64,000 nt of DNA from Brachybacterium sp. FME24 (GTDB lineage Bacteria > Actinomycetota > Actinomycetes > Actinomycetales > Dermabacteraceae): the NCBI RefSeq assembly GCF_014897705.1, contig NZ_JABUXV010000012.1, positions 1-64,000 on the forward strand. Reading direction: 5' to 3'. Below the pieces are notes generated by a model. The model was not told the origin of the DNA. It did not search any database and worked only from the letters and a program-made list of their open reading frames with translations. Position numbers and translations under genes: made by a program. Below, one piece after another: positions 1 to 64,000 of the stretch. How positions within the stretch are numbered: position 1 is the first letter of the stretch; each line of letters opens with the position of its first letter.

Positions 1-42
1 GGTTTCGATCAGTTCCCCACCGGAGAACTCCAGTGTCGTCAT
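1..42 (-). CDS. 5' end of an unidentified gene (cut by window edge)
   Basis: Only the first 14 codons are inside the window, reading MTTLEFSGGELIET. The ATG follows a strong Shine-Dalgarno (GAGGAGGT, about 7 nt upstream), and a promoter candidate lies about 110 bases further upstream. It is co-directional with the sugar ABC transporter genes, but a large hairpin at 366-414 separates them, so it probably has its own promoter. The product cannot be named from 14 residues; a role in the neighbouring glycan locus is a guess. Confidence 0.6.
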   Translation of the reverse strand, partial: MTTLEFSGGELIET

Positions 43-149
43 CACAGCCACCTCCTCACCCTCACGCATCCAGGACGGGCCGCACGGTTCGAGGAACGAC
101 ACTCACTCGCCGTGGAGTGCCTCTCGAACGGTTGCCCGATTATTCCTCT

Positions 150-178
150 ATTTTAGAATGCTTGTTCGTTGCGGGCAA
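150..178 (-). promoter_or_regulatory. Promoter candidate for the gene at 1-42
   Basis: On the minus strand TTGCCC (178-173) is followed after 17 nt by TAAAAT (155-150), a good match to the -35/-10 consensus in an otherwise GC-rich gap. Transcription would start near 143 and leave a leader of about 100 nt. Confidence 0.5.
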
Positions 179-262
179 GGGATTCAGGGATTGTGGGGGA
201 AATTGTGGATAACTCGTGGTGGGGAGGAAAGAAGTCCACCGCGAACAGGACCGGTAGGCCTC

Positions 263-282
263 AGAGCAGAGCAGAGCAGAGC
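263..282. repeat. AGAGC pentanucleotide repeat, 4 copies
   Basis: Four exact AGAGC units run head to tail. They lie in non-coding DNA upstream of the promoter candidate at 150-178. No function is evident. Confidence 0.7.
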
Positions 283-365
283 AGCGCAGTGCGGCGCTTG
301 GCGGCCGGGTCCGTGTCAACCGTGGTCTGCTGCCGACCGAAGATCGCCGCCACCGCCTCCGGACA

Positions 366-414
366 GCACGACGCCCCGATCGGCCGCTTCTCGCGGTCGG
401 TCGGGGCGCCGTGC
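366..414 (-). terminator. Long hairpin after the substrate-binding protein gene
   Basis: The arms GCACGACGCCCCGATCGGCC and its near-complement ending CGGGGCGCCGTGC form a roughly 21-bp stem around a 7-nt loop. The few imperfect positions are G-U wobbles or single mismatches. It lies 57 bp past the stop at 471, fitting a factor-independent terminator without a clear U tract. Confidence 0.6.
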
Positions 415-470
415 TCTGCCTTCGGAACGTAGGCAGTCGTGCTCCGCCTGCGGCACTCAGCCTGCGCTGC

Positions 471-2114
471 TCACAGCGTGGTGCTGGGGGTGACGGGCAC
501 ATCCTCGGGCAGGACCTCTGCGAACTCCTCGAGGATCTGCTTGCCGCCGGCCTCCTCCCACTCCTTGACCGCAGCCTGGAAGTCGTCGATCGTCTTGCGT
601 CCCTGCATGACATCGTTGCGCACGTCGTTCAGGCGGGTGGAGATCTCGGTGCCCTTCTTGGAACTGGTGTCCGAGTAGAGACCGTTGGTGGGACGGCGCA
701 TCATCAGCTCCAGCAGCTCCTGCTCCTTGGCGTAGATGTACTCGGAGTCCGACGGGATGGGGTTGTAGATGACCCCCTCGCCCGCAGTCATGATCTGCAG
801 GGCGCTGCGCAGGCCAGGTACGTCTGCCTCGGCGCTTCCGGTGGGCACGTAGTTACCATCTTCGACCGAATAGTCCTCGCCCTCGGTCCCATAGTTCTTC
901 TGCATGTACTCGGTGGTCCCGAAGGGGGCTGAGAGCCAGTTGACCAGGTCCAACAGCTCACGGACCTTTGCCTCGTCGTCGGTCTGCTTGAAGGGCGTGA
1001 AGCCGACCGTGCCATAGCCCATGTCGTACACCGGGCGGCGGCCCTCCACGGCGGAGAAGGGCACCAGGATGTCCGCGAGCAGCTCGGGGTTGTCCCTCCG
1101 GACCTCGCTCGCGCCACGAGGGCCCACGGAGACCATCGCCGCGATCGAGCCGTTGGCGAAGTCCTGCGCGGTCTCGGCGTGATTGAGATCCGGGTAGAAC
1201 ACCCCTGCCGCGAAGACCTTCTGCGCGTACTCGAGCGCTTCGAGGTATTCATCGGTCTGGTGACCCGCTGTGAGGGTGCGGTCCTCGTTGACGCGGTACT
1301 GGTTGGGGACGCCGAACCACTCGCCGAACATATGGAATGCGTTGGGCAGGAACGGCTCGAGCGCCCAGCGCTTGCCGGCGATCGTGACGTCCTTGCACTT
1401 CTCGAGGAACTCCTCGGCAGTGGCGGACTGGAAGCCGCCCACCTCCTCCCACACGGTGGGATTGCCGAGGTACACCTGGCCGAACGGGGTCGACGGGATC
1501 GGCGCGCCCCAGATCCGACCGTTGACGACGGCCGTGCGCCAGGAGCTGGGGGTGAGCGCGGCGAGGTTCGGATAGTCGAGCACCGCATCGCCGGAGACGT
1601 AGTCGGTGAGGTCGGTGAACTGGGCCTCGAGCATGGGGCCGATGTTCGGGATGCCCTGGTTCGGCGGCACCCACATGAGGTCGGGCAGGTCGCCCGACGC
1701 GAGGATCGTCGCGAACTTCTCCGGGTAGGAGTCGATGGCGATGTCGAGGGCGAGGGTCCCGCCGACGGCCTTGTTCAGGCGCTGCCAGAACGGGTTGGCG
1801 TCCATCGGCGTCGGCGGGGTGGCGAAGGTCTGCGTGAGCGCGGTGATCTCACCGGAGCTGATCGGCTTCTTCTCGGTGGTCCGGATCAGAGTCTCGGGAG
1901 CCTCGAGGTAGACGTTGTGCAGGCCGTCCTCGTTCCCCTCGAGATCGGGAGTGAGGCCTTCGAGTGCCTGATACGTGGGCAGAGCGAGCGATGCGGAGGC
2001 ATCGGCGCCGCCGTTGCCGCTGCCGGAACTGCTCGAACAGGCCGCGACTCCGCCTGCGACGGCAGCGGCTCCCGTAAGGGTGAAGAGGTCACGTCGACGG
2101 ATCTGGTAGCGCAT
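471..2114 (-). CDS. Extracellular sugar-binding lipoprotein of CUT1-type ABC importer
   Basis: This 547-residue protein is the solute receptor of the importer encoded just upstream (LplA/YtcQ-like). Its N-terminus carries a twin-arginine-like stretch RRRDLF (residues 6-11), a short hydrophobic segment and a lipobox VAAC with Cys26, so it should be Tat- or Sec-exported and lipid-anchored outside the membrane. A Ser/Gly linker follows. The length (over 500 residues) is typical of receptors for oligosaccharides of the LplA group. It is the third gene of a minus-strand operon after two permeases, 61 bp past the second. No ATPase gene is present, so a shared MsmK-type ATPase encoded elsewhere is likely. 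The exact sugar is unknown; the neighbouring sulfatase suggests a sulfated glycan. Confidence 0.9.
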   Translation of the reverse strand: MRYQIRRRDLFTLTGAAAVAGGVAACSSSSGSGNGGADASASLALPTYQALEGLTPDLEGNEDGLHNVYLEAPETLIRTTEKKPISSGEITALTQTFATPPTPMDANPFWQRLNKAVGGTLALDIAIDSYPEKFATILASGDLPDLMWVPPNQGIPNIGPMLEAQFTDLTDYVSGDAVLDYPNLAALTPSSWRTAVVNGRIWGAPIPSTPFGQVYLGNPTVWEEVGGFQSATAEEFLEKCKDVTIAGKRWALEPFLPNAFHMFGEWFGVPNQYRVNEDRTLTAGHQTDEYLEALEYAQKVFAAGVFYPDLNHAETAQDFANGSIAAMVSVGPRGASEVRRDNPELLADILVPFSAVEGRRPVYDMGYGTVGFTPFKQTDDEAKVRELLDLVNWLSAPFGTTEYMQKNYGTEGEDYSVEDGNYVPTGSAEADVPGLRSALQIMTAGEGVIYNPIPSDSEYIYAKEQELLELMMRRPTNGLYSDTSSKKGTEISTRLNDVRNDVMQGRKTIDDFQAAVKEWEEAGGKQILEEFAEVLPEDVPVTPSTTL

Positions 2115-2175
2115 CCGGGGTTCCTTTCATGGCGGTGGCGCATCAGTGCGCACCGGTGGGGTGGGGATGTGGGCA

Positions 2176-3189
2176 TCAGCCCTTGATGGCGCCGGTGATG
2201 ACGCCCTTGGAGAAGTACTTCTGCAGGAAGGGGTAGACCAGGACGATCGGGATCAGCGCGACGACGACGACGGCCATCTTGATGGATTGCGGTGGCGGGG
2301 ACTGCTGGACGCCCAGCTGGTCGGCGGTCAACGAGGTGCCCTGGATGACGTAGCTGCGCAGGATCATCTGGACGGGCCACAGCGACTGGTCGTTGATGTA
2401 GAGCATCGCGTTGAAGAACGAGTTCCAGAACCCGACCGCGTAGAACAGTCCGATCACCGCGATCACTGCCTTGGACAGTGGCAGCACGATGGTGCGCAGG
2501 ATCCGGAAGTCACTCGCGCCGTCGATGCGGGCAGCTTCGGTGAGCTCGGACGGGATCCCCATGAAGAACGACCTCATGACGATGAAGTTGAAGCCCGCGA
2601 AGACCCCCGGGAGGATCAGGGACCAGATGGAGTTGAGCAGGCCCAGCTGCTTGATCATGAGGAACATCGGGATCAGGCCGGGGCTGAAGAACAGGGTCAG
2701 GATGATGGCCATGAGCATGAACTTCCCGCCCAGGACGGGGCGGCTCAGCGCGTAGGCCATGCAGATGGTCACGAACAGCGCCAGCAGCGTGCCGACCACG
2801 GTGACGAAGACGCTGACGCCGAGGGAGCGGAACACCAGGGGGCTGGCGAAGATCGTCGTGTAGGCCTCGAGCGTCGGATCGGTCGGGAACAGCACGTACC
2901 CGCCGGCCTCTCGGATCTGCTCACCGGAGGCCAAGGAGGTGGAGACCACGACGAGCATCGGCACCAGGATAGAGATGCTGATCGCGATGATCACGAAGGT
3001 CTTCGCGGCGGCGAGGGGATAGCTGGGCTTCTCCATCCATGCGGGCCGGGTGGACTCCCCGAAGACGAAGCCCCAGATCCGCCGGTGGACCCCGCCTCGA
3101 CCCTTCCTCCGCTCCGGGGAACGGGCATCACGCGAGGTGGGTGGTGCCGTGGAGGTCTCCTCGGGGAGCGTGTCGGGACGTGCGGTCAC
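2176..3189 (-). CDS. Carbohydrate ABC transporter permease (YtcP-like)
   Basis: This 337-residue inner-membrane permease pairs with the permease upstream and the lipoprotein downstream. After a hydrophilic, Arg/Pro-rich N-terminus of about 65 residues it has about six membrane segments. The cytoplasmic EAA loop reads EAARIDGASDFRILRTIVLP and docks the ATPase. The C-terminal KYFSKGVITGAIKG ending is typical of this subfamily. I chose the GTG at 3189 because it overlaps the upstream stop as GTGA and removes a long unrelated extension. The operon order permease-permease-receptor is the usual LplB/YtcP/LplA arrangement. Confidence 0.92.
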   Translation of the reverse strand: MTARPDTLPEETSTAPPTSRDARSPERRKGRGGVHRRIWGFVFGESTRPAWMEKPSYPLAAAKTFVIIAISISILVPMLVVVSTSLASGEQIREAGGYVLFPTDPTLEAYTTIFASPLVFRSLGVSVFVTVVGTLLALFVTICMAYALSRPVLGGKFMLMAIILTLFFSPGLIPMFLMIKQLGLLNSIWSLILPGVFAGFNFIVMRSFFMGIPSELTEAARIDGASDFRILRTIVLPLSKAVIAVIGLFYAVGFWNSFFNAMLYINDQSLWPVQMILRSYVIQGTSLTADQLGVQQSPPPQSIKMAVVVVALIPIVLVYPFLQKYFSKGVITGAIKG

Positions 3190-4217
3190 TGGGGCCTCCC
3201 GCGGTAGATGCCGTCTTCGCCGAGCATGTGCGCGACCTTGTTGGCGATGAGGATGAGGACGGTGCCGACGACGCCCTTCGCGAGGCCGGCTGCGGCACCC
3301 ATCGACCAGTCGCCTCCGATGACACCCGTGTAGTACGAGTAGGTGTCCAGCACCTCGGCGGTGTCCGCGCCGACGGCGTCGCGCTGCAGGATGAACTGCT
3401 CGAATCCGACGGTGAGGATGGACCCGAGGTTCAGGATCAGCAGCAGCACGATGACCGGCCGCATGCCGGGCAGCGTGATGTGCCAGGTGCGCCGGACGCG
3501 CCCGGCCCCGTCGGCCGCAGCGGATTCGTACAGGGACTGGTCGATGGCGGAAAGGGCCGCGAGGAAGATGATCATGCCCCAGCCGGCGTCCTTCCAGGCC
3601 ACTTCCACGACGATGAGCAGGGCGAAGGAGTCGGAATTGGTCATGAACGGGATCGGGTCGAGTCCGCCGCGCATGAGGAACTGATTGATCAGTCCCGCGC
3701 CGCCGAGCATCTGCTGGAACAGTGCGATGACCAGTACCCACGAGAGGAAGTGGGGGAGGTACACGATCGATTGGAACGCCTTGCGCATCCGGGGGCTCAT
3801 CACCGAGTCGACGATCAGGGCCAGCAGGATCGGCAGCGGGAAGAACAGCACCAGCTGGAACGCGGCGTAGACCATGGTGTTGCGCAGGGCGAGGAGAAAG
3901 CGGCTGTCGTCCGCGAGGGCGAGGAACTTCTCGAACCCGACGAAGGGGGCCTCGGTGATCGAGTAGTAGGGCTGGTAGTCCTGGAACGCGATCACATTGC
4001 CGAGGATGGGGACGTAGAAGAACAGCAGCAGTGCGATGGCCCCGGGGATCATCAGGACCAGCATCTGCCAGTCCTTGCGCAGGCGGCTGCGCAGTGACGG
4101 GGCCGACCTGAGCGGCGGGGGCGAGCTGGAACGGTGTGCGGCGGGTGTCCCGCTGATCCGTCTGCTCCTCCCCTTCTCGTGCGGCGCAGCGGACTGCGCG
4201 GTGGATGACGTGCTCAC
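3186..4217 (-). CDS. Carbohydrate ABC transporter permease (LplB-like)
   Basis: This 343-residue permease is the first gene of the importer operon. A polar N-terminus of about 55 residues is followed by six predicted membrane helices starting near MLVLMIPGAIALLLFFYVPI. The EAA-type loop reads ESAAADGAGRVRRTWHITLP. I chose the GTG at 4217, preceded by GAGAGGACC, over a GTG at 4313: the longer version would begin inside the promoter hexamers at 4297-4325. It overlaps the next permease by 4 bp (GTGA), which implies coupled translation. Confidence 0.9.
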   Translation of the reverse strand: MSTSSTAQSAAPHEKGRSRRISGTPAAHRSSSPPPLRSAPSLRSRLRKDWQMLVLMIPGAIALLLFFYVPILGNVIAFQDYQPYYSITEAPFVGFEKFLALADDSRFLLALRNTMVYAAFQLVLFFPLPILLALIVDSVMSPRMRKAFQSIVYLPHFLSWVLVIALFQQMLGGAGLINQFLMRGGLDPIPFMTNSDSFALLIVVEVAWKDAGWGMIIFLAALSAIDQSLYESAAADGAGRVRRTWHITLPGMRPVIVLLLILNLGSILTVGFEQFILQRDAVGADTAEVLDTYSYYTGVIGGDWSMGAAAGLAKGVVGTVLILIANKVAHMLGEDGIYRGRPQ

Positions 4218-4296
4218 GAGATCGGTCCTCTCGGTCGTGCCCGTCGGAGTGGGGCGCTCATCCCCCGGGCCTCGATGCCTTGACAGGGTGAGGTCG

Positions 4297-4326
4297 AGAG
4301 TAAATGCTTTCACCTACTTTGTAAAT
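4297..4326 (-). promoter_or_regulatory. Promoter of the glycan importer operon, with 21-bp spaced repeat
   Basis: On the minus strand TTTACA (4325-4320) and TACTCT (4302-4297) are separated by exactly 17 nt. On the plus strand GTAAAT occurs at 4300-4305 and 4321-4326, a 21-bp period, so the copies overlap the -10 and -35. Such two-turn spacing suits a dimeric regulator; which one is unknown. Confidence 0.5.
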
Positions 4327-4426
4327 CGGTTCATCGGCACGGCGTCGATCACCGCTCCTCCGTTCCGGAATCGGGGGTGATGGGATGATCGGCTGCCGTG
4401 CCCCTCGTTGAAAGTGGTTCCCCTCC

Positions 4427-5599
4427 ATGACTGACCTCAAGATCGGAGTCATCGGCTTCGGTGCTCGCGGTGGCCTCGCCCGACACGCGCACATGCCGGG
4501 GGAGGGATCCCGCGTCACGGTCGTGGCCGACCCGACCGCGCGCAGCAAGGACACGGCGCGCGAGTTGTTCGGGCAGGAGGTGGCCGCCGTCGACACCGTC
4601 GACCAGCTCCTGTCGGAGCACGAAGTCGACGCGGTCATGATCCTGACCCCGGATTTCGCTCACGCCGAGGTCGCGCTGAAGACGCTCGCGGCCGGCATCC
4701 CCACCTTCTCGGAGAAGCCGATGGCGATCCGCGTCGAGGACACCGACGCGATGCTCGCCCTGGCCATGGAGAAGCGCACCCGCCTGTTCGTCGGGCACAA
4801 CATGCGCCACATGCCGGTGATCCGGCAGATGAAGGAGATCGTCGACTCTGGCCGGATCGGCCGGGTGCGCGCGATCTGGTGCCGCCACTTCGTGGGCACC
4901 GGCGGCGACTTCTACTTCAAGGACTGGCACGCCGAGCGGGAGAAGGCCACGAGCCTGCTGCTGCAGAAGGGCGCCCACGACATCGACGTCATCCACTGGC
5001 TGGCCGGTGGCTACACCCGCCGCGTCGCCGGCATCGGTGACCTGGCCGTCTACGGGGACGTGACCGACCGTCGCGACAACTCCGATCGCCGGATGGGCGA
5101 CTGGTACGACGAGGACACCTGGCCCCCGAGCACCCAGAAGGAGCTGAACCCGGTCATCGACGTCGAGGACATCTCGATGCTGAACATGACGCTGGACAAC
5201 GGGGTGCTCGCCTCCTACGAGCAGTGCCACTTCACGCCCGACTACTGGCGCAACTACACCGTGATCGGTGACGCCGGGCGGATCGAGAACATGGGCGACG
5301 GCAGCGGCGACCAGATCCACATCTGGGAGTCCCGCCGCTCCGGGCCCGGCAGGCCCGACGCGGTCGAGGTCGTCCGTCAGGCCACCGGCGGCCATGGCGG
5401 CGCGGACCCGAGCCTGGTCGCCGAGTTCCTGCGTTTCGCCCGGGACGGCGGCGCCACCGAGGTGTCGGTGATCGCGGCCCGCGAAGCCGTGGCCACGGGG
5501 GTGTACGGCGCCGAATCGATCCGCAACGGGGGCATGCCCTACGACATCCCGCCGGTCCCGGGCGACGTGCGTGCGTACTTCGACGAGGGACAGGCCTGA
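4427..5599 (+). CDS. Gfo/Idh/MocA family NAD(P)-dependent oxidoreductase
   Basis: This 390-residue cytoplasmic enzyme should oxidise or reduce a sugar or cyclitol with NAD(P). The Rossmann fold opens at residues 6-16 ([11 protein letters not shown]), and the family's EKP dinucleotide/catalytic motif is at residues 96-98. The central motif [11 protein letters not shown] contains the conserved Asp/His pair expected of the catalytic site. It is divergent from the ABC importer and only 3 bp upstream of a sulfatase, so both are probably co-transcribed for breakdown of the imported glycan. The Shine-Dalgarno is weak. The substrate cannot be read from sequence. Confidence 0.9.
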
Positions 5600-5602
5600 A
5601 CC

Positions 5603-7018
5603 GTGGTCGGCAGCCGCCCCAATATCGTCCTCGTCGTCTCCGATGACCACGGGTTCGGGGATCTCGGGTTCCGGGACACCGACCCGGCGGTCTCGACCCC
5701 GCACCTCGATGCCCTGGCCGCCGACGGGCGGGTCTACGACAATGCGTACGTCACCGCGCCGATCTGCAGCCCGTCGCGTGCGGGCCTGATCACCGGGGTC
5801 CACCAGGCACGCTGGGGCTCGCACTGGTTCACCGATTCGGCGATGGCACCGGAGGCGGTCCCCAGCCTTGCCGAGCAGCTCGGCGATCGCGGGTACCGCA
5901 CCGGATACTTCGGGAAGATCCACTACGGCGCCGACGAGGTGGGCAGCCGTGCCTGCCCTCCCCATCATGGTTTCGAGACTTCCTTCTACGGTCTCGCCGC
6001 GCACTCCATGGGGCGCCTGCACTACCTGCATCACTCCCGAGAGCACGAGGAGGCCTACGGCGACGCGGCGCATCGCCACGGCGTCTCCCCGATGTGGGAG
6101 GGCACGCGGACGGTCGACTGCGAGCGCCACCTCACCGAGGAGTTCATCGAGCGCACCATAGGTTTCGTCGACGTGCCGGACGATCGTCCCTTCTTCGCCA
6201 TGGTCGCCTTCAACGCCGTCCACAACTTCACCTGGCAGCTGCCGCAGCACGAGCTCGATGCTCGCGGGCTGCCGCAGCATCCGGATTTCGATGCCGAGAC
6301 CAACGACTACCTCGACTGGTACGACGGTGCGGTGGAACCGAATCTCGAGAACGGGCGCGAGTACTACCTGGCACAGCTCGAGATCATGGACCGCGAGATC
6401 GGGCGCCTGCGCGCTCACCTCGAGGAGACCGGCCTCGCGGAGAACACGATCATCGTCTATATGACGGACAACGGGGGATCGCGCTGCAACTACGGGCGCA
6501 ACACCCCGCTGGAGGGGTCGAAGTACACCCTGTTCGACGGGGGGATCCGCACCCCGATGCTGATCTCCTGGCCCGGCGTGACGGAGCCCGGCTCGGTCTC
6601 CTCGTCGCTGGTCAGCGCCCTGGATCTGGCGCCGACGTTCCTCGCCGCGAGCGGTCGGGGCGTCGAGGACGGTGCCCTGTGCGACGGCATCGATCTGCGC
6701 TCCTCCCTCGAGGACGCTTCGGCGCCCGTGCACGACGTCCTCCACTTCGACAACAACTTCCAGTGGGCGGTGCGCACCCCGCAGTGGAAGCTGCGGTACG
6801 TCGATCCGGAGTCACCAGCGCGGGCGAGCATCCTCCAGGTGGAGCACACCGACATCGGGCAGGGTCTGCAGCTCAGCCCGTCCGTGCCGACGTTGGCGGG
6901 ATTGGACGAGACGACGGACCTGGCCGAGCAGCACCCGGACGTCGTCCAGGAGCTGACCGCGATGCACGATCGGTGGCTGGCAGAGATGAAGGAGTCGGCT
7001 CAGGCTCTGCTGGCCTGA
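5603..7018 (+). CDS. Sulfatase of the formylglycine type
   Basis: This 471-residue alkaline-phosphatase-superfamily enzyme hydrolyses sulfate esters. Metal-binding Asp14-Asp15 lie in [10 protein letters not shown]. The maturation signature is [11 protein letters not shown]: Cys55 would be converted to formylglycine by an FGE or anSME enzyme, neither of which is in the window. There is no signal peptide at the GTG start, so it probably acts in the cytoplasm on an imported sulfated sugar. A later motif ([19 protein letters not shown]) supplies metal ligands. It follows the oxidoreductase by 3 bp. Confidence 0.9.
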
Positions 7019-7103
7019 CCCCGGGCCCTCGTGGTGAGGGAGCACCTCGCGACCGCTTCGGGCGCAGCGGACTGCCTCGGGTCCCGGCGCGTAGCATCAC
7101 TCC

Positions 7104-7712
7104 ATGGCCGAGGAGGCGGAGAAGTGGCTCCGGGCGACGCCCGCTGACCGTGCACGCGCGGCAGCGGATGCGCTGGGCCTCGAGGAGCTCGCGAGCTGGT
7201 GCGCCGACGTGCTGAGCGGCCGGTGCGATCTTCTCGGTGCGGGGGATGCAGCGGAGGGCGACCGTGCGCCGGCCCCTCCCGATCCGCGGTGGCTCGGGGT
7301 GGATGCCGCGGGGACCTGGGGTGATCCTGCCACCTGGCCGGACCGCGGCATGGGCTACTGGCCCCGAGTGTGGGCGGCCCGGGCCCTGCTGCACCAGTGG
7401 CATCCGCTCGCGGCGTCGGCGATCCGCCAGGGACTCTCGGATCCGGCGTGGCGGGTACGAGAGATGTGCGCCAAGGTCGTGGCCCGCTACGAGGAGTCGA
7501 TAGCGGCCGACGAATGTGCCCGCCTGGCCGAGGGGGACAGCACCCCGAGGGTTCGGGTGGCAGCGCTGAGGGCACTGGGCGTGGTGGGAGAGTCCGAGCA
7601 CACGCCGGTGGTGCTCGCTGCACTCGATGACCAGGAGCGCGCCGTCGCCCATGCCGCGGAACGCGCACTGGCCACGATCCAGCAGCGCCTGGACCGACGG
7701 TTCGATCGGTGA
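7104..7712 (+). CDS. HEAT-repeat protein
   Basis: The 202-residue soluble protein has two or three HEAT-like helical repeats in its C-terminal half, for example DPAWRVREMCAKVVARY, TPRVRVAALRALGVVGE and ERAVAHAAERALATIQQ. Such repeats normally bind proteins or nucleic acid. No catalytic motif is seen. The ATG lies 85 bp past the sulfatase and the gene converges on the NUDIX/MazG pair. The function is unknown. Confidence 0.75.
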   Translation: MAEEAEKWLRATPADRARAAADALGLEELASWCADVLSGRCDLLGAGDAAEGDRAPAPPDPRWLGVDAAGTWGDPATWPDRGMGYWPRVWAARALLHQWHPLAASAIRQGLSDPAWRVREMCAKVVARYEESIAADECARLAEGDSTPRVRVAALRALGVVGESEHTPVVLAALDDQERAVAHAAERALATIQQRLDRRFDR

Positions 7713-7753
7713 CCCGACGGGGACCACAGAGCGACGGTGATCGAAGGGTCCGG

Positions 7754-8137
7754 CTATCGGGTCGCCGCCGCGATGCTGTTCTTGTAGCCCTGCGGCATCG
7801 GCGCGTCCAGCGCCTCCTCGGGAGTGAACCAGCGGAGGTCGGAGTGCTCCTCACTGACGAGCAGCGACGCATCGGCGGCCGGGGCTGCGAGGTAGGTGAC
7901 GATGCAGATGCGGCCCAGCTCGCCGAGATCGTAGATCCAGGAGTCGAGGAGCGGGCCGACGGCGATGGCGATGCCCGCCTCCTCCAGGAGCTCACGGCGC
8001 AGCGCATCCTGGGGCGAGGCGTCGATCAGATCGGGCCGCCCGCCGAGCAGCTCCCACTCCTGGCGCGGGTTGCGGCCGAGCAGGACCCGCCCACCACCGT
8101 CGAGCAGGACGACTTTGAAGGAGACGTTCAGCGCCAC
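7754..8137 (-). CDS. NUDIX hydrolase family protein
   Basis: The 127-residue protein has the NUDIX fold core with RELLEEAGI, which supplies the catalytic glutamates. The upstream part of the box is off-consensus: GGRPDLIDASPQDALRREL has Asp where the first Glu is expected and one extra residue. It may still hydrolyse a nucleotide pyrophosphate, but with altered specificity. It starts 8 bp after the MazG-like gene, so a two-gene operon of nucleotide house-cleaning enzymes is likely. Confidence 0.8.
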   Translation of the reverse strand: MALNVSFKVVLLDGGGRVLLGRNPRQEWELLGGRPDLIDASPQDALRRELLEEAGIAIAVGPLLDSWIYDLGELGRICIVTYLAAPAADASLLVSEEHSDLRWFTPEEALDAPMPQGYKNSIAAATR

Positions 8138-8145
8138 AGGTCAGC

Positions 8146-8484
8146 TCACGGTGCCGCAGGCGCGGACGGAGCGGCGTCGGCCTGTTCGTGCTGGAACCAT
8201 TTCTCCGTCACGGCCGCTTCGGGGTCTATGCCCATCTGGCGCGCGTAGACCAGGCACATCCCCAGCACGTCCCCGACCTCGTCGGCCAGGACGCGGCGCT
8301 GCGCCTCCGCGGTCAGCCCACGGTCACGGCTCTGCCCGGTCGCGGTGAGATGGGCCTGGGCGAGTTCCCCGACCTCCTCGGTGAGCTTCAACAGAGCCCA
8401 CTCGGCGGATCGATCGATGCCGTAGACCTCCGCGTACTGGGTGGAGAGCTTCTCGATCCGGTCGGCGATGTGGTTCAGGTCCAT
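8146..8484 (-). CDS. MazG-like nucleotide pyrophosphohydrolase
   Basis: The 112-residue all-alpha protein has the two MazG metal-binding signatures, LTEEVGELAQA and LADEVGDVLGMCLVYA. It probably cleaves a non-canonical or excess NTP to NMP and pyrophosphate. I chose the ATG at 8484, since a longer reading frame upstream lacks the family's composition. It sits 8 bp before the NUDIX gene. Confidence 0.85.
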   Translation of the reverse strand: MDLNHIADRIEKLSTQYAEVYGIDRSAEWALLKLTEEVGELAQAHLTATGQSRDRGLTAEAQRRVLADEVGDVLGMCLVYARQMGIDPEAAVTEKWFQHEQADAAPSAPAAP

Positions 8485-8512
8485 CCGGGCAACGTACACG
8501 TGGAGCCGCGCC

Positions 8513-8543
8513 GGCGCGCTCCGGCGTTCCGGAGGGGCGCGCC
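8513..8543 (-). terminator. Hairpin after the FAD monooxygenase gene
   Basis: GGCGCGCTCCGG and CCGGAGGGGCGCGCC pair around a CGTT loop with a small bulge. The hairpin lies between the monooxygenase stop (8556) and the MazG-like start, suited to ending the monooxygenase transcript. Confidence 0.5.
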
Positions 8544-8555
8544 GTCTCGGCGACG

Positions 8556-10115
8556 TCAGATCGGCCGGGTGACGATCTCGCCGACGTCGTAGGCGGCCAG
8601 CGACGCGGCGACGTCGTGCATGGTGGCAGCGCCGGCGTGCAGCGGGAACGCCGCGGCGACGAAGCCATCGGGCCGCACCAGGTACAGCCGGTCCTCGCGC
8701 AGGCGCCCACGCGGGTCGGGCGCGAAGGCGAGAGGCCCCTCGACCCAGTCGGGCACGGCCGGCCGGTCCGCGGCGGCGCCGTAGGTGTGCAGCTGCCAGG
8801 TCAGCGCCCGGAGCGACTCGGCGTTGTCGTCGGTGGGCGGGAGGCGCAGGCCGACGGCGCGGTCGCGCGCCCACCGCGGCAGCTGCTGCCCGGGCGGGTG
8901 GGCGTGATACCGGATCCGGTACTGCCCGAGCAGGCCGCCGGCGTAGGGCCCGAGCCGGGTGCTGAGCAGTCGCGGCGCCAGCACAGCCATGACGTCGCGG
9001 GCGCGCCGGCGCACGAACGCGGTCCTGCGGCCAGGTCGTGCGATCACCCCGAAGACGCGGTCCGTGGCGTTGATCAGGGTGAGCGCGACGGGTCGGCGCT
9101 CGCGCTCGTAGCGGTCCAGCGCCGCGTCGGCGAGGTGACCTGCGGCGACGTCGGCGAGGAGGTTGGCGAGGTGGTGGGCGTCCTGCAGGCCCGTGTTCAT
9201 GCCTTGGCCGCCGACGGGGGAATGGACATGCGCGGCGTCCCCCGCGAGGAACACGGCTCCCTGCCGGAAGCGGGTGGCGACGCGGTGGTGGACCTGGTAG
9301 GCGGAGAACCAGTCCACGGTGTCGTAGTCGATCTCCAGGTCGGAACGAGCCTCCGCCAGGGCGGCCTCCTGGACCGGGTGGTCATCGCCGTGCAGCCAGA
9401 TCAGGCGCACATGCCCACCGGGGCCCAGGGGGAAGATCACCGCGAACTTCTCCTCGCCGAAGCGGGCGGCCAGGGTGTTGTCGGGCAGGCCGGTGACCCC
9501 GTGCAGGTCGGCGACGCAGAAGGTGGCGTCATCGGTGACGCCCTCGAAAGGAAGGCCCAGCTGATGGCGCACCGGAGAGCTCGCCCCGTCCGCGCCGATG
9601 CACCAGCGCGCCCGGATCCGCAGCGGGCCGTCGGGCCCCTCGATCAGCGCCTTCACCTGCTCGTCGCCGGGCCGCGTGCCCGCGGCCAGGGTCTCCAGGC
9701 GATGACCCCAGAGGACAGGGTGTCCGTGATCCGCCAGTGTCCCGGACAAGAGCTCCTCGTTCCGGGACTGCTCGAAGATCTGCGCCCCGGGGAAGGGGGT
9801 CCAGCCGTCCTGCATCCGGGCGATGTCCACCCGGCCGGCAGCCCGACGGCCCTGTTCCCCGCGGATCTGGATCCGGACGGCGGGCGTGGCGCCGTCGAGC
9901 ACCTCCTGCGCGAGGCCCAGCTGGTCGTAGATCTCCATGCTGCGTGCCTGGACCACCAGCGCCCGGGATTCGCGCGTCGGCCCCGGCTTGCCATCGATCA
10001 CGAGGGCGCGCACGCCGCGTCGGGCCAGCACCAGCGCAGCCATCAGTCCGGTGGGGCCGGCGCCGACGACGAGCACGTCGGTCTCGAGCAGGGGCGGGGC
10101 ACTGGCACTGGCCAT
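8556..10115 (-). CDS. FAD-dependent aromatic monooxygenase (PheA/TfdB/RdmE family)
   Basis: The 519-residue flavoprotein is predicted to hydroxylate an aromatic or polyketide substrate using NAD(P)H and O2. The FAD ADP-binding motif GAGPTG is at residues 18-23. The second FAD motif reads GDAAHVHSPVGGQGMNTGLQ. The C-terminal thioredoxin-like domain expected in this group ends the protein (LVRPDGFVAAAFPLH). It has no operon partner, and a hairpin follows it. The substrate is unknown. Confidence 0.88.
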   Translation of the reverse strand: MASASAPPLLETDVLVVGAGPTGLMAALVLARRGVRALVIDGKPGPTRESRALVVQARSMEIYDQLGLAQEVLDGATPAVRIQIRGEQGRRAAGRVDIARMQDGWTPFPGAQIFEQSRNEELLSGTLADHGHPVLWGHRLETLAAGTRPGDEQVKALIEGPDGPLRIRARWCIGADGASSPVRHQLGLPFEGVTDDATFCVADLHGVTGLPDNTLAARFGEEKFAVIFPLGPGGHVRLIWLHGDDHPVQEAALAEARSDLEIDYDTVDWFSAYQVHHRVATRFRQGAVFLAGDAAHVHSPVGGQGMNTGLQDAHHLANLLADVAAGHLADAALDRYERERRPVALTLINATDRVFGVIARPGRRTAFVRRRARDVMAVLAPRLLSTRLGPYAGGLLGQYRIRYHAHPPGQQLPRWARDRAVGLRLPPTDDNAESLRALTWQLHTYGAAADRPAVPDWVEGPLAFAPDPRGRLREDRLYLVRPDGFVAAAFPLHAGAATMHDVAASLAAYDVGEIVTRPI

Positions 10116-10180
10116 CTCGTCACCTCAGGGACGTGGATCGACCTGGTGCAGGCCGTGGCTCCACGGTAGCCCTGCCTGTC

Positions 10181-10216
10181 GGGGCGCGCAGGCGGACCGC
10201 AGGGCCTGCGCGCCCC
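10181..10216 (-). terminator. Terminator of the Zur-regulated ribosomal operon
   Basis: A perfect 12-bp stem, GGGGCGCGCAGG with CCTGCGCGCCCC, surrounds a 12-nt loop 7 bp past the bL36 stop. Confidence 0.7.
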
Positions 10217-10222
10217 GCGGCC

Positions 10223-10348
10223 TCAGCCCTTCTGTCGTCCCTTGAAGCGGGGGTCCTTCTTGTTGATGACGTAGATGCGACCGCGCCGCCGCACCACCTG
10301 GGCGCCGGGCTTCGCGATCAGCGAGCGCAGGGAGTTGCGGACCTTCAT
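10223..10348 (-). CDS. rpmJ: Ribosomal protein bL36, zinc-free paralog
   Basis: The 41-residue protein begins [20 protein letters not shown] and ends [12 protein letters not shown]. This is the YkgO-like form of bL36, which lacks the Cys/His zinc ribbon of the primary protein. It would replace zinc-containing bL36 in the 50S subunit during zinc starvation. Its ATG overlaps the bL31 stop as ATGA, and it is the last gene of the operon. Confidence 0.92.
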
Positions 10349-10614
10349 CCCTGGGCCTCCGGTTCGCCGGTCCTCTGCCCATAGCGGCGACGGAACTTCT
10401 CGACGCGACCGGCGGTGTCGAGCACGGTGGCCTTCCCGGTGTAGAAGGGGTGCGAGGCCGAGGAGACCTCGACGTCGATCACGGGGTAGTCCTTGCCGTC
10501 CTCCCAGGTGATGGTCTTCTCGGAGCTGCGCGTGGAGCGAGTGAGGAAGGAGAGGTCTCCGCTCGCATCACGGAAGACGACGGGCCGGTAGTCGGGGTGG
10601 ATTCCTGGTTTCAT
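10345..10614 (-). CDS. rpmE2: Ribosomal protein bL31 type B, copy 1
   Basis: The 89-residue type B bL31 has no zinc-binding CxxC, in contrast to type A. The conserved blocks [30 protein letters not shown] and [14 protein letters not shown] are all present. In zinc limitation this form replaces zinc-containing bL31 at the central protuberance, where it contacts the 30S head. It lies 61 bp after uS14 and overlaps bL36 by 4 bp. About 98 nt of its 3' half is almost identical to the copy at 12751-13023. Confidence 0.93.
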
Positions 10615-10675
10615 GCTGATGTCCTGTCACGGGGAGGGGTGTGGTGGGCGGTCGTGCGGAGCGTGGACGGCGAGC

Positions 10676-10981
10676 TCACCAGCTGGACTTCGTGATGCCG
10701 GGCAGCTCGCCCCGATGGGCGGCGGCGCGGAAGCGGACCCGGGAGAGCCCGAAGGTCCGCAGGTAACCGCGCGGGCGGCCGTCGATCGCGTCGCGGTTGC
10801 GCAGACGGGTGGGGCTCGCGTCCCGGGGCAGGCGCTGGAGCGCGCGCTGGGCCAGGACCTTCTCGCTCGTGGAGGCCGACGGGTCCCTGAGGGTCCGCTT
10901 GAGGGCACGGCGCTGCTCGTCGTACCGGGCGACGGTCTCGCGGCGGCGGAGGTCCGCGGCGATCTTCGAGGTCTTCGCCAT
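10676..10981 (-). CDS. rpsN: Ribosomal protein uS14, zinc-free form
   Basis: At 101 residues this is the long, zinc-independent form of uS14; the short zinc-binding form is about 61 residues with a CxxC pair, absent here. The C-terminus [20 protein letters not shown] is the conserved rRNA-binding part. The ATG at 10981 shares one base with the bL33 stop (TGATG), so translation is coupled. Confidence 0.93.
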
Positions 10982-11148
10982 CAGCGCTCCTCCCGGAACT
11001 CGACGACGGCCCGGATCCTGGGATCGAACTTCCGCATGATCATGCGGTCCGGGGTGTTGCGGCGATTCTTCGTGGTCATGTAGGTGAAGCCGGTGCCGGC
11101 CGTGGAGCGCAGCTTGATCGTGCTGCGCACGTCGTTCTTCTTCGCCAT
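10981..11148 (-). CDS. rpmG: Ribosomal protein bL33, zinc-free form
   Basis: The 55-residue protein reads [20 protein letters not shown] at its start and has no cysteines, so it lacks the zinc ribbon. It follows bL28 by 20 bp and is joined to uS14 by a TGATG junction. It is a 50S subunit component made under zinc limitation. Confidence 0.93.
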
Positions 11149-11168
11149 GGGGCGGAGTCCTTTCAGGG

Positions 11169-11405
11169 TCAGAGCTTCTCGCCGCGCGCCAGGATCTCGG
11201 CGACGACGGATTCGATCCCGCGTCGATCGATGATGCGCAGGCCACGGGCGGAGACCCGCAGCCGTACGGTCCGGCCGAGGGACGGGACGAGGAAGCGCTT
11301 CTTCTGGATGTTGGGATCGAAGCGACGCGAGGTGCGTCGATGAGAGTGGGAGACGGACCGACCGAAGCTCGGTGCGGCTCCGGTGACTTGACAACGTTGC
11401 GACAT
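11169..11405 (-). CDS. rpmB: Ribosomal protein bL28 paralog
   Basis: The 78-residue protein begins [20 protein letters not shown], with a single Cys where zinc-binding bL28 has CxxC pairs. It is first in the bL28-bL33-uS14-bL31-bL36 operon. The ATG lies 8 nt after a TAGTAT -10 hexamer, which implies a leaderless or nearly leaderless mRNA. The Zur box covers the promoter spacer. Confidence 0.92.
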
Positions 11406-11413
11406 GAACAGCG

Positions 11414-11443
11414 ATACTAGTTATTGAGAATCATTATCGGCAA
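11414..11443 (-). promoter_or_regulatory. Promoter of the zinc-free ribosomal operon
   Basis: On the minus strand TTGCCG (11443-11438) and TAGTAT (11419-11414) are 18 nt apart. The spacer is entirely inside the Zur box, so Zur binding should block RNA polymerase. The bL28 ATG follows the -10 by 8 nt. Confidence 0.65.
11422..11442. promoter_or_regulatory. Zur box shared by divergent zinc-starvation genes
   Basis: The plus strand reads TATTGAGAATCATTATC and then GGCA. It matches, as I recall it, the mycobacterial Zur consensus TATTGAAAATCATTTTC at all but two of 17 positions. It is an AT-rich palindrome in a GC-rich genome, between two sets of genes whose families are Zur targets. Zinc-loaded Zur should repress both directions. 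Confidence 0.85.
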
Positions 11444-11463
11444 GCAGGAGAGTGAGTCACCGC

Positions 11464-12699
11464 ATGGCTGAGGATCGTCAGATGGATGGAGAGCCGTCGG
11501 ATCGTGGAGCCGGAGCCGGCCCTCGCGGGCCGAGCCTCCCGTCGGGCTCCGGTCGAGCTCGGGGGGCCCGGAGCCCGCAGCGCGGCGCCAAGTCCCCGTC
11601 GGGCCCGCGCGCCGTTCCCGTCGCGATCCTCACCGCCGTGGACACGGTGCGTCGCGACTCCCTGGTGGCGAGCCTCCTGCTCGACCTTCCCGGGGCCGTC
11701 GAGCTGCGCTACGAGGTGGAGGCGGAGACTGCGGTTCTGCGCCGTCTGGTGGTCGGGCCCGGCGGTGTGCTCGAGGACGTGGAGGTCGAGCTCGAGCACC
11801 CCTGCGTCTCCTGCGCGATGCGGGAGGACGCGGTGCCGGCGCTGGACCGTCTGGCCAGGGACCCGCGGATCGGCGGGATCCTGCTCGTCCCGCCGATCAG
11901 TGCGGACCCCTCGATCGTTGCCGGAACTCTCGTACGTGAGCAGGGGCGATGGCGTCTGTCGGGGGCCACCGCGGTGCTCGGTGCCGCCACCGCGCTCCAT
12001 GATCTGCTCGGGGACGACACGCTCGCCGAGCGCGGGCTGCCGTGGGCTGCGGAGGATCAGCGCAGCGTCGGAGAGGCGCTCGCCGCCCAGATCGAGTACT
12101 CCGACCTGATCGTGGTGGACGGCATCGACGGCGAGGAGGCCGCTGCCGGTCTCGAGCTCGTCGAGCACCTGCGGTCCACGGACCAGCTGCTGGCCACCTC
12201 CCTCTACGAAGTCGATGCCCGCGCGGTGGTCGGCGACCGACTCGACCACGGGGCGGGCCTCGCGCGACGCGACCCACGGACCGTCGAGTCCTACGGAGGG
12301 CCGTCGGATCACGGCACCTGGACTCTCGACCTGTCCTCGAGGCGGCCGTTCCACCCGCGGCGATTCCTCGAGAACGTCGAAGCTCTCGGGTCGGGCCGCC
12401 TTCGTGGCCGCGGCCGCTTCTGGGTCCCCGACCGCCCGGGCACCGTCTGCCAGTGGGACGGGGCCGGAGGTCAGGTCTCGATCGGGGCGGTCATCGAGTC
12501 CGGTCGCGACCTGCCGACCACACGTCTGGTCGTGACCGGGGTCGAGGCTGGCGATGCGCTCCGGGTGCGACACGCCTTCTCCCGAAGCCTGCTGACCCCG
12601 GAGGAGTGGGCCCTCGGCCTCGCCCCGTGGATGGGGGTGGAGGACGAGCTCGCCCCGTGGCTCGGTGAGCGCGGCGCCGAGGAGCGGCGCATCGCGTAA
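11464..12699 (+). CDS. CobW/COG0523-like protein lacking a P-loop, Zur-linked
   Basis: The 411-residue protein resembles the actinobacterial, Zur-controlled COG0523 members such as M. tuberculosis Rv0106 (from memory). The family's metal-binding CxCC is reduced to CVSC in EHPCVSCAMREDAVPAL. Where the GTPase P-loop should be (near VAILTAVDTVRRDSLV) no GxxGxGK[ST] is present, so GTP binding by that route is unlikely. The C-terminal domain keeps SSRRPFHPRR and the RGRFWVPDRP stretch typical of the family. A Ser/Arg/Gly-rich N-terminus of about 45 residues precedes it. Proposed role: zinc allocation when zinc is scarce. The ATG at 11464 follows AGGAG; a GTG at 11452 is the alternative start. Confidence 0.75.
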   Translation: MAEDRQMDGEPSDRGAGAGPRGPSLPSGSGRARGARSPQRGAKSPSGPRAVPVAILTAVDTVRRDSLVASLLLDLPGAVELRYEVEAETAVLRRLVVGPGGVLEDVEVELEHPCVSCAMREDAVPALDRLARDPRIGGILLVPPISADPSIVAGTLVREQGRWRLSGATAVLGAATALHDLLGDDTLAERGLPWAAEDQRSVGEALAAQIEYSDLIVVDGIDGEEAAAGLELVEHLRSTDQLLATSLYEVDARAVVGDRLDHGAGLARRDPRTVESYGGPSDHGTWTLDLSSRRPFHPRRFLENVEALGSGRLRGRGRFWVPDRPGTVCQWDGAGGQVSIGAVIESGRDLPTTRLVVTGVEAGDALRVRHAFSRSLLTPEEWALGLAPWMGVEDELAPWLGERGAEERRIA

Positions 12700-12705
12700 G
12701 GGACG

Positions 12706-12739
12706 GGGGCGGCCCCGGTTCGAGGTCCGGGGCTGCCCC
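12706..12739. terminator. Bidirectional hairpin between convergent genes
   Basis: GGGGCGGCCCCGG and CCGGGGCTGCCCC form a 13-bp stem with one G-U wobble around TTCGAGGT. It lies between the CobW-like stop (12699) and the bL31 copy 2 stop (12751), serving both strands. Confidence 0.7.
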
Positions 12740-12750
12740 TTCCTGCGCTC

Positions 12751-13023
12751 TCAGGCCGTGGCGCTCCGAGCGGTGACGACGTTCTGCGCGTAGCGACGAC
12801 GGAACTTCTCGACGCGACCGGCGGTGTCGAGGACCGTGGCCTTCCCGGTGTAGAAGGGGTGGGAGGCCGAGGAGACCTCGACGTCGATCACGGGGTACTC
12901 CCTGCCGTCCTCCCACGTCACCATCTTCTCGGACGTGCGGGTGGAGTTGGTCAGGAACGAGTGGTCGGCGCTCGCATCGCGGAAGACGACGGGGCGGTAC
13001 TCGGGGTGGATGTTCTTGCGCAT
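12751..13023 (-). CDS. rpmE2: Ribosomal protein bL31 type B, copy 2
   Basis: A 90-residue type B bL31 with all conserved blocks ([35 protein letters not shown]). The C-terminal tail [10 protein letters not shown] differs from copy 1. A 98-nt stretch (12799-12896) differs from copy 1 at only three positions, so the copies arose by recent duplication or were homogenised. No Zur box is visible upstream of 13023; a good Shine-Dalgarno (GGAAGGAAT) is present. Its control may therefore differ from copy 1. Confidence 0.92.
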
Positions 13024-13144
13024 GGGATTCCTTCCGGGTCGAGTCGCAGCTGCGCCGTGGAGTGCCGGCGCCAGGTGCGGTCTCTTTCAACAAGCTGGAG
13101 GGGCGAAAAATTCCCGACCAGTCGTGAGGCCGGAGGGTGCGAGG

Positions 13145-13711
13145 TCAGTCCGCCTCGGGTTCCCGGTGACCTCGTCGGGCGTCGTTGTCCACGATCATCA
13201 GCACGTCGGCCGGCCCTCCCTCGGAGCCGAAGGCGTGCGGGAGCATCGTGGGGAACTCCGCGCTCTGATTCGCCTCGATCCGGTACCTGCGCTCTCCCAG
13301 CAGCAGGATCGCGGTGCCGGAGAGCACCACCATCCACTCGTGGCCGGGGTGAGCCCTCATACGGGAGGGCTCCGGGGGAGGGTCGGTGAGCCGTCGGCGC
13401 AGGATCAGGGAATCGGGGTCGCGGCGGATCTGCCAGCGCAAGGAGTCCAGGCCGTGGTCGACGACAGGATGGGAGACGACCTCGTCGGCTGCGGTCTCGA
13501 CCAGTTGATCCAGGCTCGTGTCGAGGATGCGGGCCAGGGTCACCAGTTGATCCAGGGCGAGTCGACGCTGCCCGTTCTCGATCCGGGAGAGGGTGGACTG
13601 GCTGAGGTGGGCGCGCGCGGCGAGATCGGCGAGGGACAGGCCCCGCGCGATCCGCAGGGCGCGGATCCGCTTGCGCACGAGGCCGTCGAGATCATCAATG
13701 TTTTGCGACAT
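13145..13711 (-). CDS. XRE-family regulator with cupin domain
   Basis: The 188-residue protein has an N-terminal helix-turn-helix (residues about 9-65, LSLADLAARAHLSQSTLSRI) and a C-terminal cupin (HPGHEWMVVLSGTAILLLGE) that may sense a small ligand. It is divergent from the thioredoxin-reductase-like gene and is probably its regulator. I chose the ATG at 13711 because it lies 7 nt after a TAGTAT -10, giving a leaderless transcript. An in-frame upstream ATG would put the start inside the promoter. Confidence 0.88.
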   Translation of the reverse strand: MSQNIDDLDGLVRKRIRALRIARGLSLADLAARAHLSQSTLSRIENGQRRLALDQLVTLARILDTSLDQLVETAADEVVSHPVVDHGLDSLRWQIRRDPDSLILRRRLTDPPPEPSRMRAHPGHEWMVVLSGTAILLLGERRYRIEANQSAEFPTMLPHAFGSEGGPADVLMIVDNDARRGHREPEAD

Positions 13712-13748
13712 GGGCAAGATACTATGCCGCATGGGCAAAACGTGTCTA
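13710..13748 (-). promoter_or_regulatory. Leaderless promoter and 21-bp direct repeat of the XRE gene
   Basis: On the minus strand TAGACA (13748-13743), 18 nt and TAGTAT (13724-13719) precede the ATG by 7 nt. On the plus strand ATGGGCAA is repeated at 13710 and 13731, exactly two helical turns apart, flanking the -10. This fits an operator for the XRE dimer controlling itself and the divergent gene. Confidence 0.65.
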
Positions 13749-13808
13749 GAGTCGTCGGCAGAGACCCGGGCTTCGCCCTGGTCGACACCCTCGACGAAAG
13801 GCCCCACC

Positions 13809-14834
13809 ATGACGACGCCAGAATCCGCGTCTGCTCCGACCGCCACCGCCGCGGACGCCCTCCCCACCGAACTCCTCGACGTCGCCGTGATCGGCGGCGG
13901 CGCGGCCGGCCTCAACGGCGCGCTCATGCTCGTGCGGTCCCGCCGCTCGGTCGTCGTCATCGACAGCGGCTCCCCGCGCAACGCCCCGGCCGACGCGATC
14001 CACGGCCTGCTCGGCAACGAGGGCACCCCGCCCGCGGAATACCTCGAGCGCGGCCGGCGGGAAGTGCGCCAGTACGGCGGCCTCATCGTCTCCGGCGCGG
14101 TCGTCTCGGCGCGCGCCGCCGAGCCGTCTGCCGAAGGGGATCTGCGCTTCGAGCTCGAGCTCGCCGACGGTCGCCGCCTCACCGCGCGCCGTCTGCTGGT
14201 CGCGACCGGTCTGCGCGATGAACTGCCCGAGATCCCGGGCCTCGCCGAGCACTGGGGTCAGAGCCTCGTGCACTGCCCCTTCTGCCACGGCTGGGAGGTG
14301 CGCGACGAGCCGATCGGGATTATCGCCACCCGCCCAGCTTCCACCCACCAGGCGCTCATGTTCCGCCAGCTCAGCGACGACATCATCGTCTTCACCCACG
14401 GCTTCACGCCCGACGAGGAGTCCCGCGAGCGCTGTGCGGCGCGTGGCATCTCGATCATCGAGACCGGGGTCCAGGAGATCGTTCCGACCGAGGGTGGCGA
14501 CGTGGCCGGCGTGCGCCTGATCGGCGGCGAGCTCGTCCCGCGCTCGGTGCTCGTGGCCGCGTCGGTGATGCACCCGCGCACCGAGGGACTCGACGGACTG
14601 GGCCTGGCGCTCGAGGAGGTCCCCGGAGGCATGGGGGAGAAGATCTCCACCAGCTTCGCCGGGGCGACCGAGGTCCCCGGCGTGTGGGTGGCGGGCAACG
14701 CTGCAGATCCCAGTGCCCAGGTGGGGCCGTCGGCCGCGGCCGGCTCGCTCGCCGGCGGTCACATCAACGGCATGCTGGTGATGGCAGATGCCGATGCAGC
14801 CGTTGCCGCCCAGCGGGAGGGCGTCGCCGTCTGA
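13809..14834 (+). CDS. Thioredoxin-reductase-like FAD/NAD(P) oxidoreductase
   Basis: The 341-residue flavoprotein has the FAD motif GGGAAG at residues 29-34 and a redox-active CPFC (Cys156/Cys159) in VHCPFCHGWEV. The arrangement is that of low-molecular-weight thioredoxin reductases. The C-terminal GNAADPSAQVGPSAAAGSLA is the second FAD-binding element. No thioredoxin gene is adjacent, so the partner is unknown. The ATG at 13809 follows GAAAGG. Divergence from an XRE-cupin regulator suggests stress- or ligand-induced expression. Confidence 0.87.
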   Translation: MTTPESASAPTATAADALPTELLDVAVIGGGAAGLNGALMLVRSRRSVVVIDSGSPRNAPADAIHGLLGNEGTPPAEYLERGRREVRQYGGLIVSGAVVSARAAEPSAEGDLRFELELADGRRLTARRLLVATGLRDELPEIPGLAEHWGQSLVHCPFCHGWEVRDEPIGIIATRPASTHQALMFRQLSDDIIVFTHGFTPDEESRERCAARGISIIETGVQEIVPTEGGDVAGVRLIGGELVPRSVLVAASVMHPRTEGLDGLGLALEEVPGGMGEKISTSFAGATEVPGVWVAGNAADPSAQVGPSAAAGSLAGGHINGMLVMADADAAVAAQREGVAV

Positions 14835-14853
14835 TCGTCGCCCGCAGACGGAA

Positions 14854-14908
14854 CGAGCCGTGCAGCGCGCGCCGGGGACAGGATCCTCGGCGTGTGCTGC
14901 ACGGCTCG
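14854..14908 (+). terminator. Terminator of the thioredoxin-reductase-like gene
   Basis: A perfect 13-bp stem, CGAGCCGTGCAGC with GCTGCACGGCTCG, encloses a 29-nt loop that can itself fold further. It starts 20 bp past the stop. Confidence 0.65.
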
Positions 14909-14981
14909 CACTGCAGGGTTCGATCTGCAGGGCTGTGCCCGGGGGCCACCCGACAAGGGGTGGGGCCCAGGGCCTGCCTGG

Positions 14982-15239
14982 TCAGGCCCGGCCGGCGTCG
15001 ACGCTCTCGCGACGGCGGGAGCGCACGGGCCGACGGCCGGAGGTCGCCTTCTGCGCGGTGCGGCGGCGGGCGAGGTGCGCCGCCGAGGAGACGTCCACGT
15101 CGATGACCGGGTAGACGTTGCCGTCCTCCCAAGTGGTGGAGTGCTCGGTGGCGCGATTCGACCGGGTCAGGAACTTGACGTCGGCGCTCTGGTCGCGGAA
15201 GACGACCGTGCGGTACTGGGTGTTGTGCGTGTTCTTCAT
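14982..15239 (-). CDS. bL31 type B-like protein with replaced C-terminus
   Basis: The first 55 or so of 85 residues are clearly type B bL31 (QYRTVVFRDQSADVKFLTRS, WEDGNVYPVIDVDVSSAAH). After that the normal HPFYTGK...[14 protein letters not shown] end is replaced by an Arg/Lys-rich tail beginning LARRRTAQKATSGRRPVRSR. The missing part is the one that would contact the small subunit. It may be an altered paralog, a regulator or a decaying copy. A Shine-Dalgarno AAGGAGAA lies before the ATG, arguing for expression. No Zur box is seen. Confidence 0.75.
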   Translation of the reverse strand: MKNTHNTQYRTVVFRDQSADVKFLTRSNRATEHSTTWEDGNVYPVIDVDVSSAAHLARRRTAQKATSGRRPVRSRRRESVDAGRA

Positions 15240-15715
15240 GGTGTTCTCCTTCGTCGGCGCGGGGCCGACGGTGTCTGTGGTCGGCTCGAGGCCGAGGTGA
15301 TGTGCGGTGCCGGCGTCAGGCCGGCGAGGTGTCGCGACAGTGATCAGCCCGATGTGGAAAGCGGGCGTTCGCCAGCGCGCATCCGGGTGCGGGTGCCCAC
15401 GGAGTCCGCCGAGGAGGCGGGGTGGTCGCAGCGCGGTTGCGCAGGCTGTGCGGATCGGGCTCGTGGTGCGCTGCCTCCGTGGCAGCGCAGCGGGCCGGGA
15501 CCGTCGCGGTGGTCGACCGGGCAGACGTTCTGCCCAGGTGGCGGGGAGCTCCGCCGGGATGGCTGTGGAAAGTGCCTATCCGTGCCACGGTTCGACCACC
15601 CGTGACCGTGTCGGACACTATCACCACCCAACGGCGGGGGTCACGGGTTTATTCCGCACGTCTCGTCCGGGTGCCTGCATGTGTCCCGACCAGGAGCCGC
15701 GTCCGGCCGAGGCCG
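15240..15715. other. Intergenic region with no recognised gene
   Basis: This 476-bp gap lies upstream of the bL31-like gene and downstream of the PLP decarboxylase. Reading frames here (for example 15316-15627 minus) are low-complexity and match no family I know. I see no Zur box and no convincing promoter or terminator. Confidence 0.5.
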
Positions 15716-17209
15716 TCAGCCGGCCTGGGCCGGATCCCACCGCCGCAGCGGCGAGACAGCGTCGATGCAGTCGCGTCGGAAGCCGTCCTCGTCGCGCACC
15801 ACGTTCGAGGCCAGCGGGATCTGGTGCGAGGCGCTCTCCAGGATGTGCATCAGGTACCCGGCGGTGTTCGGCAGCGCGATGACGTCCCCGACGGCGACAC
15901 CGCGCGGGAATCGCAGACGGCGGCGCTGGATCAGCTCCGCCTCGATGCAGTACGCACCGACCAGGAAGCCGTCCACCGGCGCGGACGGGGTCCCGCCGGC
16001 GCTGACCAGCACAGGGTCCACCAGGAAGTCGTCGGAGGTCGACCGGCACTGGGTACGGTTCATCTCCAGCCCGATCAGCGGAATCCCATCGCTGGTGCTG
16101 GTGCGCTGGAGGACCCGCGCCAGCGTCATCCCGCAGCCGTCGAGCATCGACCGGCCGGGCTCGCACCGCAGCTCGAGACCCCGTTCCCGCAGCGCCTCGG
16201 CGACGCGGGTGCCGGCCAGGGCCTCCGCGTCGAGCAGAGTGCGCAGCCAGGGCCCGCGGATCATCTCCTGGTGGTATGGGTAGACCTGCCGCAGCGGTTC
16301 GCCGCGCCAGGTCAGGCTCTCGCTCGGTGTCTCGGCCTGGTGAGCGTGGGCCTCCCAGAAGGCGCCCCATTGCGCGGCGTCGTCGAGATAGGACATGGGG
16401 AGCCCGCCGCCGATGTCGAGGAAATGGGGCCGGTGGCCCATCGCCCGGAGTGCGTCGACCAGCTCGAGTGCTTCCCCGACGGCGCGAGCGCGGGCGTAGG
16501 GGTCGTACCCGTGCAGGTGGAAGTGGATCCCCTCGATCCGCAGCCCGTCGTGGGCGGCGTCGCGGGCCTCGGCCCAGTGCTGCCAGGTCGGCGCGGATTC
16601 TCCGAAACGGGTGGGGCCGACGAGATCGCTCGGCGTCGGGGCGAGACGCAGTGCGACCGGGCGCTGGGTGCCGGGCGTCGCGTGGCCGGTCGGAGCGTCG
16701 GCGAGCTCGGTGTCGACGGCGGCGGCCTCGTCGAGGTTGTCCAGCACCAGCATGGCCCCGGAGTCCAGCGCGAGGCGCAGCAATGGTCGCGGCTTCATCG
16801 CGGCGGTGACCACGACGTCGTCGGCGGGAACGCCCAGTTCGAGGACCTGTTCGAGCTCGCGATGGCTGCCGACGTCCAGACCGAGTCCGGCCTGATGTAC
16901 GGCGGTGACCATGCCGAGCGTCTTGTTCGCCTTGCGGGCCACGAAGATCCGCAGGTCGACCCCGTCGGCGTCGGCGACGGCGGTCAGTTCGGCCGCATTG
17001 CGCGCGAGCGGAGCGAAGTCGTGGACGTTCAGCGGGCTGCCGTACTCCTCGAGCAGCGCCGTGCAGGCGGCGGGGTCGGCGAGCAGGTCCCGCATCCACG
17101 GTTCGAGCCGGGCCGACAGCGGCGGCAGGCCCCGACATGCCGCGCGCAGAGCGTCGGGGCGCTCGCGGTCGGCAGGTGCGAGATCGGCTGAGCCGGGTGA
17201 GGGCGTCAT
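15716..17209 (-). CDS. Type III PLP-dependent decarboxylase (SbnH/Y4yA-like)
   Basis: The 497-residue enzyme has the alanine-racemase-like barrel of ornithine/DAP/arginine decarboxylases. The PLP lysine is Lys93 in FVARKANKTLG. The phosphate-binding site is CEPGRSMLDGCG, and the C-terminal domain ends near VVRDEDGFRRDCIDAVSPL. It is the last gene of a three-gene operon after an SbnA-like synthase and an FAD/NAD(P) protein. In staphyloferrin B synthesis the equivalent SbnH decarboxylates a citryl-diaminopropionate intermediate; a similar step on an unknown intermediate is an inference. The ATG at 17209 was chosen because longer frames lose the family alignment. Confidence 0.82.
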   Translation of the reverse strand: MTPSPGSADLAPADRERPDALRAACRGLPPLSARLEPWMRDLLADPAACTALLEEYGSPLNVHDFAPLARNAAELTAVADADGVDLRIFVARKANKTLGMVTAVHQAGLGLDVGSHRELEQVLELGVPADDVVVTAAMKPRPLLRLALDSGAMLVLDNLDEAAAVDTELADAPTGHATPGTQRPVALRLAPTPSDLVGPTRFGESAPTWQHWAEARDAAHDGLRIEGIHFHLHGYDPYARARAVGEALELVDALRAMGHRPHFLDIGGGLPMSYLDDAAQWGAFWEAHAHQAETPSESLTWRGEPLRQVYPYHQEMIRGPWLRTLLDAEALAGTRVAEALRERGLELRCEPGRSMLDGCGMTLARVLQRTSTSDGIPLIGLEMNRTQCRSTSDDFLVDPVLVSAGGTPSAPVDGFLVGAYCIEAELIQRRRLRFPRGVAVGDVIALPNTAGYLMHILESASHQIPLASNVVRDEDGFRRDCIDAVSPLRRWDPAQAG

Positions 17210-17271
17210 CGTGGGGATTTCCCGTCCTATCCGGCGGCGGGACGCGCCGCGTGGGCATCGAGGAGAGATTC

Positions 17272-19110
17272 TTACAGGTCTGCGGTGTCGAAGGGGCGAT
17301 TGACCACGGGCGCCCCCGCCGTCTCCTCGACGAGATGCGCGACGCGAGCCGCCCAGCGCCCGCTCTCGGCATGCAGGTGACGGTTGAGGGTGTCGTGGCC
17401 GATCACGTGGTCCTCCGTGGGGCGGCCGAGGAGGGCGAGGCCTTCGGCCCTGCTCCCGGCGGCGGTCACGGCAGTGGCGTCGGACGCCACGATCGCGCCG
17501 CGTCTGCCCGGTCGCAGGGAGACCAGGCCGCGGCTCAGCAGATGCTGCGCGAGCGGATCGCCGGTCCCGAGCAGTCCCGGCGGCGACAGCACAGCGTCGA
17601 CCACCACATCGGGCCCGGCGCATCCGTCGGGCGTGCCGTGCACGCCGTCGCGGGTGATGGCGGTGCCGGCATCGACCCAGGACAGATCCACCGCGCCGGA
17701 GTCGATCATCGCGAGCAGCTCACGGGCGGTGTCCAGGGGAGGACCGAACGCACAACGGTCCAGCACCTGCTCGGCGGCCCGGAACCGCGACCAGGCCTCC
17801 TCGCTGACGTCACTGCCGCGCAGTGCTGTCGTGAAGTGTGGGTACAGCAGCACCCAGGCACGGCCCAGCGCCCACGCCGGCCCGGGCGCGCGCGAGCCCT
17901 CCGCGACAGCCACGCTGCGCCGCAGGGCCCGCTCGGCCCGACCGGGGCCGGGTGGCAGATCGGGTTCTGCACCGCTGGCCAGGGTGTGTGCGACCGCCCG
18001 ACGGCAGGTCTCGGCCGAAGGGCCGGCGCCCGTCGAGGGGGCCGCCGCGACGAGGTGTGCAGCGACATCGACGGCGACCTCGAGGATCCGGTCGAGAAGG
18101 TGGTCGGGGTCGAGGTCACCCGCGGTGCGGCGGGCGATCACCATGGCCAGCTGGCGCCGGCCGCCCTCGAGCGTCCGCTCAAGTGCCGGAGACAGCGGGG
18201 CGCCGGGGTCGGGCTTCGCATCCAGCAGGAGGCCGTGGCGCGTGGTCGGCCAGATCACCGCCGGCTCCTCAGCGCTGCGCTCATGGACCAGGCCCGTGGA
18301 CCCTTCGGGGTCCGGCAGGAAGCGGGCGCCGCGACCGCGTGTGAGCGTGAGCGCCGCATCGATGAAGGTCAGCGCTCCGCCGCGCACCGCGACCCGGCAG
18401 CCGGCGGGAACATGCTCGGGGGCGAGCATGGTGCCGACGGGCAGCACGGCGGGCCGCAGGGGGAGCGGCGATCGCCAGGCAGTGGCGAGCGCGTCGTCGT
18501 GGCCGGAAGCGTGACCGGTGGCCAGCAGGACGTCGTCGAGCGGGCCGATCGTGGTCGACGCCGTGCCCGGGACCGGGGCTGCGGAGCCCTCGGCCGGGAC
18601 GTCGGCGACCTCGAGCAGCCAGCTCGCGCCGTCGCGACGGACCGCGACCGCCCGGCCGCAGTGCTCGTGGAAGGAGCCGTGGAGCTCGAGCGCCTCTCGC
18701 ATCGCCTGCCAGCGGAGGCTGAGGTACCGGCCGACGATCGCGCGGGGCGGGTAGGGCTCCGTGGCCAGCTCCGGGTGGGCGCTGCTCGCCCAGTCGGGGA
18801 AGGACGCCATGGCGCTGGTCGCGGGCGCGTCGAGGATCGTCGAGCTGACGTTCAGTCGCAGGTGAGGGGGCTGGAACGGGTCGTAGGCGGTGCCGGTGCC
18901 GGGATGGGGCCCGGGGTCGACGACGATGACCTCGAGCAGTGACCCGGCGCAGGGATCGCCGTCGGCCCCACCGGCCCTCTCGGCGAGCCGCGCGGCCAGC
19001 TCCTCGAGCGCGAACAGGGCCTTCGGGCCGGCCCCGACCACGGCCAGGCGCAGCGGCGTCCCGGACCGGTCGCCTCCGGCCGCCGCGTCGTCGGCCCTGT
19101 GCTCAGCCAC
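17272..19110 (-). CDS. Large FAD/NAD(P)-binding protein (NAD_binding_9 type)
   Basis: The 612-residue protein opens with RLAVVGAGPKALFALEEL, the dinucleotide site of the NAD_binding_9 family, followed by GTGTAYDPFQPPHLRLNV. A second nucleotide-binding segment lies near DDVLLATGHASGHDDALATA. Relatives are poorly characterised and often sit in natural-product or siderophore loci. The GTG at 19110 overlaps the SbnA-like gene by 8 bp, so the two are translationally coupled. It takes the position that the SbnB dehydrogenase has in staphyloferrin B clusters, but it is not homologous to SbnB as far as I can see. Confidence 0.75.
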   Translation of the reverse strand: MAEHRADDAAAGGDRSGTPLRLAVVGAGPKALFALEELAARLAERAGGADGDPCAGSLLEVIVVDPGPHPGTGTAYDPFQPPHLRLNVSSTILDAPATSAMASFPDWASSAHPELATEPYPPRAIVGRYLSLRWQAMREALELHGSFHEHCGRAVAVRRDGASWLLEVADVPAEGSAAPVPGTASTTIGPLDDVLLATGHASGHDDALATAWRSPLPLRPAVLPVGTMLAPEHVPAGCRVAVRGGALTFIDAALTLTRGRGARFLPDPEGSTGLVHERSAEEPAVIWPTTRHGLLLDAKPDPGAPLSPALERTLEGGRRQLAMVIARRTAGDLDPDHLLDRILEVAVDVAAHLVAAAPSTGAGPSAETCRRAVAHTLASGAEPDLPPGPGRAERALRRSVAVAEGSRAPGPAWALGRAWVLLYPHFTTALRGSDVSEEAWSRFRAAEQVLDRCAFGPPLDTARELLAMIDSGAVDLSWVDAGTAITRDGVHGTPDGCAGPDVVVDAVLSPPGLLGTGDPLAQHLLSRGLVSLRPGRRGAIVASDATAVTAAGSRAEGLALLGRPTEDHVIGHDTLNRHLHAESGRWAARVAHLVEETAGAPVVNRPFDTADL

Positions 19111-20179
19111 GTCGCGCGGAGGTCTGCAGCGAGGCGGCGGCCTGCACCAGGGCGTCGGCGTCGGCCCCGAGGGTCTGCTGGACCCAGGCGTCGTCGTAGA
19201 CCGTGTCGAGGTAGGGCACGCCACCGTCATGCACGATGAATGCCACCCGCGAGCCCGGTGCGAGCTCCGGGATCAGCGAGCCCAGTGAGTGGACGATGCC
19301 GCCGGTGGAGGCGCCGGCGAGGATGCCCTCGCGGCGGGCCAGCAGGCGTGCCCCGACCACGCAGTCCAGCCCGCTGACCCGCACCACCCGATCCGGATCG
19401 ACGGTGCGGGAGATGTCGGTGACCACGCCCGCACCCAGGCCCGGCAGCGGGCGCGGGGCGGCCGTGCCGCCGAACAGGACGCTGCCCTCGGCGTCGACCG
19501 CGACCGTGCGCGTGTCCATGGAGTGCTCGCGGAGGTAGGCGGTGCACCCGGCGATCGTGCCCGTCGTGCTCACCGCCGCCATCAGCACGTCCAGGCGATG
19601 GTCGGTGGCCTCGGCGATCTCGGCCATGGTGCCGGCCGCGTGCGCGCCGGGGTTCGCGGCGTTGCCGTACTGGTAGAGGTTCACGGCGCCCGGGAGCTGC
19701 TCGAGCAGCTGCTCGACGCGGCGAAAGCGAGCGGTGAGCAGGTCGCCGGTCTCCGGGTCGGGCTCGGAGACCATCTCGACCTCCCCGCCCAGCGCCCGGA
19801 TGGTGGCCACCGTGGTCGCATTGGTCCGGGAGTCGACGACGCACACGAAGCGCACGCCGTACGTGGCGCACACGCGCGCCAGCGCCACGCCGAGGTTGCC
19901 GGAGCTGGACTCGACCACCGTGCCGCCGACGGTGAGCCGGCCGTGCTCGAACGCGTCGCGCACCATCGCCAGCGCCGGGCGGTCCTTGGTGCTGCCGCCG
20001 GGATTGACGGACTCGAGCTTGGCGAGGATCTCGATGCCGGAGCTCGGGAACAGGTGGTCGAGACGGATCAGGGGGGTGTGGCCGACGGCTGCGGAGATGC
20101 CGAGGGTGATACCGGGGGCGACAGGACCAGGCGTGCCGAAGCCGGGCTGCGGGGCGCTCTGCGCGACGTGTGTGCTCAC
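19103..20179 (-). CDS. SbnA-like PLP-dependent synthase (cysteine synthase family)
   Basis: The 358-residue fold type II PLP enzyme has the Schiff-base lysine Lys65 in NPGGSTKDRPA, the substrate loop SSSGNLGVALA and the phosphate loop STTGTIAG. Several blocks match S. aureus SbnA as I recall it rather than CysK: KDRPA, a CVVD stretch, EMV.EPD, VAVDAEGSVLFGG and LPGLGAG. SbnA condenses O-phosphoserine and glutamate toward L-2,3-diaminopropionate. I chose the GTG at 20179, 7 nt after a TACTTT -10, giving a leaderless start; a TTG at 20188 is the alternative. It leads the operon. Confidence 0.85.
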   Translation of the reverse strand: MSTHVAQSAPQPGFGTPGPVAPGITLGISAAVGHTPLIRLDHLFPSSGIEILAKLESVNPGGSTKDRPALAMVRDAFEHGRLTVGGTVVESSSGNLGVALARVCATYGVRFVCVVDSRTNATTVATIRALGGEVEMVSEPDPETGDLLTARFRRVEQLLEQLPGAVNLYQYGNAANPGAHAAGTMAEIAEATDHRLDVLMAAVSTTGTIAGCTAYLREHSMDTRTVAVDAEGSVLFGGTAAPRPLPGLGAGVVTDISRTVDPDRVVRVSGLDCVVGARLLARREGILAGASTGGIVHSLGSLIPELAPGSRVAFIVHDGGVPYLDTVYDDAWVQQTLGADADALVQAAASLQTSARRG

Positions 20180-20442
20180 CTTCGTCAAAGTACGGCACCG
20201 CGGGGCGCGTGCCGAGGGAGTTCTCGACCTTCCCCGGTACCACCACGCACCGCGGGTGGGGGACGACGGGTGTGCTAGCAGGAAATCGTCCCAGGCAGGA
20301 TGCGCGCAGGGGTGGGATCACGGTGCGCCGGAGGCCCGCGCACCCGGGTGGATATCGGTACCGAACGGTCGGGTGCGTACCCGGGCGAGAGGGTGCTTGT
20401 ACCGTCGGGAACGACGGCACCGGCCACGCGGAAGGAACCCTG

Positions 20443-20838
20443 ATGAACGACGACACCCCGGCTCCGCAGGACCTCGTGGACACGCTCCCCGGCGGCGCAG
20501 ACGATCCGCACCCGGGCCACCAGGGTGGAGGCGAGGGCCCGGAACGGACGGCCGACGGCCGGTACATCGTGGTGCGCGGCCGCCGCTGGCGGGCCACCGA
20601 CTCCGAGCTTCCCGAGGAGGTCGCCCGGAACCTGCGCTCGGAGCTGGGACGGGCCCGCTCCGCGATCGGCCGGGCCGAGGATCCCGACGTCGTGCGGGCC
20701 TGGCGCGACCGGGTCCAGCTCGCCAAGGAGGGACTGGGGGAGCGCGGCCAGGCCTGGTGGGAGATGACGGTGGCCGACCGCGCGGAGCGGGCCCGCGAGC
20801 GCCTGGATCGCCTGCGCTCGTCGGACCCTCCGGCGTAG
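20443..20838 (+). CDS. Small conserved actinobacterial protein of unknown function
   Basis: The 131-residue soluble protein has a disordered acidic start, then RYIVVRGRRWRATDSELPEEV and a helical, Arg-rich C-terminus. The ATG follows GAAGGAA. I recognise the pattern from actinobacterial hypothetical proteins but know no function. Its stop is 1 bp from the convergent quinone-reductase stop. Confidence 0.7.
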   Translation: MNDDTPAPQDLVDTLPGGADDPHPGHQGGGEGPERTADGRYIVVRGRRWRATDSELPEEVARNLRSELGRARSAIGRAEDPDVVRAWRDRVQLAKEGLGERGQAWWEMTVADRAERARERLDRLRSSDPPA

Positions 20839-20839
20839 G

Positions 20840-21667
20840 TCAGGCGGGCCGGTCGGCTCCGCGGAGCTCCCCGCGGCGGTGGATGTCGAGGTCGGTGCGC
20901 CCCTGCAGCAGATCGGGATGCAGCGCCCGCAGATCCGAGGGATAGTCCCCGTCACGCAGACGACGATAGGGGCGGTTCTGCTCCGTCCCGAGTCCTTCGA
21001 TCCGAGCAGTCAGCCGTCGCGTCTCGCGCTCGACGCCCTGCGTGGTCAGCGCGTCGGCGTCGTGCACCACGTGCAGGTCCAGGACGTCGATCCCGACGTA
21101 CCAGAGCGCTCCATGCGTGAGGGGGAACAGCAGGGAGTCGAGGTCGCCGCTGAGCCCTCGGGGCCCGATCGTGCGTTCGTCCTCGCCGGCGGTGACCACG
21201 ATCAGGGCCTTGCGCCCGGTGAGCCCGCCGTCGCCGTAGCGCCGCGGGATGCGGAGCGCCGGGTCCAGCTCGTTGTCGTACGCGAAACTGTCGGTCAGCA
21301 CTCGGTCCAGCCAGCCCTTGAGGATCGCCGGCGGCCCGTACCACCACAGGGGGAACTGCAGGACGAGCAGCTCGGCGTCCGCGAGCTTCTCGTGCTCGGC
21401 CACCACATCCGGCTGCTCCCTTCCCTGAGTGTGGGCCTCCCCGGCGAGCACCGCGAGATTGCCGGCCCTTCCCGCGGGCTGACCGAGGTCTGGCTCGCCG
21501 AGAACCGGATCGAAGCCCTGGGCATACAGATCCGAGGTCGCGACGTCGTGGTCCTGGGCCAGTGCGTGGACGCCGCTGCGGAACAGATGCCCGTTCAGGG
21601 ATTCCTGGCGCGGGTGGGCGAGAACCCACAGGGCGGAGCCGGGCGTCGGCGGATGATTCAGGGTCAT
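20840..21667 (-). CDS. NAD(P)H-quinone oxidoreductase, flavodoxin-like
   Basis: The 275-residue enzyme has the modulator-of-drug-activity/NQO fold, with WVLAHPRQESLNGHLF for FMN/FAD binding and the signature FPLWWYGPPAILKGWLDRV. It likely reduces quinones by two electrons in the cytoplasm. The ATG at 21667 has a good Shine-Dalgarno (AGGAG). It diverges from an AraC regulator that probably controls it. Confidence 0.87.
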   Translation of the reverse strand: MTLNHPPTPGSALWVLAHPRQESLNGHLFRSGVHALAQDHDVATSDLYAQGFDPVLGEPDLGQPAGRAGNLAVLAGEAHTQGREQPDVVAEHEKLADAELLVLQFPLWWYGPPAILKGWLDRVLTDSFAYDNELDPALRIPRRYGDGGLTGRKALIVVTAGEDERTIGPRGLSGDLDSLLFPLTHGALWYVGIDVLDLHVVHDADALTTQGVERETRRLTARIEGLGTEQNRPYRRLRDGDYPSDLRALHPDLLQGRTDLDIHRRGELRGADRPA

Positions 21668-21797
21668 GAGGTCTCCTGGTGCAGAGGTGAGGTCCGGAGC
21701 GGCGGGCTCCGGGGTACTCGACCAGTCCACTCCGGGAGCGCGAGACGGTGAATGCTCACAACGCCGGAATCGATGTGCGAGCGTCTAAAGTGGAGGG

Positions 21798-22754
21798 GTG
21801 GACACGCTCTCCGAAATGCTCGACAACATCCGGTCCTCGGGTGCGCTGATCGGGCAGAGCCTGCTCGTGGCGCCCTGGACGGTCCGTCACGAGGCCGGCT
21901 CCTCCCTCGCCGTCGTGGCGATGCTCCGTGGGGAGGGGTGGATCGTGCGGGACGGGGCCGAACCGACCCGTCTGGGCACTCGTGATCTCGCGATCCTCAC
22001 CGGCCCCGGTACCAGCCTGCTCACGAGCGATCCCAGCGGGAGGACGCCGCCTGTCTGCGTGCTCACCGGTGACGGCGTGTGCACGGACGCGCTGGACGCC
22101 CCGCTCGCCGAGGACCGGATCGGGCTCGGCGGGAGGGCGGGGCGGTCGCAGCTGGAGAACGATCACCTGCTGCTCACGGGGTCGTTCCCGACCTCGGGTC
22201 GGATCTCCGAGCGCCTGCTCGACGCCCTGCCACCGGTGTTCGTGGTGCCGCGGGCCCAACAGCGATCGCGGGCGCTGGGGCTGCTCGAGGACGAGCTCGA
22301 CGGTGGGGAGCCCGGGCAGCAGGCCGTGCTCGACCGCCTGCTGGACCTGGTGCTGATCGGTGCCCTGCGCGACGGCTTCGCGCTTCCGGGGGCGGCGCCC
22401 CCCGCGTGGTTCGGTGCGGCCGGCGATCCGGTGGTGGGCCCCGCCCTCAGTGCGCTGCACGCCGACCCGGCCCACCCCTGGTCGGTGGAGTCGCTGGCCG
22501 AGGAGGCGCGGGTCTCCCGAGCCACCTTCGCGCGACGCTTCGCCGAGGTGATGGGGGAGCCGCCGATCTCCTACCTCGCCGGATGGCGACTCTGCCTGGC
22601 CGCGGATCTGCTCCAGGACAGCGAGGACACCCTCGAGGCGATCGCGCACCGGGTGGGCTACTCCAGTGCCTACGCTCTCAGCGCGGCCTTCACCCGGGAG
22701 TATGCCCTGAGGCCGAGCCGGTACCGAGTGCTCTCCCGGAACCGCGCGGCGTAG
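21798..22754 (+). CDS. AraC-family transcriptional regulator with cupin N-terminus
   Basis: The 318-residue regulator has an N-terminal cupin-like sensor (residues about 10-190) and a C-terminal double helix-turn-helix (EEARVSRATFARRFAEVMGE and IAHRVGYSSAYALSAAFTRE). The GTG start lies 7 nt after a TAAAGT -10-like hexamer, so the mRNA may be leaderless. The quinone reductase on the opposite strand is the likely target. Confidence 0.87.
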   Translation: MDTLSEMLDNIRSSGALIGQSLLVAPWTVRHEAGSSLAVVAMLRGEGWIVRDGAEPTRLGTRDLAILTGPGTSLLTSDPSGRTPPVCVLTGDGVCTDALDAPLAEDRIGLGGRAGRSQLENDHLLLTGSFPTSGRISERLLDALPPVFVVPRAQQRSRALGLLEDELDGGEPGQQAVLDRLLDLVLIGALRDGFALPGAAPPAWFGAAGDPVVGPALSALHADPAHPWSVESLAEEARVSRATFARRFAEVMGEPPISYLAGWRLCLAADLLQDSEDTLEAIAHRVGYSSAYALSAAFTREYALRPSRYRVLSRNRAA

Positions 22755-22820
22755 GTCGTGACCCGCCGCGCGGATCGCCAGGGGTCGGCACGACAAGTTC
22801 GGCGCTCCGCCGCCTCGTGA

Positions 22821-22839
22821 TCACCCGGGCGTCACCCGG
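22821..22839 (+). promoter_or_regulatory. PHO-box-like 11-bp direct repeat before the phosphate transporter
   Basis: TCACCCGG occurs at 22821 and again at 22832, an exact 11-bp period. A looser copy, TTCACCCT, follows at 22866. Streptomyces PhoP sites are 11-bp direct repeats with a GTTCACC-like core. It lies 60-80 bp upstream of the PiT start. Confidence 0.5.
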
Positions 22840-22897
22840 ATTCTCCCCCCGCATCGCACCCTGAGTTCACCCTCGTCCCCGTTCTCGGGAGCTCCTC

Positions 22898-24517
22898 ATG
22901 TCACAGGACACCGCACCGCCCCGCGCCGATCTCCCGACCGAGCAGACAGGATTCCTCGGCCCGGACCGCTGGTGGCACGTCAGCTTCGGGCTCCTGATGG
23001 CCATCGCCCTGGTCGGTTTCACCCTCTGGTCCTTCGGGTACATCGGTGAGGAGGCGAACCGCACGATCTTGATCACCACGATCATCTTCGGGCTCTTCAT
23101 GGCCTTCAACATCGGGGGCAACGACGTCGCCAACTCGTTCGGCACCTCCGTCGGCGCCGGCACCCTGAGCATGAAGCAGGCGCTCATGGTCGCCGCGATC
23201 TTCGAGGTCAGCGGTGCCGTGCTCGCGGGCGGCGAGGTGACCGACACGGTGCGCAGCGGCATCGTGGACCTCGACGCCGTGGATCTCGCGCCGGCGGACT
23301 TCGTGTTCATCATGATGTCGGCGCTGCTGGGTGCCGCCGTCTGGTTGATGATCGCGACCCGCATGGGCTGGCCCGTCTCGACCACCCACTCCATCATCGG
23401 CGGCATCGTCGGCGCTGCGCTGACCGTCGGCGTCCTCACCGGCACCGGCGGCGCAGAGATGATCCAGTGGGGCCAGATCGGCCAGATCGCCTTCTCCTGG
23501 GTCCTCTCGCCCCTCCTCGGGGGCCTCGTGGCCTGGGTTCTCTTCGGTCGGATCAAGAAGTACATCCTGGTCTACAACGACGAAGCCGACGCGAAGCTGC
23601 GTGAGTTCAAGACCGCACGCGCTGAGCTGCGGCGCGCGCACAAGACCTCGTTCGAGCGGCTGGACGAGCTCCAGCAGATCTCCTACTCCAATGCGATGAC
23701 GCGGGACGCCGTCACCGTCACGCAGCGCGACTTCGATCCCGAGGAGCTGGAATCGGACTACTTCCGGCGCCTGCACGCGATCGAGAACGAGCGCGATGCC
23801 GTGGACCCCCATCGCGCCCTGGAGATCTGGGTGCCGCTGCTGGCGGCGTTCGGCTCGATCGTCATCTCCTCGATGCTGCTGTTCAAGGGCCTGAAGAACC
23901 TCAACCTGGAGATCAATTCGGTCGGCAACTTCCTGATCATGGGCATGATCGGCGCCGCCGTGTGGATGGCCGTGTTCATCTTCGCCAAGACCCTGAAGAA
24001 TCAGACGCTCTCCCGCTCCACCTTCCTGCTGTTCAGCTGGATGCAGGTGTTCACCGCCGCCGCGTTCGCTTTCAGCCATGGCTCCAACGACATCGCCAAC
24101 GCCATCGGGCCCTTCGCGGCGATCCTGGACGTGCTGCGCACGCAGAGTGTGGATGCGCAGGCTGCCGTGCCCACGGCTGTCATGGTCACGGCGGGCGTCG
24201 CACTGGTCGCCGGGCTCTGGTTCATCGGCCGCAACGTGATCCGCACCGTCGGCACCGGACTGACCAAGATGCACCCCGCCTCCGGTTTCGCGGCCGAGCT
24301 CTCCGCCGCCGGGGTCGTGATGGCGGCGTCGGTGCTCGGCCTGCCGGTCTCCAGCACGCACATCCTCATCGGCGCCGTGCTCGGGGTGGGCATCGTGAAC
24401 AAGGCCGCGAACTGGAACCTCATGAAGCCGATCGCGCTGGCCTGGGTGATCACCCTCCCGGCTGCGGGCGGTATCGGCGCGGTGAGCGTCGTGGCGCTGC
24501 GGGCGATCTTCGGCTGA
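22898..24517 (+). CDS. pit: Inorganic phosphate transporter, PiT family
   Basis: The 539-residue membrane protein is a proton- or sodium-coupled low-affinity phosphate importer. Both inverted signature repeats are present: [18 protein letters not shown] near residue 76 and [18 protein letters not shown] in the C-terminal half. About ten membrane helices are split by a long charged cytoplasmic loop (residues about 220-300). Start and length are typical of actinobacterial PiT. Confidence 0.93.
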
Positions 24518-24538
24518 CCCCGCGGCGCTGGAGGATGA

Positions 24539-24575
24539 CTCGGGCAGGCGCCGCATTTCACGGTGCCTGCCCGAG
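24539..24575. terminator. Strong bidirectional terminator after the phosphate transporter
   Basis: CTCGGGCAGGCGCCG and CGGTGCCTGCCCGAG pair over 15 bp with one G-U wobble and a CATTTCA loop. It lies between the convergent stops at 24517 and 24613. Confidence 0.8.
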
Positions 24576-24612
24576 CGTTCGGCCGTCGGTGCGGAGCGGC
24601 CGACGGCCATCC

Positions 24613-25599
24613 TCAGGGCGCAGCGTCGGCGTCCGCCCTTCGATGCTTCGCACCTCGCCGGGCCTTGAGCCAGCCGTCGATGATGTCCCACGCCGAGGCT
24701 CCGATGACGCTCAGGACGAACAGGATCCCGACCACGCGAGTCGTCTCCGGTGCGCCGCCTTCGCCCGAGAAGACGAGACTCATGAGCTCCGGATTCACCA
24801 GGAGCCCGTTGCCCAGCAGGGTCAGGATCGCGCTGACCCAGACGAGAGCGAGGGCCGTGTTGGCGACCGCCAGGCCGACGGTCCAGCCGCGGCGCGCGTG
24901 GGCGACAGCGGCGAGGCCGACCTCGACCAGGAGGAGGCCGACGAGGCCGAGGATCGCCCACGGCCATAGCTGCGGATGAAGGATCTGGACGTCCACGTCG
25001 TGGCCGTCGATCCGCACGAATCCGCGGAAGCGGTCCCAGAGCATCGCGGCGATCATCAGCCCGGCGAACACCGCGGAGGCGATCACGTCGGCGCGGCCCG
25101 ATCTGGTGGGGCGCGGCTCGGGCAGCTGGTCGAGGTTCCAGTCGGGGCCGGTGTCCGCCCCGCTGCGCTCGATGAGGACGAAGATCAGCGTCACCCAGAA
25201 GACCAGATGCAGGGTGGCGGTGATCCCCACGCTGATCGCCTGCCCGATGACCTCGCCGATCGAGGCGCCGACGATGACCTGGACGAGGGCGACGCCACCG
25301 ACGGCGACGGCGGGCACGATCGCCAGCAGGAGCTTGAGCAGCCGCCACCAGGCCAGGTAGTAGCGCGGACCCAGCAGGTGCAGCGGTCGATCGGTGTAGC
25401 TCGCGGCGAGGGCGACCGGGTCACCCAGATCGGTGAGCACGGTGCGCTCGGCCGTGGCCGGGTCCTCACCCTGGTCGAGACGCGACTCGACGGCGTCGGC
25501 GATGGAGGCCTCGAGCTCCGCGCGCACGTCGCCCTGGGTATCGGGCGGGAGGGAGTCGGTCGTGGCGTTGATGTAGCGCTCGGTCAAGGTGGTGGCCAT
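24613..25599 (-). CDS. Membrane protein with N-terminal permease-prefix-like domain
   Basis: The 328-residue protein starts with a soluble helical domain (TERYINATTDSLPPDTQGDV, residues 5-80) like those called permease prefix domain 1, then has about seven hydrophobic helices. Such proteins commonly follow a PadR regulator, as here: its ATG is one base past the PadR stop. The function is unknown; a role in membrane stress or in sensing for the PadR pair is a guess. Confidence 0.75.
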   Translation of the reverse strand: MATTLTERYINATTDSLPPDTQGDVRAELEASIADAVESRLDQGEDPATAERTVLTDLGDPVALAASYTDRPLHLLGPRYYLAWWRLLKLLLAIVPAVAVGGVALVQVIVGASIGEVIGQAISVGITATLHLVFWVTLIFVLIERSGADTGPDWNLDQLPEPRPTRSGRADVIASAVFAGLMIAAMLWDRFRGFVRIDGHDVDVQILHPQLWPWAILGLVGLLLVEVGLAAVAHARRGWTVGLAVANTALALVWVSAILTLLGNGLLVNPELMSLVFSGEGGAPETTRVVGILFVLSVIGASAWDIIDGWLKARRGAKHRRADADAAP

Positions 25600-25600
25600 G

Positions 25601-25948
25601 TCAGTTCTCCTCGGGCGTGCCCGGGTCGTCGGTGAGGGAGGCGATGGATCGGGTGAGATCGAGCCAGTCCGCGCTGAGGGTGTCGGCCAGGCGGTTGCCC
25701 TCGGCCGAGGTGACGTAGAACTTTCGGGGTCTGGAGTCCTCGGTGTTCCACTCGCTGGTCAGGAATCCTTGCTTCTCGAGCCGCCGCAGCAGGGGGTAGA
25801 GCGTGTTGGCGTCCGTGGCGAAACCATGCTCCTCGAGGTGCACGAGCAGGCTGTATCCGTACCCAGGGGTGCGCAGCAGCCGCAGGCAGGCCAGCACGAC
25901 AGTGCCGCGCCGCAGCTCCTGCAGATGGGTATCGGAGAACTCGCTCAT
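25601..25948 (-). CDS. PadR-family transcriptional regulator
   Basis: The 115-residue winged-helix regulator has the PadR signature GYGYSLLVHLEEHGF and LYPLLRRLEKQGFLTSEW, followed by RKFYVTSAEG. Start at 25948, 7 nt after a TATGGT -10, so the mRNA is leaderless. It likely represses itself and the downstream membrane protein through the palindrome in its promoter. Confidence 0.9.
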   Translation of the reverse strand: MSEFSDTHLQELRRGTVVLACLRLLRTPGYGYSLLVHLEEHGFATDANTLYPLLRRLEKQGFLTSEWNTEDSRPRKFYVTSAEGNRLADTLSADWLDLTRSIASLTDDPGTPEEN

Positions 25949-25955
25949 GCCTGAC

Positions 25956-25985
25956 ACCATAGTGTGCGTCGCACAGTGTTGTCTA
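25956..25985 (-). promoter_or_regulatory. PadR promoter with palindromic operator in the spacer
   Basis: TAGACA (25985-25980) and TATGGT (25961-25956) are 18 nt apart on the minus strand. The spacer holds TGTGCGTCGCACA (25963-25975), a palindrome around one central base. Binding there would exclude RNA polymerase. Confidence 0.65.
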
Positions 25986-26057
25986 GGGGGCGCTACTGTA
26001 GCGGCTCGGGGTCTCCAGGGGCCGTCCTGAGGGTGAGGACGGAGTGCTCCGGTTCCT

Positions 26058-26732
26058 TCAGCCGCTGAGTCCTGCCCTGTGGGCGAGGACGGCGGCCTGG
26101 ACCCGGTTCTCCGCTCCGAGCTCCACGAAGAGGAGCGACAGGTACTGCTTGACCGTTCCTTCCGTGAGGGACATGCGGCGGGCGATATGCTGATTCGACG
26201 CGCCGGTCGCCAGCAGCGTGAGCAGCTCCCGTTGGCGGGCGGAGAGGGAGCCGACGTCGCGGCGCGCCGCAGCCGCGCGTCCGTGTCGATCCACAGCCTC
26301 CTCGCGCACCAGCCAGCGAGCGACGCGCGGCGAGAACACGGCGCCGCCGGCGGCGAGCGCTGGAACCGCGCGCAGGAGATCGGCGGGGGCATCGGTCTTC
26401 AGCAAGAACCCGTGCGCCCCGTGAGCGATGGCGCCGCGCACGTACTCCTCGTCGTGGAAGGTCGTGAGCATGGCGACGTGAAGGTCCGGGGCCGCTCGCA
26501 GCAGGTCCGGAAGGCCGCTCACCCCGTCGGTCCCGGGCATGCGGATATCCAGGAGAGTCACCGTCGGCCGGTGCTGGATCAGCGCGGTGACCGCGGACGG
26601 TATGTCGTGGGCCTCGGCGACGATCGTCACGGATCCGTCGGCGGTGAGGATGGAGCGGAGATGCCCCAGGACCATCGGATCGTCATCCACGAGCATCGTG
26701 CGCACGGGATCTGCCTGGGCATAGGTGCTCAC
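26058..26732 (-). CDS. LuxR-family response regulator
   Basis: The 224-residue regulator has a receiver domain with acidic DDD near residue 17 and phospho-acceptor Asp62 in LLDIRMPG. A C-terminal LuxR helix-turn-helix follows (LSARQRELLTLLATGASNQH). The GTG at 26732 overlaps the kinase stop by 4 bp. It is the output partner of the kinase encoded upstream. Confidence 0.93.
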   Translation of the reverse strand: MSTYAQADPVRTMLVDDDPMVLGHLRSILTADGSVTIVAEAHDIPSAVTALIQHRPTVTLLDIRMPGTDGVSGLPDLLRAAPDLHVAMLTTFHDEEYVRGAIAHGAHGFLLKTDAPADLLRAVPALAAGGAVFSPRVARWLVREEAVDRHGRAAAARRDVGSLSARQRELLTLLATGASNQHIARRMSLTEGTVKQYLSLLFVELGAENRVQAAVLAHRAGLSG

Positions 26733-28144
26733 GCGGGGATCCTCTCGATCTCGACCACGGCCGCGTCGTCGAGGCAGACCCGGAACACGTCGGTCCTCTC
26801 GAACCAGCTGACCCGCTCCTCGTAGTACCGGCAGTCCCATTCCTGCGGTGCTTCGCGCACCGGCGCCTCGAGCATCTGCACCGGGGGAAGGATCGCGCGG
26901 GCCTCGTCCGCGGGCTGTCCCACGTGGAGGCGGGCGAACTGCTCGGGCGGGAGCACGCCCAGCTGGTTGTGCACAGCGAAGACGGCCGGTGCGGTGATCG
27001 CCGCGATCAGCCCGAGCGTGAGGGCCGTGACGGCGGCACGGCCCAGACCGTGCCGGACCTCGCGTCGTGAGCGTTCCTGTGCGGCGGCGATGTCCGGGAC
27101 CGCGGCGCCCTCGCGTGGCTGCGCAACGGCGTCGAAGGGGATCTGTGCGTGGACGACGAACGAGTCGGCGTCCTGGTCGAGCGGGGTGTGATCGAGGCGG
27201 CCGCCGAGCAGGTCGAGCCGCTGCGCCAAGGAGGCGAGTCCGTTCCCGGAGGAGCCGGCGGCGTGGGCGCGCACCTGCGCTGCCGTGCTGGCGGTGAGGA
27301 CGATCGCGGGCCCCGACCGCTGCAGCTCGACGGTCAGAGCTGAGCCGTTCGCGTGCTTCGCGGCGTTGGCCCCCACCTCCTCGACGACCCGTGCCAGGGC
27401 GGCGGCTGTGTGCGGCGAGGAGCCGTGCGCAGACTCGAGGCCGGTCACACGGACCGTGATCGCGCGCCGTTGAAGTTCTGTGACCGCGTCCTCGAGGGAC
27501 CGTCCGGCCGGGCGACGCGCGGCATCACCGCGCCGCAGGAGCTGCACGGTGCGGCCCAGATCCTCGGTGATGTCGGCCAGGTCCTCGCGGATGTCTCCGA
27601 GCTGCGCACGCGTCGGAGGATCGAGGTCGGTGCGCGTCCCGAGACGTCCGAGGGACAGCGTGGCGAATGCCAGACGATGGCCGATCCCATCATGGATCTC
27701 GCCGGCGACCTCGGCGCGCTCCTCCGCGATCGATGCCCGCAGCACGGCAGCCTGCTCGGAGGCCAGGGCGTCGGCCAGCCGCCATCCGCGGCGACGATGC
27801 TCGCCGCGGCGCAGGATGAGGATCCAGGCGGCGTGGACGGCGATCAGCGCAGCGAGTGCCCATGAGGCGTTGATGACGGCCAGGAGGGTCTCATCCACGG
27901 CGATCCCGCCATCGATCAGAGCGCTGCGCAGGGCGGCGACGACTCCCGCGAGGAGCACGATTCCCAGAGCGACGAGGATGCGGTGTGCGAGTCGGACCGA
28001 GGTGCCCGTGAGTGCGATCGGGAGGACGGAGACGGCGATGGTGAGAGCGGGCCCGGCGCCGCCGAAGGTGGGGAGGAGCCCCCACATCACGCCCGCGGCG
28101 CAGGCGGTCGTGCCGATCAGCGCGTGACGGGTCAGAGGGTCCAT
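26729..28144 (-). CDS. Sensor histidine kinase with extra C-terminal TM and exported domain
   Basis: The 471-residue kinase has about four N-terminal membrane helices, a HisKA_3 dimerisation helix with the phospho-His in AGEIHDGIGHRL, and an ATPase domain (EVGANAAKHANGSALTV, GNGLASLAQRLDLLGG). Unusually, after the ATPase come a basic stretch, another membrane helix (TALTLGLIAAITAPAVF) and about 75 residues resembling a BamE/SmpA-like module with two Cys (DCRYYEE, FRVCLDD). That end should be extracytoplasmic. The ATG at 28144 was chosen by family length. Confidence 0.88.
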   Translation of the reverse strand: MDPLTRHALIGTTACAAGVMWGLLPTFGGAGPALTIAVSVLPIALTGTSVRLAHRILVALGIVLLAGVVAALRSALIDGGIAVDETLLAVINASWALAALIAVHAAWILILRRGEHRRRGWRLADALASEQAAVLRASIAEERAEVAGEIHDGIGHRLAFATLSLGRLGTRTDLDPPTRAQLGDIREDLADITEDLGRTVQLLRRGDAARRPAGRSLEDAVTELQRRAITVRVTGLESAHGSSPHTAAALARVVEEVGANAAKHANGSALTVELQRSGPAIVLTASTAAQVRAHAAGSSGNGLASLAQRLDLLGGRLDHTPLDQDADSFVVHAQIPFDAVAQPREGAAVPDIAAAQERSRREVRHGLGRAAVTALTLGLIAAITAPAVFAVHNQLGVLPPEQFARLHVGQPADEARAILPPVQMLEAPVREAPQEWDCRYYEERVSWFERTDVFRVCLDDAAVVEIERIPA

Positions 28145-28252
28145 GACGTCCAGGCTAAGGACGAGGCTGCTCGATGAATACTCACTTTCGTCACGTGGGT
28201 CGGTGTGCTTTCGCGGGTGTGCCGGTGCCGGGGCGCTCCCTAGCGTGGCCGC

Positions 28253-28864
28253 ATGCTCCTGGATCCGATCCACCTTCTCGCCCTCGTGGCGGACCACGTC
28301 CATCTGGTCGTCCTGGCGATGATGCTGGCCGCTCTCGTCGAATCCGCCCTCGGACTCGGTGCGTTCGTGCCGGGCGAGACCGTCGTCGTCCTCGGATCGG
28401 CGACGATCGCCGCCGGGGCGGGGGAGTGGGTCCTGCCGGCAGCACTTCTGGTGGCGCTCGCAGCGTGCGCCGGCGACCACATCGGCTGGTGGATCGGCCG
28501 CCGAGGCGGGCCCGCCGTGGGGCGCTCACCGGCGGTGCGCCGGATCGGGACCGATCGCTGGGAGCGCGCCCTGCGGGCGACGTCCCGGCAGCGGCTCATC
28601 ACCCTCGTGGCCCTGCGCCAGCTGCCCGGGGTTCGTACGCTCATCTCAGCGGCCTGCGGTGCCGCTCGGATCCCGTACCCGCGATTCCTCCTTGCGAGCG
28701 CGATCGGAGCTCTGGTGTGGGCCTGCGCATGGGTGATCGGTGGGGCCGTGATCGGTGGTCAGATCCTCGAGCTGCTCGGACCGTGGCTCCTGCTGCTCCT
28801 GCCGCTATGGATCGTGATCCTCCTGGTCGTGGGCAGGATCAAGCGCCGATCGGCTGCACAGTGA
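28253..28864 (+). CDS. DedA-family membrane protein
   Basis: The 203-residue membrane protein has the DedA/SNARE-associated pattern: LVESALGLGAFVPGETVVVL, then GDHIGWWIGRRGG and RQLPGVRTLISAACGAARI. DedA proteins are lipid flippases or proton-coupled membrane-homeostasis factors. It overlaps the CDP-alcohol transferase by 4 bp (GTGA) and is divergent from the two-component genes, which may regulate it. Confidence 0.88.
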   Translation: MLLDPIHLLALVADHVHLVVLAMMLAALVESALGLGAFVPGETVVVLGSATIAAGAGEWVLPAALLVALAACAGDHIGWWIGRRGGPAVGRSPAVRRIGTDRWERALRATSRQRLITLVALRQLPGVRTLISAACGAARIPYPRFLLASAIGALVWACAWVIGGAVIGGQILELLGPWLLLLLPLWIVILLVVGRIKRRSAAQ

Positions 28865-29436
28865 AGCGCCCTGTGAGCACCGAGCGGCCGGTGCGCCCGG
28901 ACTGGGTGACGATCCCCAATGCCCTCACGCTCCTGCGGCTCGTGCTCCTGCTGCCGGTGTGCTGGATGCTCGTGGACAAAGGGCCCGACGCCCTCTCGGT
29001 GATCCTTCTGCTGGTGTGGGCCTCGACGGACTGGCTCGACGGGATGCTCGCCCGCCGATTGCACCAGACCAGCCGAACGGGCGAGATCCTTGACCCGGTC
29101 GCCGACCGCATCGGGCTGATCGGGATCGTCGTGTCGCTGGCGCTGACCGGGCTGCTGCCTTGGTCGGTGCTTCTCGTGATCGCTGCGGGCGATGTCGTGG
29201 CCACCGCGCTCGCCGGCAGGGAGGCCATGCGCGGCGGGATCGGGGTCTCCCGGATCGGGAAGGTGCGCACGGCGGTGCTGATGTCCGCCGTGCTCCTCCT
29301 TGCCGCGGCCGGAGCGTGGGCACCGGGCGTCGTTCCGGCGGTGCTCGTCCTGATGTGGATCGGGGTCGCGCTGCATCTCCTCGCCAGCATCGGCTATGTG
29401 GTCAGCGCTCGTTCCGTTCCGGCCGACGCCCGCTGA
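28861..29436 (+). CDS. CDP-alcohol phosphatidyltransferase
   Basis: The 191-residue membrane enzyme has the complete motif D(x)2DG(x)2AR(x)8G(x)3D(x)3D in DWLDGMLARR and the following GEILDPVAD. It transfers a phosphatidyl group from CDP-diacylglycerol to an alcohol, as PgsA does. The GTG start overlaps the DedA stop, so the pair is one operon for membrane lipid handling. Its 3' end overlaps the convergent methyltransferase by 35 bp. Confidence 0.9.
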   Translation: MKRPVSTERPVRPDWVTIPNALTLLRLVLLLPVCWMLVDKGPDALSVILLLVWASTDWLDGMLARRLHQTSRTGEILDPVADRIGLIGIVVSLALTGLLPWSVLLVIAAGDVVATALAGREAMRGGIGVSRIGKVRTAVLMSAVLLLAAAGAWAPGVVPAVLVLMWIGVALHLLASIGYVVSARSVPADAR

Positions 29437-30142
29437 TGCGGTGCTGCAGCTGCGGGGAGTGACCCGGGGCCACACCGTGGGCACGGTCCAGCTCGAGCAC
29501 CTCGGGCAGGGGATCGGCGCGCACGTCCACGAAGCCCGCGCTCTCCCAGTCGGCGACGATCCGCTGCGCGTTCGCGCGCCCGAACGGCAGGCGCCCGAAG
29601 GCGGCCTCGTCGTAGGCCGTCGCGAAATGGATCTGCCGATCAGTGCCGCGAGGCATAGACTCCCCGTCCTCGAACCACGGGGCGTCCACCGCCACCAGCA
29701 CGCCGCCCGGCCGCAGCAGCTCGTACCAGCGGGCGAGGGCCGACGGGGCATCACGCAGGGTCCACAGCAGATACCGCGAGACGATCGCGTCGAAGGAGCC
29801 CGGCGCGAAGGGCGGATCCACGGCATCGCCGAGCAGGAACGTCGGCGGGGTCGGGTGGTCCGCGCTCTTGGCGTGCGCCTGCTCGAGCATGCCCGTGGCC
29901 AGATCGATCCCGGTCACCTCATGCCCGGCGCCCGCGAGCAGCAGGGCGACGTTCCCACTGCCCGTGCCCGCATCGAGGATCGTGCAGGTGCCCTCGGGGA
30001 GCACCTGCGCCCAGACCCGTGACCAGGTCTCGCGCTCCGCGGGGAGGGCGAGGCGTGAAGCCTGGTGCTCGTCGTACTCGGCCGCATATCGGGTCCAGTA
30101 CTCGTTCCAGCGTTCCTGGACGGGGTCAGCGGCGTACGTCAT
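29402..30142 (-). CDS. SAM-dependent methyltransferase, class I
   Basis: The 246-residue enzyme has motif I ILDAGTGSGNVALLLAG, motif II VTGIDLATGMLEQA, and a post-I/III stretch FDAIVSRYLLWTL. The substrate is unknown. It overlaps the importer ATPase by 17 bp, so it is co-translated with a metal-chelate or cofactor uptake system. It may modify the imported compound. Confidence 0.85.
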   Translation of the reverse strand: MTYAADPVQERWNEYWTRYAAEYDEHQASRLALPAERETWSRVWAQVLPEGTCTILDAGTGSGNVALLLAGAGHEVTGIDLATGMLEQAHAKSADHPTPPTFLLGDAVDPPFAPGSFDAIVSRYLLWTLRDAPSALARWYELLRPGGVLVAVDAPWFEDGESMPRGTDRQIHFATAYDEAAFGRLPFGRANAQRIVADWESAGFVDVRADPLPEVLELDRAHGVAPGHSPQLQHRISGRRPERNER

Positions 30143-31004
30143 CGTCGGGCTCCTCGGAGGTGGTGTCGGCGGGAGGGGGAGAGGGGGTCTCCTGGCCGCG
30201 GAACAGGAACTGGGGGGTGCCGTCGTCGGCTGTGGCGCGTTCGGCGGCGACCGCGTAGGTGGTGCTGACCAGGCTCGCGGGCAGCGCGTCGCGGGGAGGG
30301 CCCTCGGCACGGATCCGGCCGTCCGCCAGGACGATCACGCGATCGCAGTAGCGGGCGGCGAGGTTCAGGTCGTGCAGCACCACGATGGTCGCCAGACCCT
30401 TCGAACGGACGATCTGCAGCACGTGGTGCTGGGAGCCGATGTCGAGATGGTTGGTGGGCTCGTCCATGAGCAGCAGATGCGGCTGCTGGGCGAGCGCCCG
30501 GGCGATCAGCACCCGCTGCCTCTCCCCGCCGGAGAGCAGGCCGAACTCGCGGCGGGCCAGGTGCAGGGCACCGGAGTCCTCGAGGGCCCGGGATGCGATC
30601 TGCAGGTCCGTATCGGACGTCGAGCCGAAGGTGCTGGAATGAGGGATGCGGCCCAGCAGCACCACGTCCGCCACGGTCAGCGGCACATCCCCGGCGATCT
30701 CCTGCGCCATCACCGCGATCCGTCGTGCTCGCTCGCGCCCGGCATAGCCGCCCAGATCGCGGCCCTCCAGCAGCACCGTCCCGGCATCGGGCACGAGCTC
30801 GCGGTGCAGGATCCGCAGGGCGGTGGTCTTGCCGCTGCCGTTCGGGCCGACGAGGCCGACGATCTCCCCCGCCGAGACCGACAGGTCCACTCCGCGCAGC
30901 ACGGGCTTCGGGCCGAAGGCGTGCCTGAGATCGCGGGCCTCGAGGACAGGCGTGGTCCGCGAGGCGCGGGGCCCGCCGGTACGGCCGTCGGCCCCGGAAC
31001 TCAT
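30126..31004 (-). CDS. FecE-type ABC transporter ATPase
   Basis: The 292-residue ATPase has Walker A GPNGSGKTT, signature LSGGERQRVLIARAL and Walker B LLLMDEP. It energises the FecCD permease and binding protein upstream. The ATG overlaps the binding-protein stop (ATGA). An acidic C-terminal extension of about 30 residues follows the core. Confidence 0.92.
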   Translation of the reverse strand: MSSGADGRTGGPRASRTTPVLEARDLRHAFGPKPVLRGVDLSVSAGEIVGLVGPNGSGKTTALRILHRELVPDAGTVLLEGRDLGGYAGRERARRIAVMAQEIAGDVPLTVADVVLLGRIPHSSTFGSTSDTDLQIASRALEDSGALHLARREFGLLSGGERQRVLIARALAQQPHLLLMDEPTNHLDIGSQHHVLQIVRSKGLATIVVLHDLNLAARYCDRVIVLADGRIRAEGPPRDALPASLVSTTYAVAAERATADDGTPQFLFRGQETPSPPPADTTSEEPDDDVRR

Positions 31005-32038
31005 CCGTCGATCTCGAGCAGCCACTCGTGGATCCTCTCCAGCCCGTCCACCACCAGCGCAGAGGCCGGCTCGGCGAAGTTGAACAGCAGCGGCAGCACG
31101 GCCTGGTCCTGCACGGCGCGCACCCCGGAGAGCTGATCCTGATCGGTCATCTCCGCTGTGACGTCGCTGCCGTCGCCCTCGCCCTGGTAGAGCACGATCA
31201 GCACGTCGGGATCGGCGGCCAGCAGCGGCTCCGCACTGATCTCGAACACTCGCTCGGCGGTGTCGGCGAAGACGTTCTCGAGGCCCAGCGCATCCAGTTG
31301 GGCGGTCACCATGGAGCCGGCGCCGTAGGTGTACAGCGGGCCGCCGCCGAGCGAGGGGTACAGCACCGCGGCGGACTTCGTGGCAAGGCCCTTCACGGAC
31401 TCGCTGACCGCGGCTACCCGGTCCCGGAGCGCGGCGGTCAGGTCCTCCGCCTCCTGGGTGCGGTCGAAGATCGTGCCGTAGGTGGCGACCGTGGAGTAGA
31501 GCGTCTCGAAGCTCGCGCGATCGCCCTCGGTGCCGCAGTAGATGTCCTGGACCATCGCCTGCGCGCCGGCCTCCGCCAGCACCTCCCGGGTGACTCCGTC
31601 CGGCAGTCCGAACACGACGTCCGGCGACTGGGCGAGCACCACCTCCTGGGAGATCTGCAGGTGACCGGAGGGGTCGATGTCCTCGGAGAGCGTCGTGATC
31701 GCCTCGACCCGGGCATCGAGCTCCTGCTCGTAGTACCCGGGAGGGAACGCCCCGGCACGGGCGACCACCCGATCCAGCACACCGATCCCGTCCAGCATCG
31801 TCACGGGAGCCGACTCCAGGAGCACGATCCGCTCCGGCGGGGCCTCGAACCTCAGCGTGGCCTCGCAGTTGGTGAGCTCGAGCGGGAAGCCTTCGGGGCC
31901 GCTGCCCTCCGCGGTGGGCCTGCCGCCGGCACTGCTGCACGCGCTCGCCGTGATCCCGATGATCCCGGCCAGGCCCGCGAGAACCGCACGTCGGCCCACG
32001 GGACCGACGGCCGGATGACGGATGGCGGGCAGATTCAT
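31001..32038 (-). CDS. FecB/FhuD-type substrate-binding lipoprotein
   Basis: The 345-residue receptor has a positively charged start with GRRAVLAGLAG, a hydrophobic stretch and a lipobox SAC before SSAGG. The body has the class III fold with PPERIVLLESAPVTMLDGIG and QSPDVVFG. Candidate ligands are siderophores, cobalamin, another metal chelate or a cofactor such as F420-0; the sequence does not decide. An 8-copy pentanucleotide repeat lies 16-55 nt upstream of the ATG. Confidence 0.88.
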   Translation of the reverse strand: MNLPAIRHPAVGPVGRRAVLAGLAGIIGITASACSSAGGRPTAEGSGPEGFPLELTNCEATLRFEAPPERIVLLESAPVTMLDGIGVLDRVVARAGAFPPGYYEQELDARVEAITTLSEDIDPSGHLQISQEVVLAQSPDVVFGLPDGVTREVLAEAGAQAMVQDIYCGTEGDRASFETLYSTVATYGTIFDRTQEAEDLTAALRDRVAAVSESVKGLATKSAAVLYPSLGGGPLYTYGAGSMVTAQLDALGLENVFADTAERVFEISAEPLLAADPDVLIVLYQGEGDGSDVTAEMTDQDQLSGVRAVQDQAVLPLLFNFAEPASALVVDGLERIHEWLLEIDG

Positions 32039-32053
32039 CGGGATTCTCTTCTC

Positions 32054-32093
32054 GGGTCGGGTCGGGTCGGGTCGGGTCGGGTCGGGTCGGGTC
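32054..32093. repeat. GGGTC pentanucleotide tandem repeat, 8 copies
   Basis: Eight exact GGGTC units (GACCC on the coding strand) fill the gap between the permease stop and the receptor gene. The last unit overlaps the permease stop codon. Gain or loss of units would change the intercistronic distance by 5 nt. Confidence 0.95.
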
Positions 32094-33210
32094 AGGGCTG
32101 GCGCGCGTACAGACGGCGCACCAGGATCAGCAGGAACGGGGCGCCGATCGCCGCGGTGATCACACCGATGGGCAGTTCGCGCGGCTGCATGACGAGGCGC
32201 GCGAGGGCGTCGGCCCACAGCAGGAACAGGGAGCCGAGCAGGGCGCTGGCCGGGATCAGCGCGCGGTGCCGGGCCCCGACCAGGCGGCGCGCGAGGTGCG
32301 GGATCACCAGGCCCACGAAGCCGATCGACCCCGCGCCGGCGACCGCCGCGGCAGTGCACAGCGAGACCACGATCAGGAAGCCGATGCGGGCGCGGTCCGG
32401 TGAGATGCCCAGGCCGTGGGCGATCTCGTCGCCGGCGCTGAGGGCGTCGAGCGTGCGGGCGCCCAGCATCATCACGGCCACCCCGATCACCGCGGCGAGC
32501 ACCGCGATCAGCAGGAACGCGTTCCAGCGAGCCAGGGACAGGGAGCCCAGCATCCAGAACATCACCGAACGGGACCCCTCGGCCGAGTCGGAGGAGAAGA
32601 TCAGCAGGTTGGTCACGGCTGTCAGCGCGTAGCCGACGGCCACGCCGGACAGCAGCAGGCGCAGCGAGGTCACCCGGCCGCCCGTGCGGGCGATGGCGAA
32701 GACCAGCAGCGCTGCACCGAGCGCCCCGGCGAAGGCCAGGACGGACTGCGCGTATTCGCCCATCGCCGCCCCGAGGCCGAACAGGATCGCGGCCGCCGCT
32801 CCGGTGGACGCGCCGCCGGAGACCCCGAGGATGTACGGGTCGGCCAGCATGTTGCGCACCATCGCCTGCAGCGCCGCGCCGCAGATCGCGAGGCAGGCGC
32901 CGACGGCGGCTCCCATCAGCACCCGCGGCAGGCGAACCGTCCAGATGATCGCGTCGGTGGCCGGATCCACGGGAGCCGCAGCGGGCAGAGGGAGATGGCC
33001 GGCGATCACCTGCGCGGTCGTGCCGGCGGAGATCGGCACCGGCCCGATGCCGATGCAGAGCAGGAGGCTGGCCGCGGTGAGGAGGGCGAGCGCGGCGAGG
33101 ACGGCAGCGGAGCGGCGGGCACGGGAGCGTACGCCGAGGGTGTCGGGGGTGCGCTCACGGCGCGTGCCGCGGGGCGTCTGCACTGCAGGGGAGCGCGTCG
33201 GTGCCGCCAT
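32092..33210 (-). CDS. FecCD-family ABC transporter permease
   Basis: The 372-residue permease has about ten membrane helices with the family stretches RLPRVLMGAAVGACLAICGA, RNMLADPYILGVSGG and GFVGLVIPHLARRL. It would form a homodimer, since no second permease is present. A 35-residue polar N-terminus precedes the first helix. Confidence 0.92.
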   Translation of the reverse strand: MAAPTRSPAVQTPRGTRRERTPDTLGVRSRARRSAAVLAALALLTAASLLLCIGIGPVPISAGTTAQVIAGHLPLPAAAPVDPATDAIIWTVRLPRVLMGAAVGACLAICGAALQAMVRNMLADPYILGVSGGASTGAAAAILFGLGAAMGEYAQSVLAFAGALGAALLVFAIARTGGRVTSLRLLLSGVAVGYALTAVTNLLIFSSDSAEGSRSVMFWMLGSLSLARWNAFLLIAVLAAVIGVAVMMLGARTLDALSAGDEIAHGLGISPDRARIGFLIVVSLCTAAAVAGAGSIGFVGLVIPHLARRLVGARHRALIPASALLGSLFLLWADALARLVMQPRELPIGVITAAIGAPFLLILVRRLYARQP

Positions 33211-33228
33211 GGGGCGTCCAGTCCTTCC

Positions 33229-33263
33229 GGAGAATTACTTGAAGCACTCTACAAGTGTTCTCC
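33229..33263 (-). promoter_or_regulatory. Inverted repeat between ArsR and permease genes
   Basis: GGAGAATTACTTG and CAAGTGTTCTCC are inverted with a 10-bp spacer (one base of bulge). It is AT-rich for this genome and lies just before the permease Shine-Dalgarno. It could be the ArsR operator or an RNA hairpin. Confidence 0.5.
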
Positions 33264-33271
33264 GGGTCAGG

Positions 33272-33703
33272 TCAGATCGTGCCGCTGGTTGTCCGGGGAG
33301 TCGAGGCAGGCGCGTGCTCGTGGTGGTGGACCCCGGGCAGGTGGTCCGAGCCCAGTTCATGCAGGAGGTCGTGGACGAACTCGTCGGCCAGCTCGTAGCG
33401 CACCTCGCGGCCCGAGCGCGCCGCCCGTACCCACCCGGCCTCACGCAGCAGCGCCAGGGCGTGCGAGGTGGTGGAGTCGCTCGCCCCGGTCACCCGGGCG
33501 ATGTCGGAGCTGCGCACGCCGGGGTGGGCGTGGATGCAGAACAGGATCCGCAGCCGGCGCTGGTCGGAGAGCAGGGCCATGCGCTCGGCCAGCTGCTCGA
33601 ATCCGTTCACCGCGGCCAGCAGGCCCGAGAGCTCCTGGACGAGGTGCTCATCGGCCGGGTCGGCAGCGTCGGCCCGCACGTGCACGGGGTGATCGAGGTC
33701 CAT
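33272..33703 (-). CDS. ArsR-family metal-responsive repressor
   Basis: The 143-residue winged-helix protein has SDQRRLRILFCIHAHPGVRS and the recognition helix SDSTTSHALALLREAGW. The C-terminal segment is rich in His/Asp (DLLHELGSDHLPGVHHHEH), like nickel/cobalt or zinc sensors of the NmtR/SmtB group. It is 61 bp upstream of the FecCD permease on the same strand, so it probably controls the importer in response to a metal. Confidence 0.87.
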   Translation of the reverse strand: MDLDHPVHVRADAADPADEHLVQELSGLLAAVNGFEQLAERMALLSDQRRLRILFCIHAHPGVRSSDIARVTGASDSTTSHALALLREAGWVRAARSGREVRYELADEFVHDLLHELGSDHLPGVHHHEHAPASTPRTTSGTI

Positions 33704-33803
33704 GGCGTCAACCTACCCGGGCCCGGCCGGCCCTCGCAGGGCGCCGGTGCGAAGGTCGGTCTGCTCGCGACTCTGGACGGAGTCCGCCGTCGGCGGCTAC
33801 GGT

Positions 33804-33835
33804 GTAGTGACTAGATAATAGATAATGGTCACTAC
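33804..33835 (+). promoter_or_regulatory. TetR operator and -10 region
   Basis: GTAGTGAC (33804-33811) and GTCACTAC (33828-33835) are perfect inverted arms around a 16-bp AT-rich core with TAGATAA twice. A GATAAT -10 candidate lies inside at 33821-33826, so repressor binding would cover the promoter of the TetR gene. Confidence 0.7.
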
Positions 33836-33848
33836 GAGAGGAGGGATC

Positions 33849-34529
33849 GTGCCGCGACCGCGCATCCCCGACCGCCGGGACCGGATCCTCGACGCGGCCC
33901 GCGCCCTCGCCCTCGCGCACGGATGGCCCGCGACCTCCGTGGCGCAGATCGCCGCCACCGCCGGGATCGGCAAGGGCGCCGTCTACCTCGAGTTCCGCAA
34001 CCGGGCCGAGATCCTGGACGCCGTCCTGCTGCGGGCCATGGCCGTGCTCACCGCCGCCGTGCACCGCCGCGTCACGCACACGCCCGGGCTGATCGACCTG
34101 CCGACCGTCTACCGCATCGGCCTCGAGGAACTGCTCGCCGAGCCCCTCCTGCGCGCCCTCCACCTCGGCGACGAAGCAGTGCTGGGGGAGCACGTGCGCA
34201 CCGTCGACAGTGGGCGCTACCTGCAGCGGATGGACTGGCTGGGCGACTACATCGCGCACCTGCAGGCGGCCGGAGTGATCACGACCGAGGTGGACCGCGC
34301 CACCCTCGGGCATGTGCTCGGTGTCTTCACCCTGGGCCTGCTGAGCGCCCCGGACACCCTCGGGCCCGTCTCCGAGCAGACGCTGCGGGACACGGTGGAC
34401 CTGTTCGCCCGCCTCGTCGGCCGCGGGCTCGACCCCGGCCAGGAAGCGGACCACGATGCCGCCCGCGCGGCCCAGTTCGCCCTGCTGGAACGCCTGGAGA
34501 CCCAACTCGACCACCTGGGGCAGCCATGA
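33849..34529 (+). CDS. TetR-family transcriptional regulator
   Basis: The 226-residue regulator has the TetR helix-turn-helix TSVAQIAATAGIGKGAVYLE and a ligand-binding C-terminal half. The GTG at 33849 follows a perfect AGGAGG; an upstream ATG at 33825 would fall in the operator. It overlaps the hydrolase by ATGA, so it probably represses both. Confidence 0.9.
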   Translation: MPRPRIPDRRDRILDAARALALAHGWPATSVAQIAATAGIGKGAVYLEFRNRAEILDAVLLRAMAVLTAAVHRRVTHTPGLIDLPTVYRIGLEELLAEPLLRALHLGDEAVLGEHVRTVDSGRYLQRMDWLGDYIAHLQAAGVITTEVDRATLGHVLGVFTLGLLSAPDTLGPVSEQTLRDTVDLFARLVGRGLDPGQEADHDAARAAQFALLERLETQLDHLGQP

Positions 34530-35413
34530 GCGACACCGCCGGTCACCGCGTCTTCGACAGCCACATCGACCTCACCGTGCTCGGCGGCCCCGTCCGCGTG
34601 CACCAGGCGGGAGCGAACGGCCCGCCCGTGCTCCTGCTGCACGGGGCGATGCTGGACACCGCCGAGGGGATCTGGCACGACGTGCTGCCCGCGCTGCGCG
34701 AGGACCACCGCGTGTACGTCCTCGACATGCCCCGGCACGGCGGCAGCCGCCCCTGGACGGGAACGCTCGGGGACGAGTTCTACCGCCGGTTCCTCCCGGC
34801 CCTGCTCGATGCCCTCGACCTCGAACGGGTCGCGATCATGGGGCTGTCGATGGGCGGCGGCGTCGGGTATCGCTTCGCCCTCGACCATCCCGAGCGGGTC
34901 AGCGCCCTGATCCCTGTGAACCCCGGCGGGCTCGGGGAGAGACGACCCCATCAGCTACTGACCTGGGCCACCGTGAACACTCCCGGCTTCCTGCGCCTGC
35001 TCAGCTGGGTGCTGGCGCGCTTCCCCGGGTACCTCCGCACCAGCCTCGCCTCCGGGCTGTCCCGCGGGGCAGCGACCCCGGGCTTCGAGCGGATCTCGCT
35101 TCTCGCCATCCAGGAGGCGCGGGAGAAGCACCGCTTCGCCGAACGCGCCCTGGACGACTGGCAGATCGACTGGATAGGCCCGCTGCGCACCCGCTTCGGC
35201 CGCATCGAGGAGCTGGCCGGGCTGGCAGTCCCGACACTGTGGGTGCACGGGGCCGACGACCCGCTGATCACCGACGAGGAGATGGCCGCCGCCCATGCAG
35301 TCACCCCGGACTCCCGCTACGTCTCCGTCGCCGACGCCGGGCACCTGCTGCCCTACGATCAGCCCGAGCAACTCGGCGCCCTGGCCCGGGACTTCTTCGC
35401 CGGGCGGGCGTGA
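34526..35413 (+). CDS. Alpha/beta hydrolase
   Basis: The 295-residue enzyme has the oxyanion loop LLHGAM, the nucleophile elbow GLSMGG, the acid in HGADDPL and the catalytic His in DAGHLLPY. It is a soluble esterase- or lactonase-like protein with an unknown substrate. It is translationally coupled to the TetR gene, whose ligand may be its substrate. Confidence 0.9.
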   Translation: MSDTAGHRVFDSHIDLTVLGGPVRVHQAGANGPPVLLLHGAMLDTAEGIWHDVLPALREDHRVYVLDMPRHGGSRPWTGTLGDEFYRRFLPALLDALDLERVAIMGLSMGGGVGYRFALDHPERVSALIPVNPGGLGERRPHQLLTWATVNTPGFLRLLSWVLARFPGYLRTSLASGLSRGAATPGFERISLLAIQEAREKHRFAERALDDWQIDWIGPLRTRFGRIEELAGLAVPTLWVHGADDPLITDEEMAAAHAVTPDSRYVSVADAGHLLPYDQPEQLGALARDFFAGRA

Positions 35414-35447
35414 GGCGCGGGTCGCAGGGCACTCGCCCCCTGTCGTC

Positions 35448-36842
35448 CTAGTTCGCGGCTGCCTGCTCCGCGACCATCTCCAGGATCTCCTGGCCGCTGT
35501 CGCGGTGCACGCCGGTTCGCACCGTGTAGGTCTCGGAACCCAGACGCGCGCTCTGCCCTGCTTTCGGCGCCGCAGCGACCCGCTCGGCGCCCTCGACGAG
35601 CAGGCGGTCCAGGAGCTGGGTGTGCTCGCGCAGCGACAGATCCGGCGCGGAGAACAGCACCTCCGCACCGCCGAGCGCCGTGAGCCCATGGGTCATCACC
35701 GCGACGCTCCCGTCGGCCAGTGGCTCGAGATGCACCCGGCACATCGTCGGCCTCTCGGCGTCGATATCCGCGACGAACTGCGCCGGCAGGACCAGGTGGT
35801 TCTGGTACGGCAGCCAGATCGCAGCAACCTTGCCGGCCTCGACCAGCATCGCCACCATCGCCGCCGCCCCGGAGACGGTCTCGCCGTCGCCGGGACGCTG
35901 CGGCGAGAGGGTCAGCACGCCACCGTGCTCCGCGACCGCTCTGCGCAGAGTCGTATGGTCCTCCTCGGGCAGGGCCGCGAGCGCAAGATCCTCCTCCACC
36001 GCCGACGGGGCGAGCCGGCCACCCACTCGCCAGCGCAGCGGCTCCTGGCCGACGGGCAGCACGAACTCATCGATGCCCTGGGAACCGAGCTGCGAGGCCA
36101 TGTTCGGCAGCACGCCCTCGAGCACCTCGCCCAGATGCTCTGCATGCTCGGCCAGCAGCACGTGGACATGCCACGGCGCCGGGCCGGTGACCGACTCGCG
36201 GGACGGGTCGAGCACTGCGGTGACGCCGGCCTGCGCGAGCCGGCCCAGCACCATGTCGCCCCCGGAGGGCACGGAGACCTTCGCCGCCAGCTCCGCTGCG
36301 GTGGCCGGGAGCACCGCGAGGATCTGCACGCCGCCGGCAGGGGTGGAGGCATTCATGAGCTGGGGCGGGTATCCATAGGGTGGGCCGATCAGCGCGCCGG
36401 TGAACGGGGCCGATCCGTCATAGCGCTCGCCGTTGTTCGTGATGCTGTGGCCCCAGTCCAGGAACGAGCCGTCCGTGCTGGGGATCCGGGCGGTGTCGGT
36501 GAGCAGACGCACCGGCCAGGAGTTCGCGGGGTCCTCCAGCAGCTCCGGGTCCGGCGGGTCGATGCCCGGCCACCCGGCGGGCAGGCCGATCAGCAGCTCG
36601 AGGCGGACCTCCTGCTCGCCGCCGGGCGCGGTCATCGGGCGCTGGGACATCCCGAGCGTGACCAGCGTGGGATGCGGGAACTGCTCCGACGGAGCGAAGA
36701 CTGCCAGGTCCAGCGCGATACCCTCGACGGTCCTCTCGGTGGCGACGACGTACTCCTGGCCGAGGACCCCGCTCAGATGCGCGAGCAGCGCCTGCTGGTG
36801 CGCGTCGTGGTGCGCTTCGTCAGGTCCGGGCGTCTCGCTCAT
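35448..36842 (-). CDS. SUFU-domain protein fused to DUF4261-like domain
   Basis: The 464-residue soluble, acidic protein has an N-terminal suppressor-of-fused-like domain (residues about 20-200, with LLIGLPAGWPG and GHSITNNGERY). A C-terminal region (about 210-455) resembles DUF4261, with MVEAGKVAAIW-like and HGLTALGGAEVLFS stretches. Bacterial SUFU proteins are often immunity proteins in toxin systems, but no toxin gene is next to it. The start is the ATG at 36842; upstream sequence in frame is unlike the family. Confidence 0.7.
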   Translation of the reverse strand: MSETPGPDEAHHDAHQQALLAHLSGVLGQEYVVATERTVEGIALDLAVFAPSEQFPHPTLVTLGMSQRPMTAPGGEQEVRLELLIGLPAGWPGIDPPDPELLEDPANSWPVRLLTDTARIPSTDGSFLDWGHSITNNGERYDGSAPFTGALIGPPYGYPPQLMNASTPAGGVQILAVLPATAAELAAKVSVPSGGDMVLGRLAQAGVTAVLDPSRESVTGPAPWHVHVLLAEHAEHLGEVLEGVLPNMASQLGSQGIDEFVLPVGQEPLRWRVGGRLAPSAVEEDLALAALPEEDHTTLRRAVAEHGGVLTLSPQRPGDGETVSGAAAMVAMLVEAGKVAAIWLPYQNHLVLPAQFVADIDAERPTMCRVHLEPLADGSVAVMTHGLTALGGAEVLFSAPDLSLREHTQLLDRLLVEGAERVAAAPKAGQSARLGSETYTVRTGVHRDSGQEILEMVAEQAAAN

Positions 36843-37030
36843 GGGGCCTCCGTCGGTCGTGGTGCTCGGTGCCCTCATCCTCGCGTGGATCGCAGCCGAG
36901 GAGAAACCGTCCCTCCCGTCGGGCGCTGCCGGAGTGGGTCCCGCTGAAGGCCGCACCGAGCGGCGATGGCTCCTACACTGGCGCGCACGACTGCGTCATG
37001 TTCCCGATCCACGACTGCGAGGTGAGTGCG

Positions 37031-38440
37031 ATGGTCGACCTGCTCTGGGGGATCGGCGGGATGGCAGGACTCCTGCTGATCGCCGTGGCCCTGTCCAGCA
37101 ACCGTCGGGCGATTCGACTTCGCACCGTGGCGGGAGCGTTCGCCCTGCAGCTGGGGCTGGGCGTCATGGTCCTGTACTGGGGACCCGGTCAATGGGCGCT
37201 CGAGAAGGTGTCCACCGGCTTCCAAGCCGTCATCGACACCTCGAGCGAAGGCATCGCCTTCCTGTTCGGGCCGCTGCTGCCGGCAGAAGGAGAAGGCAGC
37301 ATCTTCGCCCTCCAGGTGCTGCCGGTGATCATCTTCTTCGCCTCGCTGACCGCCGTGCTCTACCACTGGAAGATCCTGCCCAAGTTCGTGGCCCTGCTGG
37401 GCGGCGGCCTGGGCAAGGTGCTCGGCACCGGCCACGCCGAGTCCGTCAACGCCGCCGCCAACATCTTCGTGGGCCAGACCGAGGCGCCGCTGGTGATCCG
37501 CCCCTATATCAAGCGACTCTCGAGATCGGGGCTGTTCGCGGTGATGGTGGGCGGGCTGTCCACGGTGGCCGGGTCGGTGCTCGTGGGCTACTCGCTGCTC
37601 GGCGCGCCCCTGGAGTACCTCATCGCGGCCAGCTTCATGGCCGCCCCGGGCGCCCTGCTGATGGCCAAGATCCTGGTGCCGGAGGACGATCCCGACGCGG
37701 TGGCGCGCGAGGCGGAGCTGGTCGCGGCGAGCAGCACGTCCTCGAAGCGCCGGGGAGCGGGTGCGGACGCCGACGGGTCGAGCGCGGCCGGGGCGGGGAC
37801 GGCTGATGGGGCCACCGTGACCGCTGACGAGGGGGTATCGGCCGGCACGGAGACCACGGACCGGGACGAGTCCACGTCCGCAGCCACCGAGGACGAAGCC
37901 GATGACGAGCTCGAGGAACTGCGGTACAGCAACGTCATCGACGCCGCTGCCGGGGGTGCCGCCGACGGCCTCAGACTCGCCGCGACCGTCGGCGCCATGC
38001 TGCTCGCCTTCATCTCTCTGATCGCGGTGATCAACCTGCTGATCGGTACCGTCGGCGGCTGGTTCGGCGTCGGGGACCTGACCTTCCAGCAGATCCTCGG
38101 GTGGCTGTTCGCACCGGTCATGGCGATGATCGGGGTTCCCTGGGGCGAGGCCGTGAGCTCCGGCAGCTACGTGGGCCAGAAGGTCGTGGTCAACGAGTTC
38201 GTCGCCTTCGCCGGCTTCGGCCCCGAGATCGGCAGCTTCAGCGAGAAGACCGCCGTGATCACCACCTTCGCGCTCACCGGCTTCGCGAACCTCAGCTCGC
38301 TGGGCATCCTGCTGGGCGGCCTCGGCGGCCTGGCCCCGAGCCGCCGCTCCGAGATCGCCCAGCTGGGACTGAAGGCGATCCTCGGCGGCACCCTCGCGAA
38401 CCTCATGAGCGCCGCGATCGCCGGGGTCCTGCTGGTCTGA
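37031..38440 (+). CDS. Concentrative nucleoside transporter (NupC/CNT family)
   Basis: The 469-residue membrane protein should import nucleosides with protons or sodium. Family motifs are GQTEAPLVIRPYIKRLSRS, GYSLLGAPLEYLIAASFMAA and NEFVAFAGF. An Ala/Thr/Glu-rich acidic insert of about 75 residues (about 220-296) interrupts the middle of the protein. I chose the ATG at 37031 for its GAGGTGA Shine-Dalgarno; an in-frame ATG lies at 36998. Confidence 0.9.
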   Translation: MVDLLWGIGGMAGLLLIAVALSSNRRAIRLRTVAGAFALQLGLGVMVLYWGPGQWALEKVSTGFQAVIDTSSEGIAFLFGPLLPAEGEGSIFALQVLPVIIFFASLTAVLYHWKILPKFVALLGGGLGKVLGTGHAESVNAAANIFVGQTEAPLVIRPYIKRLSRSGLFAVMVGGLSTVAGSVLVGYSLLGAPLEYLIAASFMAAPGALLMAKILVPEDDPDAVAREAELVAASSTSSKRRGAGADADGSSAAGAGTADGATVTADEGVSAGTETTDRDESTSAATEDEADDELEELRYSNVIDAAAGGAADGLRLAATVGAMLLAFISLIAVINLLIGTVGGWFGVGDLTFQQILGWLFAPVMAMIGVPWGEAVSSGSYVGQKVVVNEFVAFAGFGPEIGSFSEKTAVITTFALTGFANLSSLGILLGGLGGLAPSRRSEIAQLGLKAILGGTLANLMSAAIAGVLLV

Positions 38441-38452
38441 GCGGTCGCGGCG

Positions 38453-38476
38453 CTCCGGGAGAGAACCCGCCCGGAG
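38453..38476. terminator. Short hairpin between convergent genes
   Basis: CTCCGGG and CCCGGAG form a 7-bp stem 13 bp past the nucleoside transporter stop and before the convergent TenA stop. Moderate evidence only. Confidence 0.4.
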
Positions 38477-38552
38477 TGAACGGGCCGGTGCTGCGTCAGC
38501 GACTCGCCCGAGGCGTGCGGCGAGCATTCCCTTCCACCGACTGGTGCGGGGC

Positions 38553-39215
38553 TCAGCGGGCGCTGTCCTCCAGCGCCTGCTGCCAGAAATCGGTCTCGAG
38601 TCGCGTGGCGGTGCGGAACACCGTGGTCAGTTCCGCGAACCGCTGGGTACTGAGGGATCCCTGCGCCAGAGCGTCCAGATGCTCGACCGCCTCGCGAGCG
38701 CCCCTCTGGAAACCCTCGCTCGCGTACTCGCCGATCCATGCGCGGTACGGATGGTCCGTGTGCTGGGCGAGCCGGGGTGCGAGGCGCTCACCGATCTCGG
38801 CGTACCCGATCGTGCACGGGGCGAGGGCCACGTTCAGCTCCAGCAGGTCGCCGCGCTGCCCGCAGTCCAGCACGTACCGGGTGTACGCGATCGTCGCGAG
38901 CTTCTCGGGGGCGGCCTCGAGACTCGCGCGCTCTATGCCCCACTGCTCGGTCAGGCGCACATGCAGCGCGGTCTCGGACAGGACCGAGGACAGCGCCGAC
39001 GACGACGCCGCGAGCTCGGCCAGGCTGCGCGATTTGTAGGCGGCCAGGGCGTGGGCGCGGGCGAACTGGAGCAGGAACAGATAGTCCTGCACCAGGTAGT
39101 CCTGGAACGCGGGCAGCGGCAGCGTCCCGGCCCCGAGCTGCTCGACGAAACCGTGGCGGGTATAGGCCTCCCAGTCCGGCACGGCCGCCGCTTTGAGATC
39201 CTCGATCAGGCTCAT
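38553..39215 (-). CDS. tenA: TenA-family thiaminase II / aminopyrimidine aminohydrolase
   Basis: The 220-residue helical protein has the family's active-site Cys in LAPCTIGYAEIGERL and the QDYLVQDYLFLLQFARAHAL stretch. TenA hydrolyses aminomethylpyrimidines for thiamine salvage. It overlaps the upstream TenA-like gene by ATGA and is in the TPP riboswitch transcript. Confidence 0.9.
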   Translation of the reverse strand: MSLIEDLKAAAVPDWEAYTRHGFVEQLGAGTLPLPAFQDYLVQDYLFLLQFARAHALAAYKSRSLAELAASSSALSSVLSETALHVRLTEQWGIERASLEAAPEKLATIAYTRYVLDCGQRGDLLELNVALAPCTIGYAEIGERLAPRLAQHTDHPYRAWIGEYASEGFQRGAREAVEHLDALAQGSLSTQRFAELTTVFRTATRLETDFWQQALEDSAR

Positions 39216-39907
39216 CGGGTGCCCCCGCCCTGCTGAGCCGGCGCATGGGCCTGCGTCGCGTTCACGGGGTGCTGGTACGACTGGTCGAAGAAGTCCAGCT
39301 CGAGCTGCACAGTGCGGTCGAAGAACTCCCGCGCCCTCTCAGCGCTCGACGGGCCCACCGCATCGAGCTCGCTGCGCAGGAAGTCCACGAAGCCCACGAA
39401 GCCGGGGTCGTCGTGCAGAGTGATCCACTCGGCGTGCACGAAGTACTCGGGAAGTGGGCGGGGCGCGGCCGCTGCCCACTCCAGGTACAGCCACTCGGTG
39501 ACCAGCAGAACGGCGAGGATCGCCGCGTAGTCGCGCGTCTCGGCGGCATCGTGGAACACGGCGAGGAAGCCGTCGGTCGCAGCCGTGTTCGGGACGCTCT
39601 CGCGCTGGGTCGCGGTGACTCCGAGGGCGTCGAAGGACCGCAGGAAATAGGTGTTCTCGTCCCCGGCGACCTCTCCCACGAACTGCGAGAGCCGCAGACG
39701 CGCCTCGAACGTGTTCGCCGACGCGACCCCGGCCCCGAGCAGCGCCAGGAAGCTGTCGAGGAAGCGATGATCCTGGATCAGGTACCCGGCCATGACGTCG
39801 TCGGCGATCGACCCGTCGTGCAGTTCGTGGACGAAGCGGTGCCCGGTGGCGGACGCCCAGGTGGGGTCGCTGCCCTCACGCAGGGAGCGGGTGAATGACG
39901 TGCTCAT
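39212..39907 (-). CDS. Second TenA-family protein
   Basis: The 231-residue protein has the TenA fold (GHRFVHELHDGSIADDVMAGY, TEWLYLEWA, HAEWITLHDDPGFVGFVDFL). At the place of the TenA active-site Cys it has no Cys, as in the TenA_E group, so the activity may differ from classical thiaminase. Its ATG at 39907 overlaps the 64-codon ORF upstream (ATGA) and follows AGGAGGAG. Confidence 0.85.
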   Translation of the reverse strand: MSTSFTRSLREGSDPTWASATGHRFVHELHDGSIADDVMAGYLIQDHRFLDSFLALLGAGVASANTFEARLRLSQFVGEVAGDENTYFLRSFDALGVTATQRESVPNTAATDGFLAVFHDAAETRDYAAILAVLLVTEWLYLEWAAAAPRPLPEYFVHAEWITLHDDPGFVGFVDFLRSELDAVGPSSAERAREFFDRTVQLELDFFDQSYQHPVNATQAHAPAQQGGGTR

Positions 39908-40098
39908 GGGGAGCTCTCCTCCTCGGTCGGTGACCCGGATGCGTCTCTCGCAGCCGGAACGACGTGGGGCCCGCCGACGAGACGAGCACGCTCGAGAAGC
40001 CATGCCGTGTGGGCATGACGGTGTGAGGAGGTGCAGGCATGACGGTGCATGACGGTGCAGTGTGGCGTGATGGTGCGAGCAGTGCGACGCTCATCCAT
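39904..40098 (-). CDS. Putative 64-residue ORF coupled to a TPP riboswitch
   Basis: The ORF begins MDERRTARTITPHCTVMHRH and is rich in His, Cys and Thr. Its ATG is 5 nt after GGAGGG, which is the conserved 3' end of the TPP aptamer, so ligand binding would hide its Shine-Dalgarno. Its TGA overlaps the first TenA ATG as ATGA. Both junctions argue for real translation. Against it: third-position GC is about 67 percent, lower than expected in this genome, and I know no homolog. It may be a coupling peptide whose sequence matters little. Confidence 0.5.
   Translation of the reverse strand: MDERRTARTITPHCTVMHRHACTSSHRHAHTAWLLERARLVGGPHVVPAARDASGSPTEEESSP
40013..40057. repeat. Short direct repeats in the riboswitch leader
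   Basis: CATGACGGTG occurs at 40014, 40038 and 40048 inside the 64-codon ORF. The copies supply its repeated His/Met-containing stretch. They suggest local slippage. Confidence 0.6.
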
Positions 40099-40172
40099 GA
40101 CATCCCTCCGCGAGTGTGAGCTCGATCAGGTTCGGCGGGTGTGTTCTCAGCCCCGATGGGGCACCCCGTGTC
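40099..40172 (-). ncRNA. TPP riboswitch (THI element)
   Basis: On the minus strand the conserved blocks appear in order: GGGGTGC, GGGGCTGAGA, ACACACCCG, CCGAACCTGATC and GCGGAGGGA, with GACA and TGTC closing P1. Direct control of the downstream TenA genes fits. No intrinsic terminator is seen; the overlap of GGAGGG with a Shine-Dalgarno suggests translational control. Confidence 0.95.
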
Positions 40173-40246
40173 GTGGTGAGACCGTATCGCGCCCGTCCCG
40201 GTATCCGAAACGGTGTCCGCCGTTGGCACAGGTTCCGGCTCAGCCC

Positions 40247-40309
40247 GGCTGCCCGCGGGGAGCGCGACGCCTCGCCGCCGGGCTGCCCGCGGGGAGCGCG
40301 ACGCCTCGC
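40247..40309. repeat. 29-bp perfect direct repeat
   Basis: A 29-bp unit starting GGCTGCCCGCGGGGAGCGCG is exact at 40247-40275 and 40281-40309, separated by 5 bp. It lies upstream of the riboswitch, where its promoter should be. Confidence 0.9.
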
Positions 40310-40349
40310 GGCCCGGCTGGAATGCTGCTCGAGAGCGTCGTCGAAGGCC

Positions 40350-40402
40350 GTTGTGACCCTGCGCAGGTTTTGTGAGTGGCAAGACCTGCGCATGGTCACA
40401 AC
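40350..40402. repeat. Palindromic element, copy 1
   Basis: GTTGTGACC-C-TGCGCAGGT pairs with ACCTGCGCA-T-GGTCACAAC: 18 of 19 positions match around a 15-nt loop. It is the better-preserved copy of the 53-nt element. Confidence 0.9.
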
Positions 40403-40511
40403 AGCGCGCGAAGGTGGCAGCGGGGGCGCGCGCATCGCGGATGAGGAGGGTCTGCCCCGGGGTGCGGCTCTTAGGGTGGACTACTGCTCAAAGGCCGCCT
40501 CGTCGACGGGC

Positions 40512-40564
40512 GTTGTGACCTTGCGCAGGCTTTGCGAGCGGCAAGACGTGCGTATGGTCGCAAT
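40512..40564. repeat. Palindromic element, copy 2
   Basis: The same 53-nt element 162 bp downstream of copy 1. Three of its changes from a perfect stem leave G-U wobbles in RNA, two or three are true mismatches. Similarity extends about 25 bp on each side. Confidence 0.88.
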
Positions 40565-40662
40565 GGTGCGCGGTGGTGGCAGGTGAGGGGCGCGGGTGGC
40601 AGCTGAGGCGGGCCCTGCCCCGGGTGGTCGTGCCCCGGGGCGGGGCCCTTCCAGAGTCTGCG

Positions 40663-41778
40663 TCAGAGGGTGGTGGTGAAGGGATCGAAGTCGGCGGGCA
40701 TGGGCTCGACCTCGGCGAAGGTGGAGTTCACCTCGACGATCGAGCCCTCGTCGATGGCTGTCTCGATGGCGACCATGATGTCCAGGACGTGCGCGGCGAT
40801 CTCGCCCTGCGCACGGTGGGGGACACCGGCGCGGATCGCCCGTGCCATCTCCAGCACGCCCAGGCCGCGGCCGGTGGTGGCGCCGGTGGCCGGGACCGGG
40901 GTCGGCTCGTCGCCGCGGTAGACGGTCAGCGCCGAGTCGCCGTCGAAGACGTTGGGGTCGGGGAAGGCGAGCGTGGCGTCGGTGCCGTAGACCTCGACGA
41001 AGCCGGCCCGCTTGTGGGGGGAGTCGAAGCTCAGCAGCACGGTCGCGTTCTGGCCCGAGGCGAAGCGCAGCAGCGCCGAGACCTGCGTGGGCACGGTGAC
41101 GTCGAAGACCTCGCCGGCCTTCGGGCCCGAGCCGATGGTGCGCTGCTCGCGCGCCTTGGAACCGGCGGCGGAGACGCTCGTGACCGGACCGAGGGCGAGC
41201 ACCAGGGTGGTCGCGTAGTAGGGCGCGATGTCGTACAGCGGCCCCGCCCCCTCCTGGAAGAGGAACGCCGGGTTGGGGTGCCAGTCCTCCGGGCCCGGGG
41301 TCTGGAACAGCGTCAGCGCACTGGCGGGGGTGCCGATCGTGCCGTCGCGCAGAGTGCGCAGGGCCGTCTGGATACCGGCGCCGAGCACCGTGTCCGGGGC
41401 GCCGCCCACGCGCACGCCCGCGGCGTCGGCCGCCTCGAGCAGGGTCTTCGCGTCGGCCGGATCGGTGGTGATCGGCTTCTCGGTCCACACGTGCTTGCCG
41501 GCGGCGACGATGGCCTGGGAGATCTCGGCGTGCGCGGTGGGGATCGTCAGGTTGATGACGATCTCGACCTCGGGGTGATCCAGCACGTCCTGCGTGGTGC
41601 CGGAGGCGGGGACGGAGAACTCCTCGGCGCGCTTCGCGGCGGCCTCGGGGAACAGGTCGCCGATGATGTGCACGGCGATGTCCGGGAAGGACGTCAGGTT
41701 CTCGAGATACTGACCGGAGATGGTTCCGGCGCCGATGATGCCGACGCCGACGGGGCCAGAGGAGTTCTGGGAGTTCAC
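40663..41778 (-). CDS. Gfo/Idh/MocA family oxidoreductase
   Basis: The 371-residue enzyme has the Rossmann motif VGIIGAGTISG (residues about 12-22) and the family's EKPITTDPADA. A substrate-domain motif YDIAPYYAT carries the usual catalytic region. It lies 255 bp downstream of two sugar permeases on the same strand and probably processes the imported sugar. The substrate is unknown. Confidence 0.9.
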   Translation of the reverse strand: MNSQNSSGPVGVGIIGAGTISGQYLENLTSFPDIAVHIIGDLFPEAAAKRAEEFSVPASGTTQDVLDHPEVEIVINLTIPTAHAEISQAIVAAGKHVWTEKPITTDPADAKTLLEAADAAGVRVGGAPDTVLGAGIQTALRTLRDGTIGTPASALTLFQTPGPEDWHPNPAFLFQEGAGPLYDIAPYYATTLVLALGPVTSVSAAGSKAREQRTIGSGPKAGEVFDVTVPTQVSALLRFASGQNATVLLSFDSPHKRAGFVEVYGTDATLAFPDPNVFDGDSALTVYRGDEPTPVPATGATTGRGLGVLEMARAIRAGVPHRAQGEIAAHVLDIMVAIETAIDEGSIVEVNSTFAEVEPMPADFDPFTTTL

Positions 41779-41813
41779 AGGTGAGTTCCTTCGTGCAGTG
41801 GGGTGAGCTGTCA

Positions 41814-41860
41814 GTGCGAGTGCGAGTGCGAGTGCGAGTGCGGTTGCGGTTGCGGTTGCG
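41814..41860. repeat. Hexanucleotide repeat tract
   Basis: Four exact GTGCGA units are followed by GTGCG and three GTTGCG units. It lies between the second permease and the oxidoreductase, 36 bp upstream of the latter's ATG. Confidence 0.95.
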
Positions 41861-42033
41861 AGTTCTGCGGGGCCGAGCCGGGCGCGGGAGCCGGGTCGAG
41901 AGAGGGTGCGACGGTCCGCGAGCGAGGCCCGACGGCTTCGACCAGGCCGCCGACATGCTGGTCGTGCGCGCCCAACTCGATCACGTCGAGTGCAATGCCC
42001 GCGGAGGCTTCCAGAGTCTGGGCGGGTGGGGCG

Positions 42034-42873
42034 TTACTTCACGGCGCCGGCGGTCAGGCCTGCGACGAAGTTCTTCTGCATCATCAGGAAGCCGACGACC
42101 ACCGGGATCGACACCGCGAGCGAGGCAGCGAGGACCTGGTTCCAGTACACGTTGGTCTGCGTGGCGTACTGCCGCAGACCGACGGCCAAGGTGCGGGTCT
42201 CCTCCGTCGTCAGCACGGAGGCGAACAGCACTTCTCCCCAGGCCGTCATGAAGGCGTAGATCGCCACCGCGACGATGCCGGGGCGGGCAGCGGGCAGGAT
42301 GATGCGCAGCAGGATGGTGAGATTGCTGGCGCCGTCGACCTTGCCGGCCTGGTCCAGCTCGTTCGGGATGCCGTCGAAGTAGCCCACCAGCATCCAGATC
42401 GCGAACGGCAGCGAGAACGTCAGGTACGTGATGATCAGGCCGATGCGGGTGCCCACCAGCGGCACCCCGAAGGTCGCGTCGATGTTCACGAAGATCAGGT
42501 ACAGCGGCAGCAGGAACAGCACGCCGGGGAACATCTGGGTGGACAGCACCGTGGTCATGAACGGGCCGCGGCCGCGGAATCGCCAGCGGGAGACGGCGTA
42601 GGCGGCGAGGGTCGCGACGGCGACGCTGAACAGGGTCGCGACCGAGGTGACGATCAGCGAGTTCATGAAGTAGCGCGCCAGCGGCACCGTCGACCACATC
42701 TCGACGAACGGCTCGACGGTGATGCGGGTGGGGATCCAAGAGAACCCGGCCTGCACATCGCCCAGCGGCTTCATCGAGGTGGTGATCATGACGTACAGCG
42801 GCACGGCCACGAACACACTGAGACCGACCAGCACGATGGCGCGGAAGATCTTCTCTCCGACGGTCTCACGCAT
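42034..42873 (-). CDS. Carbohydrate ABC transporter permease (MalG-like)
   Basis: The 279-residue permease has six membrane helices and the EAA loop ELDQAGKVDGASNLTILLRI. It pairs with the permease upstream, with which it overlaps by 8 bp. No ATPase gene is present in the operon. Confidence 0.92.
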   Translation of the reverse strand: MRETVGEKIFRAIVLVGLSVFVAVPLYVMITTSMKPLGDVQAGFSWIPTRITVEPFVEMWSTVPLARYFMNSLIVTSVATLFSVAVATLAAYAVSRWRFRGRGPFMTTVLSTQMFPGVLFLLPLYLIFVNIDATFGVPLVGTRIGLIITYLTFSLPFAIWMLVGYFDGIPNELDQAGKVDGASNLTILLRIILPAARPGIVAVAIYAFMTAWGEVLFASVLTTEETRTLAVGLRQYATQTNVYWNQVLAASLAVSIPVVVGFLMMQKNFVAGLTAGAVK

Positions 42874-43843
42874 TGTTCTTCTCCTTCTTCCACTGGGTGA
42901 AGTAGAGGTACACCAACGACACCGCCAGCAGGAACAGCAGCAGGAGCACGCTCATCGCGCTGCCGACGCCGAAGTCCCAGGACAGGAACGAGGAGTTGTA
43001 GATGTGGAAGCTGATGAGGTCGCCGGCCGGTGGCTGCGCCGTCCCGAACAGCACGTACGGGGTGTTGAAGTCGTTGAACACCCACAGGAACATCACCAGT
43101 AGCATGGTCTGGTTGACCGGGGCCAGCATCGGCAGGGTCACCGAACGCCACTGGCGCATGGGGGTGGCACCGTCCATCGCGGAGGCTTCGTAGAGCTCTC
43201 CGGGGATGGACTGCAGGCCGGCCATGAACATGAGGAAGGCGAAGGGCCACATCCGCCAGATCGCGACGACCACCACGGAGATGAAGGCGTTGTCGCCGAT
43301 CAGCCAGAACGGGGCGGAGTCCAGGATGCCCAGCTGGTTCACGAGGAAGTGGTTCACGGCGCCGGTGTCCCGCTGGAGCATGAAGTTCCAGGTGATCACC
43401 GAGGCGTACAGCGGCAGGGCATAGGGGATCAGGAACAGGGTGCGGAACACGCCGCGGCCCCGGAAGGGTCGCTGGAGCGCGACCGCGGCGGCCATGCCGA
43501 GAGTCCAGCTGATGCCCACCACGAGCGCGGTGAACGCGAGGGTCACCAGGAAGGAGTTCAGGAACTCCTGGCCGACGGGGGTGTTGAGGTCGATCGCGAT
43601 CTGGAAGTTCTCCAGGCCGGCGAAGGGCGCCTCCGTCCAGCGGCGGATGAAGAACTTCGTGAGCTCGACGAAGCTCATCCAGAACCCGGTGGCCATCGGG
43701 ACGATGTGGATCAGCAGTTCGAGGATCACTGCGGGCGCGAGGATCAGGTACGGGAACAGGTGGCGGCGCGGGCGGCGCGGCGCCGGCCGGTCAGCACTCT
43801 GCGGAGGCGTCCTGGTGCTCTCCGGGGCAGTCTTGCTGGGCAT
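42866..43843 (-). CDS. Carbohydrate ABC transporter permease (MalF-like)
   Basis: The 325-residue permease has a polar N-terminus, then about six or more helices. Its EAA loop reads ELYEASAMDGATPMRQWRSV. It is the second gene of the operon, 77 bp after the receptor gene, with an intervening hairpin. Confidence 0.92.
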   Translation of the reverse strand: MPSKTAPESTRTPPQSADRPAPRRPRRHLFPYLILAPAVILELLIHIVPMATGFWMSFVELTKFFIRRWTEAPFAGLENFQIAIDLNTPVGQEFLNSFLVTLAFTALVVGISWTLGMAAAVALQRPFRGRGVFRTLFLIPYALPLYASVITWNFMLQRDTGAVNHFLVNQLGILDSAPFWLIGDNAFISVVVVAIWRMWPFAFLMFMAGLQSIPGELYEASAMDGATPMRQWRSVTLPMLAPVNQTMLLVMFLWVFNDFNTPYVLFGTAQPPAGDLISFHIYNSSFLSWDFGVGSAMSVLLLLFLLAVSLVYLYFTQWKKEKNNA

Positions 43844-43878
43844 GGGGCTCTTCTCTTCGAGGCGGCGCGGGACGTGCG

Positions 43879-43912
43879 GCGGCCGACGGGGGAGTGGTTC
43901 CCCGTCGGCCGC
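43879..43912 (-). terminator. Intercistronic hairpin between receptor and permease genes
   Basis: A perfect 13-bp stem, GCGGCCGACGGGG with CCCCGTCGGCCGC, and an 8-nt loop. It may be a partial terminator or a 3'-end stabiliser that keeps receptor mRNA above permease mRNA. Confidence 0.7.
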
Positions 43913-43920
43913 AGTGCACC

Positions 43921-45225
43921 TCAGGCGCGGATCGAGTCCTGCGCGGTCTGCATGGCGACGACGACATCGTCACGGGTGACGGTTCCGCCGGTGGCGATGG
44001 TGGCGAACATGGTGTTCATGGCCTGGCCGACGGAGGTCTCGAACTGGTCCTCCCACGGCACCAGCGGCAGTGGCTCGGCGCGCTCGCCGTAGATCTCCAT
44101 GAACATGTCTGCCTGCTCGGTGTCGTCGGTGAAGGTGGGCTCACCATCGACCAGCACGGGCAGTGAGGCGAAGGGTTCGCCCAGCTCCGCCTGGGACTCC
44201 TCGGAGGTCATGAAGTTCAGGAACTGCAGGGCGCCGTCGACGTTCTCGGTGTCCTTCATGATCGCGAGGTTGATGCCGGCCAGGTGCGAGGCGCAGTCGT
44301 CGACGGCGTCGGCCGGGGCGGGGAACGGGATCGCCGCGAACTGGTCAGCGCTCATGCCGTTGGACTCGATGGTGGCGTGGGCGTTGTTCTGGTTGATGAT
44401 CAACGCCGCCTCGCCGTTGGCGAAGGAGGTCACGGACTTGGTGCCGTTGTCGAACTGCGCGTTGGAGGGGTTGACGACCTTGTGCTCCTGCATGAGGTCG
44501 AGGTAGCGCATGATGCCGTCGACGACGCCGTCCTCGGTGAAGGAGGGCTTGCCGTCCTCGGTGTTCAGCGAGGCGCCGTTCTGGGTGGCGTTGATGAACG
44601 CGAAGTGGTTGTTCTCCGTATAGGAGCCCGCGGCCAGGGACATGCCGTAGACGCCGGCGTCCTCGTCGGTCAGCGCCTTGGCGGCCTCGACCATCTCCTC
44701 CCAGGTGGTGGGCGGTTCGATGCCGGCGTCGGCGAACATCTGCACGTTGTAGTACATGCCGTAGGCCAGGCCGTACAGCGGGATCGAGGTGGGGTCGGTG
44801 TCGACCGCGCCGCCGGTGGCCAGTGCCGCCGGGACGTAGCGGTCGCGGCCGCCGAGCGCCTCGAACTGCTCGTCACCGAGGTCGAGGAGCCCGCCGGTGG
44901 CCTGGAGGCTGACGCCCCAGGTGTTGCCGATGTTGACCACGTCGGGGCCCTGACCGGAGGTGATGGCGGTCTGGATGCGGGTCTGGAGATCGGCCCAGCC
45001 GATCACCTCGAGGTCCACGGCGATACCGGTCTCCTCGGTGAACCGCTCGAGGACAGGGGTGAGGATCTCCTTGTCGTTCTCGAGGCTGGTGCCCTGGTTG
45101 GAGGCCCAGTAGGTCAACGAGTCGGGGCTCTCATTGGAGCCGCCGGAGCCGGAGCCGCAGGCAGCAAGGCCGGCCATACCGGCAGCGGCGAGGGGAGCAG
45201 CGGTCAGAAGTGTGCGTCGTCGCAT
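43921..45225 (-). CDS. Sugar-binding lipoprotein of the second CUT1 importer
   Basis: The 434-residue receptor begins MRRRTLLTAAPLAAAGMAGL with lipobox LAAC (Cys23) and a Ser/Gly linker. The mature part has the family 1 solute-binding fold (SGQGPDVVNIGNTWG, FANGEAALIINQNN). The operon order receptor-permease-permease-oxidoreductase and the upstream LacI gene suggest sugar-induced expression. The ligand is not identified. Confidence 0.92.
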   Translation of the reverse strand: MRRRTLLTAAPLAAAGMAGLAACGSGSGGSNESPDSLTYWASNQGTSLENDKEILTPVLERFTEETGIAVDLEVIGWADLQTRIQTAITSGQGPDVVNIGNTWGVSLQATGGLLDLGDEQFEALGGRDRYVPAALATGGAVDTDPTSIPLYGLAYGMYYNVQMFADAGIEPPTTWEEMVEAAKALTDEDAGVYGMSLAAGSYTENNHFAFINATQNGASLNTEDGKPSFTEDGVVDGIMRYLDLMQEHKVVNPSNAQFDNGTKSVTSFANGEAALIINQNNAHATIESNGMSADQFAAIPFPAPADAVDDCASHLAGINLAIMKDTENVDGALQFLNFMTSEESQAELGEPFASLPVLVDGEPTFTDDTEQADMFMEIYGERAEPLPLVPWEDQFETSVGQAMNTMFATIATGGTVTRDDVVVAMQTAQDSIRA

Positions 45226-45311
45226 CGAAAGACTCCTTGGTGCACCGTCGTGGGTGGTGAGCGGTGAGAGCGGGGGAGGCGGGCGCCCTCGTGGGCATCA
45301 CGCCAGACTGC

Positions 45312-45338
45312 TTAATCGATTCGAACTTAATCGATTCG
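45312..45338. promoter_or_regulatory. Two tandem LacI-type operators
   Basis: TTAATCGATTCG is exact at 45312-45323 and 45327-45338. Each contains the palindrome AATCGATT with the central CG typical of LacI-family sites. They lie just downstream of the -10, across the expected transcription start. Confidence 0.8.
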
Positions 45339-45341
45339 GCG

Positions 45342-45370
45342 AGTATGGCAACGGCTGAGCGCGACTGTCA
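45342..45370 (-). promoter_or_regulatory. Promoter of the second sugar importer
   Basis: On the minus strand a perfect TTGACA (45370-45365), a 17-nt spacer and CATACT (45347-45342). The start site would be near 45335, within the operators. Confidence 0.75.
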
Positions 45371-45489
45371 ACGGGGTAACGTCACGGAGCGGTCACGGTG
45401 TGTGACGCCCTATGGCGGTGCGTGACGACGCCGTGGTGTGGGCGTCGCACTGCCTAGCCGGATGCACGCCCTCCGCTGCCTGTTGCCTG

Positions 45490-45518
45490 CCGCCCGGTGG
45501 CCTGCGGGCACCGGGCGG
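45490..45518 (-). terminator. Terminator of the LacI gene
   Basis: A perfect 10-bp stem, CCGCCCGGTG with CACCGGGCGG, around a 9-nt loop, 31 bp past the LacI stop. It separates the LacI transcript from the importer promoter. Confidence 0.6.
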
Positions 45519-45548
45519 CGGTCCACGGCCGACGACGGCCCGGAGGGC

Positions 45549-46577
45549 TCAGACGGTGCCGGTGGATTCGCGGGGGATCAGCGTGGCCGGGTCGATCTGC
45601 AGCACCGAGCGCTCCTGGATCTCCCCCCTGATCTGTCGGATCAGCAGGTCACCGGCGCTGCGGCCCATGTCGAAGGGGCGGCGGGCGAGCGCGGTGATGG
45701 CCGGGGAGGTCAGCTCGGCGATCAGCGAGTCGTCCCAGCTGACCAGCCCGAGCTCCGTGGGGATCACGACGCCTTGGCGCAGAGCTCCGCGCAGGGCCCC
45801 GATCGCGATCAGGTCGCTCGAGGCGATCACGGCGGGCCGATTGCTGAGGTGGAGGTCGGAGGCCTCGAGTGCGGCGAGGCCGGCATCGATCGTGTACGCG
45901 CCGGAGGCGTGCGAGTGGGGGACCCCGTATTCGCCGGACAGCTCGGCCAGCAGCTCGAGCCGGCGCCGCTCATGGGCGTACTCGGACGGGCCGGTGAGCT
46001 GGATGAACCCGTCGTACCCCTGCGCGAGGACGTGCTCGACCACGGTGCGGGCGTCCTCGGCCTCCGCGGTCGTGACCTTCGCGAAGGACTCGGGCCCGCA
46101 GTAGTGGCCGAGCATCGAGAAGTCCATGTTCAGGGCCTCGAGCACGGCCGGCCGATGGTCGTCCTCGGCGAGGTCCAGGAGCACCACGCCATCCACCCGG
46201 CGCTGATGGGACCAGGTGCGGAACACATCGGACTCCTCGTCGGCGCCTCCGCGCACGAATCGGATCAGCAGCTCGTAGCCGTGGGCGGAGGTCGCCGACT
46301 CGATGCCCGCCGTCACCGAGGAGTAGAACGGCTCCCGGGATACTTCCTCCGGATCTCTGACCAGCACAAGTCCGATGTTTCCGCTGCGACCTCGACGCAG
46401 GGCCTGGGCGCCGGAATGCGGCGTCCAGCCCACCTGCTGGGCGTGCTCGAGCACGCGACTGCGCAGGGCGGCGCTGACGCCAGGCTTGTCGTTGAGCGCG
46501 TAGCTCACGGTGGCGGGGGAGATGCCGAGGTCATGCGCGATCGTGGCGACGGTGGGGCGTGAGGACTTCCGCGGCAT
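45549..46577 (-). CDS. LacI-family transcriptional repressor
   Basis: The 342-residue regulator has an N-terminal LacI helix-turn-helix (TVATIAHDLGISPATVSYAL with the hinge ALRRGRSGNIGLVL) and a periplasmic-binding-like ligand domain ending ERSVLQIDPATLIPRESTG. I chose the ATG at 46577. It is directly upstream of the sugar importer operon and the two operators at 45312-45338, so it very likely represses that operon. Confidence 0.92.
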   Translation of the reverse strand: MPRKSSRPTVATIAHDLGISPATVSYALNDKPGVSAALRSRVLEHAQQVGWTPHSGAQALRRGRSGNIGLVLVRDPEEVSREPFYSSVTAGIESATSAHGYELLIRFVRGGADEESDVFRTWSHQRRVDGVVLLDLAEDDHRPAVLEALNMDFSMLGHYCGPESFAKVTTAEAEDARTVVEHVLAQGYDGFIQLTGPSEYAHERRRLELLAELSGEYGVPHSHASGAYTIDAGLAALEASDLHLSNRPAVIASSDLIAIGALRGALRQGVVIPTELGLVSWDDSLIAELTSPAITALARRPFDMGRSAGDLLIRQIRGEIQERSVLQIDPATLIPRESTGTV

Positions 46578-46725
46578 GGGACTGCTTCCGGGTCGGGCGG
46601 CGGGACCGCCGAGCGTGAGGATCTCCAGCGCAGTGGTCGCCGCTGGTCGGCACGGCCGCTGGATGCGCACATGATAGATCCCAGGTCTGGTCCGGGCCGT
46701 GGGGGAGCGTGGGTCCCGGTATCTC

Positions 46726-47610
46726 TCAGCCTCGCAGCAGGATCCAGATCAGCAGCTGAGTGAGCAGGAACCCCGCGACGAGATTCATGCCGAGGAAGCG
46801 TCGCCATCCGGGGTGCGCCTGGGCGCTGTGCTCGTCGGTCAGGCCCCGATAGCGCCAGATGCTGACGACGTACGGGATGACCAGCAGTGACGCGAGCGCC
46901 GCCGGCCAGCCCGTGGTGAGCATGACCGCCCCGGCCCCGGCGTACAGTCCGCTCGAGAGGAGCACCGTCCTGTGCGCGCCCAGGACGGTCGCGATCGAGC
47001 CGATCCCGGCCTCGCGGTCCGGCACGATGTCCTGCACGGCACCGAAGGCGTGCGATGCCATTCCCCACAGGAAGAAGGCGGACAGGGCGGCGAGGGCGGT
47101 GGCTCCCCACGGCGCCCCGGTGAGGGCGAGTCCCACGGCGGCGGGGCCGACGAAGTGCGTCGACGAGGTGACCGAGTCGAGCACCGGACGCTCCTTCAGC
47201 CGCAGGCCGGGCACTGAGTATGCCACCACAGCGGCGAGCACGACGGTCAGGATGAGCGTGGAGGCGATGCTTCCCCATGCGATCAGCGCCAGCACGAACG
47301 GCGCCGCCAGCAGGCCGGCCGCCCACGCGGTGGCCGTGTGCCAGCGACGGTCCAGGACGATGCCCTCGACCCCGCCCTTGCGGGGATTGCGGAGGTCCGA
47401 CTCGTGATCGAAGACGTCGTTGATGCCGTACATGAGCAGGTTGTACGGGACCAGGAAGAACACCGTCCCGAGCACCAGCGTCGCGGTGATCTGTCCACCG
47501 GCCAGGAGATAGGCCGCAGCGAAGGGGTAGGCCGTGTTGATCCAGCTCAGCGGGCGGGAGGTGCCCAGGAGCTGGCGGGCCATACCGGGGGCGGCGGTCG
47601 CGGCGGTCAT
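46726..47610 (-). CDS. crtEb: Lycopene elongase / UbiA-type prenyltransferase
   Basis: The 294-residue membrane protein has both Asp-rich UbiA motifs: NDVFDHESD and DIVPDREAG. In C50 carotenoid pathways CrtEb adds two dimethylallyl units to lycopene. It is last in the nine-gene operon, overlapping crtYf by 4 bp. Ring closure by CrtYe/YfF would then give a decaprenoxanthin-like product. Confidence 0.88.
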   Translation of the reverse strand: MTAATAAPGMARQLLGTSRPLSWINTAYPFAAAYLLAGGQITATLVLGTVFFLVPYNLLMYGINDVFDHESDLRNPRKGGVEGIVLDRRWHTATAWAAGLLAAPFVLALIAWGSIASTLILTVVLAAVVAYSVPGLRLKERPVLDSVTSSTHFVGPAAVGLALTGAPWGATALAALSAFFLWGMASHAFGAVQDIVPDREAGIGSIATVLGAHRTVLLSSGLYAGAGAVMLTTGWPAALASLLVIPYVVSIWRYRGLTDEHSAQAHPGWRRFLGMNLVAGFLLTQLLIWILLRG

Positions 47611-47915
47611 CGGGCCTCCGTCGGGGTGAGCAGGAGCCACAGCGAGGGCAGCAGCAGTCCGGCCGCGACCGGCCACGCCAGATCCTCGACGGGGACCAGG
47701 CCGAGCATCACGCCACTGAGCAGGGACTCCTCGAAGCGGAACAGATCTGCCGCGATCATCACGGTGTCGAAGATGAGGGTGAGGGCCAGGAGCACCAGAA
47801 CGGTCGCCGCGGTCACGGCCCACCAGCGTTTGCCGGGGCGGCGCACCACGGCGGCGGTCACGGTCATCAGGACGGGAGGGATCAGGAACACGGCGGCGAG
47901 AGCGGCGTAGGTCAT
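47607..47915 (-). CDS. crtYf: C50 carotenoid epsilon-cyclase subunit
   Basis: The 102-residue protein has three membrane helices, and the lycopene-cyclase domain block FRFEESLLSGVMLGLVPVED. It works as a heterodimer with the subunit encoded just upstream. Assignment as Yf rather than Ye rests on gene order. ATGA junctions on both sides. Confidence 0.82.
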   Translation of the reverse strand: MTYAALAAVFLIPPVLMTVTAAVVRRPGKRWWAVTAATVLVLLALTLIFDTVMIAADLFRFEESLLSGVMLGLVPVEDLAWPVAAGLLLPSLWLLLTPTEAR

Positions 47916-48247
47916 CGGTCCTCCGTCGCGGATCGTCGGCGCGCCGCCGTGGCGAGGAGCGCCCACAGCACCAGGGTCGTGTAGCTGAGGAAGGCGATGA
48001 AGACGAGCTCCTCGATCGGCAGCTCCGGGGCCAGCATCAGCCCGGTCATCGCCGAGCTCTCCCCGATCCCGTAGTGACCGGCGGCGATCGCGGCGAGATC
48101 CCAGGCCAGGAAGAAGCCGATGCCGATGCAGAGCGTGAGGACGGCGCGTCGCGGAGCCCGCCACAGCACGAGGCGGAACCGGCGGTCCAGCAGGGCCATG
48201 CAGAACGTCGGGACCAGCAGTGCCGCGAGGTAGAGGCCGGGCATCAT
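47912..48247 (-). CDS. crtYe: C50 carotenoid epsilon-cyclase subunit
   Basis: The 111-residue protein has the lycopene-cyclase domain features AWDLAAIAAGHYGIGESS and LAPELPIEELVFIAF. It starts MMPGLYLAAL at the ATG overlapping the crtI stop. It is the partner of the following subunit. Confidence 0.82.
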   Translation of the reverse strand: MMPGLYLAALLVPTFCMALLDRRFRLVLWRAPRRAVLTLCIGIGFFLAWDLAAIAAGHYGIGESSAMTGLMLAPELPIEELVFIAFLSYTTLVLWALLATAARRRSATEDR

Positions 48248-49947
48248 GCGCCTGCCCCGGCACTGCCCGCCCCGGCAGTGCCTGCCCCGATGCCGCCGGT
48301 CCCACGATGTCCCTGTCCGCCGCTGCCCGCCGTGGCCGGCGGCTCGGGCAGCGGGGACGACGAGCGGTCCCCTCGCAGCCGCTTGGCGACGAGCTCCGCG
48401 CTGATCAGACACATCGGCAGGCCGACCCCGGGGATCGTGCTGGAGCCGGCATAGAGCAGCGCGTCGATGCGACGGGAGGCGTTGCCGGCGCGGAAGAACG
48501 CGCTCTGACCCAGCGTGTGCGCGGGCCCGAGCATGCTTCCGCGCCAGGCCCCGAGATCGGTGGTGAAGTCCGCTGGGCCGATCGTGCGTCGCACCACCAC
48601 ACGGTCGGCCAGATCGGGCACGCCGACCCTGGCCGCGATCTGTGCGATGGCGTCGTCGGCGATGCGCTCCACGGCCGCGGAGCCGGCGCCGTCCACCCCG
48701 CCGTGACCGAGACCTGCATCCGCCGGGACCGGGACCAGCACGAACAGGTTCTCGTGCCCCGCCGGCGCGACGGAGGGGTCGGTCGCCGAGGGCCGGCACA
48801 CGTAGGTCGAGGCCGGAGAGGGGACGCGCCCGTCGCGAATCGCTGTGAAGTTCTCGCGCCAGTCGCTGGTGAACAGCAGGCTGTGATGCGCGAGCTGGGG
48901 CAGCTTCCCCCGTACCCCGAGCAGGACCAGCACCGCGCCCGGGCCGCTGACGCGGCGCTGCCACCACGACTCCGGGTAGGTCTGCAGCTCAGGAGGCAGC
49001 ATCGTGGTCTCCACGTGGTGCAGATCGGCGGTCGCGACGACGACGTCCGCGCTCAGGGTGCGCCGGGTCCCGTCGGCGCCCTGCACCTCCACGCCGCTCG
49101 CGCGCGGCCGACGGTCCCGTCTCTCCTGCTGACTGAGTGAGGCCCGCCCGATGCGCCGCTCGCCCGGGGCGGTGAGGACCCGCGTGGCCCGGGTCGCCGT
49201 GTGCAGGCGCACGCCCTGCTGCGCGGCGAGGTCGACCATCACGTCGATCAGGCGGGCGAATCCACCCTGCGGGTACTGCACCCCGCCGGTCAGATCCAAG
49301 GCGCTCATCAGGTGGTACATGCTCGGCGTACGGTCCGGTGACGAGCCCAGGAACACCGCGGGGTAGCCGAGGATCTGTCGCAGTCGCGGGTCCCGGAACC
49401 GCCGTGCGACGAAACGGTCGAGCGGCTGGGTGAGCAGGGACAGCAGCTGGGGTGCCTTCGTCGCGACGCGCGGGGAGAGGAAGGGGAGCGCGGAGGTGAA
49501 CGAGGTGTACAGGAAGCGCTCCAGAGCCATGTCGTAGGTGCGCCCCGCGGAGTCGAGGTACTGGGCGAGTCGCCGTCCCGCGCCCGGTTCGATCGCGTCG
49601 AAGGTGTCGGCGTTGCGCGCGGCGGAGGCCCGGATGTCGATCGGATCCTCGTGGCCCTCGAAGAACACCCGGTACCCGGGATCCAGCGGCCGCAGGTCGA
49701 GCTGCTCGGCGGCGGAGGTGCCGAGCAGGCGGAAGTAGTGGTCGAACACCTCGGGCATCAGGTACCAGGAGGGGCCGGTGTCGAAGCGGAAGCCGGCCTG
49801 CTCCCAGGAGCCGGCACGGCCGCCGAGCACCTCGCGGGCTTCGACGAGATCGACCTGGTAGCCGTCGCGGGCGAGCAGGGAGGCGGTCGCGAGTCCGGAG
49901 ATGCCGCCGCCGATGACGACCGCGGTGCGGGCGGGCGCGGCGCTCAT
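48244..49947 (-). CDS. crtI: Phytoene desaturase
   Basis: The 567-residue flavoenzyme converts phytoene to lycopene. FAD motif GGGISGLATASLLA is near residue 13, followed by EAREVLGGRAGSW. The C-terminal YAGSSTIPGVGLPMCLISAE is the family's FAD-binding signature. Two departures: a basic insert near residue 295 (RASLSQQERRDRRPRAS) and a Gly/Ala-rich tail of about 40 residues. The DNA of that tail holds a hairpin before crtYe. Confidence 0.93.
   Translation of the reverse strand: MSAAPARTAVVIGGGISGLATASLLARDGYQVDLVEAREVLGGRAGSWEQAGFRFDTGPSWYLMPEVFDHYFRLLGTSAAEQLDLRPLDPGYRVFFEGHEDPIDIRASAARNADTFDAIEPGAGRRLAQYLDSAGRTYDMALERFLYTSFTSALPFLSPRVATKAPQLLSLLTQPLDRFVARRFRDPRLRQILGYPAVFLGSSPDRTPSMYHLMSALDLTGGVQYPQGGFARLIDVMVDLAAQQGVRLHTATRATRVLTAPGERRIGRASLSQQERRDRRPRASGVEVQGADGTRRTLSADVVVATADLHHVETTMLPPELQTYPESWWQRRVSGPGAVLVLLGVRGKLPQLAHHSLLFTSDWRENFTAIRDGRVPSPASTYVCRPSATDPSVAPAGHENLFVLVPVPADAGLGHGGVDGAGSAAVERIADDAIAQIAARVGVPDLADRVVVRRTIGPADFTTDLGAWRGSMLGPAHTLGQSAFFRAGNASRRIDALLYAGSSTIPGVGLPMCLISAELVAKRLRGDRSSSPLPEPPATAGSGGQGHRGTGGIGAGTAGAGSAGAGA
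48259..48282 (-). promoter_or_regulatory. Hairpin at the crtI/crtYe junction
   Basis: GGCACTGCC and GGCAGTGCC are a perfect 9-bp stem with loop CGCCCC, about 12 nt before the crtYe ATG. Folding would cover its ribosome-binding region unless ribosomes finishing crtI open it. Confidence 0.55.
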
Positions 49948-50780
49948 GGGCGGGCCCCGAGGAGGGCGCGGGCGAGGATCTGGGCCTTCTCGCGCTCGGG
50001 GACCCGGACTCGGGAGCGGCGGATCTGGGCGGCGGGGGTCGCGCGCAGTCGCCGCGACAGAGCCCGGTACAGGCCATGGGCGGCGGCGACGGCGCGACGG
50101 CTGCTCGCCGGCAGGTGGGGGATCGCGGTGGCGGCGACGTGGAGGTCGGCGTCGATCTCGTCCAGCAGCGCGTCCCGGTGCGCGTCGTCGAAGGCGGCAG
50201 GGTCCAGCCCCGGGAAGTAGGTGCGCCCCAGGAGGTCGTGGTCCTCGGCGAGGTCGCGCAGGAAGTTCACCTTCTGGAATGCGGCGCCGAGGCTCTGCGC
50301 GGGCAGGAGCAGACGCGCGTAGGAATCGTCGTCCCCGTCGACGAAGACGCGCAGGCACATCAGCCCCACCACTTCGGCGGAGCCGTGCACGTAGCGGTCC
50401 AGGCTCTCCTGGTCATGCTCGGCGACCTCGAGGTCGGCGCGCATCGAGGCGAAGAACGGGGCGATCAGTTCCGGCCCGATCCCGTATGTCCGGGCCGTGA
50501 TGGCGAAGGCCTGTACCACCAGGTTGGTGCTGCGCCCGAGGTCCAGGCCCTGCGCGGTCTCCGCCTCGAGGGCGTCGAGCAGTTGCGCGCGCACCGGGGC
50601 GGTGAGCTGCGGATCCGGGTCGTCCACGGTCTCGTCGGCGACTCGCACCAGGGCGTAGATGCTGCGCACGTGGGTGCGCACCGGCTCGTCCAGGAGCCTG
50701 GAGGCCCAGCCGAACGACGTCGAGTAGCCGGCGATCACGCATCTCGCGCTCTGCTGCGCGACCCGGTCGTAGCGGGTCAC
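49944..50780 (-). CDS. crtB: Phytoene synthase
   Basis: The 278-residue squalene/phytoene synthase-family enzyme condenses two GGPP to phytoene. The Asp-rich motifs are VADETVDD and the second motif FLRDLAEDHDLLGRTYFP. Start GTG at 50780 overlaps the TspO stop; it overlaps crtI by ATGA. Confidence 0.93.
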   Translation of the reverse strand: MTRYDRVAQQSARCVIAGYSTSFGWASRLLDEPVRTHVRSIYALVRVADETVDDPDPQLTAPVRAQLLDALEAETAQGLDLGRSTNLVVQAFAITARTYGIGPELIAPFFASMRADLEVAEHDQESLDRYVHGSAEVVGLMCLRVFVDGDDDSYARLLLPAQSLGAAFQKVNFLRDLAEDHDLLGRTYFPGLDPAAFDDAHRDALLDEIDADLHVAATAIPHLPASSRRAVAAAHGLYRALSRRLRATPAAQIRRSRVRVPEREKAQILARALLGARP

Positions 50781-51583
50781 GCTCGCGCGCCGTTCGGGGT
50801 GCGGCGGCGCCACTGCGCCAGGGCGGCGATCGCGATGACGGCGGCCACCAGGCCGGCGGCGACGGCAGTGGTCGGCGAGTGCGGCTGGTCGCTCGCCCGG
50901 CCGACGGCGATCCACACCAGGCCCCAGATCATCGCGAGCGGGGCCGCGATGGGTCGACGCCCGGCGACGCACAGAGCCACCCCGACGACGGCGACGACGG
51001 CGAGCACCGCGACCGCGATCACTGCGGGGATGCCGAATCCTCTGAACCCGGAACCGGCCAGTGCGGCCGCGATGTTCGCGCAGGCCGCGACGCTCACCCA
51101 GCCCAGGTACAGGCCGAAGGTGCCGTCGACGACGAGACGGCCGACGGGGCCGCGCGGCGGGCGCGCCGTGGTGCGGCGGAACAGATCTGCGAGCACCGCC
51201 AGCAGTGCGGCGATCACCAGCACGCTGAGCCATACCCAGCCTGCCTGGATCACGAGGATCCACGCGGCGTTCAGCAGCAGCGAGGCGATCGCATGCCGCG
51301 CGATCCCTCGCTCGTCGCGAGGATCCCACCACTGCCACAGCGTGTACGCACCGAGCCCGACGTAGATGACCGACCAGATCGAGAAGGCGGAGCCGGCCGG
51401 CGAGAGGTGAGTGGCATCGGCGGCGAGCAGGCCGCCGGCGGCCTCGGCGATCGGGTCCCCACCGAAAGCGCCGACGCCGATCGAGGTGCCGACCATCGCG
51501 ACGAGGAAGCTGAGGGTGACCGCGATGCGGCGCCGCAGCGAGGCGCGGGCGACGGGGTCGCCGTCGGGGCGGGCGGTGGTCAT
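50777..51583 (-). CDS. TspO/MBR-family membrane protein
   Basis: The 268-residue protein has the tryptophan-rich TspO core LSPAGSAFSIWSVIYVGLGA followed by WQWWDPR, but is longer than the usual 155-180 residues and has extra helices. TspO proteins bind tetrapyrroles and isoprenoids and affect pigment regulation in other bacteria. Its place inside a carotenoid operon, with 4-bp overlaps both sides, suggests a role in pigment handling or sensing. Confidence 0.8.
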   Translation of the reverse strand: MTTARPDGDPVARASLRRRIAVTLSFLVAMVGTSIGVGAFGGDPIAEAAGGLLAADATHLSPAGSAFSIWSVIYVGLGAYTLWQWWDPRDERGIARHAIASLLLNAAWILVIQAGWVWLSVLVIAALLAVLADLFRRTTARPPRGPVGRLVVDGTFGLYLGWVSVAACANIAAALAGSGFRGFGIPAVIAVAVLAVVAVVGVALCVAGRRPIAAPLAMIWGLVWIAVGRASDQPHSPTTAVAAGLVAAVIAIAALAQWRRRTPNGARA

Positions 51584-53118
51584 GGGGTCTTCTCCTCGTC
51601 AGCGGGGTCAGCGGGGTCAGCGGTGTCGGGTCCGGGGCCCGCGGCGTTCTCGGCAGCGCGGGCGATGTTGCGCTGCATGCCCCCGAAGACGATGCCGTGG
51701 AAGGGCCATACGGCCCACCAGTACGCGTCGCCGAGCAGACCATGGGGGTGGAACACGGCGCGCTGATGCAGGACGGATCCGCCGTCGTCCGCCGCCTCGA
51801 CCCCGAGTTCCAGCCAGGCCCGGCCCGGCACGCGCATCTCGGCGCGAAGAAGCAGCAGGCGCCCCGGTTCGAGACGCTCGACCCGCCACCAGTCCAGGGC
51901 CTCGCCGACGGAGAGCCGGTGGGGGTGGCGTCGGCCGCGCCGCAGCCCCGGCCCGCCGACGATGCGGTCCAGGAGGCCGCGGGTGACCCAGCCGAGCCGC
52001 CAGGAGTACCAGCCGTGCGCCCCGCCGATGCCCTCGATCACCGACCACAGCGTCTTCGGGGAGGCCTCGACGCGGCGGCTGCGCTCGTCGCCCCGGGTGA
52101 CGCCGCCGGACCACTGCGGATCCTCGGGCAGAGGGGACGACGGCGCGCCCGCCGGCGCTGCGGAGTGCCAGGCAGTGGCCACGTCGAGGTCCTGGATGCG
52201 GTGCAGCGCAAGCTGGATGGCGCGGTCCACGCCCGTCAGTCCGCCCTCGGGGTCGGGAATGAGGGTGCGGACGGTGGAGTCCGAGGCGACCGATTCGTGG
52301 ATCAGCGACTCGACCAGAGGTCGGGCGATCCCGGTGGGCACCGGGGTGACCAGACCGATCCAGTGACTGGCCAGGCGCGGAGTCAGGACGGGGACGGCCT
52401 GGATCCGACGCGGTCGCAGTCCGGCGGCCCGCGCGTAGGCCCGGAGGAGGTCGGCGTAGGTGAGGACATCGGTCCCGGCGATGTCGAGAGTGCGGTTCAG
52501 CTCGCCCTCGACCCGGGCGGCACCGACGAGATAGTGCAGCACGTCGCGCACGGCGATCGGTTGGATGCGGTTGTGGATCCACCGCGGCGCGATCATCACT
52601 GGCAGTCGCTCAGCGAGGTACCGCATGACCTCGAACGAGGCGCTGCCGGAGCCGAGGATCACGGCAGCGCGCAGCACGACTGTGGGCACGGCTCCGGCCA
52701 GGAGAATGTCGCCGACCTCCTTGCGGGATGCCATGTGCGCGGACAGCTTCTCGCCCTCGGGATAGATGCCCCCGAGGTAGACGATGCGGCCCACTTGGGC
52801 GTGCTCCGCGGCATCGGCGAAGGCGCGGGCCCCGGTGCGGTCGCGGCCCGCGAAGCTGCGCCCGCCGCCCATCGCGTGGATCAGGTAGTAGGCCACGTCG
52901 ACGTCGGCGAGGGCCCGACGCAGGCTGGCGGGGTCCTCGACGTCGGCCTCGACGACCTCGACGTCGTCCCGCCAGGGGCGGCCGTCGAGCCGATCGGGGT
53001 GCCGAGCCATGGCGCGCACGCGCAGGCCCGCATCCAGGAGGGCGGGGATCAGGCGGCCGCCGATATAACCGGTGGCACCGGTGACCAGCACCAAGGGGGC
53101 GGGGGAGGCCGTGGTCAT
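51580..53118 (-). CDS. SDR-type NAD(P)-binding protein with DUF2867
   Basis: The 512-residue protein has the nucleotide-binding motif VTGATGYIGGRLIPAL at its start, YYLIHAMGGG at the active-site region, and a C-terminal DUF2867 domain (WWRVERLEPGRLLLLRAEMR). It is within the carotenoid operon, between crtE and the TspO gene, with 4-bp overlaps. A pigment-modifying role is an inference. Confidence 0.85.
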   Translation of the reverse strand: MTTASPAPLVLVTGATGYIGGRLIPALLDAGLRVRAMARHPDRLDGRPWRDDVEVVEADVEDPASLRRALADVDVAYYLIHAMGGGRSFAGRDRTGARAFADAAEHAQVGRIVYLGGIYPEGEKLSAHMASRKEVGDILLAGAVPTVVLRAAVILGSGSASFEVMRYLAERLPVMIAPRWIHNRIQPIAVRDVLHYLVGAARVEGELNRTLDIAGTDVLTYADLLRAYARAAGLRPRRIQAVPVLTPRLASHWIGLVTPVPTGIARPLVESLIHESVASDSTVRTLIPDPEGGLTGVDRAIQLALHRIQDLDVATAWHSAAPAGAPSSPLPEDPQWSGGVTRGDERSRRVEASPKTLWSVIEGIGGAHGWYSWRLGWVTRGLLDRIVGGPGLRRGRRHPHRLSVGEALDWWRVERLEPGRLLLLRAEMRVPGRAWLELGVEAADDGGSVLHQRAVFHPHGLLGDAYWWAVWPFHGIVFGGMQRNIARAAENAAGPGPDTADPADPADEEKTP

Positions 53119-54200
53119 GCGGGCTGTCCTGTTCTCGCGGAGGAGAGATCAGCGGCGCGGAGGATCTCCTGGGTCGCGGTGGTCATGGCTCGCACCAGAG
53201 GCGCCGGCAGGCCGTGGCGTTCGGCGGCCTCGACGGCACTGGTCAGATGCCACTGTGCGAGGTCCTGCGTCCAGGCGCGGGAGCCGCAGGTGGTGAGGAG
53301 TTCGCGGGCCTGCCGGGCATCAACCTGGTCGAGGTCCGGGCGGCCGACCAGAGGCTGCAGCTGGGGCCACGCGGAGGTGGTCGAGGCGTGCGCGAGCAGC
53401 GTGGTGCGCTTGCCCTCGCGCAGGTCTCCGAGGGCGCTCTTGCCGGTGCGGCCCTCGTCGCCGAACACTCCGAGCAGATCGTCGAACAGCTGGAACCCGA
53501 TGCCCAGGAGCCCGCCGATCTCGTCCAGGGCGGTCAGGATATCGGGGGACGCATCGGCCAGCAGGGCGCCCGCGTGCAGGGGGAGCTGGAAGGAGTAGGT
53601 GGCGGTCTTCAGCTCGGCGACGGCGAGGGCGTCCTGGAGGGCGGCGGTGTCATCGCAGAGTCCGAGCTGCAGGCGGACGTCGGCGAGCTCGCCGGCCGCG
53701 GAGGCGTGGACCGTGCTCTCGAAGAGGTCGAGCAGGCGGTCGACGACGGGGTCGGGGGCATCGCACCGGCTGACCGCGCGGTAGGCGGCGAGGAGGCCGA
53801 GATCGCCGGCGAGGATGCCGGCGGCGTCCGCATACCGCTGGGCGCCGTCCCGGGGGACGCCCTGCTCCCGCGCTCCGCGGGCGAAGCTGCCGGACAGCGT
53901 CGAGACACCGCGGCGGACCTGGTCGCCGTCGATGACGTCGTCCTGCACCACGAAGGCGGTGTGCAGGAGCTCGAGAGCGGCGGCGACCTGGATGGCGGCC
54001 GCCGGACGAGCCCCGTCGAGGGTGCGATGCGTGGCGACCAGCAAGGCCGGGCGGAACCGCTTCCCACCCTCTGCCGCGCGCGCGAAGGCCGCCCAGAGGT
54101 CATCGTGGTCGCGCATCGGCAGGGTGCCGGGGCGCTCGGCGCCGCGACGCAGCAGCCTCGTGAGCTCGTGGTCCACCGCCCATCGGTCCGCACTGATCAT
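53115..54200 (-). CDS. crtE: Geranylgeranyl diphosphate synthase
   Basis: The 361-residue prenyltransferase has the first Asp-rich motif in VVQDDVIDGD and the second region FQLFDDLLGVFGDE with GKSALGDLREGKRT. It makes the C20 precursor for CrtB. Start ATG at 54200 overlaps the idi stop. Confidence 0.92.
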   Translation of the reverse strand: MISADRWAVDHELTRLLRRGAERPGTLPMRDHDDLWAAFARAAEGGKRFRPALLVATHRTLDGARPAAAIQVAAALELLHTAFVVQDDVIDGDQVRRGVSTLSGSFARGAREQGVPRDGAQRYADAAGILAGDLGLLAAYRAVSRCDAPDPVVDRLLDLFESTVHASAAGELADVRLQLGLCDDTAALQDALAVAELKTATYSFQLPLHAGALLADASPDILTALDEIGGLLGIGFQLFDDLLGVFGDEGRTGKSALGDLREGKRTTLLAHASTTSAWPQLQPLVGRPDLDQVDARQARELLTTCGSRAWTQDLAQWHLTSAVEAAERHGLPAPLVRAMTTATQEILRAADLSSARTGQPA

Positions 54201-54751
54201 GTCGCTCTCCCGGGGGTGGGGTCGAAATGGTCGCGAAGCGCCGGCACCTGGGCGGTCATCCAGGGGCTGAGCGTCCACGGGGCCAGAACCACGAGCTCGT
54301 CGATCTCCGTGGGGGAGACCCATCGCAGGTCCATCACCTCGGCGGGGTTCGGAACCGGATCCCCTGCGGCCTCGGCGAGGAACACCGGACAGATCTCATT
54401 CTCGACCACCCCGGAGACATCCGTGGCGCGATACCGGAAATCGGGCAGGGCAGAGCGCACTGCGCGCACGTCCATGCCCAGTTCGTGCCGGGCGTGCCGG
54501 GCGAGGGCAGTGGGCATCGATTCGCCCTGGCGCGGGTGCCCGCAGAAGGAGTTGGTCCAGACTCCCGGCCAGGTGCGCTTGGTCAGCGCGCGGCGGGTGA
54601 GCAGGACGGATCCGTCCTCCCGCCGGAGGTAGCAGGAGAAGCCCAGGTGCAGCGGGGTGGTGGCGCTGTGGACGGTGGCGCGAGGCATCAGGCCGCGGGC
54701 GCGGCCGTCGGGGCTCATCAGGATCACGTGGTCCGTCTCTGCCATCTCCAT
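54197..54751 (-). CDS. idi: Isopentenyl-diphosphate isomerase, type I
   Basis: The 184-residue enzyme interconverts IPP and DMAPP. It has the active-site Cys in TNSFCGHPRQGES and the Glu-containing VVENEICPVFLAE. It is first in the carotenoid operon and supplies DMAPP for CrtE and for lycopene elongation. The ATG at 54751 is 5 nt after AGGAGG; a GTG at 54757 and an ATG at 54745 are possible. Confidence 0.92.
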   Translation of the reverse strand: MEMAETDHVILMSPDGRARGLMPRATVHSATTPLHLGFSCYLRREDGSVLLTRRALTKRTWPGVWTNSFCGHPRQGESMPTALARHARHELGMDVRAVRSALPDFRYRATDVSGVVENEICPVFLAEAAGDPVPNPAEVMDLRWVSPTEIDELVVLAPWTLSPWMTAQVPALRDHFDPTPGRAT

Positions 54752-54770
54752 CGGCACCTCCTCCCAAGTA

Positions 54771-54795
54771 CTTAGCCTGGCTATTTAAATGGACT
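54771..54795. promoter_or_regulatory. Carotenoid control region with palindrome
   Basis: TAGCCTGGCTA (centre near 54779) is a palindrome around one base, followed by ATTTAAAT. It lies in the 57-bp gap between idi and the divergent MarR gene and is the likely regulator site. Confidence 0.55.
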
Positions 54796-54808
54796 GTAGC
54801 ATCCAGGG

Positions 54809-55348
54809 GTGGTCCATGAGTCAAGAGGTGCAGACGCCGGATCGGGCACGTCGTACTGGTACGACGGCGCGGATTCTGCGGTGGCGATGCTGTCGGCGGT
54901 GCGCAGCTTCCGGGTGGCCGATACGGAGCTGCGGCGCCGTATGAGCGCCGAGATGGACATGAATGTGACCGACCTCGCGGCGCTGAGGCACGTCATCGCC
55001 CACGAGTTGGCCCAGGATCCGGTCACGCCGCTGGCCCTCGCCGAGCATCTGCACATCTCGGGGGCCTCGACCTCCAAGCTGCTGGACCGCCTCACGGCCT
55101 CCGGTCACCTCGCTCGAGCACCCCACCCGCACGACGGCCGGTCCCGCATCGTCGTGGCGACGGATCACGCCCACGCGCAGGTGCGCGAGCGCCTCACCCG
55201 CATGCACGAGCGCATGCTCGATATCGCCCACGAGGTGCCGCTGGAGTCCCGGCGCGCCGTGGTCGACTTCCTGCTCTCGATGGCCGAGCATCTCGGGAGC
55301 GAGGCCATTCCCGAGAAGCTCACCCCCCGCGACCGCGGGATCGACTGA
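54809..55348 (+). CDS. MarR-family regulator, CrtR-like
   Basis: The 179-residue winged-helix regulator has LALAEHLHISGASTSKLLDR and a wing with HPHDGRSRIV. In Corynebacterium glutamicum a MarR-type repressor, CrtR, is divergent from crtE and responds to GGPP; this gene has the same position. The GTG start lies 6 nt after TAGCAT, so a leaderless mRNA is possible. An 11-bp gap separates it from the FUSC gene. Confidence 0.85.
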   Translation: MVHESRGADAGSGTSYWYDGADSAVAMLSAVRSFRVADTELRRRMSAEMDMNVTDLAALRHVIAHELAQDPVTPLALAEHLHISGASTSKLLDRLTASGHLARAPHPHDGRSRIVVATDHAHAQVRERLTRMHERMLDIAHEVPLESRRAVVDFLLSMAEHLGSEAIPEKLTPRDRGID

Positions 55349-55359
55349 GGAGAAGAGAC

Positions 55360-56499
55360 ATGCGCTCACCCGTGCGAGAACGCGTGCAGGCCATGCTGGC
55401 GAAGGTTGCTGAGCCGGAGTCGGTCACGAGCCTGCTGCAGATCCTCAAGGGCGTCGTGGCCGGCACTGTCGCCTGGTGGCTGTCGGTGTACGTGCTGAGT
55501 TCGCAGCTGCCTTTCCTCGCCCCGTGGACCGCACTGCTGACGGTGCATGCGACGGTGTACCGATCTCTGGCCCGCGGGGTGCAGACCACGATCGCCTCGA
55601 CGATCGGGGTCGCGATGTCTTTCGCGATCGGAGCCTGGTTGGGGGTGAGCGTCTGGACCTTCGCCCTTGCCCTGCTGATCGGCCTGCTCGGTGCCCGTGT
55701 CTCCTGGATCCGCGACGAAGGGGTCGCGATCGCCACCACCGCGATCTTCGTGCTGGGCAGCGGTTTCGGTGCGCAGCAGCCGTTCCTGCTCGATCGGATC
55801 CTGGAGGTCGGCCTCGGCGTCGTCGTGGGGATCGCCGTGAACCTCATGCTCATCCCGCCCCTGCGGGACCGGCAGGCCGCGCGCTACGTGGACAGCATCA
55901 ACCGTCGTATGGGCGAACTTCTCACCGACATCGCCGATGGCTTCTCCGCCGCCGGGGGCACCGAGCGGGCCGACGCCTGGGTCGAGGAGACCACGTCGAT
56001 GAGCGGTGAACTCTCGACCGCTTGGCAGATGGTGCACTTCGCCCGCGAGAGCGAACGGGCCAACCCGCGTCCCCGATTCCGACGGGTGCGCGCGGGCGGC
56101 ATTCGCTCGGCCCGCGAGATCCCTAGCGACGAGGCCTCCTACGAGAACATCCTCTCCCGGGTGGAGGAGGGGATCTCCCATCTGCGCCATCTGGCCCGCA
56201 CGCTGCGCGAGGGTGCGTACGCCGAGGGTGATTGGGATACCAACTTCCGGGAGAAGTGGGTCGCGATCGCCCGCGATGCGGGGCGGTCCATCGCGGATCC
56301 CGACGCCGAGGTGGAACCGGTCGCCGACCGTCTGTCCGCGCTGGCCGTCGACCTGGCGGACAACACGGTGCTCCCGCGGCACTCCTGGCCGCTCTACGGC
56401 TCCCTGATCTCCAGCATGCAGCACCTCACCGTCATCGTCGACGACGTCGCTTCGGCGCGGGCGGCGCGTGAAGGCGGGACGGAGAACCCTGAGGGCTGA
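55360..56499 (+). CDS. FUSC-family membrane protein
   Basis: The 379-residue protein has about six membrane helices in the first half (SLLQILKGVVAGTVAWWLSV, LAPWTALLTVHATVYRSLAR) and a soluble helical second half, as in FUSC/aromatic acid exporter proteins. It is 11 bp after the MarR gene with Shine-Dalgarno GAGGAGAAG. An export role linked to carotenoid or isoprenoid stress is an inference. Confidence 0.82.
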   Translation: MRSPVRERVQAMLAKVAEPESVTSLLQILKGVVAGTVAWWLSVYVLSSQLPFLAPWTALLTVHATVYRSLARGVQTTIASTIGVAMSFAIGAWLGVSVWTFALALLIGLLGARVSWIRDEGVAIATTAIFVLGSGFGAQQPFLLDRILEVGLGVVVGIAVNLMLIPPLRDRQAARYVDSINRRMGELLTDIADGFSAAGGTERADAWVEETTSMSGELSTAWQMVHFARESERANPRPRFRRVRAGGIRSAREIPSDEASYENILSRVEEGISHLRHLARTLREGAYAEGDWDTNFREKWVAIARDAGRSIADPDAEVEPVADRLSALAVDLADNTVLPRHSWPLYGSLISSMQHLTVIVDDVASARAAREGGTENPEG

Positions 56500-56539
56500 A
56501 CTGCTCCAGGCGACATCCTCGATCAGGGCCGATGTGCAC

Positions 56540-56569
56540 GGGCTCCTCGCGACGGTGCGCGAGGAGCCC
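56540..56569. terminator. Bidirectional terminator
   Basis: A perfect 12-bp stem, GGGCTCCTCGCG with CGCGAGGAGCCC, and loop ACGGTG, between the convergent stops at 56499 and 56590. Confidence 0.8.
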
Positions 56570-56589
56570 TGGGGCAGGGATGCCGTGGA

Positions 56590-58020
56590 TCAGAACGCTC
56601 CGGCTGCCACCTGTTCGGTGCGCTCCCGCTGGCGCTCGACGTCGCGGGGGTAGACCTTGTAGAACAGGGTCCAGTAGATCGCGTTGAGCAGGTACGGGGT
56701 GACGACGAACCAGAGGAACATGGACTGGCTGCTGAAGGCCTCGGCCACGAAGCCGAGCCCCAGCACCATCAGCGCGGTCAGGCCTCCCTGGATGAGGGAG
56801 GACAGCATCGCGAAGGCGGTGGCGTTCAGCTGGGTCGGCACCACGTTGGAGACCATCGGCAGCACGCAGCCGGAGAACCCGATCGAGAACACCAGGCCCA
56901 GCAGCAGGTTGAAGGGGATGGAGACGAGGAAGCCCTCGTAGGGCACCTGGGTCACCAGGGCCACGGTGGCGGCGAAGGAGACCAGGTAGATCTGCATCAG
57001 CATGATGCGCCCCTTCTCCCCGAACTTCTTCACGAACAGGTCCGCCAGGCGGCCGCCGAGGAAGCTCGAGAAGACTGCGCCGATGGAGAAGGCCGACATC
57101 GCCATGGTGGCCTCGAAGACGCTCAAGCCGCGTTCGACGACGAGGAAGTTCGGGTAGAAGGCGAACAGCACGAGGCTGGTGACCAGCACGATCATGCCGG
57201 CCATGAGGGAGATGGTGGGGATCTTGAACAGTCGTGCGCCGTCGGAGATCTTGAACTTCCCGGCCTCGGACATCATGTCCTCGCGGGCGGTGTTCTGGCG
57301 AGGGTCCTTCACCCAGGCCGCGATGAGCACGCCGGACAGGATGGAGATCGCGCCCATCGTCCACATGGCATAGCGCCAGGCGTCGCCGTCGGGGTTGTCA
57401 CCGCGGGCGAAGAGGCCGATCGCCGGCCCCATGAGGATTCCCGTGCCGGTGCCGATCGCGCGGATGGTGCCGTACGCCTTGCCGCGCTGGGACTGCTTGA
57501 ACAGGTCCGGCAGCAGGCCGTTGATGATCGGTTCGGAGGCGACGGTGCCGACCACGCTGATGGAGTAGAGGATCAGCAGCCAGGTGAAGTTCGGGGCGAA
57601 GCCCGAGGCGACGGTCCACAGACCCCAGATGCCGGTGACCAGGATCAGGATCCTCTTGCGGCCGTACTTGTCGGCCATCATCGCCCAGAACGGCCCGAAC
57701 AGCATGCGTGCGAACTTGCTGATCGAGCTCATCACGCCGAGCATTCCCTCGCCGATGCCGAAGGCGGCTCCGATGAGCGGGAAGAAGGTGTTGATCAGCC
57801 CGCCCTCGGAGTTGTCGACGGCCTGGGAGAAGCCCATGGCGGCCATGGCCTTGCCGTTGCCCGTGGTCTCCTCGGTACCGGTGGCGCCCGGGCGACGCCG
57901 GTCGCTGTTGACGACGGCGACGCCGGGGTCGAGGTTGGTCGGGCGCGCGAGGATCGTGCCGGTCTCGGTGGTCACCGAGCCGGGGGCGGTGTAATCCTCG
58001 CCCAGGGGGGTGTTGCCCAT
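56590..58020 (-). CDS. MFS transporter
   Basis: The 476-residue protein has a long polar N-terminus of about 75 residues and then 12 predicted helices. The cytoplasmic MFS motif is MMADKYGRKRILILVTG. Substrate unknown; the next gene upstream is a homocysteine methyltransferase-like enzyme, so a sulfur or methyl compound is possible. Start ATG at 58020 follows AGAGGAAA. Confidence 0.87.
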   Translation of the reverse strand: MGNTPLGEDYTAPGSVTTETGTILARPTNLDPGVAVVNSDRRRPGATGTEETTGNGKAMAAMGFSQAVDNSEGGLINTFFPLIGAAFGIGEGMLGVMSSISKFARMLFGPFWAMMADKYGRKRILILVTGIWGLWTVASGFAPNFTWLLILYSISVVGTVASEPIINGLLPDLFKQSQRGKAYGTIRAIGTGTGILMGPAIGLFARGDNPDGDAWRYAMWTMGAISILSGVLIAAWVKDPRQNTAREDMMSEAGKFKISDGARLFKIPTISLMAGMIVLVTSLVLFAFYPNFLVVERGLSVFEATMAMSAFSIGAVFSSFLGGRLADLFVKKFGEKGRIMLMQIYLVSFAATVALVTQVPYEGFLVSIPFNLLLGLVFSIGFSGCVLPMVSNVVPTQLNATAFAMLSSLIQGGLTALMVLGLGFVAEAFSSQSMFLWFVVTPYLLNAIYWTLFYKVYPRDVERQRERTEQVAAGAF

Positions 58021-58051
58021 AATTTTCCTCTCGGGGCCGCACGGGGCGGCG

Positions 58052-58069
58052 TCGAACAGCAGTGTTCGA
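58052..58069 (-). promoter_or_regulatory. Palindrome upstream of the MFS gene
   Basis: TCGAACA-GCAG-TGTTCGA is a perfect 7-bp inverted repeat, 32 bp upstream of the MFS ATG. It could be an operator or an mRNA hairpin. Confidence 0.5.
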
Positions 58070-58143
58070 AGATATGGATGCGGAGGTTCTGCTGGCCCGC
58101 CGGGGATGTCCGACGGCCGATCCGGATCAGCGGTGATTCCGGG

Positions 58144-58196
58144 GTTGCCAAAGTTTGCGTCCAGCACCTGCGCACTGAAACCAGTTGCCATTGGTT
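58144..58196 (-). promoter_or_regulatory. Candidate operator cluster for the MFS gene
   Basis: GTTGCCA is repeated at 58144-58150 and 58184-58190, each followed 5 bp later by TGC. The second copy lies within the inverted repeat AACCA-n8-TGGTT (58179-58196). The 40-bp period is near four helical turns. Confidence 0.45.
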
Positions 58197-58549
58197 GCAG
58201 GAACCGCGTGCCGGCGCGGGAGGCCGAGCCGGGAGGAGTTCTGCACCGGCTCCGGCACGTCGTGCCTGGTCGCCACGAATGACCGAGAAAGCTACTTTTC
58301 GGTAGGAATCAGGGAGTATTCAGCCGTCGATTCGCCACGAGCCGATCTGTGCGGGAGACGCGCGTCATGCCGTGGGGTGCCGCGCGCCCGGGCGAGGGGC
58401 TCCTCGGCCTCCGGGGCGGCCTTGCCCGGGCGCACGGCGATCTTCGGCGCGCTCGACCGGGTGTCGCGCTCGACATCGGGTCGACACCGGGTTCCAGCCG
58501 GTCGTCGAGTGACTCCCAGTGCGCCCGGCGGCCCCGGCGGGCGTCGGGC

Positions 58550-59596
58550 TCAGGCGCGCGAACCCAGATCGACGATGTGCTCGGGAAGGCGCTCGTTGCT
58601 GCCATACATGAAGTGGTTCTCCATGCGTTCGGAGAAGCGGCTCGCCGCTGTGGTGCGGCCGACGGCCTCGGCGACCTCGCGGATGTGGATCGGGGCAGCG
58701 CCGCAGCACACGCCCAGGTAGTTCACGCCCAGCTCGAGCGCCTCCTGGGCGAACGCGCCGATCTCGTAGCGGTTGGTGAACAGCGGGTCCAGAGCAGTCG
58801 GGAAGGTGCGCCCGTGCGGGGCGGGGACGCTCGCGGCGTCGTCCGAGAGGTTGAAGAACGTCGGCTCTTCCTCGGTGGTCCGGTAGGGGATCGGCAGCGC
58901 CCCCACATGACAGGAGACGGCCTCGCGGATCTGGCGCAGCCAGGGCATCATCGTCTCCGGCCCGCGGAAGCAGTTCAGGCCCACCACGTCCGCCCCGGCC
59001 TGCTCCAGGCGCTGGGCGGTCTCGACGATGCCGACGCCGTCGGCCATCTCCTGGAAGGCCATGGGGGCCAGGGTGAGCACCACCGGCAGGCCCGAGGACT
59101 TCGCGACCTCGAGGGCGGCCAGCGCCTCCCCGGCGTAGTAGAAGGTCTCCCCGACGATCAGGTCGGCGCCCTCCTCGACAGCCCAGCCGACCATCTCCTC
59201 GAACATGTCGCGCACCTCGTTCTGGCGCACGGAATCCGCAGGATCCCAGATGTTCGAGTTGGAGATGTTGCCGGCCATGAGGTTCCCCGGGACCGCGTCG
59301 GCGACCTCGCGAGCGACCTGCAGTGCCGCCCGGTTCAGGGGTTCGAGCAGGTCCTCCTTGCCGATCACCCGCATCTTCTCGCGGTGACCGTTGTAGGTGA
59401 ACGCCTCGACCACGTCGGAGCCGGCGCGCTGGAAGTCGACGTGCAGGTTCCGCAGCGCCTCGGGGAACTCGAGCGCGACCTCGGGCACGAACTCGCCGGC
59501 CGTCAGGTAACCGCGCCTCTCCAGCTCGAAGAGGAAGCCCTCGGCCACGATGACGGTGCCCGCGTCGAGACGCTCGGTCAGCTGGTTCTGCGTCAT
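58550..59596 (-). CDS. Homocysteine S-methyltransferase family protein
   Basis: The 348-residue barrel enzyme has the zinc ligands: Cys in GLNCFRGPE and the CC pair in YLGVCCGAAP. It would move a methyl group to homocysteine or a related thiol from betaine, S-methylmethionine or another donor. It lies upstream of an MFS transporter on the same strand, but 529 bp separate them. Confidence 0.88.
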   Translation of the reverse strand: MTQNQLTERLDAGTVIVAEGFLFELERRGYLTAGEFVPEVALEFPEALRNLHVDFQRAGSDVVEAFTYNGHREKMRVIGKEDLLEPLNRAALQVAREVADAVPGNLMAGNISNSNIWDPADSVRQNEVRDMFEEMVGWAVEEGADLIVGETFYYAGEALAALEVAKSSGLPVVLTLAPMAFQEMADGVGIVETAQRLEQAGADVVGLNCFRGPETMMPWLRQIREAVSCHVGALPIPYRTTEEEPTFFNLSDDAASVPAPHGRTFPTALDPLFTNRYEIGAFAQEALELGVNYLGVCCGAAPIHIREVAEAVGRTTAASRFSERMENHFMYGSNERLPEHIVDLGSRA

Positions 59597-59717
59597 GGTC
59601 TGCTCTCGATCGTCGGTGACTGCGGAGTGGGTCGATCCGAGAGCGTAGCGGGGGCGCGGGCCTCTCGTCGCGTTTATGGCTCCCTATGAACGGGGCCTCG
59701 CGATCCCCCGTACCGGC

Positions 59718-62066
59718 TCAGCTCTCGGCGTGAGCCCAGACGAGGAACTCCTCGGCGTCCAGCACGGGCTTGCCCCAGCGTGCGGCGTTCTTCGATTTGT
59801 TCGACTGGGTGCCGCGCTCGGCGACCACCAGTACGTCGGTCCTGGTCTTGGTGACGTTCTGGACCGGTACGAGGCCGCGCTGCTCGGCCAGGTGCTGCAT
59901 CCGTTCGCGGTCCAGGAGCCCGTGCTGGGTGGAGACGACCTCGCCGGTGAAGCACACCCGGGCCCCGGGCACGAGGATCCCCGCGAGGTCGGGCGGCCCG
60001 TCCAGCTCGAGGTCGGCGGGCAGGATCTGCACCCCGAAGTGGGCCTCGACGGCGCGCAGACGGCCGACGACGTCCAGATCGCGGTCGAGCACGCGGGCCC
60101 AGGCGGCATCGAGCGCTTCGGCGAGGCTCTGAGCGGCGTCATCCTGCGCCGAGAGATTCCCGCCGACGACGAAACCCTCGGGGCCGCTGACCCCGTCGGC
60201 CCCGCTGGTGCGGGCGAGCAGGTAGCCGCGCCCGCGCACCAGCTGTGGGAAGGCGGTGCCTCCCGGGCCGACGGACCCGCCCCGGCCGGTGCCGTCCGTC
60301 CCGTCGGCTCCGGCGGTCGCGGCAGTGCGCCGACGGGCGATGTCGCGGATCGCGCGGGCGCGCTCGAGGGCAGTGGGTGCGGTCAGACCGGTGCGCTCGC
60401 CGGAGTTCAGGGCGGTGGTGGTCAGCTCGATGCCCAGCGGCATGTGTTCGACGATGTCGTGGCGTTTGAGCTCGAAATCGATCAATCCGAGCAGCTCGTC
60501 GATCCGCACGCCCACCGGGACGCGGCCCGCGAGCAGCGGTGACAGCGCCGCCCAGGCCTCGGTGAGCACGGGTGCGAGCTGCACGTCGCGGGTCGTGATG
60601 CCGTACTGGGTGCGGGCGGCGAACAGGTCACTGGTGGGGTTGACGATGGTGGTGGCCTCGTCGCCGTCGTCGGTGGCCACGGCGATCTCGACCGGGCGCG
60701 GGCGGTAGCGGTCACCGACGTTGCCGACCATGAGCGCTGCGACGTAGACCTCGCCCAGCGACTCGTCGCTCGGCGAGGAGGAGTGGAGGAAGCGGCGGAT
60801 GCGGGTATCGGATTTCAGGTCGCGCGGGAGCACGTCGCGTCGCAGTACCAGGCCCTCGAGGCTGGTGCAGCGAGACAGGGCCACGTACAGCTGGCCGTTG
60901 GCGAAGGTGCCGCCGGTGAGGTCCACGATCACGCGGTCCAGGGTCTGGCCCTGCGACTTGTGGATGGTGATCGCCCAGGCGAGCTTCATCGGCAGCTGCG
61001 TGAAGGTGCCGACGACCTGGTGGGTGAGGCTGCCGCCGTCCACGACCGGCTGGGTGACGTCCCAGGTGTGCGGGCGCACCTGCTCGCGCCCGCCGTCGCG
61101 CAGCAGCACCTCGACGACGGGGCCGTCCTGGTCGTGGCCGATCGAAGTGATCCGGCCCAGGGTGCCGTTGACCCAGCGGTCCCGGGGGTCGTTGTTGAGC
61201 ATCATCACCTGGGCGCCGACGGCGATGTCGAGCTGCTCCTCGGTGGGATGTTCGAAGCCCTTGGTCTCGCCGCTGACCTGGGCGATGACGGTCTGCGCGG
61301 GATCGGGGAGGCGCTCGAGCTGCTGCCGATTGCGGGAACGGACGATGCGGTTGGTGGTCGCGAGCGTCAGCCAGAACTCGTCGAGGTCCGGGTCGAAATC
61401 TGGATCGGTGCGGGCATTGAGCTCGGCGCGCGCATCCTCCAGCAGCGTGCCCTCGCGCACCGCGTTCAGCAGGTCCACCAGGCGGTCGTCCCCGACCTGA
61501 CGGAACACCGTGCCCAGTTCGATCACCGGGAAGTGCTCGCGGTCGAAGGCGCGGGCGGAGAAGAAGTAGGGGGTGCCGTAGTGGTGCTCGAGGTACTCGG
61601 CCTCCGCGTCACGCACCACGGGCGGCAGCTGGTACAGATCGCCGACCAGCACCAGCTGCACCCCGCCGAACCTCTCGCCGGGCCGTGGCCCGAAGCGCTC
61701 CAGCGCCGCGGCCAGCGCATCGAACAGGTCTGCCCGCACCATCGAGGCCTCATCGATGATCAGGGTGTCGAGGCTCGCGAGGGTCGTGGCGAAGCGGCCC
61801 GGGAAGTAGCCCGACCCGCGCACCATCTCCTCGCTCACCCCGAGCGGGAACGAGAACAGGCGGTGGATCGTGTAGCCCTCGACGTTGAGCGCCGCGATCC
61901 CGGTGGGTGCGACCGTGAGGACGGTGCGCGCGGTCGTCTCCAGGAAGTGCCTGATCAGGGTGGACTTACCGGTGCCGGCGCGGCCGGTGAGGAACAGGGG
62001 ACTGCCGGATTCCAGCAGGTCCAGAGCGCTGCGGAAGTCCTCGGTGATCGTGAGCTGCGGGGGCAT
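59718..62066 (-). CDS. PIF1-like helicase with C-terminal BRCT domain
   Basis: The 782-residue protein has an SF1B helicase core: Walker A GRAGTGKST near residue 33, Walker B LIIDEASM, and VGDLYQLPPV and later helicase motifs up to HKSQGQTLDRVIVDL and YVALSRC. A middle region has no domain I recognise. The last 85 residues are a BRCT domain starting ARVCFTGEV, like those of DNA ligase. It should act in DNA repair or replication. The ATG at 62066 was chosen by family start. Confidence 0.88.
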   Translation of the reverse strand: MPPQLTITEDFRSALDLLESGSPLFLTGRAGTGKSTLIRHFLETTARTVLTVAPTGIAALNVEGYTIHRLFSFPLGVSEEMVRGSGYFPGRFATTLASLDTLIIDEASMVRADLFDALAAALERFGPRPGERFGGVQLVLVGDLYQLPPVVRDAEAEYLEHHYGTPYFFSARAFDREHFPVIELGTVFRQVGDDRLVDLLNAVREGTLLEDARAELNARTDPDFDPDLDEFWLTLATTNRIVRSRNRQQLERLPDPAQTVIAQVSGETKGFEHPTEEQLDIAVGAQVMMLNNDPRDRWVNGTLGRITSIGHDQDGPVVEVLLRDGGREQVRPHTWDVTQPVVDGGSLTHQVVGTFTQLPMKLAWAITIHKSQGQTLDRVIVDLTGGTFANGQLYVALSRCTSLEGLVLRRDVLPRDLKSDTRIRRFLHSSSPSDESLGEVYVAALMVGNVGDRYRPRPVEIAVATDDGDEATTIVNPTSDLFAARTQYGITTRDVQLAPVLTEAWAALSPLLAGRVPVGVRIDELLGLIDFELKRHDIVEHMPLGIELTTTALNSGERTGLTAPTALERARAIRDIARRRTAATAGADGTDGTGRGGSVGPGGTAFPQLVRGRGYLLARTSGADGVSGPEGFVVGGNLSAQDDAAQSLAEALDAAWARVLDRDLDVVGRLRAVEAHFGVQILPADLELDGPPDLAGILVPGARVCFTGEVVSTQHGLLDRERMQHLAEQRGLVPVQNVTKTRTDVLVVAERGTQSNKSKNAARWGKPVLDAEEFLVWAHAES

Positions 62067-62209
62067 GCGCTGATTGTCCCGCAGATCGAAGACTTCCGTC
62101 CTCAGCGGAACCGCCGCTGGCATCGGCCGCACCGCAGCCCAGATTCTCAACAACGGCGGTGAGACCTCCCGAGCGAGGCGGGTGAACCGATGCGTGCGAT
62201 CCTTGGCGG

Positions 62210-63223
62210 GTGCGCGACCACTCCACGCCGTTCGTCGACGAGCCGGCCCTCGACCCGGCGCTGCTGAGGACGCTCGCGGCCGCTGGTCTGCCGGCGACCG
62301 GGCGCTTTCATCTCAAGGCCGGCTGGGTCAGCCGCGCGTGGGTCGGCGACGACTGCGTCGTCCGACTGAACACCGACGAACGTTTCCGCGATGCCTATCG
62401 CCACGAAGCGGCAGTCGTCCGCCTGCTCGCCGGCAGCGAGGTCCCCCACGCCCGGCACCTCGCCCACGGCGACGGCCCGGACGGGCCCTGGTACATCTCC
62501 GAACGCCTGCCCGGCCGAACCCTGTACGACGCATGGCCGGCGGCGGACCCGCACACGCGCCACGCAATGATCGAAAGCCTCGGCTCTGCATTGCGCGCGC
62601 TTCACCGCGTTCCTGTCCCAGCCGGCCTGCTGCCACCCTGGCTGGCCGACGCACTGGCCGACGCGCTCGCCGGCAAGCCGTGGCCTGCGTTCCATCCACC
62701 CGTCGTGAGTGCGGTGCCTCAGCTGGTCGAGGCTGCTCGGCGACGGCCCGGTCATGACCCGCGCCTGCTCGCGGACGTCGCCGAGTGGTTCCAGGAGCGG
62801 CTGGCGCTGTTCGCCGCCGACGAACCCGTCCTCGTCCATGGCGATCTGCATGGATCCAACGTGATGGTCGACCAAGGACGCGTCACCGGTCTGATCGACT
62901 TCGCGGAGGCGTCGGCTCAGTCGGCGGATGTCGAGCTCGATACCATCCTGCGCTGGTGCGCGAAAGCGCGCGAGTACCCACCCACTCCCCACGAGCAGGG
63001 GCTCGACGACGCCACCCTCACCGAGGTTCCCGGATGGCTGCGCGGAGAGTATCCGGAGCTGTTCGAGCGCGAGAATCTGCGCGAGCGGTTGGACGTGTAC
63101 GACATGCACGAGGCGCTCGCGCTCTCCGCGCACCATCCCCGACCTGACATCCGCGACGCGGCACGGGGCCGCATCGCTCGCCTGCTCGCCGGCCACAACC
63201 ATCTCGACCGACTCGTCTGGTAG
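62210..63223 (+). CDS. Aminoglycoside phosphotransferase-family protein
   Basis: The 337-residue kinase-like protein has the catalytic loop HGDLHGSNVMV and the metal site LIDFAEA. The nucleotide-binding N-lobe has WVSRAWVGDDCVVRLN. Substrates of this family range from antibiotics to small metabolites, so resistance should not be assumed. GTG start at 62210. Confidence 0.87.
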   Translation: MRDHSTPFVDEPALDPALLRTLAAAGLPATGRFHLKAGWVSRAWVGDDCVVRLNTDERFRDAYRHEAAVVRLLAGSEVPHARHLAHGDGPDGPWYISERLPGRTLYDAWPAADPHTRHAMIESLGSALRALHRVPVPAGLLPPWLADALADALAGKPWPAFHPPVVSAVPQLVEAARRRPGHDPRLLADVAEWFQERLALFAADEPVLVHGDLHGSNVMVDQGRVTGLIDFAEASAQSADVELDTILRWCAKAREYPPTPHEQGLDDATLTEVPGWLRGEYPELFERENLRERLDVYDMHEALALSAHHPRPDIRDAARGRIARLLAGHNHLDRLVW

Positions 63224-63259
63224 CTCGTCGTCCGCGCCCAGAGGGCGTCGGCCCCCGGG

Positions 63260-63865
63260 TCAGCGCCCGGCAGCAGCCGCGTCGGCGATCTTCGTCGTGT
63301 TCTGCGCGGTGCGGACGGTCGCGACGCTGAATTCCAGGCCCAGCCGCATCGCGATCAACGAGATGACCGAGGGGATCCAGCCGAACACGATGGCGAGGAC
63401 CAGCGGCACGGCATTGAAGCTCGCCTCCCCGTAGAAGCTGCCCATGCTCCCCAGCAGGGAGCCGAACACGACCGCGGAGACGATCTGCCCGAGCCACAGG
63501 AGGAGCGCGACGAGGATCGCCACGATGTAGAGGAACGAGGAGAACTTCACCGTGATGAAGTGGTCGAACTTGAAGTCGAACATCGCGCGGAAGAAGTTCA
63601 CCTCTCCCGACTTCTGAGCCGCAGGTGCCCAGGAATCGCCCTGCGGGATCTGCGGCCCGGCCGCCGGCGACGCGGGACCGTACGCGGGTGGGGCCTGCGG
63701 GGAACCGTAGCTCTGCCCCGGATCGCCCGCCGAGGCGGAGGACCACCCGCTGGACGGGGAGCCGGGGGCGGACTGTGCCCACGGCTGGTCGGACTGCTGG
63801 TCAGGGCCGTTGTTCTGCTCCGGATACGGCGTGGCGAAGCGGTCGTCGTCGGATGGATGCGACAT
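63260..63865 (-). CDS. DUF4282 membrane protein
   Basis: The 201-residue protein has a Pro/Gly/Ser/Gln-rich disordered half (residues 1-90) and then NFFRAMFDFKFDHFITVKF and two membrane helices, matching DUF4282. Start ATG at 63865. Function unknown. Confidence 0.82.
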   Translation of the reverse strand: MSHPSDDDRFATPYPEQNNGPDQQSDQPWAQSAPGSPSSGWSSASAGDPGQSYGSPQAPPAYGPASPAAGPQIPQGDSWAPAAQKSGEVNFFRAMFDFKFDHFITVKFSSFLYIVAILVALLLWLGQIVSAVVFGSLLGSMGSFYGEASFNAVPLVLAIVFGWIPSVISLIAMRLGLEFSVATVRTAQNTTKIADAAAAGR

Positions 63866-64000
63866 AGCGCTGTTCACGTTCCTCATGCGTCGATGGCTGA
63901 TGCGAGGTGCGCGCGCCGCAGCTCCCCGAAAGTTCCGGCGGCCCCCGTCGCACTGTCCCCTGCCCGGAACTGTATCGGCAATCACGTGGTCTCGGCATTC

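Follow-up and report, generated by a model that had tools for sequence, protein, structure and literature searches.

The Shine-Dalgarno (SD) sequence within a TPP riboswitch aptamer of Brachybacterium sp. FME24 probably serves as a ligand-controlled entry site for ribosomes, and the short open reading frame (ORF) behind it appears to be a minicistron, kept for its frame alone, that would relay ribosomes to the TenA gene tenA1 by termination–reinitiation. We base this reading on a comparison of sequences among related genomes. The locus lies in a window of 64,000 nucleotides (contig NZ_JABUXV010000012.1, positions 1 to 64,000), where the frame of the leader ORF stays open in 44–47% of dinucleotide shuffles; multiplied by a 1-in-3 phase, this openness gives a chance of about 0.15 (some 1 in 7) for the arrangement. 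Because of this chance level the window by itself proves little, and the case rests on its relatives.

Anatomy of the aptamer, leader and tenA genes

The features of the locus are given below in 5′ to 3′ order.

40181–40186, minus strand: possible −10 element TACGGT, with TANNNT kept upstream of tenA1 aptamers
40086–40178, minus strand: TPP riboswitch aptamer (THI element), full-length match to RF00059
40104–40109, minus strand: GGAGGG within the aptamer, placed as the SD of the leader ORF, with AGG paired in P4
39904–40098, minus strand: leader ORF of 64 codons, ATG at 40098–40096 and TGA at 39906–39904, the latter inside the ATGA of tenA1
40007–40084, minus strand: C-rich, G-poor, rut-like stretch inside the leader ORF (C 0.49, G 0.14)
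39934–39959, minus strand: hairpin (T)CCGG-c-TGCG-AGAGA-CGCA-t-CCGG(G) toward the 3′ end of the leader, formed in four relay leaders
39916–39924, minus strand: GAGGAGGAG, the SD of tenA1 itself, predicted by folding to be mostly paired with leader sequence
39212–39907, minus strand: tenA1, TENA/THI-4 family, 231 amino acids (PF03070, 73.1 bits)
38553–39215, minus strand: tenA2, TENA/THI-4 family (PF03070, 173.9 bits)

The 3′ end of the aptamer has the sequence CGGAGGGATGTCATGGATGAGC (minus strand). The GGAGGG (40109–40104) is followed after 5 nt by the leader ATG at 40098, and the leader stop overlaps the start of tenA1 (ATG 39907) as ATGA, an overlap that is repeated where tenA1 ends and tenA2 begins. 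An earlier note on this DNA had described the GGAGGG at the aptamer 3′ end lying 5 nt ahead of an ATG, and a 64-codon frame that stops on the TenA ATG; the coordinates agree with it on both points, and its anatomy of aptamer, leader and tenA1 is confirmed as correct. The two genes are tandem TenA paralogs, tenA2 with an APCTIGY motif and tenA1 with a TEWLYLEW motif, marks of the TenA_C and TenA_E types, respectively. An imperfect palindrome, some 53 bases long, occurs twice (40350–40402 and 40512–40564) in the interval that separates the riboswitch from the oxidoreductase gene next to it, with the pattern GTTGTGACC..TGCGCAGG..GGCAAGAC.TGCG.ATGGTC.CAA.

The match to RF00059 scores 65.1 bits, above the gathering threshold of 54.3, as expected in sequence and structure of a member of the TPP family. 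In the predicted fold, P4 pairs CCU with the AGG of GGAGGG, and an extended P1 reaches UGUCAUGG; since this extension covers UGUC and UGG, the leader start codon would lie inside P1. The minimum free energy of the aptamer is ordinary when compared with shuffles (z 0.28), and support for the predicted fold comes from the family model, not from folding energy. Likewise, shuffles match the stability of the fold over the SD region of tenA1 (z 0.31), and for this reason a special fold masking that SD, although predicted, was demoted to a supporting detail. The loop of the 39934–39959 hairpin, AGAGA in the window, is AGAGC in one relative (G024), and no T-run stands behind the hairpin. An intrinsic terminator platform was rejected, as our scan of 38000–41000, which is blind to hairpins without a T-run, returned no terminator-like site.

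Leader frames across Brachybacterium and beyond

Searching 38 genomes of the genus with tenA1 gave 27 genomes with a match at E 0.001 or better. We compared the 11 loci, the window's own included, that matched at 2.2e-49 or better; the other 16 matches were weak (24–35% identity), comparable to tenA2 itself (25%). In the window locus (G000) and three relatives (G001, G015 and G024), an ATG 5 bases past GGAGGG opens 64, 100, 44 and 49 codons, respectively, and each of these leaders ends exactly at the tenA1 start (position +4), through TTGA in G024 and ATGA in the other three. The sister genomes G006 and G017 have an ATG 8 bases past GAAGGG, and the 67 codons behind it stop 6 nt short of tenA1 (position −6). 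Four further loci (G005, G013, G011 and G034) are without a leader, and here tenA1 itself begins 9 nt past the same GGAGGG; we refer to loci with and without a leader as relay and direct forms. The last locus, in the distant G032, has a spaced aptamer and a tenA, but a scan of 60 positions from the aptamer motif met no ATG, GTG or TTG.

At all six tenA1 loci that combine a spaced aptamer with an SD-spaced ATG, the frame is open and ends at +4 (four loci) or −6 (two), a pattern in line with the conservation of the frame and its ends that the earlier note had named as a check. Read from the sequence, a ribosome setting out from the first SD-spaced ATG would make TenA or stop at the TenA start in 10 of 10 non-distant loci, and none of these ten joins an intact riboswitch and TenA to a broken ORF, the combination named beforehand as evidence against such a scheme. 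The nearest case is G018, in which the aptamer is kept, the frame stops after 8 codons, tenA2 lies 281 nt from that start codon and tenA1 seems to have been lost. Behind this aptamer (L195, G018:C78:78463-80200), tenA1 is apparently reduced to a 17-codon remnant, MPPSFTDRLLSPDGAQR, ending ATGA on tenA2; this remnant may be a decayed gene turned minicistron.

Counted once per lineage, four of the five tenA1 lineages end at +4 (p 0.004 under the shuffle null, p 0.02 when a second ATG, present in G000, G001 and G024, is also allowed), and across 15 leaders, comprising 5 of tenA1, 8 of short-chain dehydrogenase (SDR) genes, 1 of thiD and G018 (a failure), +4 ends occur in 8 against 2.7 expected (p 0.002, or p 0.005 allowing both ATGs); these p values assume independent leaders and, as the leaders are partly homologous, are rough. 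The counts omit G017 (the sister of G006, with equal leader length), L132 (the same leader as L115), L133 (the same genome as L132), L010 and L012 (without an SD-spaced ATG) and, because its ATG abuts GGAGGG, a thiD leader of 30 codons ending ATGA in G202 (L218). The second ATG lies four bases on and serves frame +1; in five of the six leaders, the window's included, this frame is no less open than the relay frame, reaching the tenA1 start and running past it. In all six, frame +2 meets an early stop.

All 10 non-distant tenA1 loci carry the pattern TANNNT ahead of CACGGGG, starting 16 nt upstream in the six relay loci and 14 nt upstream in the four direct ones, against a chance of about 0.003 per five-position window, and in the distant G032 it lies 18 nt ahead of the corresponding CAGGGGA. 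Because of this constant placement, the transcript probably starts at about the aptamer, with the leader ORF as its first cistron. A sigma-70 consensus scan of 38000–41000 found no promoter-like site.

The wider set of aptamers shows how the leader form sits among others. TPP matches numbered 146 over the 38 genomes, of which 144 were read, the match of G035 and one of the four of G036 being left out. By a crude rule, the 134 genus aptamers (the window's included, with the remaining 10 tenA1 loci examined apart from these) divide into 34 with an ORF of at least 180 codons at SD spacing, 7 of these 'direct' ORFs starting with GTG, 73 with no start at SD spacing, 15 with a short ORF and 12 with no recognised motif. 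Most therefore have neither a long nor a short ORF at SD spacing. The 15 short ORFs are that of the window, ten before an SDR operon, two early-broken thiD frames, a frame from a GTG that is open by chance, and that of G018. Behind the aptamer, thiD starts with GTG at L166 (G027) and L168 (G028), its frame stopping after 4 codons in the first and shifting after about 22 in the second; these breaks may be errors, because the assemblies are less complete (88% and 85%).

In several Brachybacterium genomes the SDR gene is found behind a TPP riboswitch, at L103, L106, L115, L132, L133, L164, L173, L191, L054 and L065 (aptamer plus about 1.6 kb). Its leaders end at +4 in L103, L191 and L115/L132 and not in L106, L164, L173, L054 or L065; with three of the eight counted, this is near chance, and we set the SDR leaders aside as a second proof, since they are not strong evidence alone. 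The SDR gene sits directly on the aptamer in G516 (L229). The gene that follows it in Brachybacterium is one we take to encode a flavin-dependent monooxygenase, both names coming from recognised motifs, and the operon is possibly part of an unstudied thiamine-related pathway.

In a tree of 19 TenA proteins, eight Brachybacterium genes form one clade (98/96), inside which the direct group of G005, G013, G011 and G034 (94/93) stands beside relay genes. The TenA proteins of G006 and G017 fall outside this clade, at an unresolved fork, and for that reason the relay may predate the clade or may have had several origins. Direct placement of tenA on the aptamer start also occurs in Leekyejoonella (L029), which lies outside the Brachybacterium clade, and in Corynebacterium (L023, L024 and L026). 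A 31-codon leader ends TTGA on thiD in Gulosibacter sp. 10, and thiD is direct on the aptamer in three Corynebacterium (L015, L016 and L018). Gulosibacter chungangensis (L012) has an aptamer and a tenA with no SD-spaced leader start, an ATG abutting GGAGGG opening 20 codons, and Corynebacterium J010B-136 (L010) has no SD-spaced leader start ahead of thiD. Pattern scans beyond the genus gave few loci, in 9 of 396, 5 of 394 and 10 of 326 genomes (Brachybacterium included). The hits L228–L231, L237 and L238, outside Brachybacterium, start a long ORF directly, as judged by eye and without an Rfam score; that of G202 is the 30-codon thiD leader described above, and the hit in G144 (L226) had no aptamer-like context.

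Reading phase, peptide and alternative explanations

The spans from leader start to tenA1 start are 191, 299, 131 and 146 nt in G000, G001, G015 and G024, all of them 2 mod 3. These four leaders have their first bases and a 3′ part in common; the gaps between pairs of them are mostly not multiples of three, whereas their net sums are, as with gaps of 1, 43, 22, 43 and 1 against 2, which net to 108. The reading phase is kept despite these insertions and deletions. The peptides, in contrast, range from 44 to 100 amino acids without a conserved body, their His/Cys-rich make-up is not kept, and the four ending at +4 begin MDER (three) or MAEH. Codon-position GC is 0.68/0.62/0.68 in the window leader versus 0.70/0.46/0.90 in tenA1; in the other tenA1 leaders it is 0.66–0.81 at third positions and high at second positions. 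The leaders of G006 and G017 differ by five nonsynonymous changes and one synonymous change, and the window peptide matches no Pfam family. Neither amino-acid conservation nor coding-like codon positions, by which a conserved small protein would be recognised, was found in the leader; such a picture is expected if only phase and stop position have been under selection.

We considered whether the C-rich RNA of the leader could explain its presence. At 40007–40084, C exceeds G by 27 of 78, a value reached by 5 of 127573 stretches of 78 nt in the window (outside the leader, both strands). Over 78 nt, C minus G is 0.35, 0.27, 0.35 and 0.36 in G000, G001, G006 and G017, values that reach at least the 99.7th percentile of the stretches sampled from the window, with no marked C excess in G015 (0.08), G024 (0.14) or the Gulosibacter leader (−0.01). 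The leader might be translated to block Rho, such that an untranslated C-rich leader would lead to termination before tenA1, the ATGA would reflect the usual gene spacing and tenA1 would use its own SD. The C excess of the four longer leaders and the good SD of tenA1 would fit this explanation, and there is a parallel in M. tuberculosis, where the Mbox of the pe20 operon controls a small uORF with Rho-dependent termination, according to the accessible text of PMC12810186. However, the shortest tenA1 relay leaders (G015 and G024) and the Gulosibacter leader end exactly at +4 without a marked C excess, and shielding from Rho would not require a stop on the start codon; moreover, a series of stop positions in ppe2 was taken by its authors as not reflecting Rho (PMC11260477, accessible text). 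We regard this explanation as unlikely, and see in Rho a possible second layer in the longer leaders, not the cause of the exact end point.

Slightly less likely still is that the leader is a chance open frame in a GC-rich spacer, with tenA1 controlled otherwise, for example by its own SD or an unseen structure. Shuffled tenA1 leaders do stay open in 38–69% of cases, some relatives are without a leader start, G018 stops early, and the lack of amino-acid conservation and of a tenA1-like codon-position pattern would be expected of such a frame. A chance frame is harder to reconcile with the end points of the five tenA1 lineages (precisely +4 in four of them, −6 in the remaining one), with leader indels that net to multiples of three, with a leader start placed at the site from which related genes themselves start, and with a region (38000–41000) holding no terminator-like site.

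The small His/Cys-rich peptide that the earlier note had singled out as the product is not supported by the evidence above: a functional peptide, such as a regulator that binds metal or nucleic acid and is expressed together with TenA, would profit from the plausible start signal, the operon position and the MDER or MAEH beginnings, but with sequence and length unconserved, no Pfam family for the window peptide, codon positions unlike those of tenA1, mostly nonsynonymous change between G006 and G017 and no leader at all in the direct group, we rejected it as very improbable.

A proposed ligand-gated relay and its relation to known systems

We propose that a direct-occlusion TPP riboswitch gates ribosome entry at one fixed start, formed by the GGAGGG at the aptamer 3′ end and the ATG behind it. 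With TPP bound, P4 and P1 would hide the SD and start codon, as the fold and the family model suggest for this RNA. Without TPP, a ribosome would start at the leader ATG, translate a leader of unconserved sequence, stop on the ATGA and re-initiate at tenA1, opening the SD of tenA1 en route; tenA1 would in turn hand ribosomes to tenA2 through the like ATGA overlap. In relatives without a leader, tenA1 would start at the aptamer site, the relay and direct forms being two solutions for one control point. In longer leaders with rut-like C-rich RNA, translation of the leader may in addition protect the transcript from Rho. The sequences themselves show the anatomy, the kept end points and the reading phase kept despite indels; the ligand response, translation, reinitiation and the part played by Rho are what we infer from the comparison. 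Several results speak against the proposal: GC-rich leaders stay open by chance about half the time, frame +1 is also open in five of six leaders, tenA1 has its own SD under a fold of ordinary stability, the SDR leaders end at +4 at a rate near chance, the G018 frame stops early, Gulosibacter chungangensis and G032 have a spaced aptamer and tenA with no SD-spaced leader start, and most TPP aptamers of the genus have neither form of ORF at SD spacing by the crude rule. Ligand control at the leader, with ATGA coupling to TenA, had already been suggested in the earlier note; the kept frame and end points lend support to that part of the suggestion and not to its emphasis on the peptide.

A broader proposal, which we hold tentatively and with a little less than even confidence, is that a ligand-gated fixed start may be reached either by starting the target gene directly, whether or not its N-terminus is extended, or through a sequence-neutral minicistron selected for phase and stop only, and that such minicistrons originated repeatedly behind TPP riboswitches, perhaps twice for tenA1, for thiD in Gulosibacter and perhaps for the SDR operon.

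The nearest known parallel is ppe2 of Mycobacterium tuberculosis, which, in the accessible text of PMC11260477, is under a B12 riboswitch with a uORF, uPPE2, in AUGA overlap with ppe2, the translational OFF switch acting first on the uORF. Expression of ppe2 falls severely without uPPE2 translation, mainly through termination–reinitiation as tested by mutation; early stops lowered expression gradually and late stops more, and the authors concluded that Rho does not account for the loss (PMC11260477). The order of riboswitch and uORF and the stop/start ATGA are as in the window locus. Differences are that ppe2 has B12 as ligand and another aptamer, that the SD region of its uORF is masked by an anti-TIR stem and that ppe2 is without an SD (PMC11260477), whereas in the window locus the SD forms part of the aptamer core, tenA1 comes with an SD of its own, and relatives occur in relay and direct forms. 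The AUGA overlap of a ppe2-type relay is present in the window, and frame and end point, which we added as a criterion of our own, are maintained in relatives with the exception of G018. The ppe2 relay rests on experiments; the window locus, read from its sequence, looks as if it works in the same way, as a probable and not a proven member.

The term TPP is absent from the accessible text on ppe2 (PMC11260477), PMC6429828 treats uORFs and TPP riboswitches apart in its accessible text, and among the open-licence papers listed, judged by their titles and the beginnings of their abstracts, we found no bacterial TPP riboswitch with a small, leader or upstream ORF. The earlier note's statement that no such arrangement was known for TPP riboswitches holds to this extent; because the same architecture has been shown by mutation for the B12 riboswitch of ppe2 (PMC11260477, accessible text), the arrangement is less unprecedented than had been thought. 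The pe20 Mbox differs in sensing Mg2+ and in the high conservation of its uORF, rv1805A, and the words overlap, AUGA and translational coupling are absent from the accessible text (PMC12810186).

In direct translation attenuation by TPP (PMC2258182), as here, the purine-rich 3′ end of the aptamer is the ribosome binding site. The window locus has an SD in the conserved aptamer core and a start codon at SD spacing, as that mode of control implies; there, however, the binding site belongs to the regulated gene, whereas in the window it starts the 64-codon leader, a minicistron standing between. The started ORF is the main gene in G005, G013, G011 and G034, and both forms are found within Brachybacterium. 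Ordinary operon genes with NTGA overlaps resemble the tenA1/tenA2 junction (ATGA) and differ from the leader in that the latter is apparently selected for its frame only.

With selection acting on the frame but not on the peptide, such leaders would amount to natural relay cistrons. If the proposal is true, TPP riboswitches join a short list of those with a throw-away ORF as first target, and the annotation of long TPP leaders in high-GC bacteria needs revisiting, since ignoring the leader frame would lose or mistake the control. Related genes would then offer a natural series of 0, 44, 49, 64, 67 and 100 codons for measuring how a signal is relayed by termination–reinitiation, and for measuring how selection can act on nothing but the frame of a regulatory ORF.
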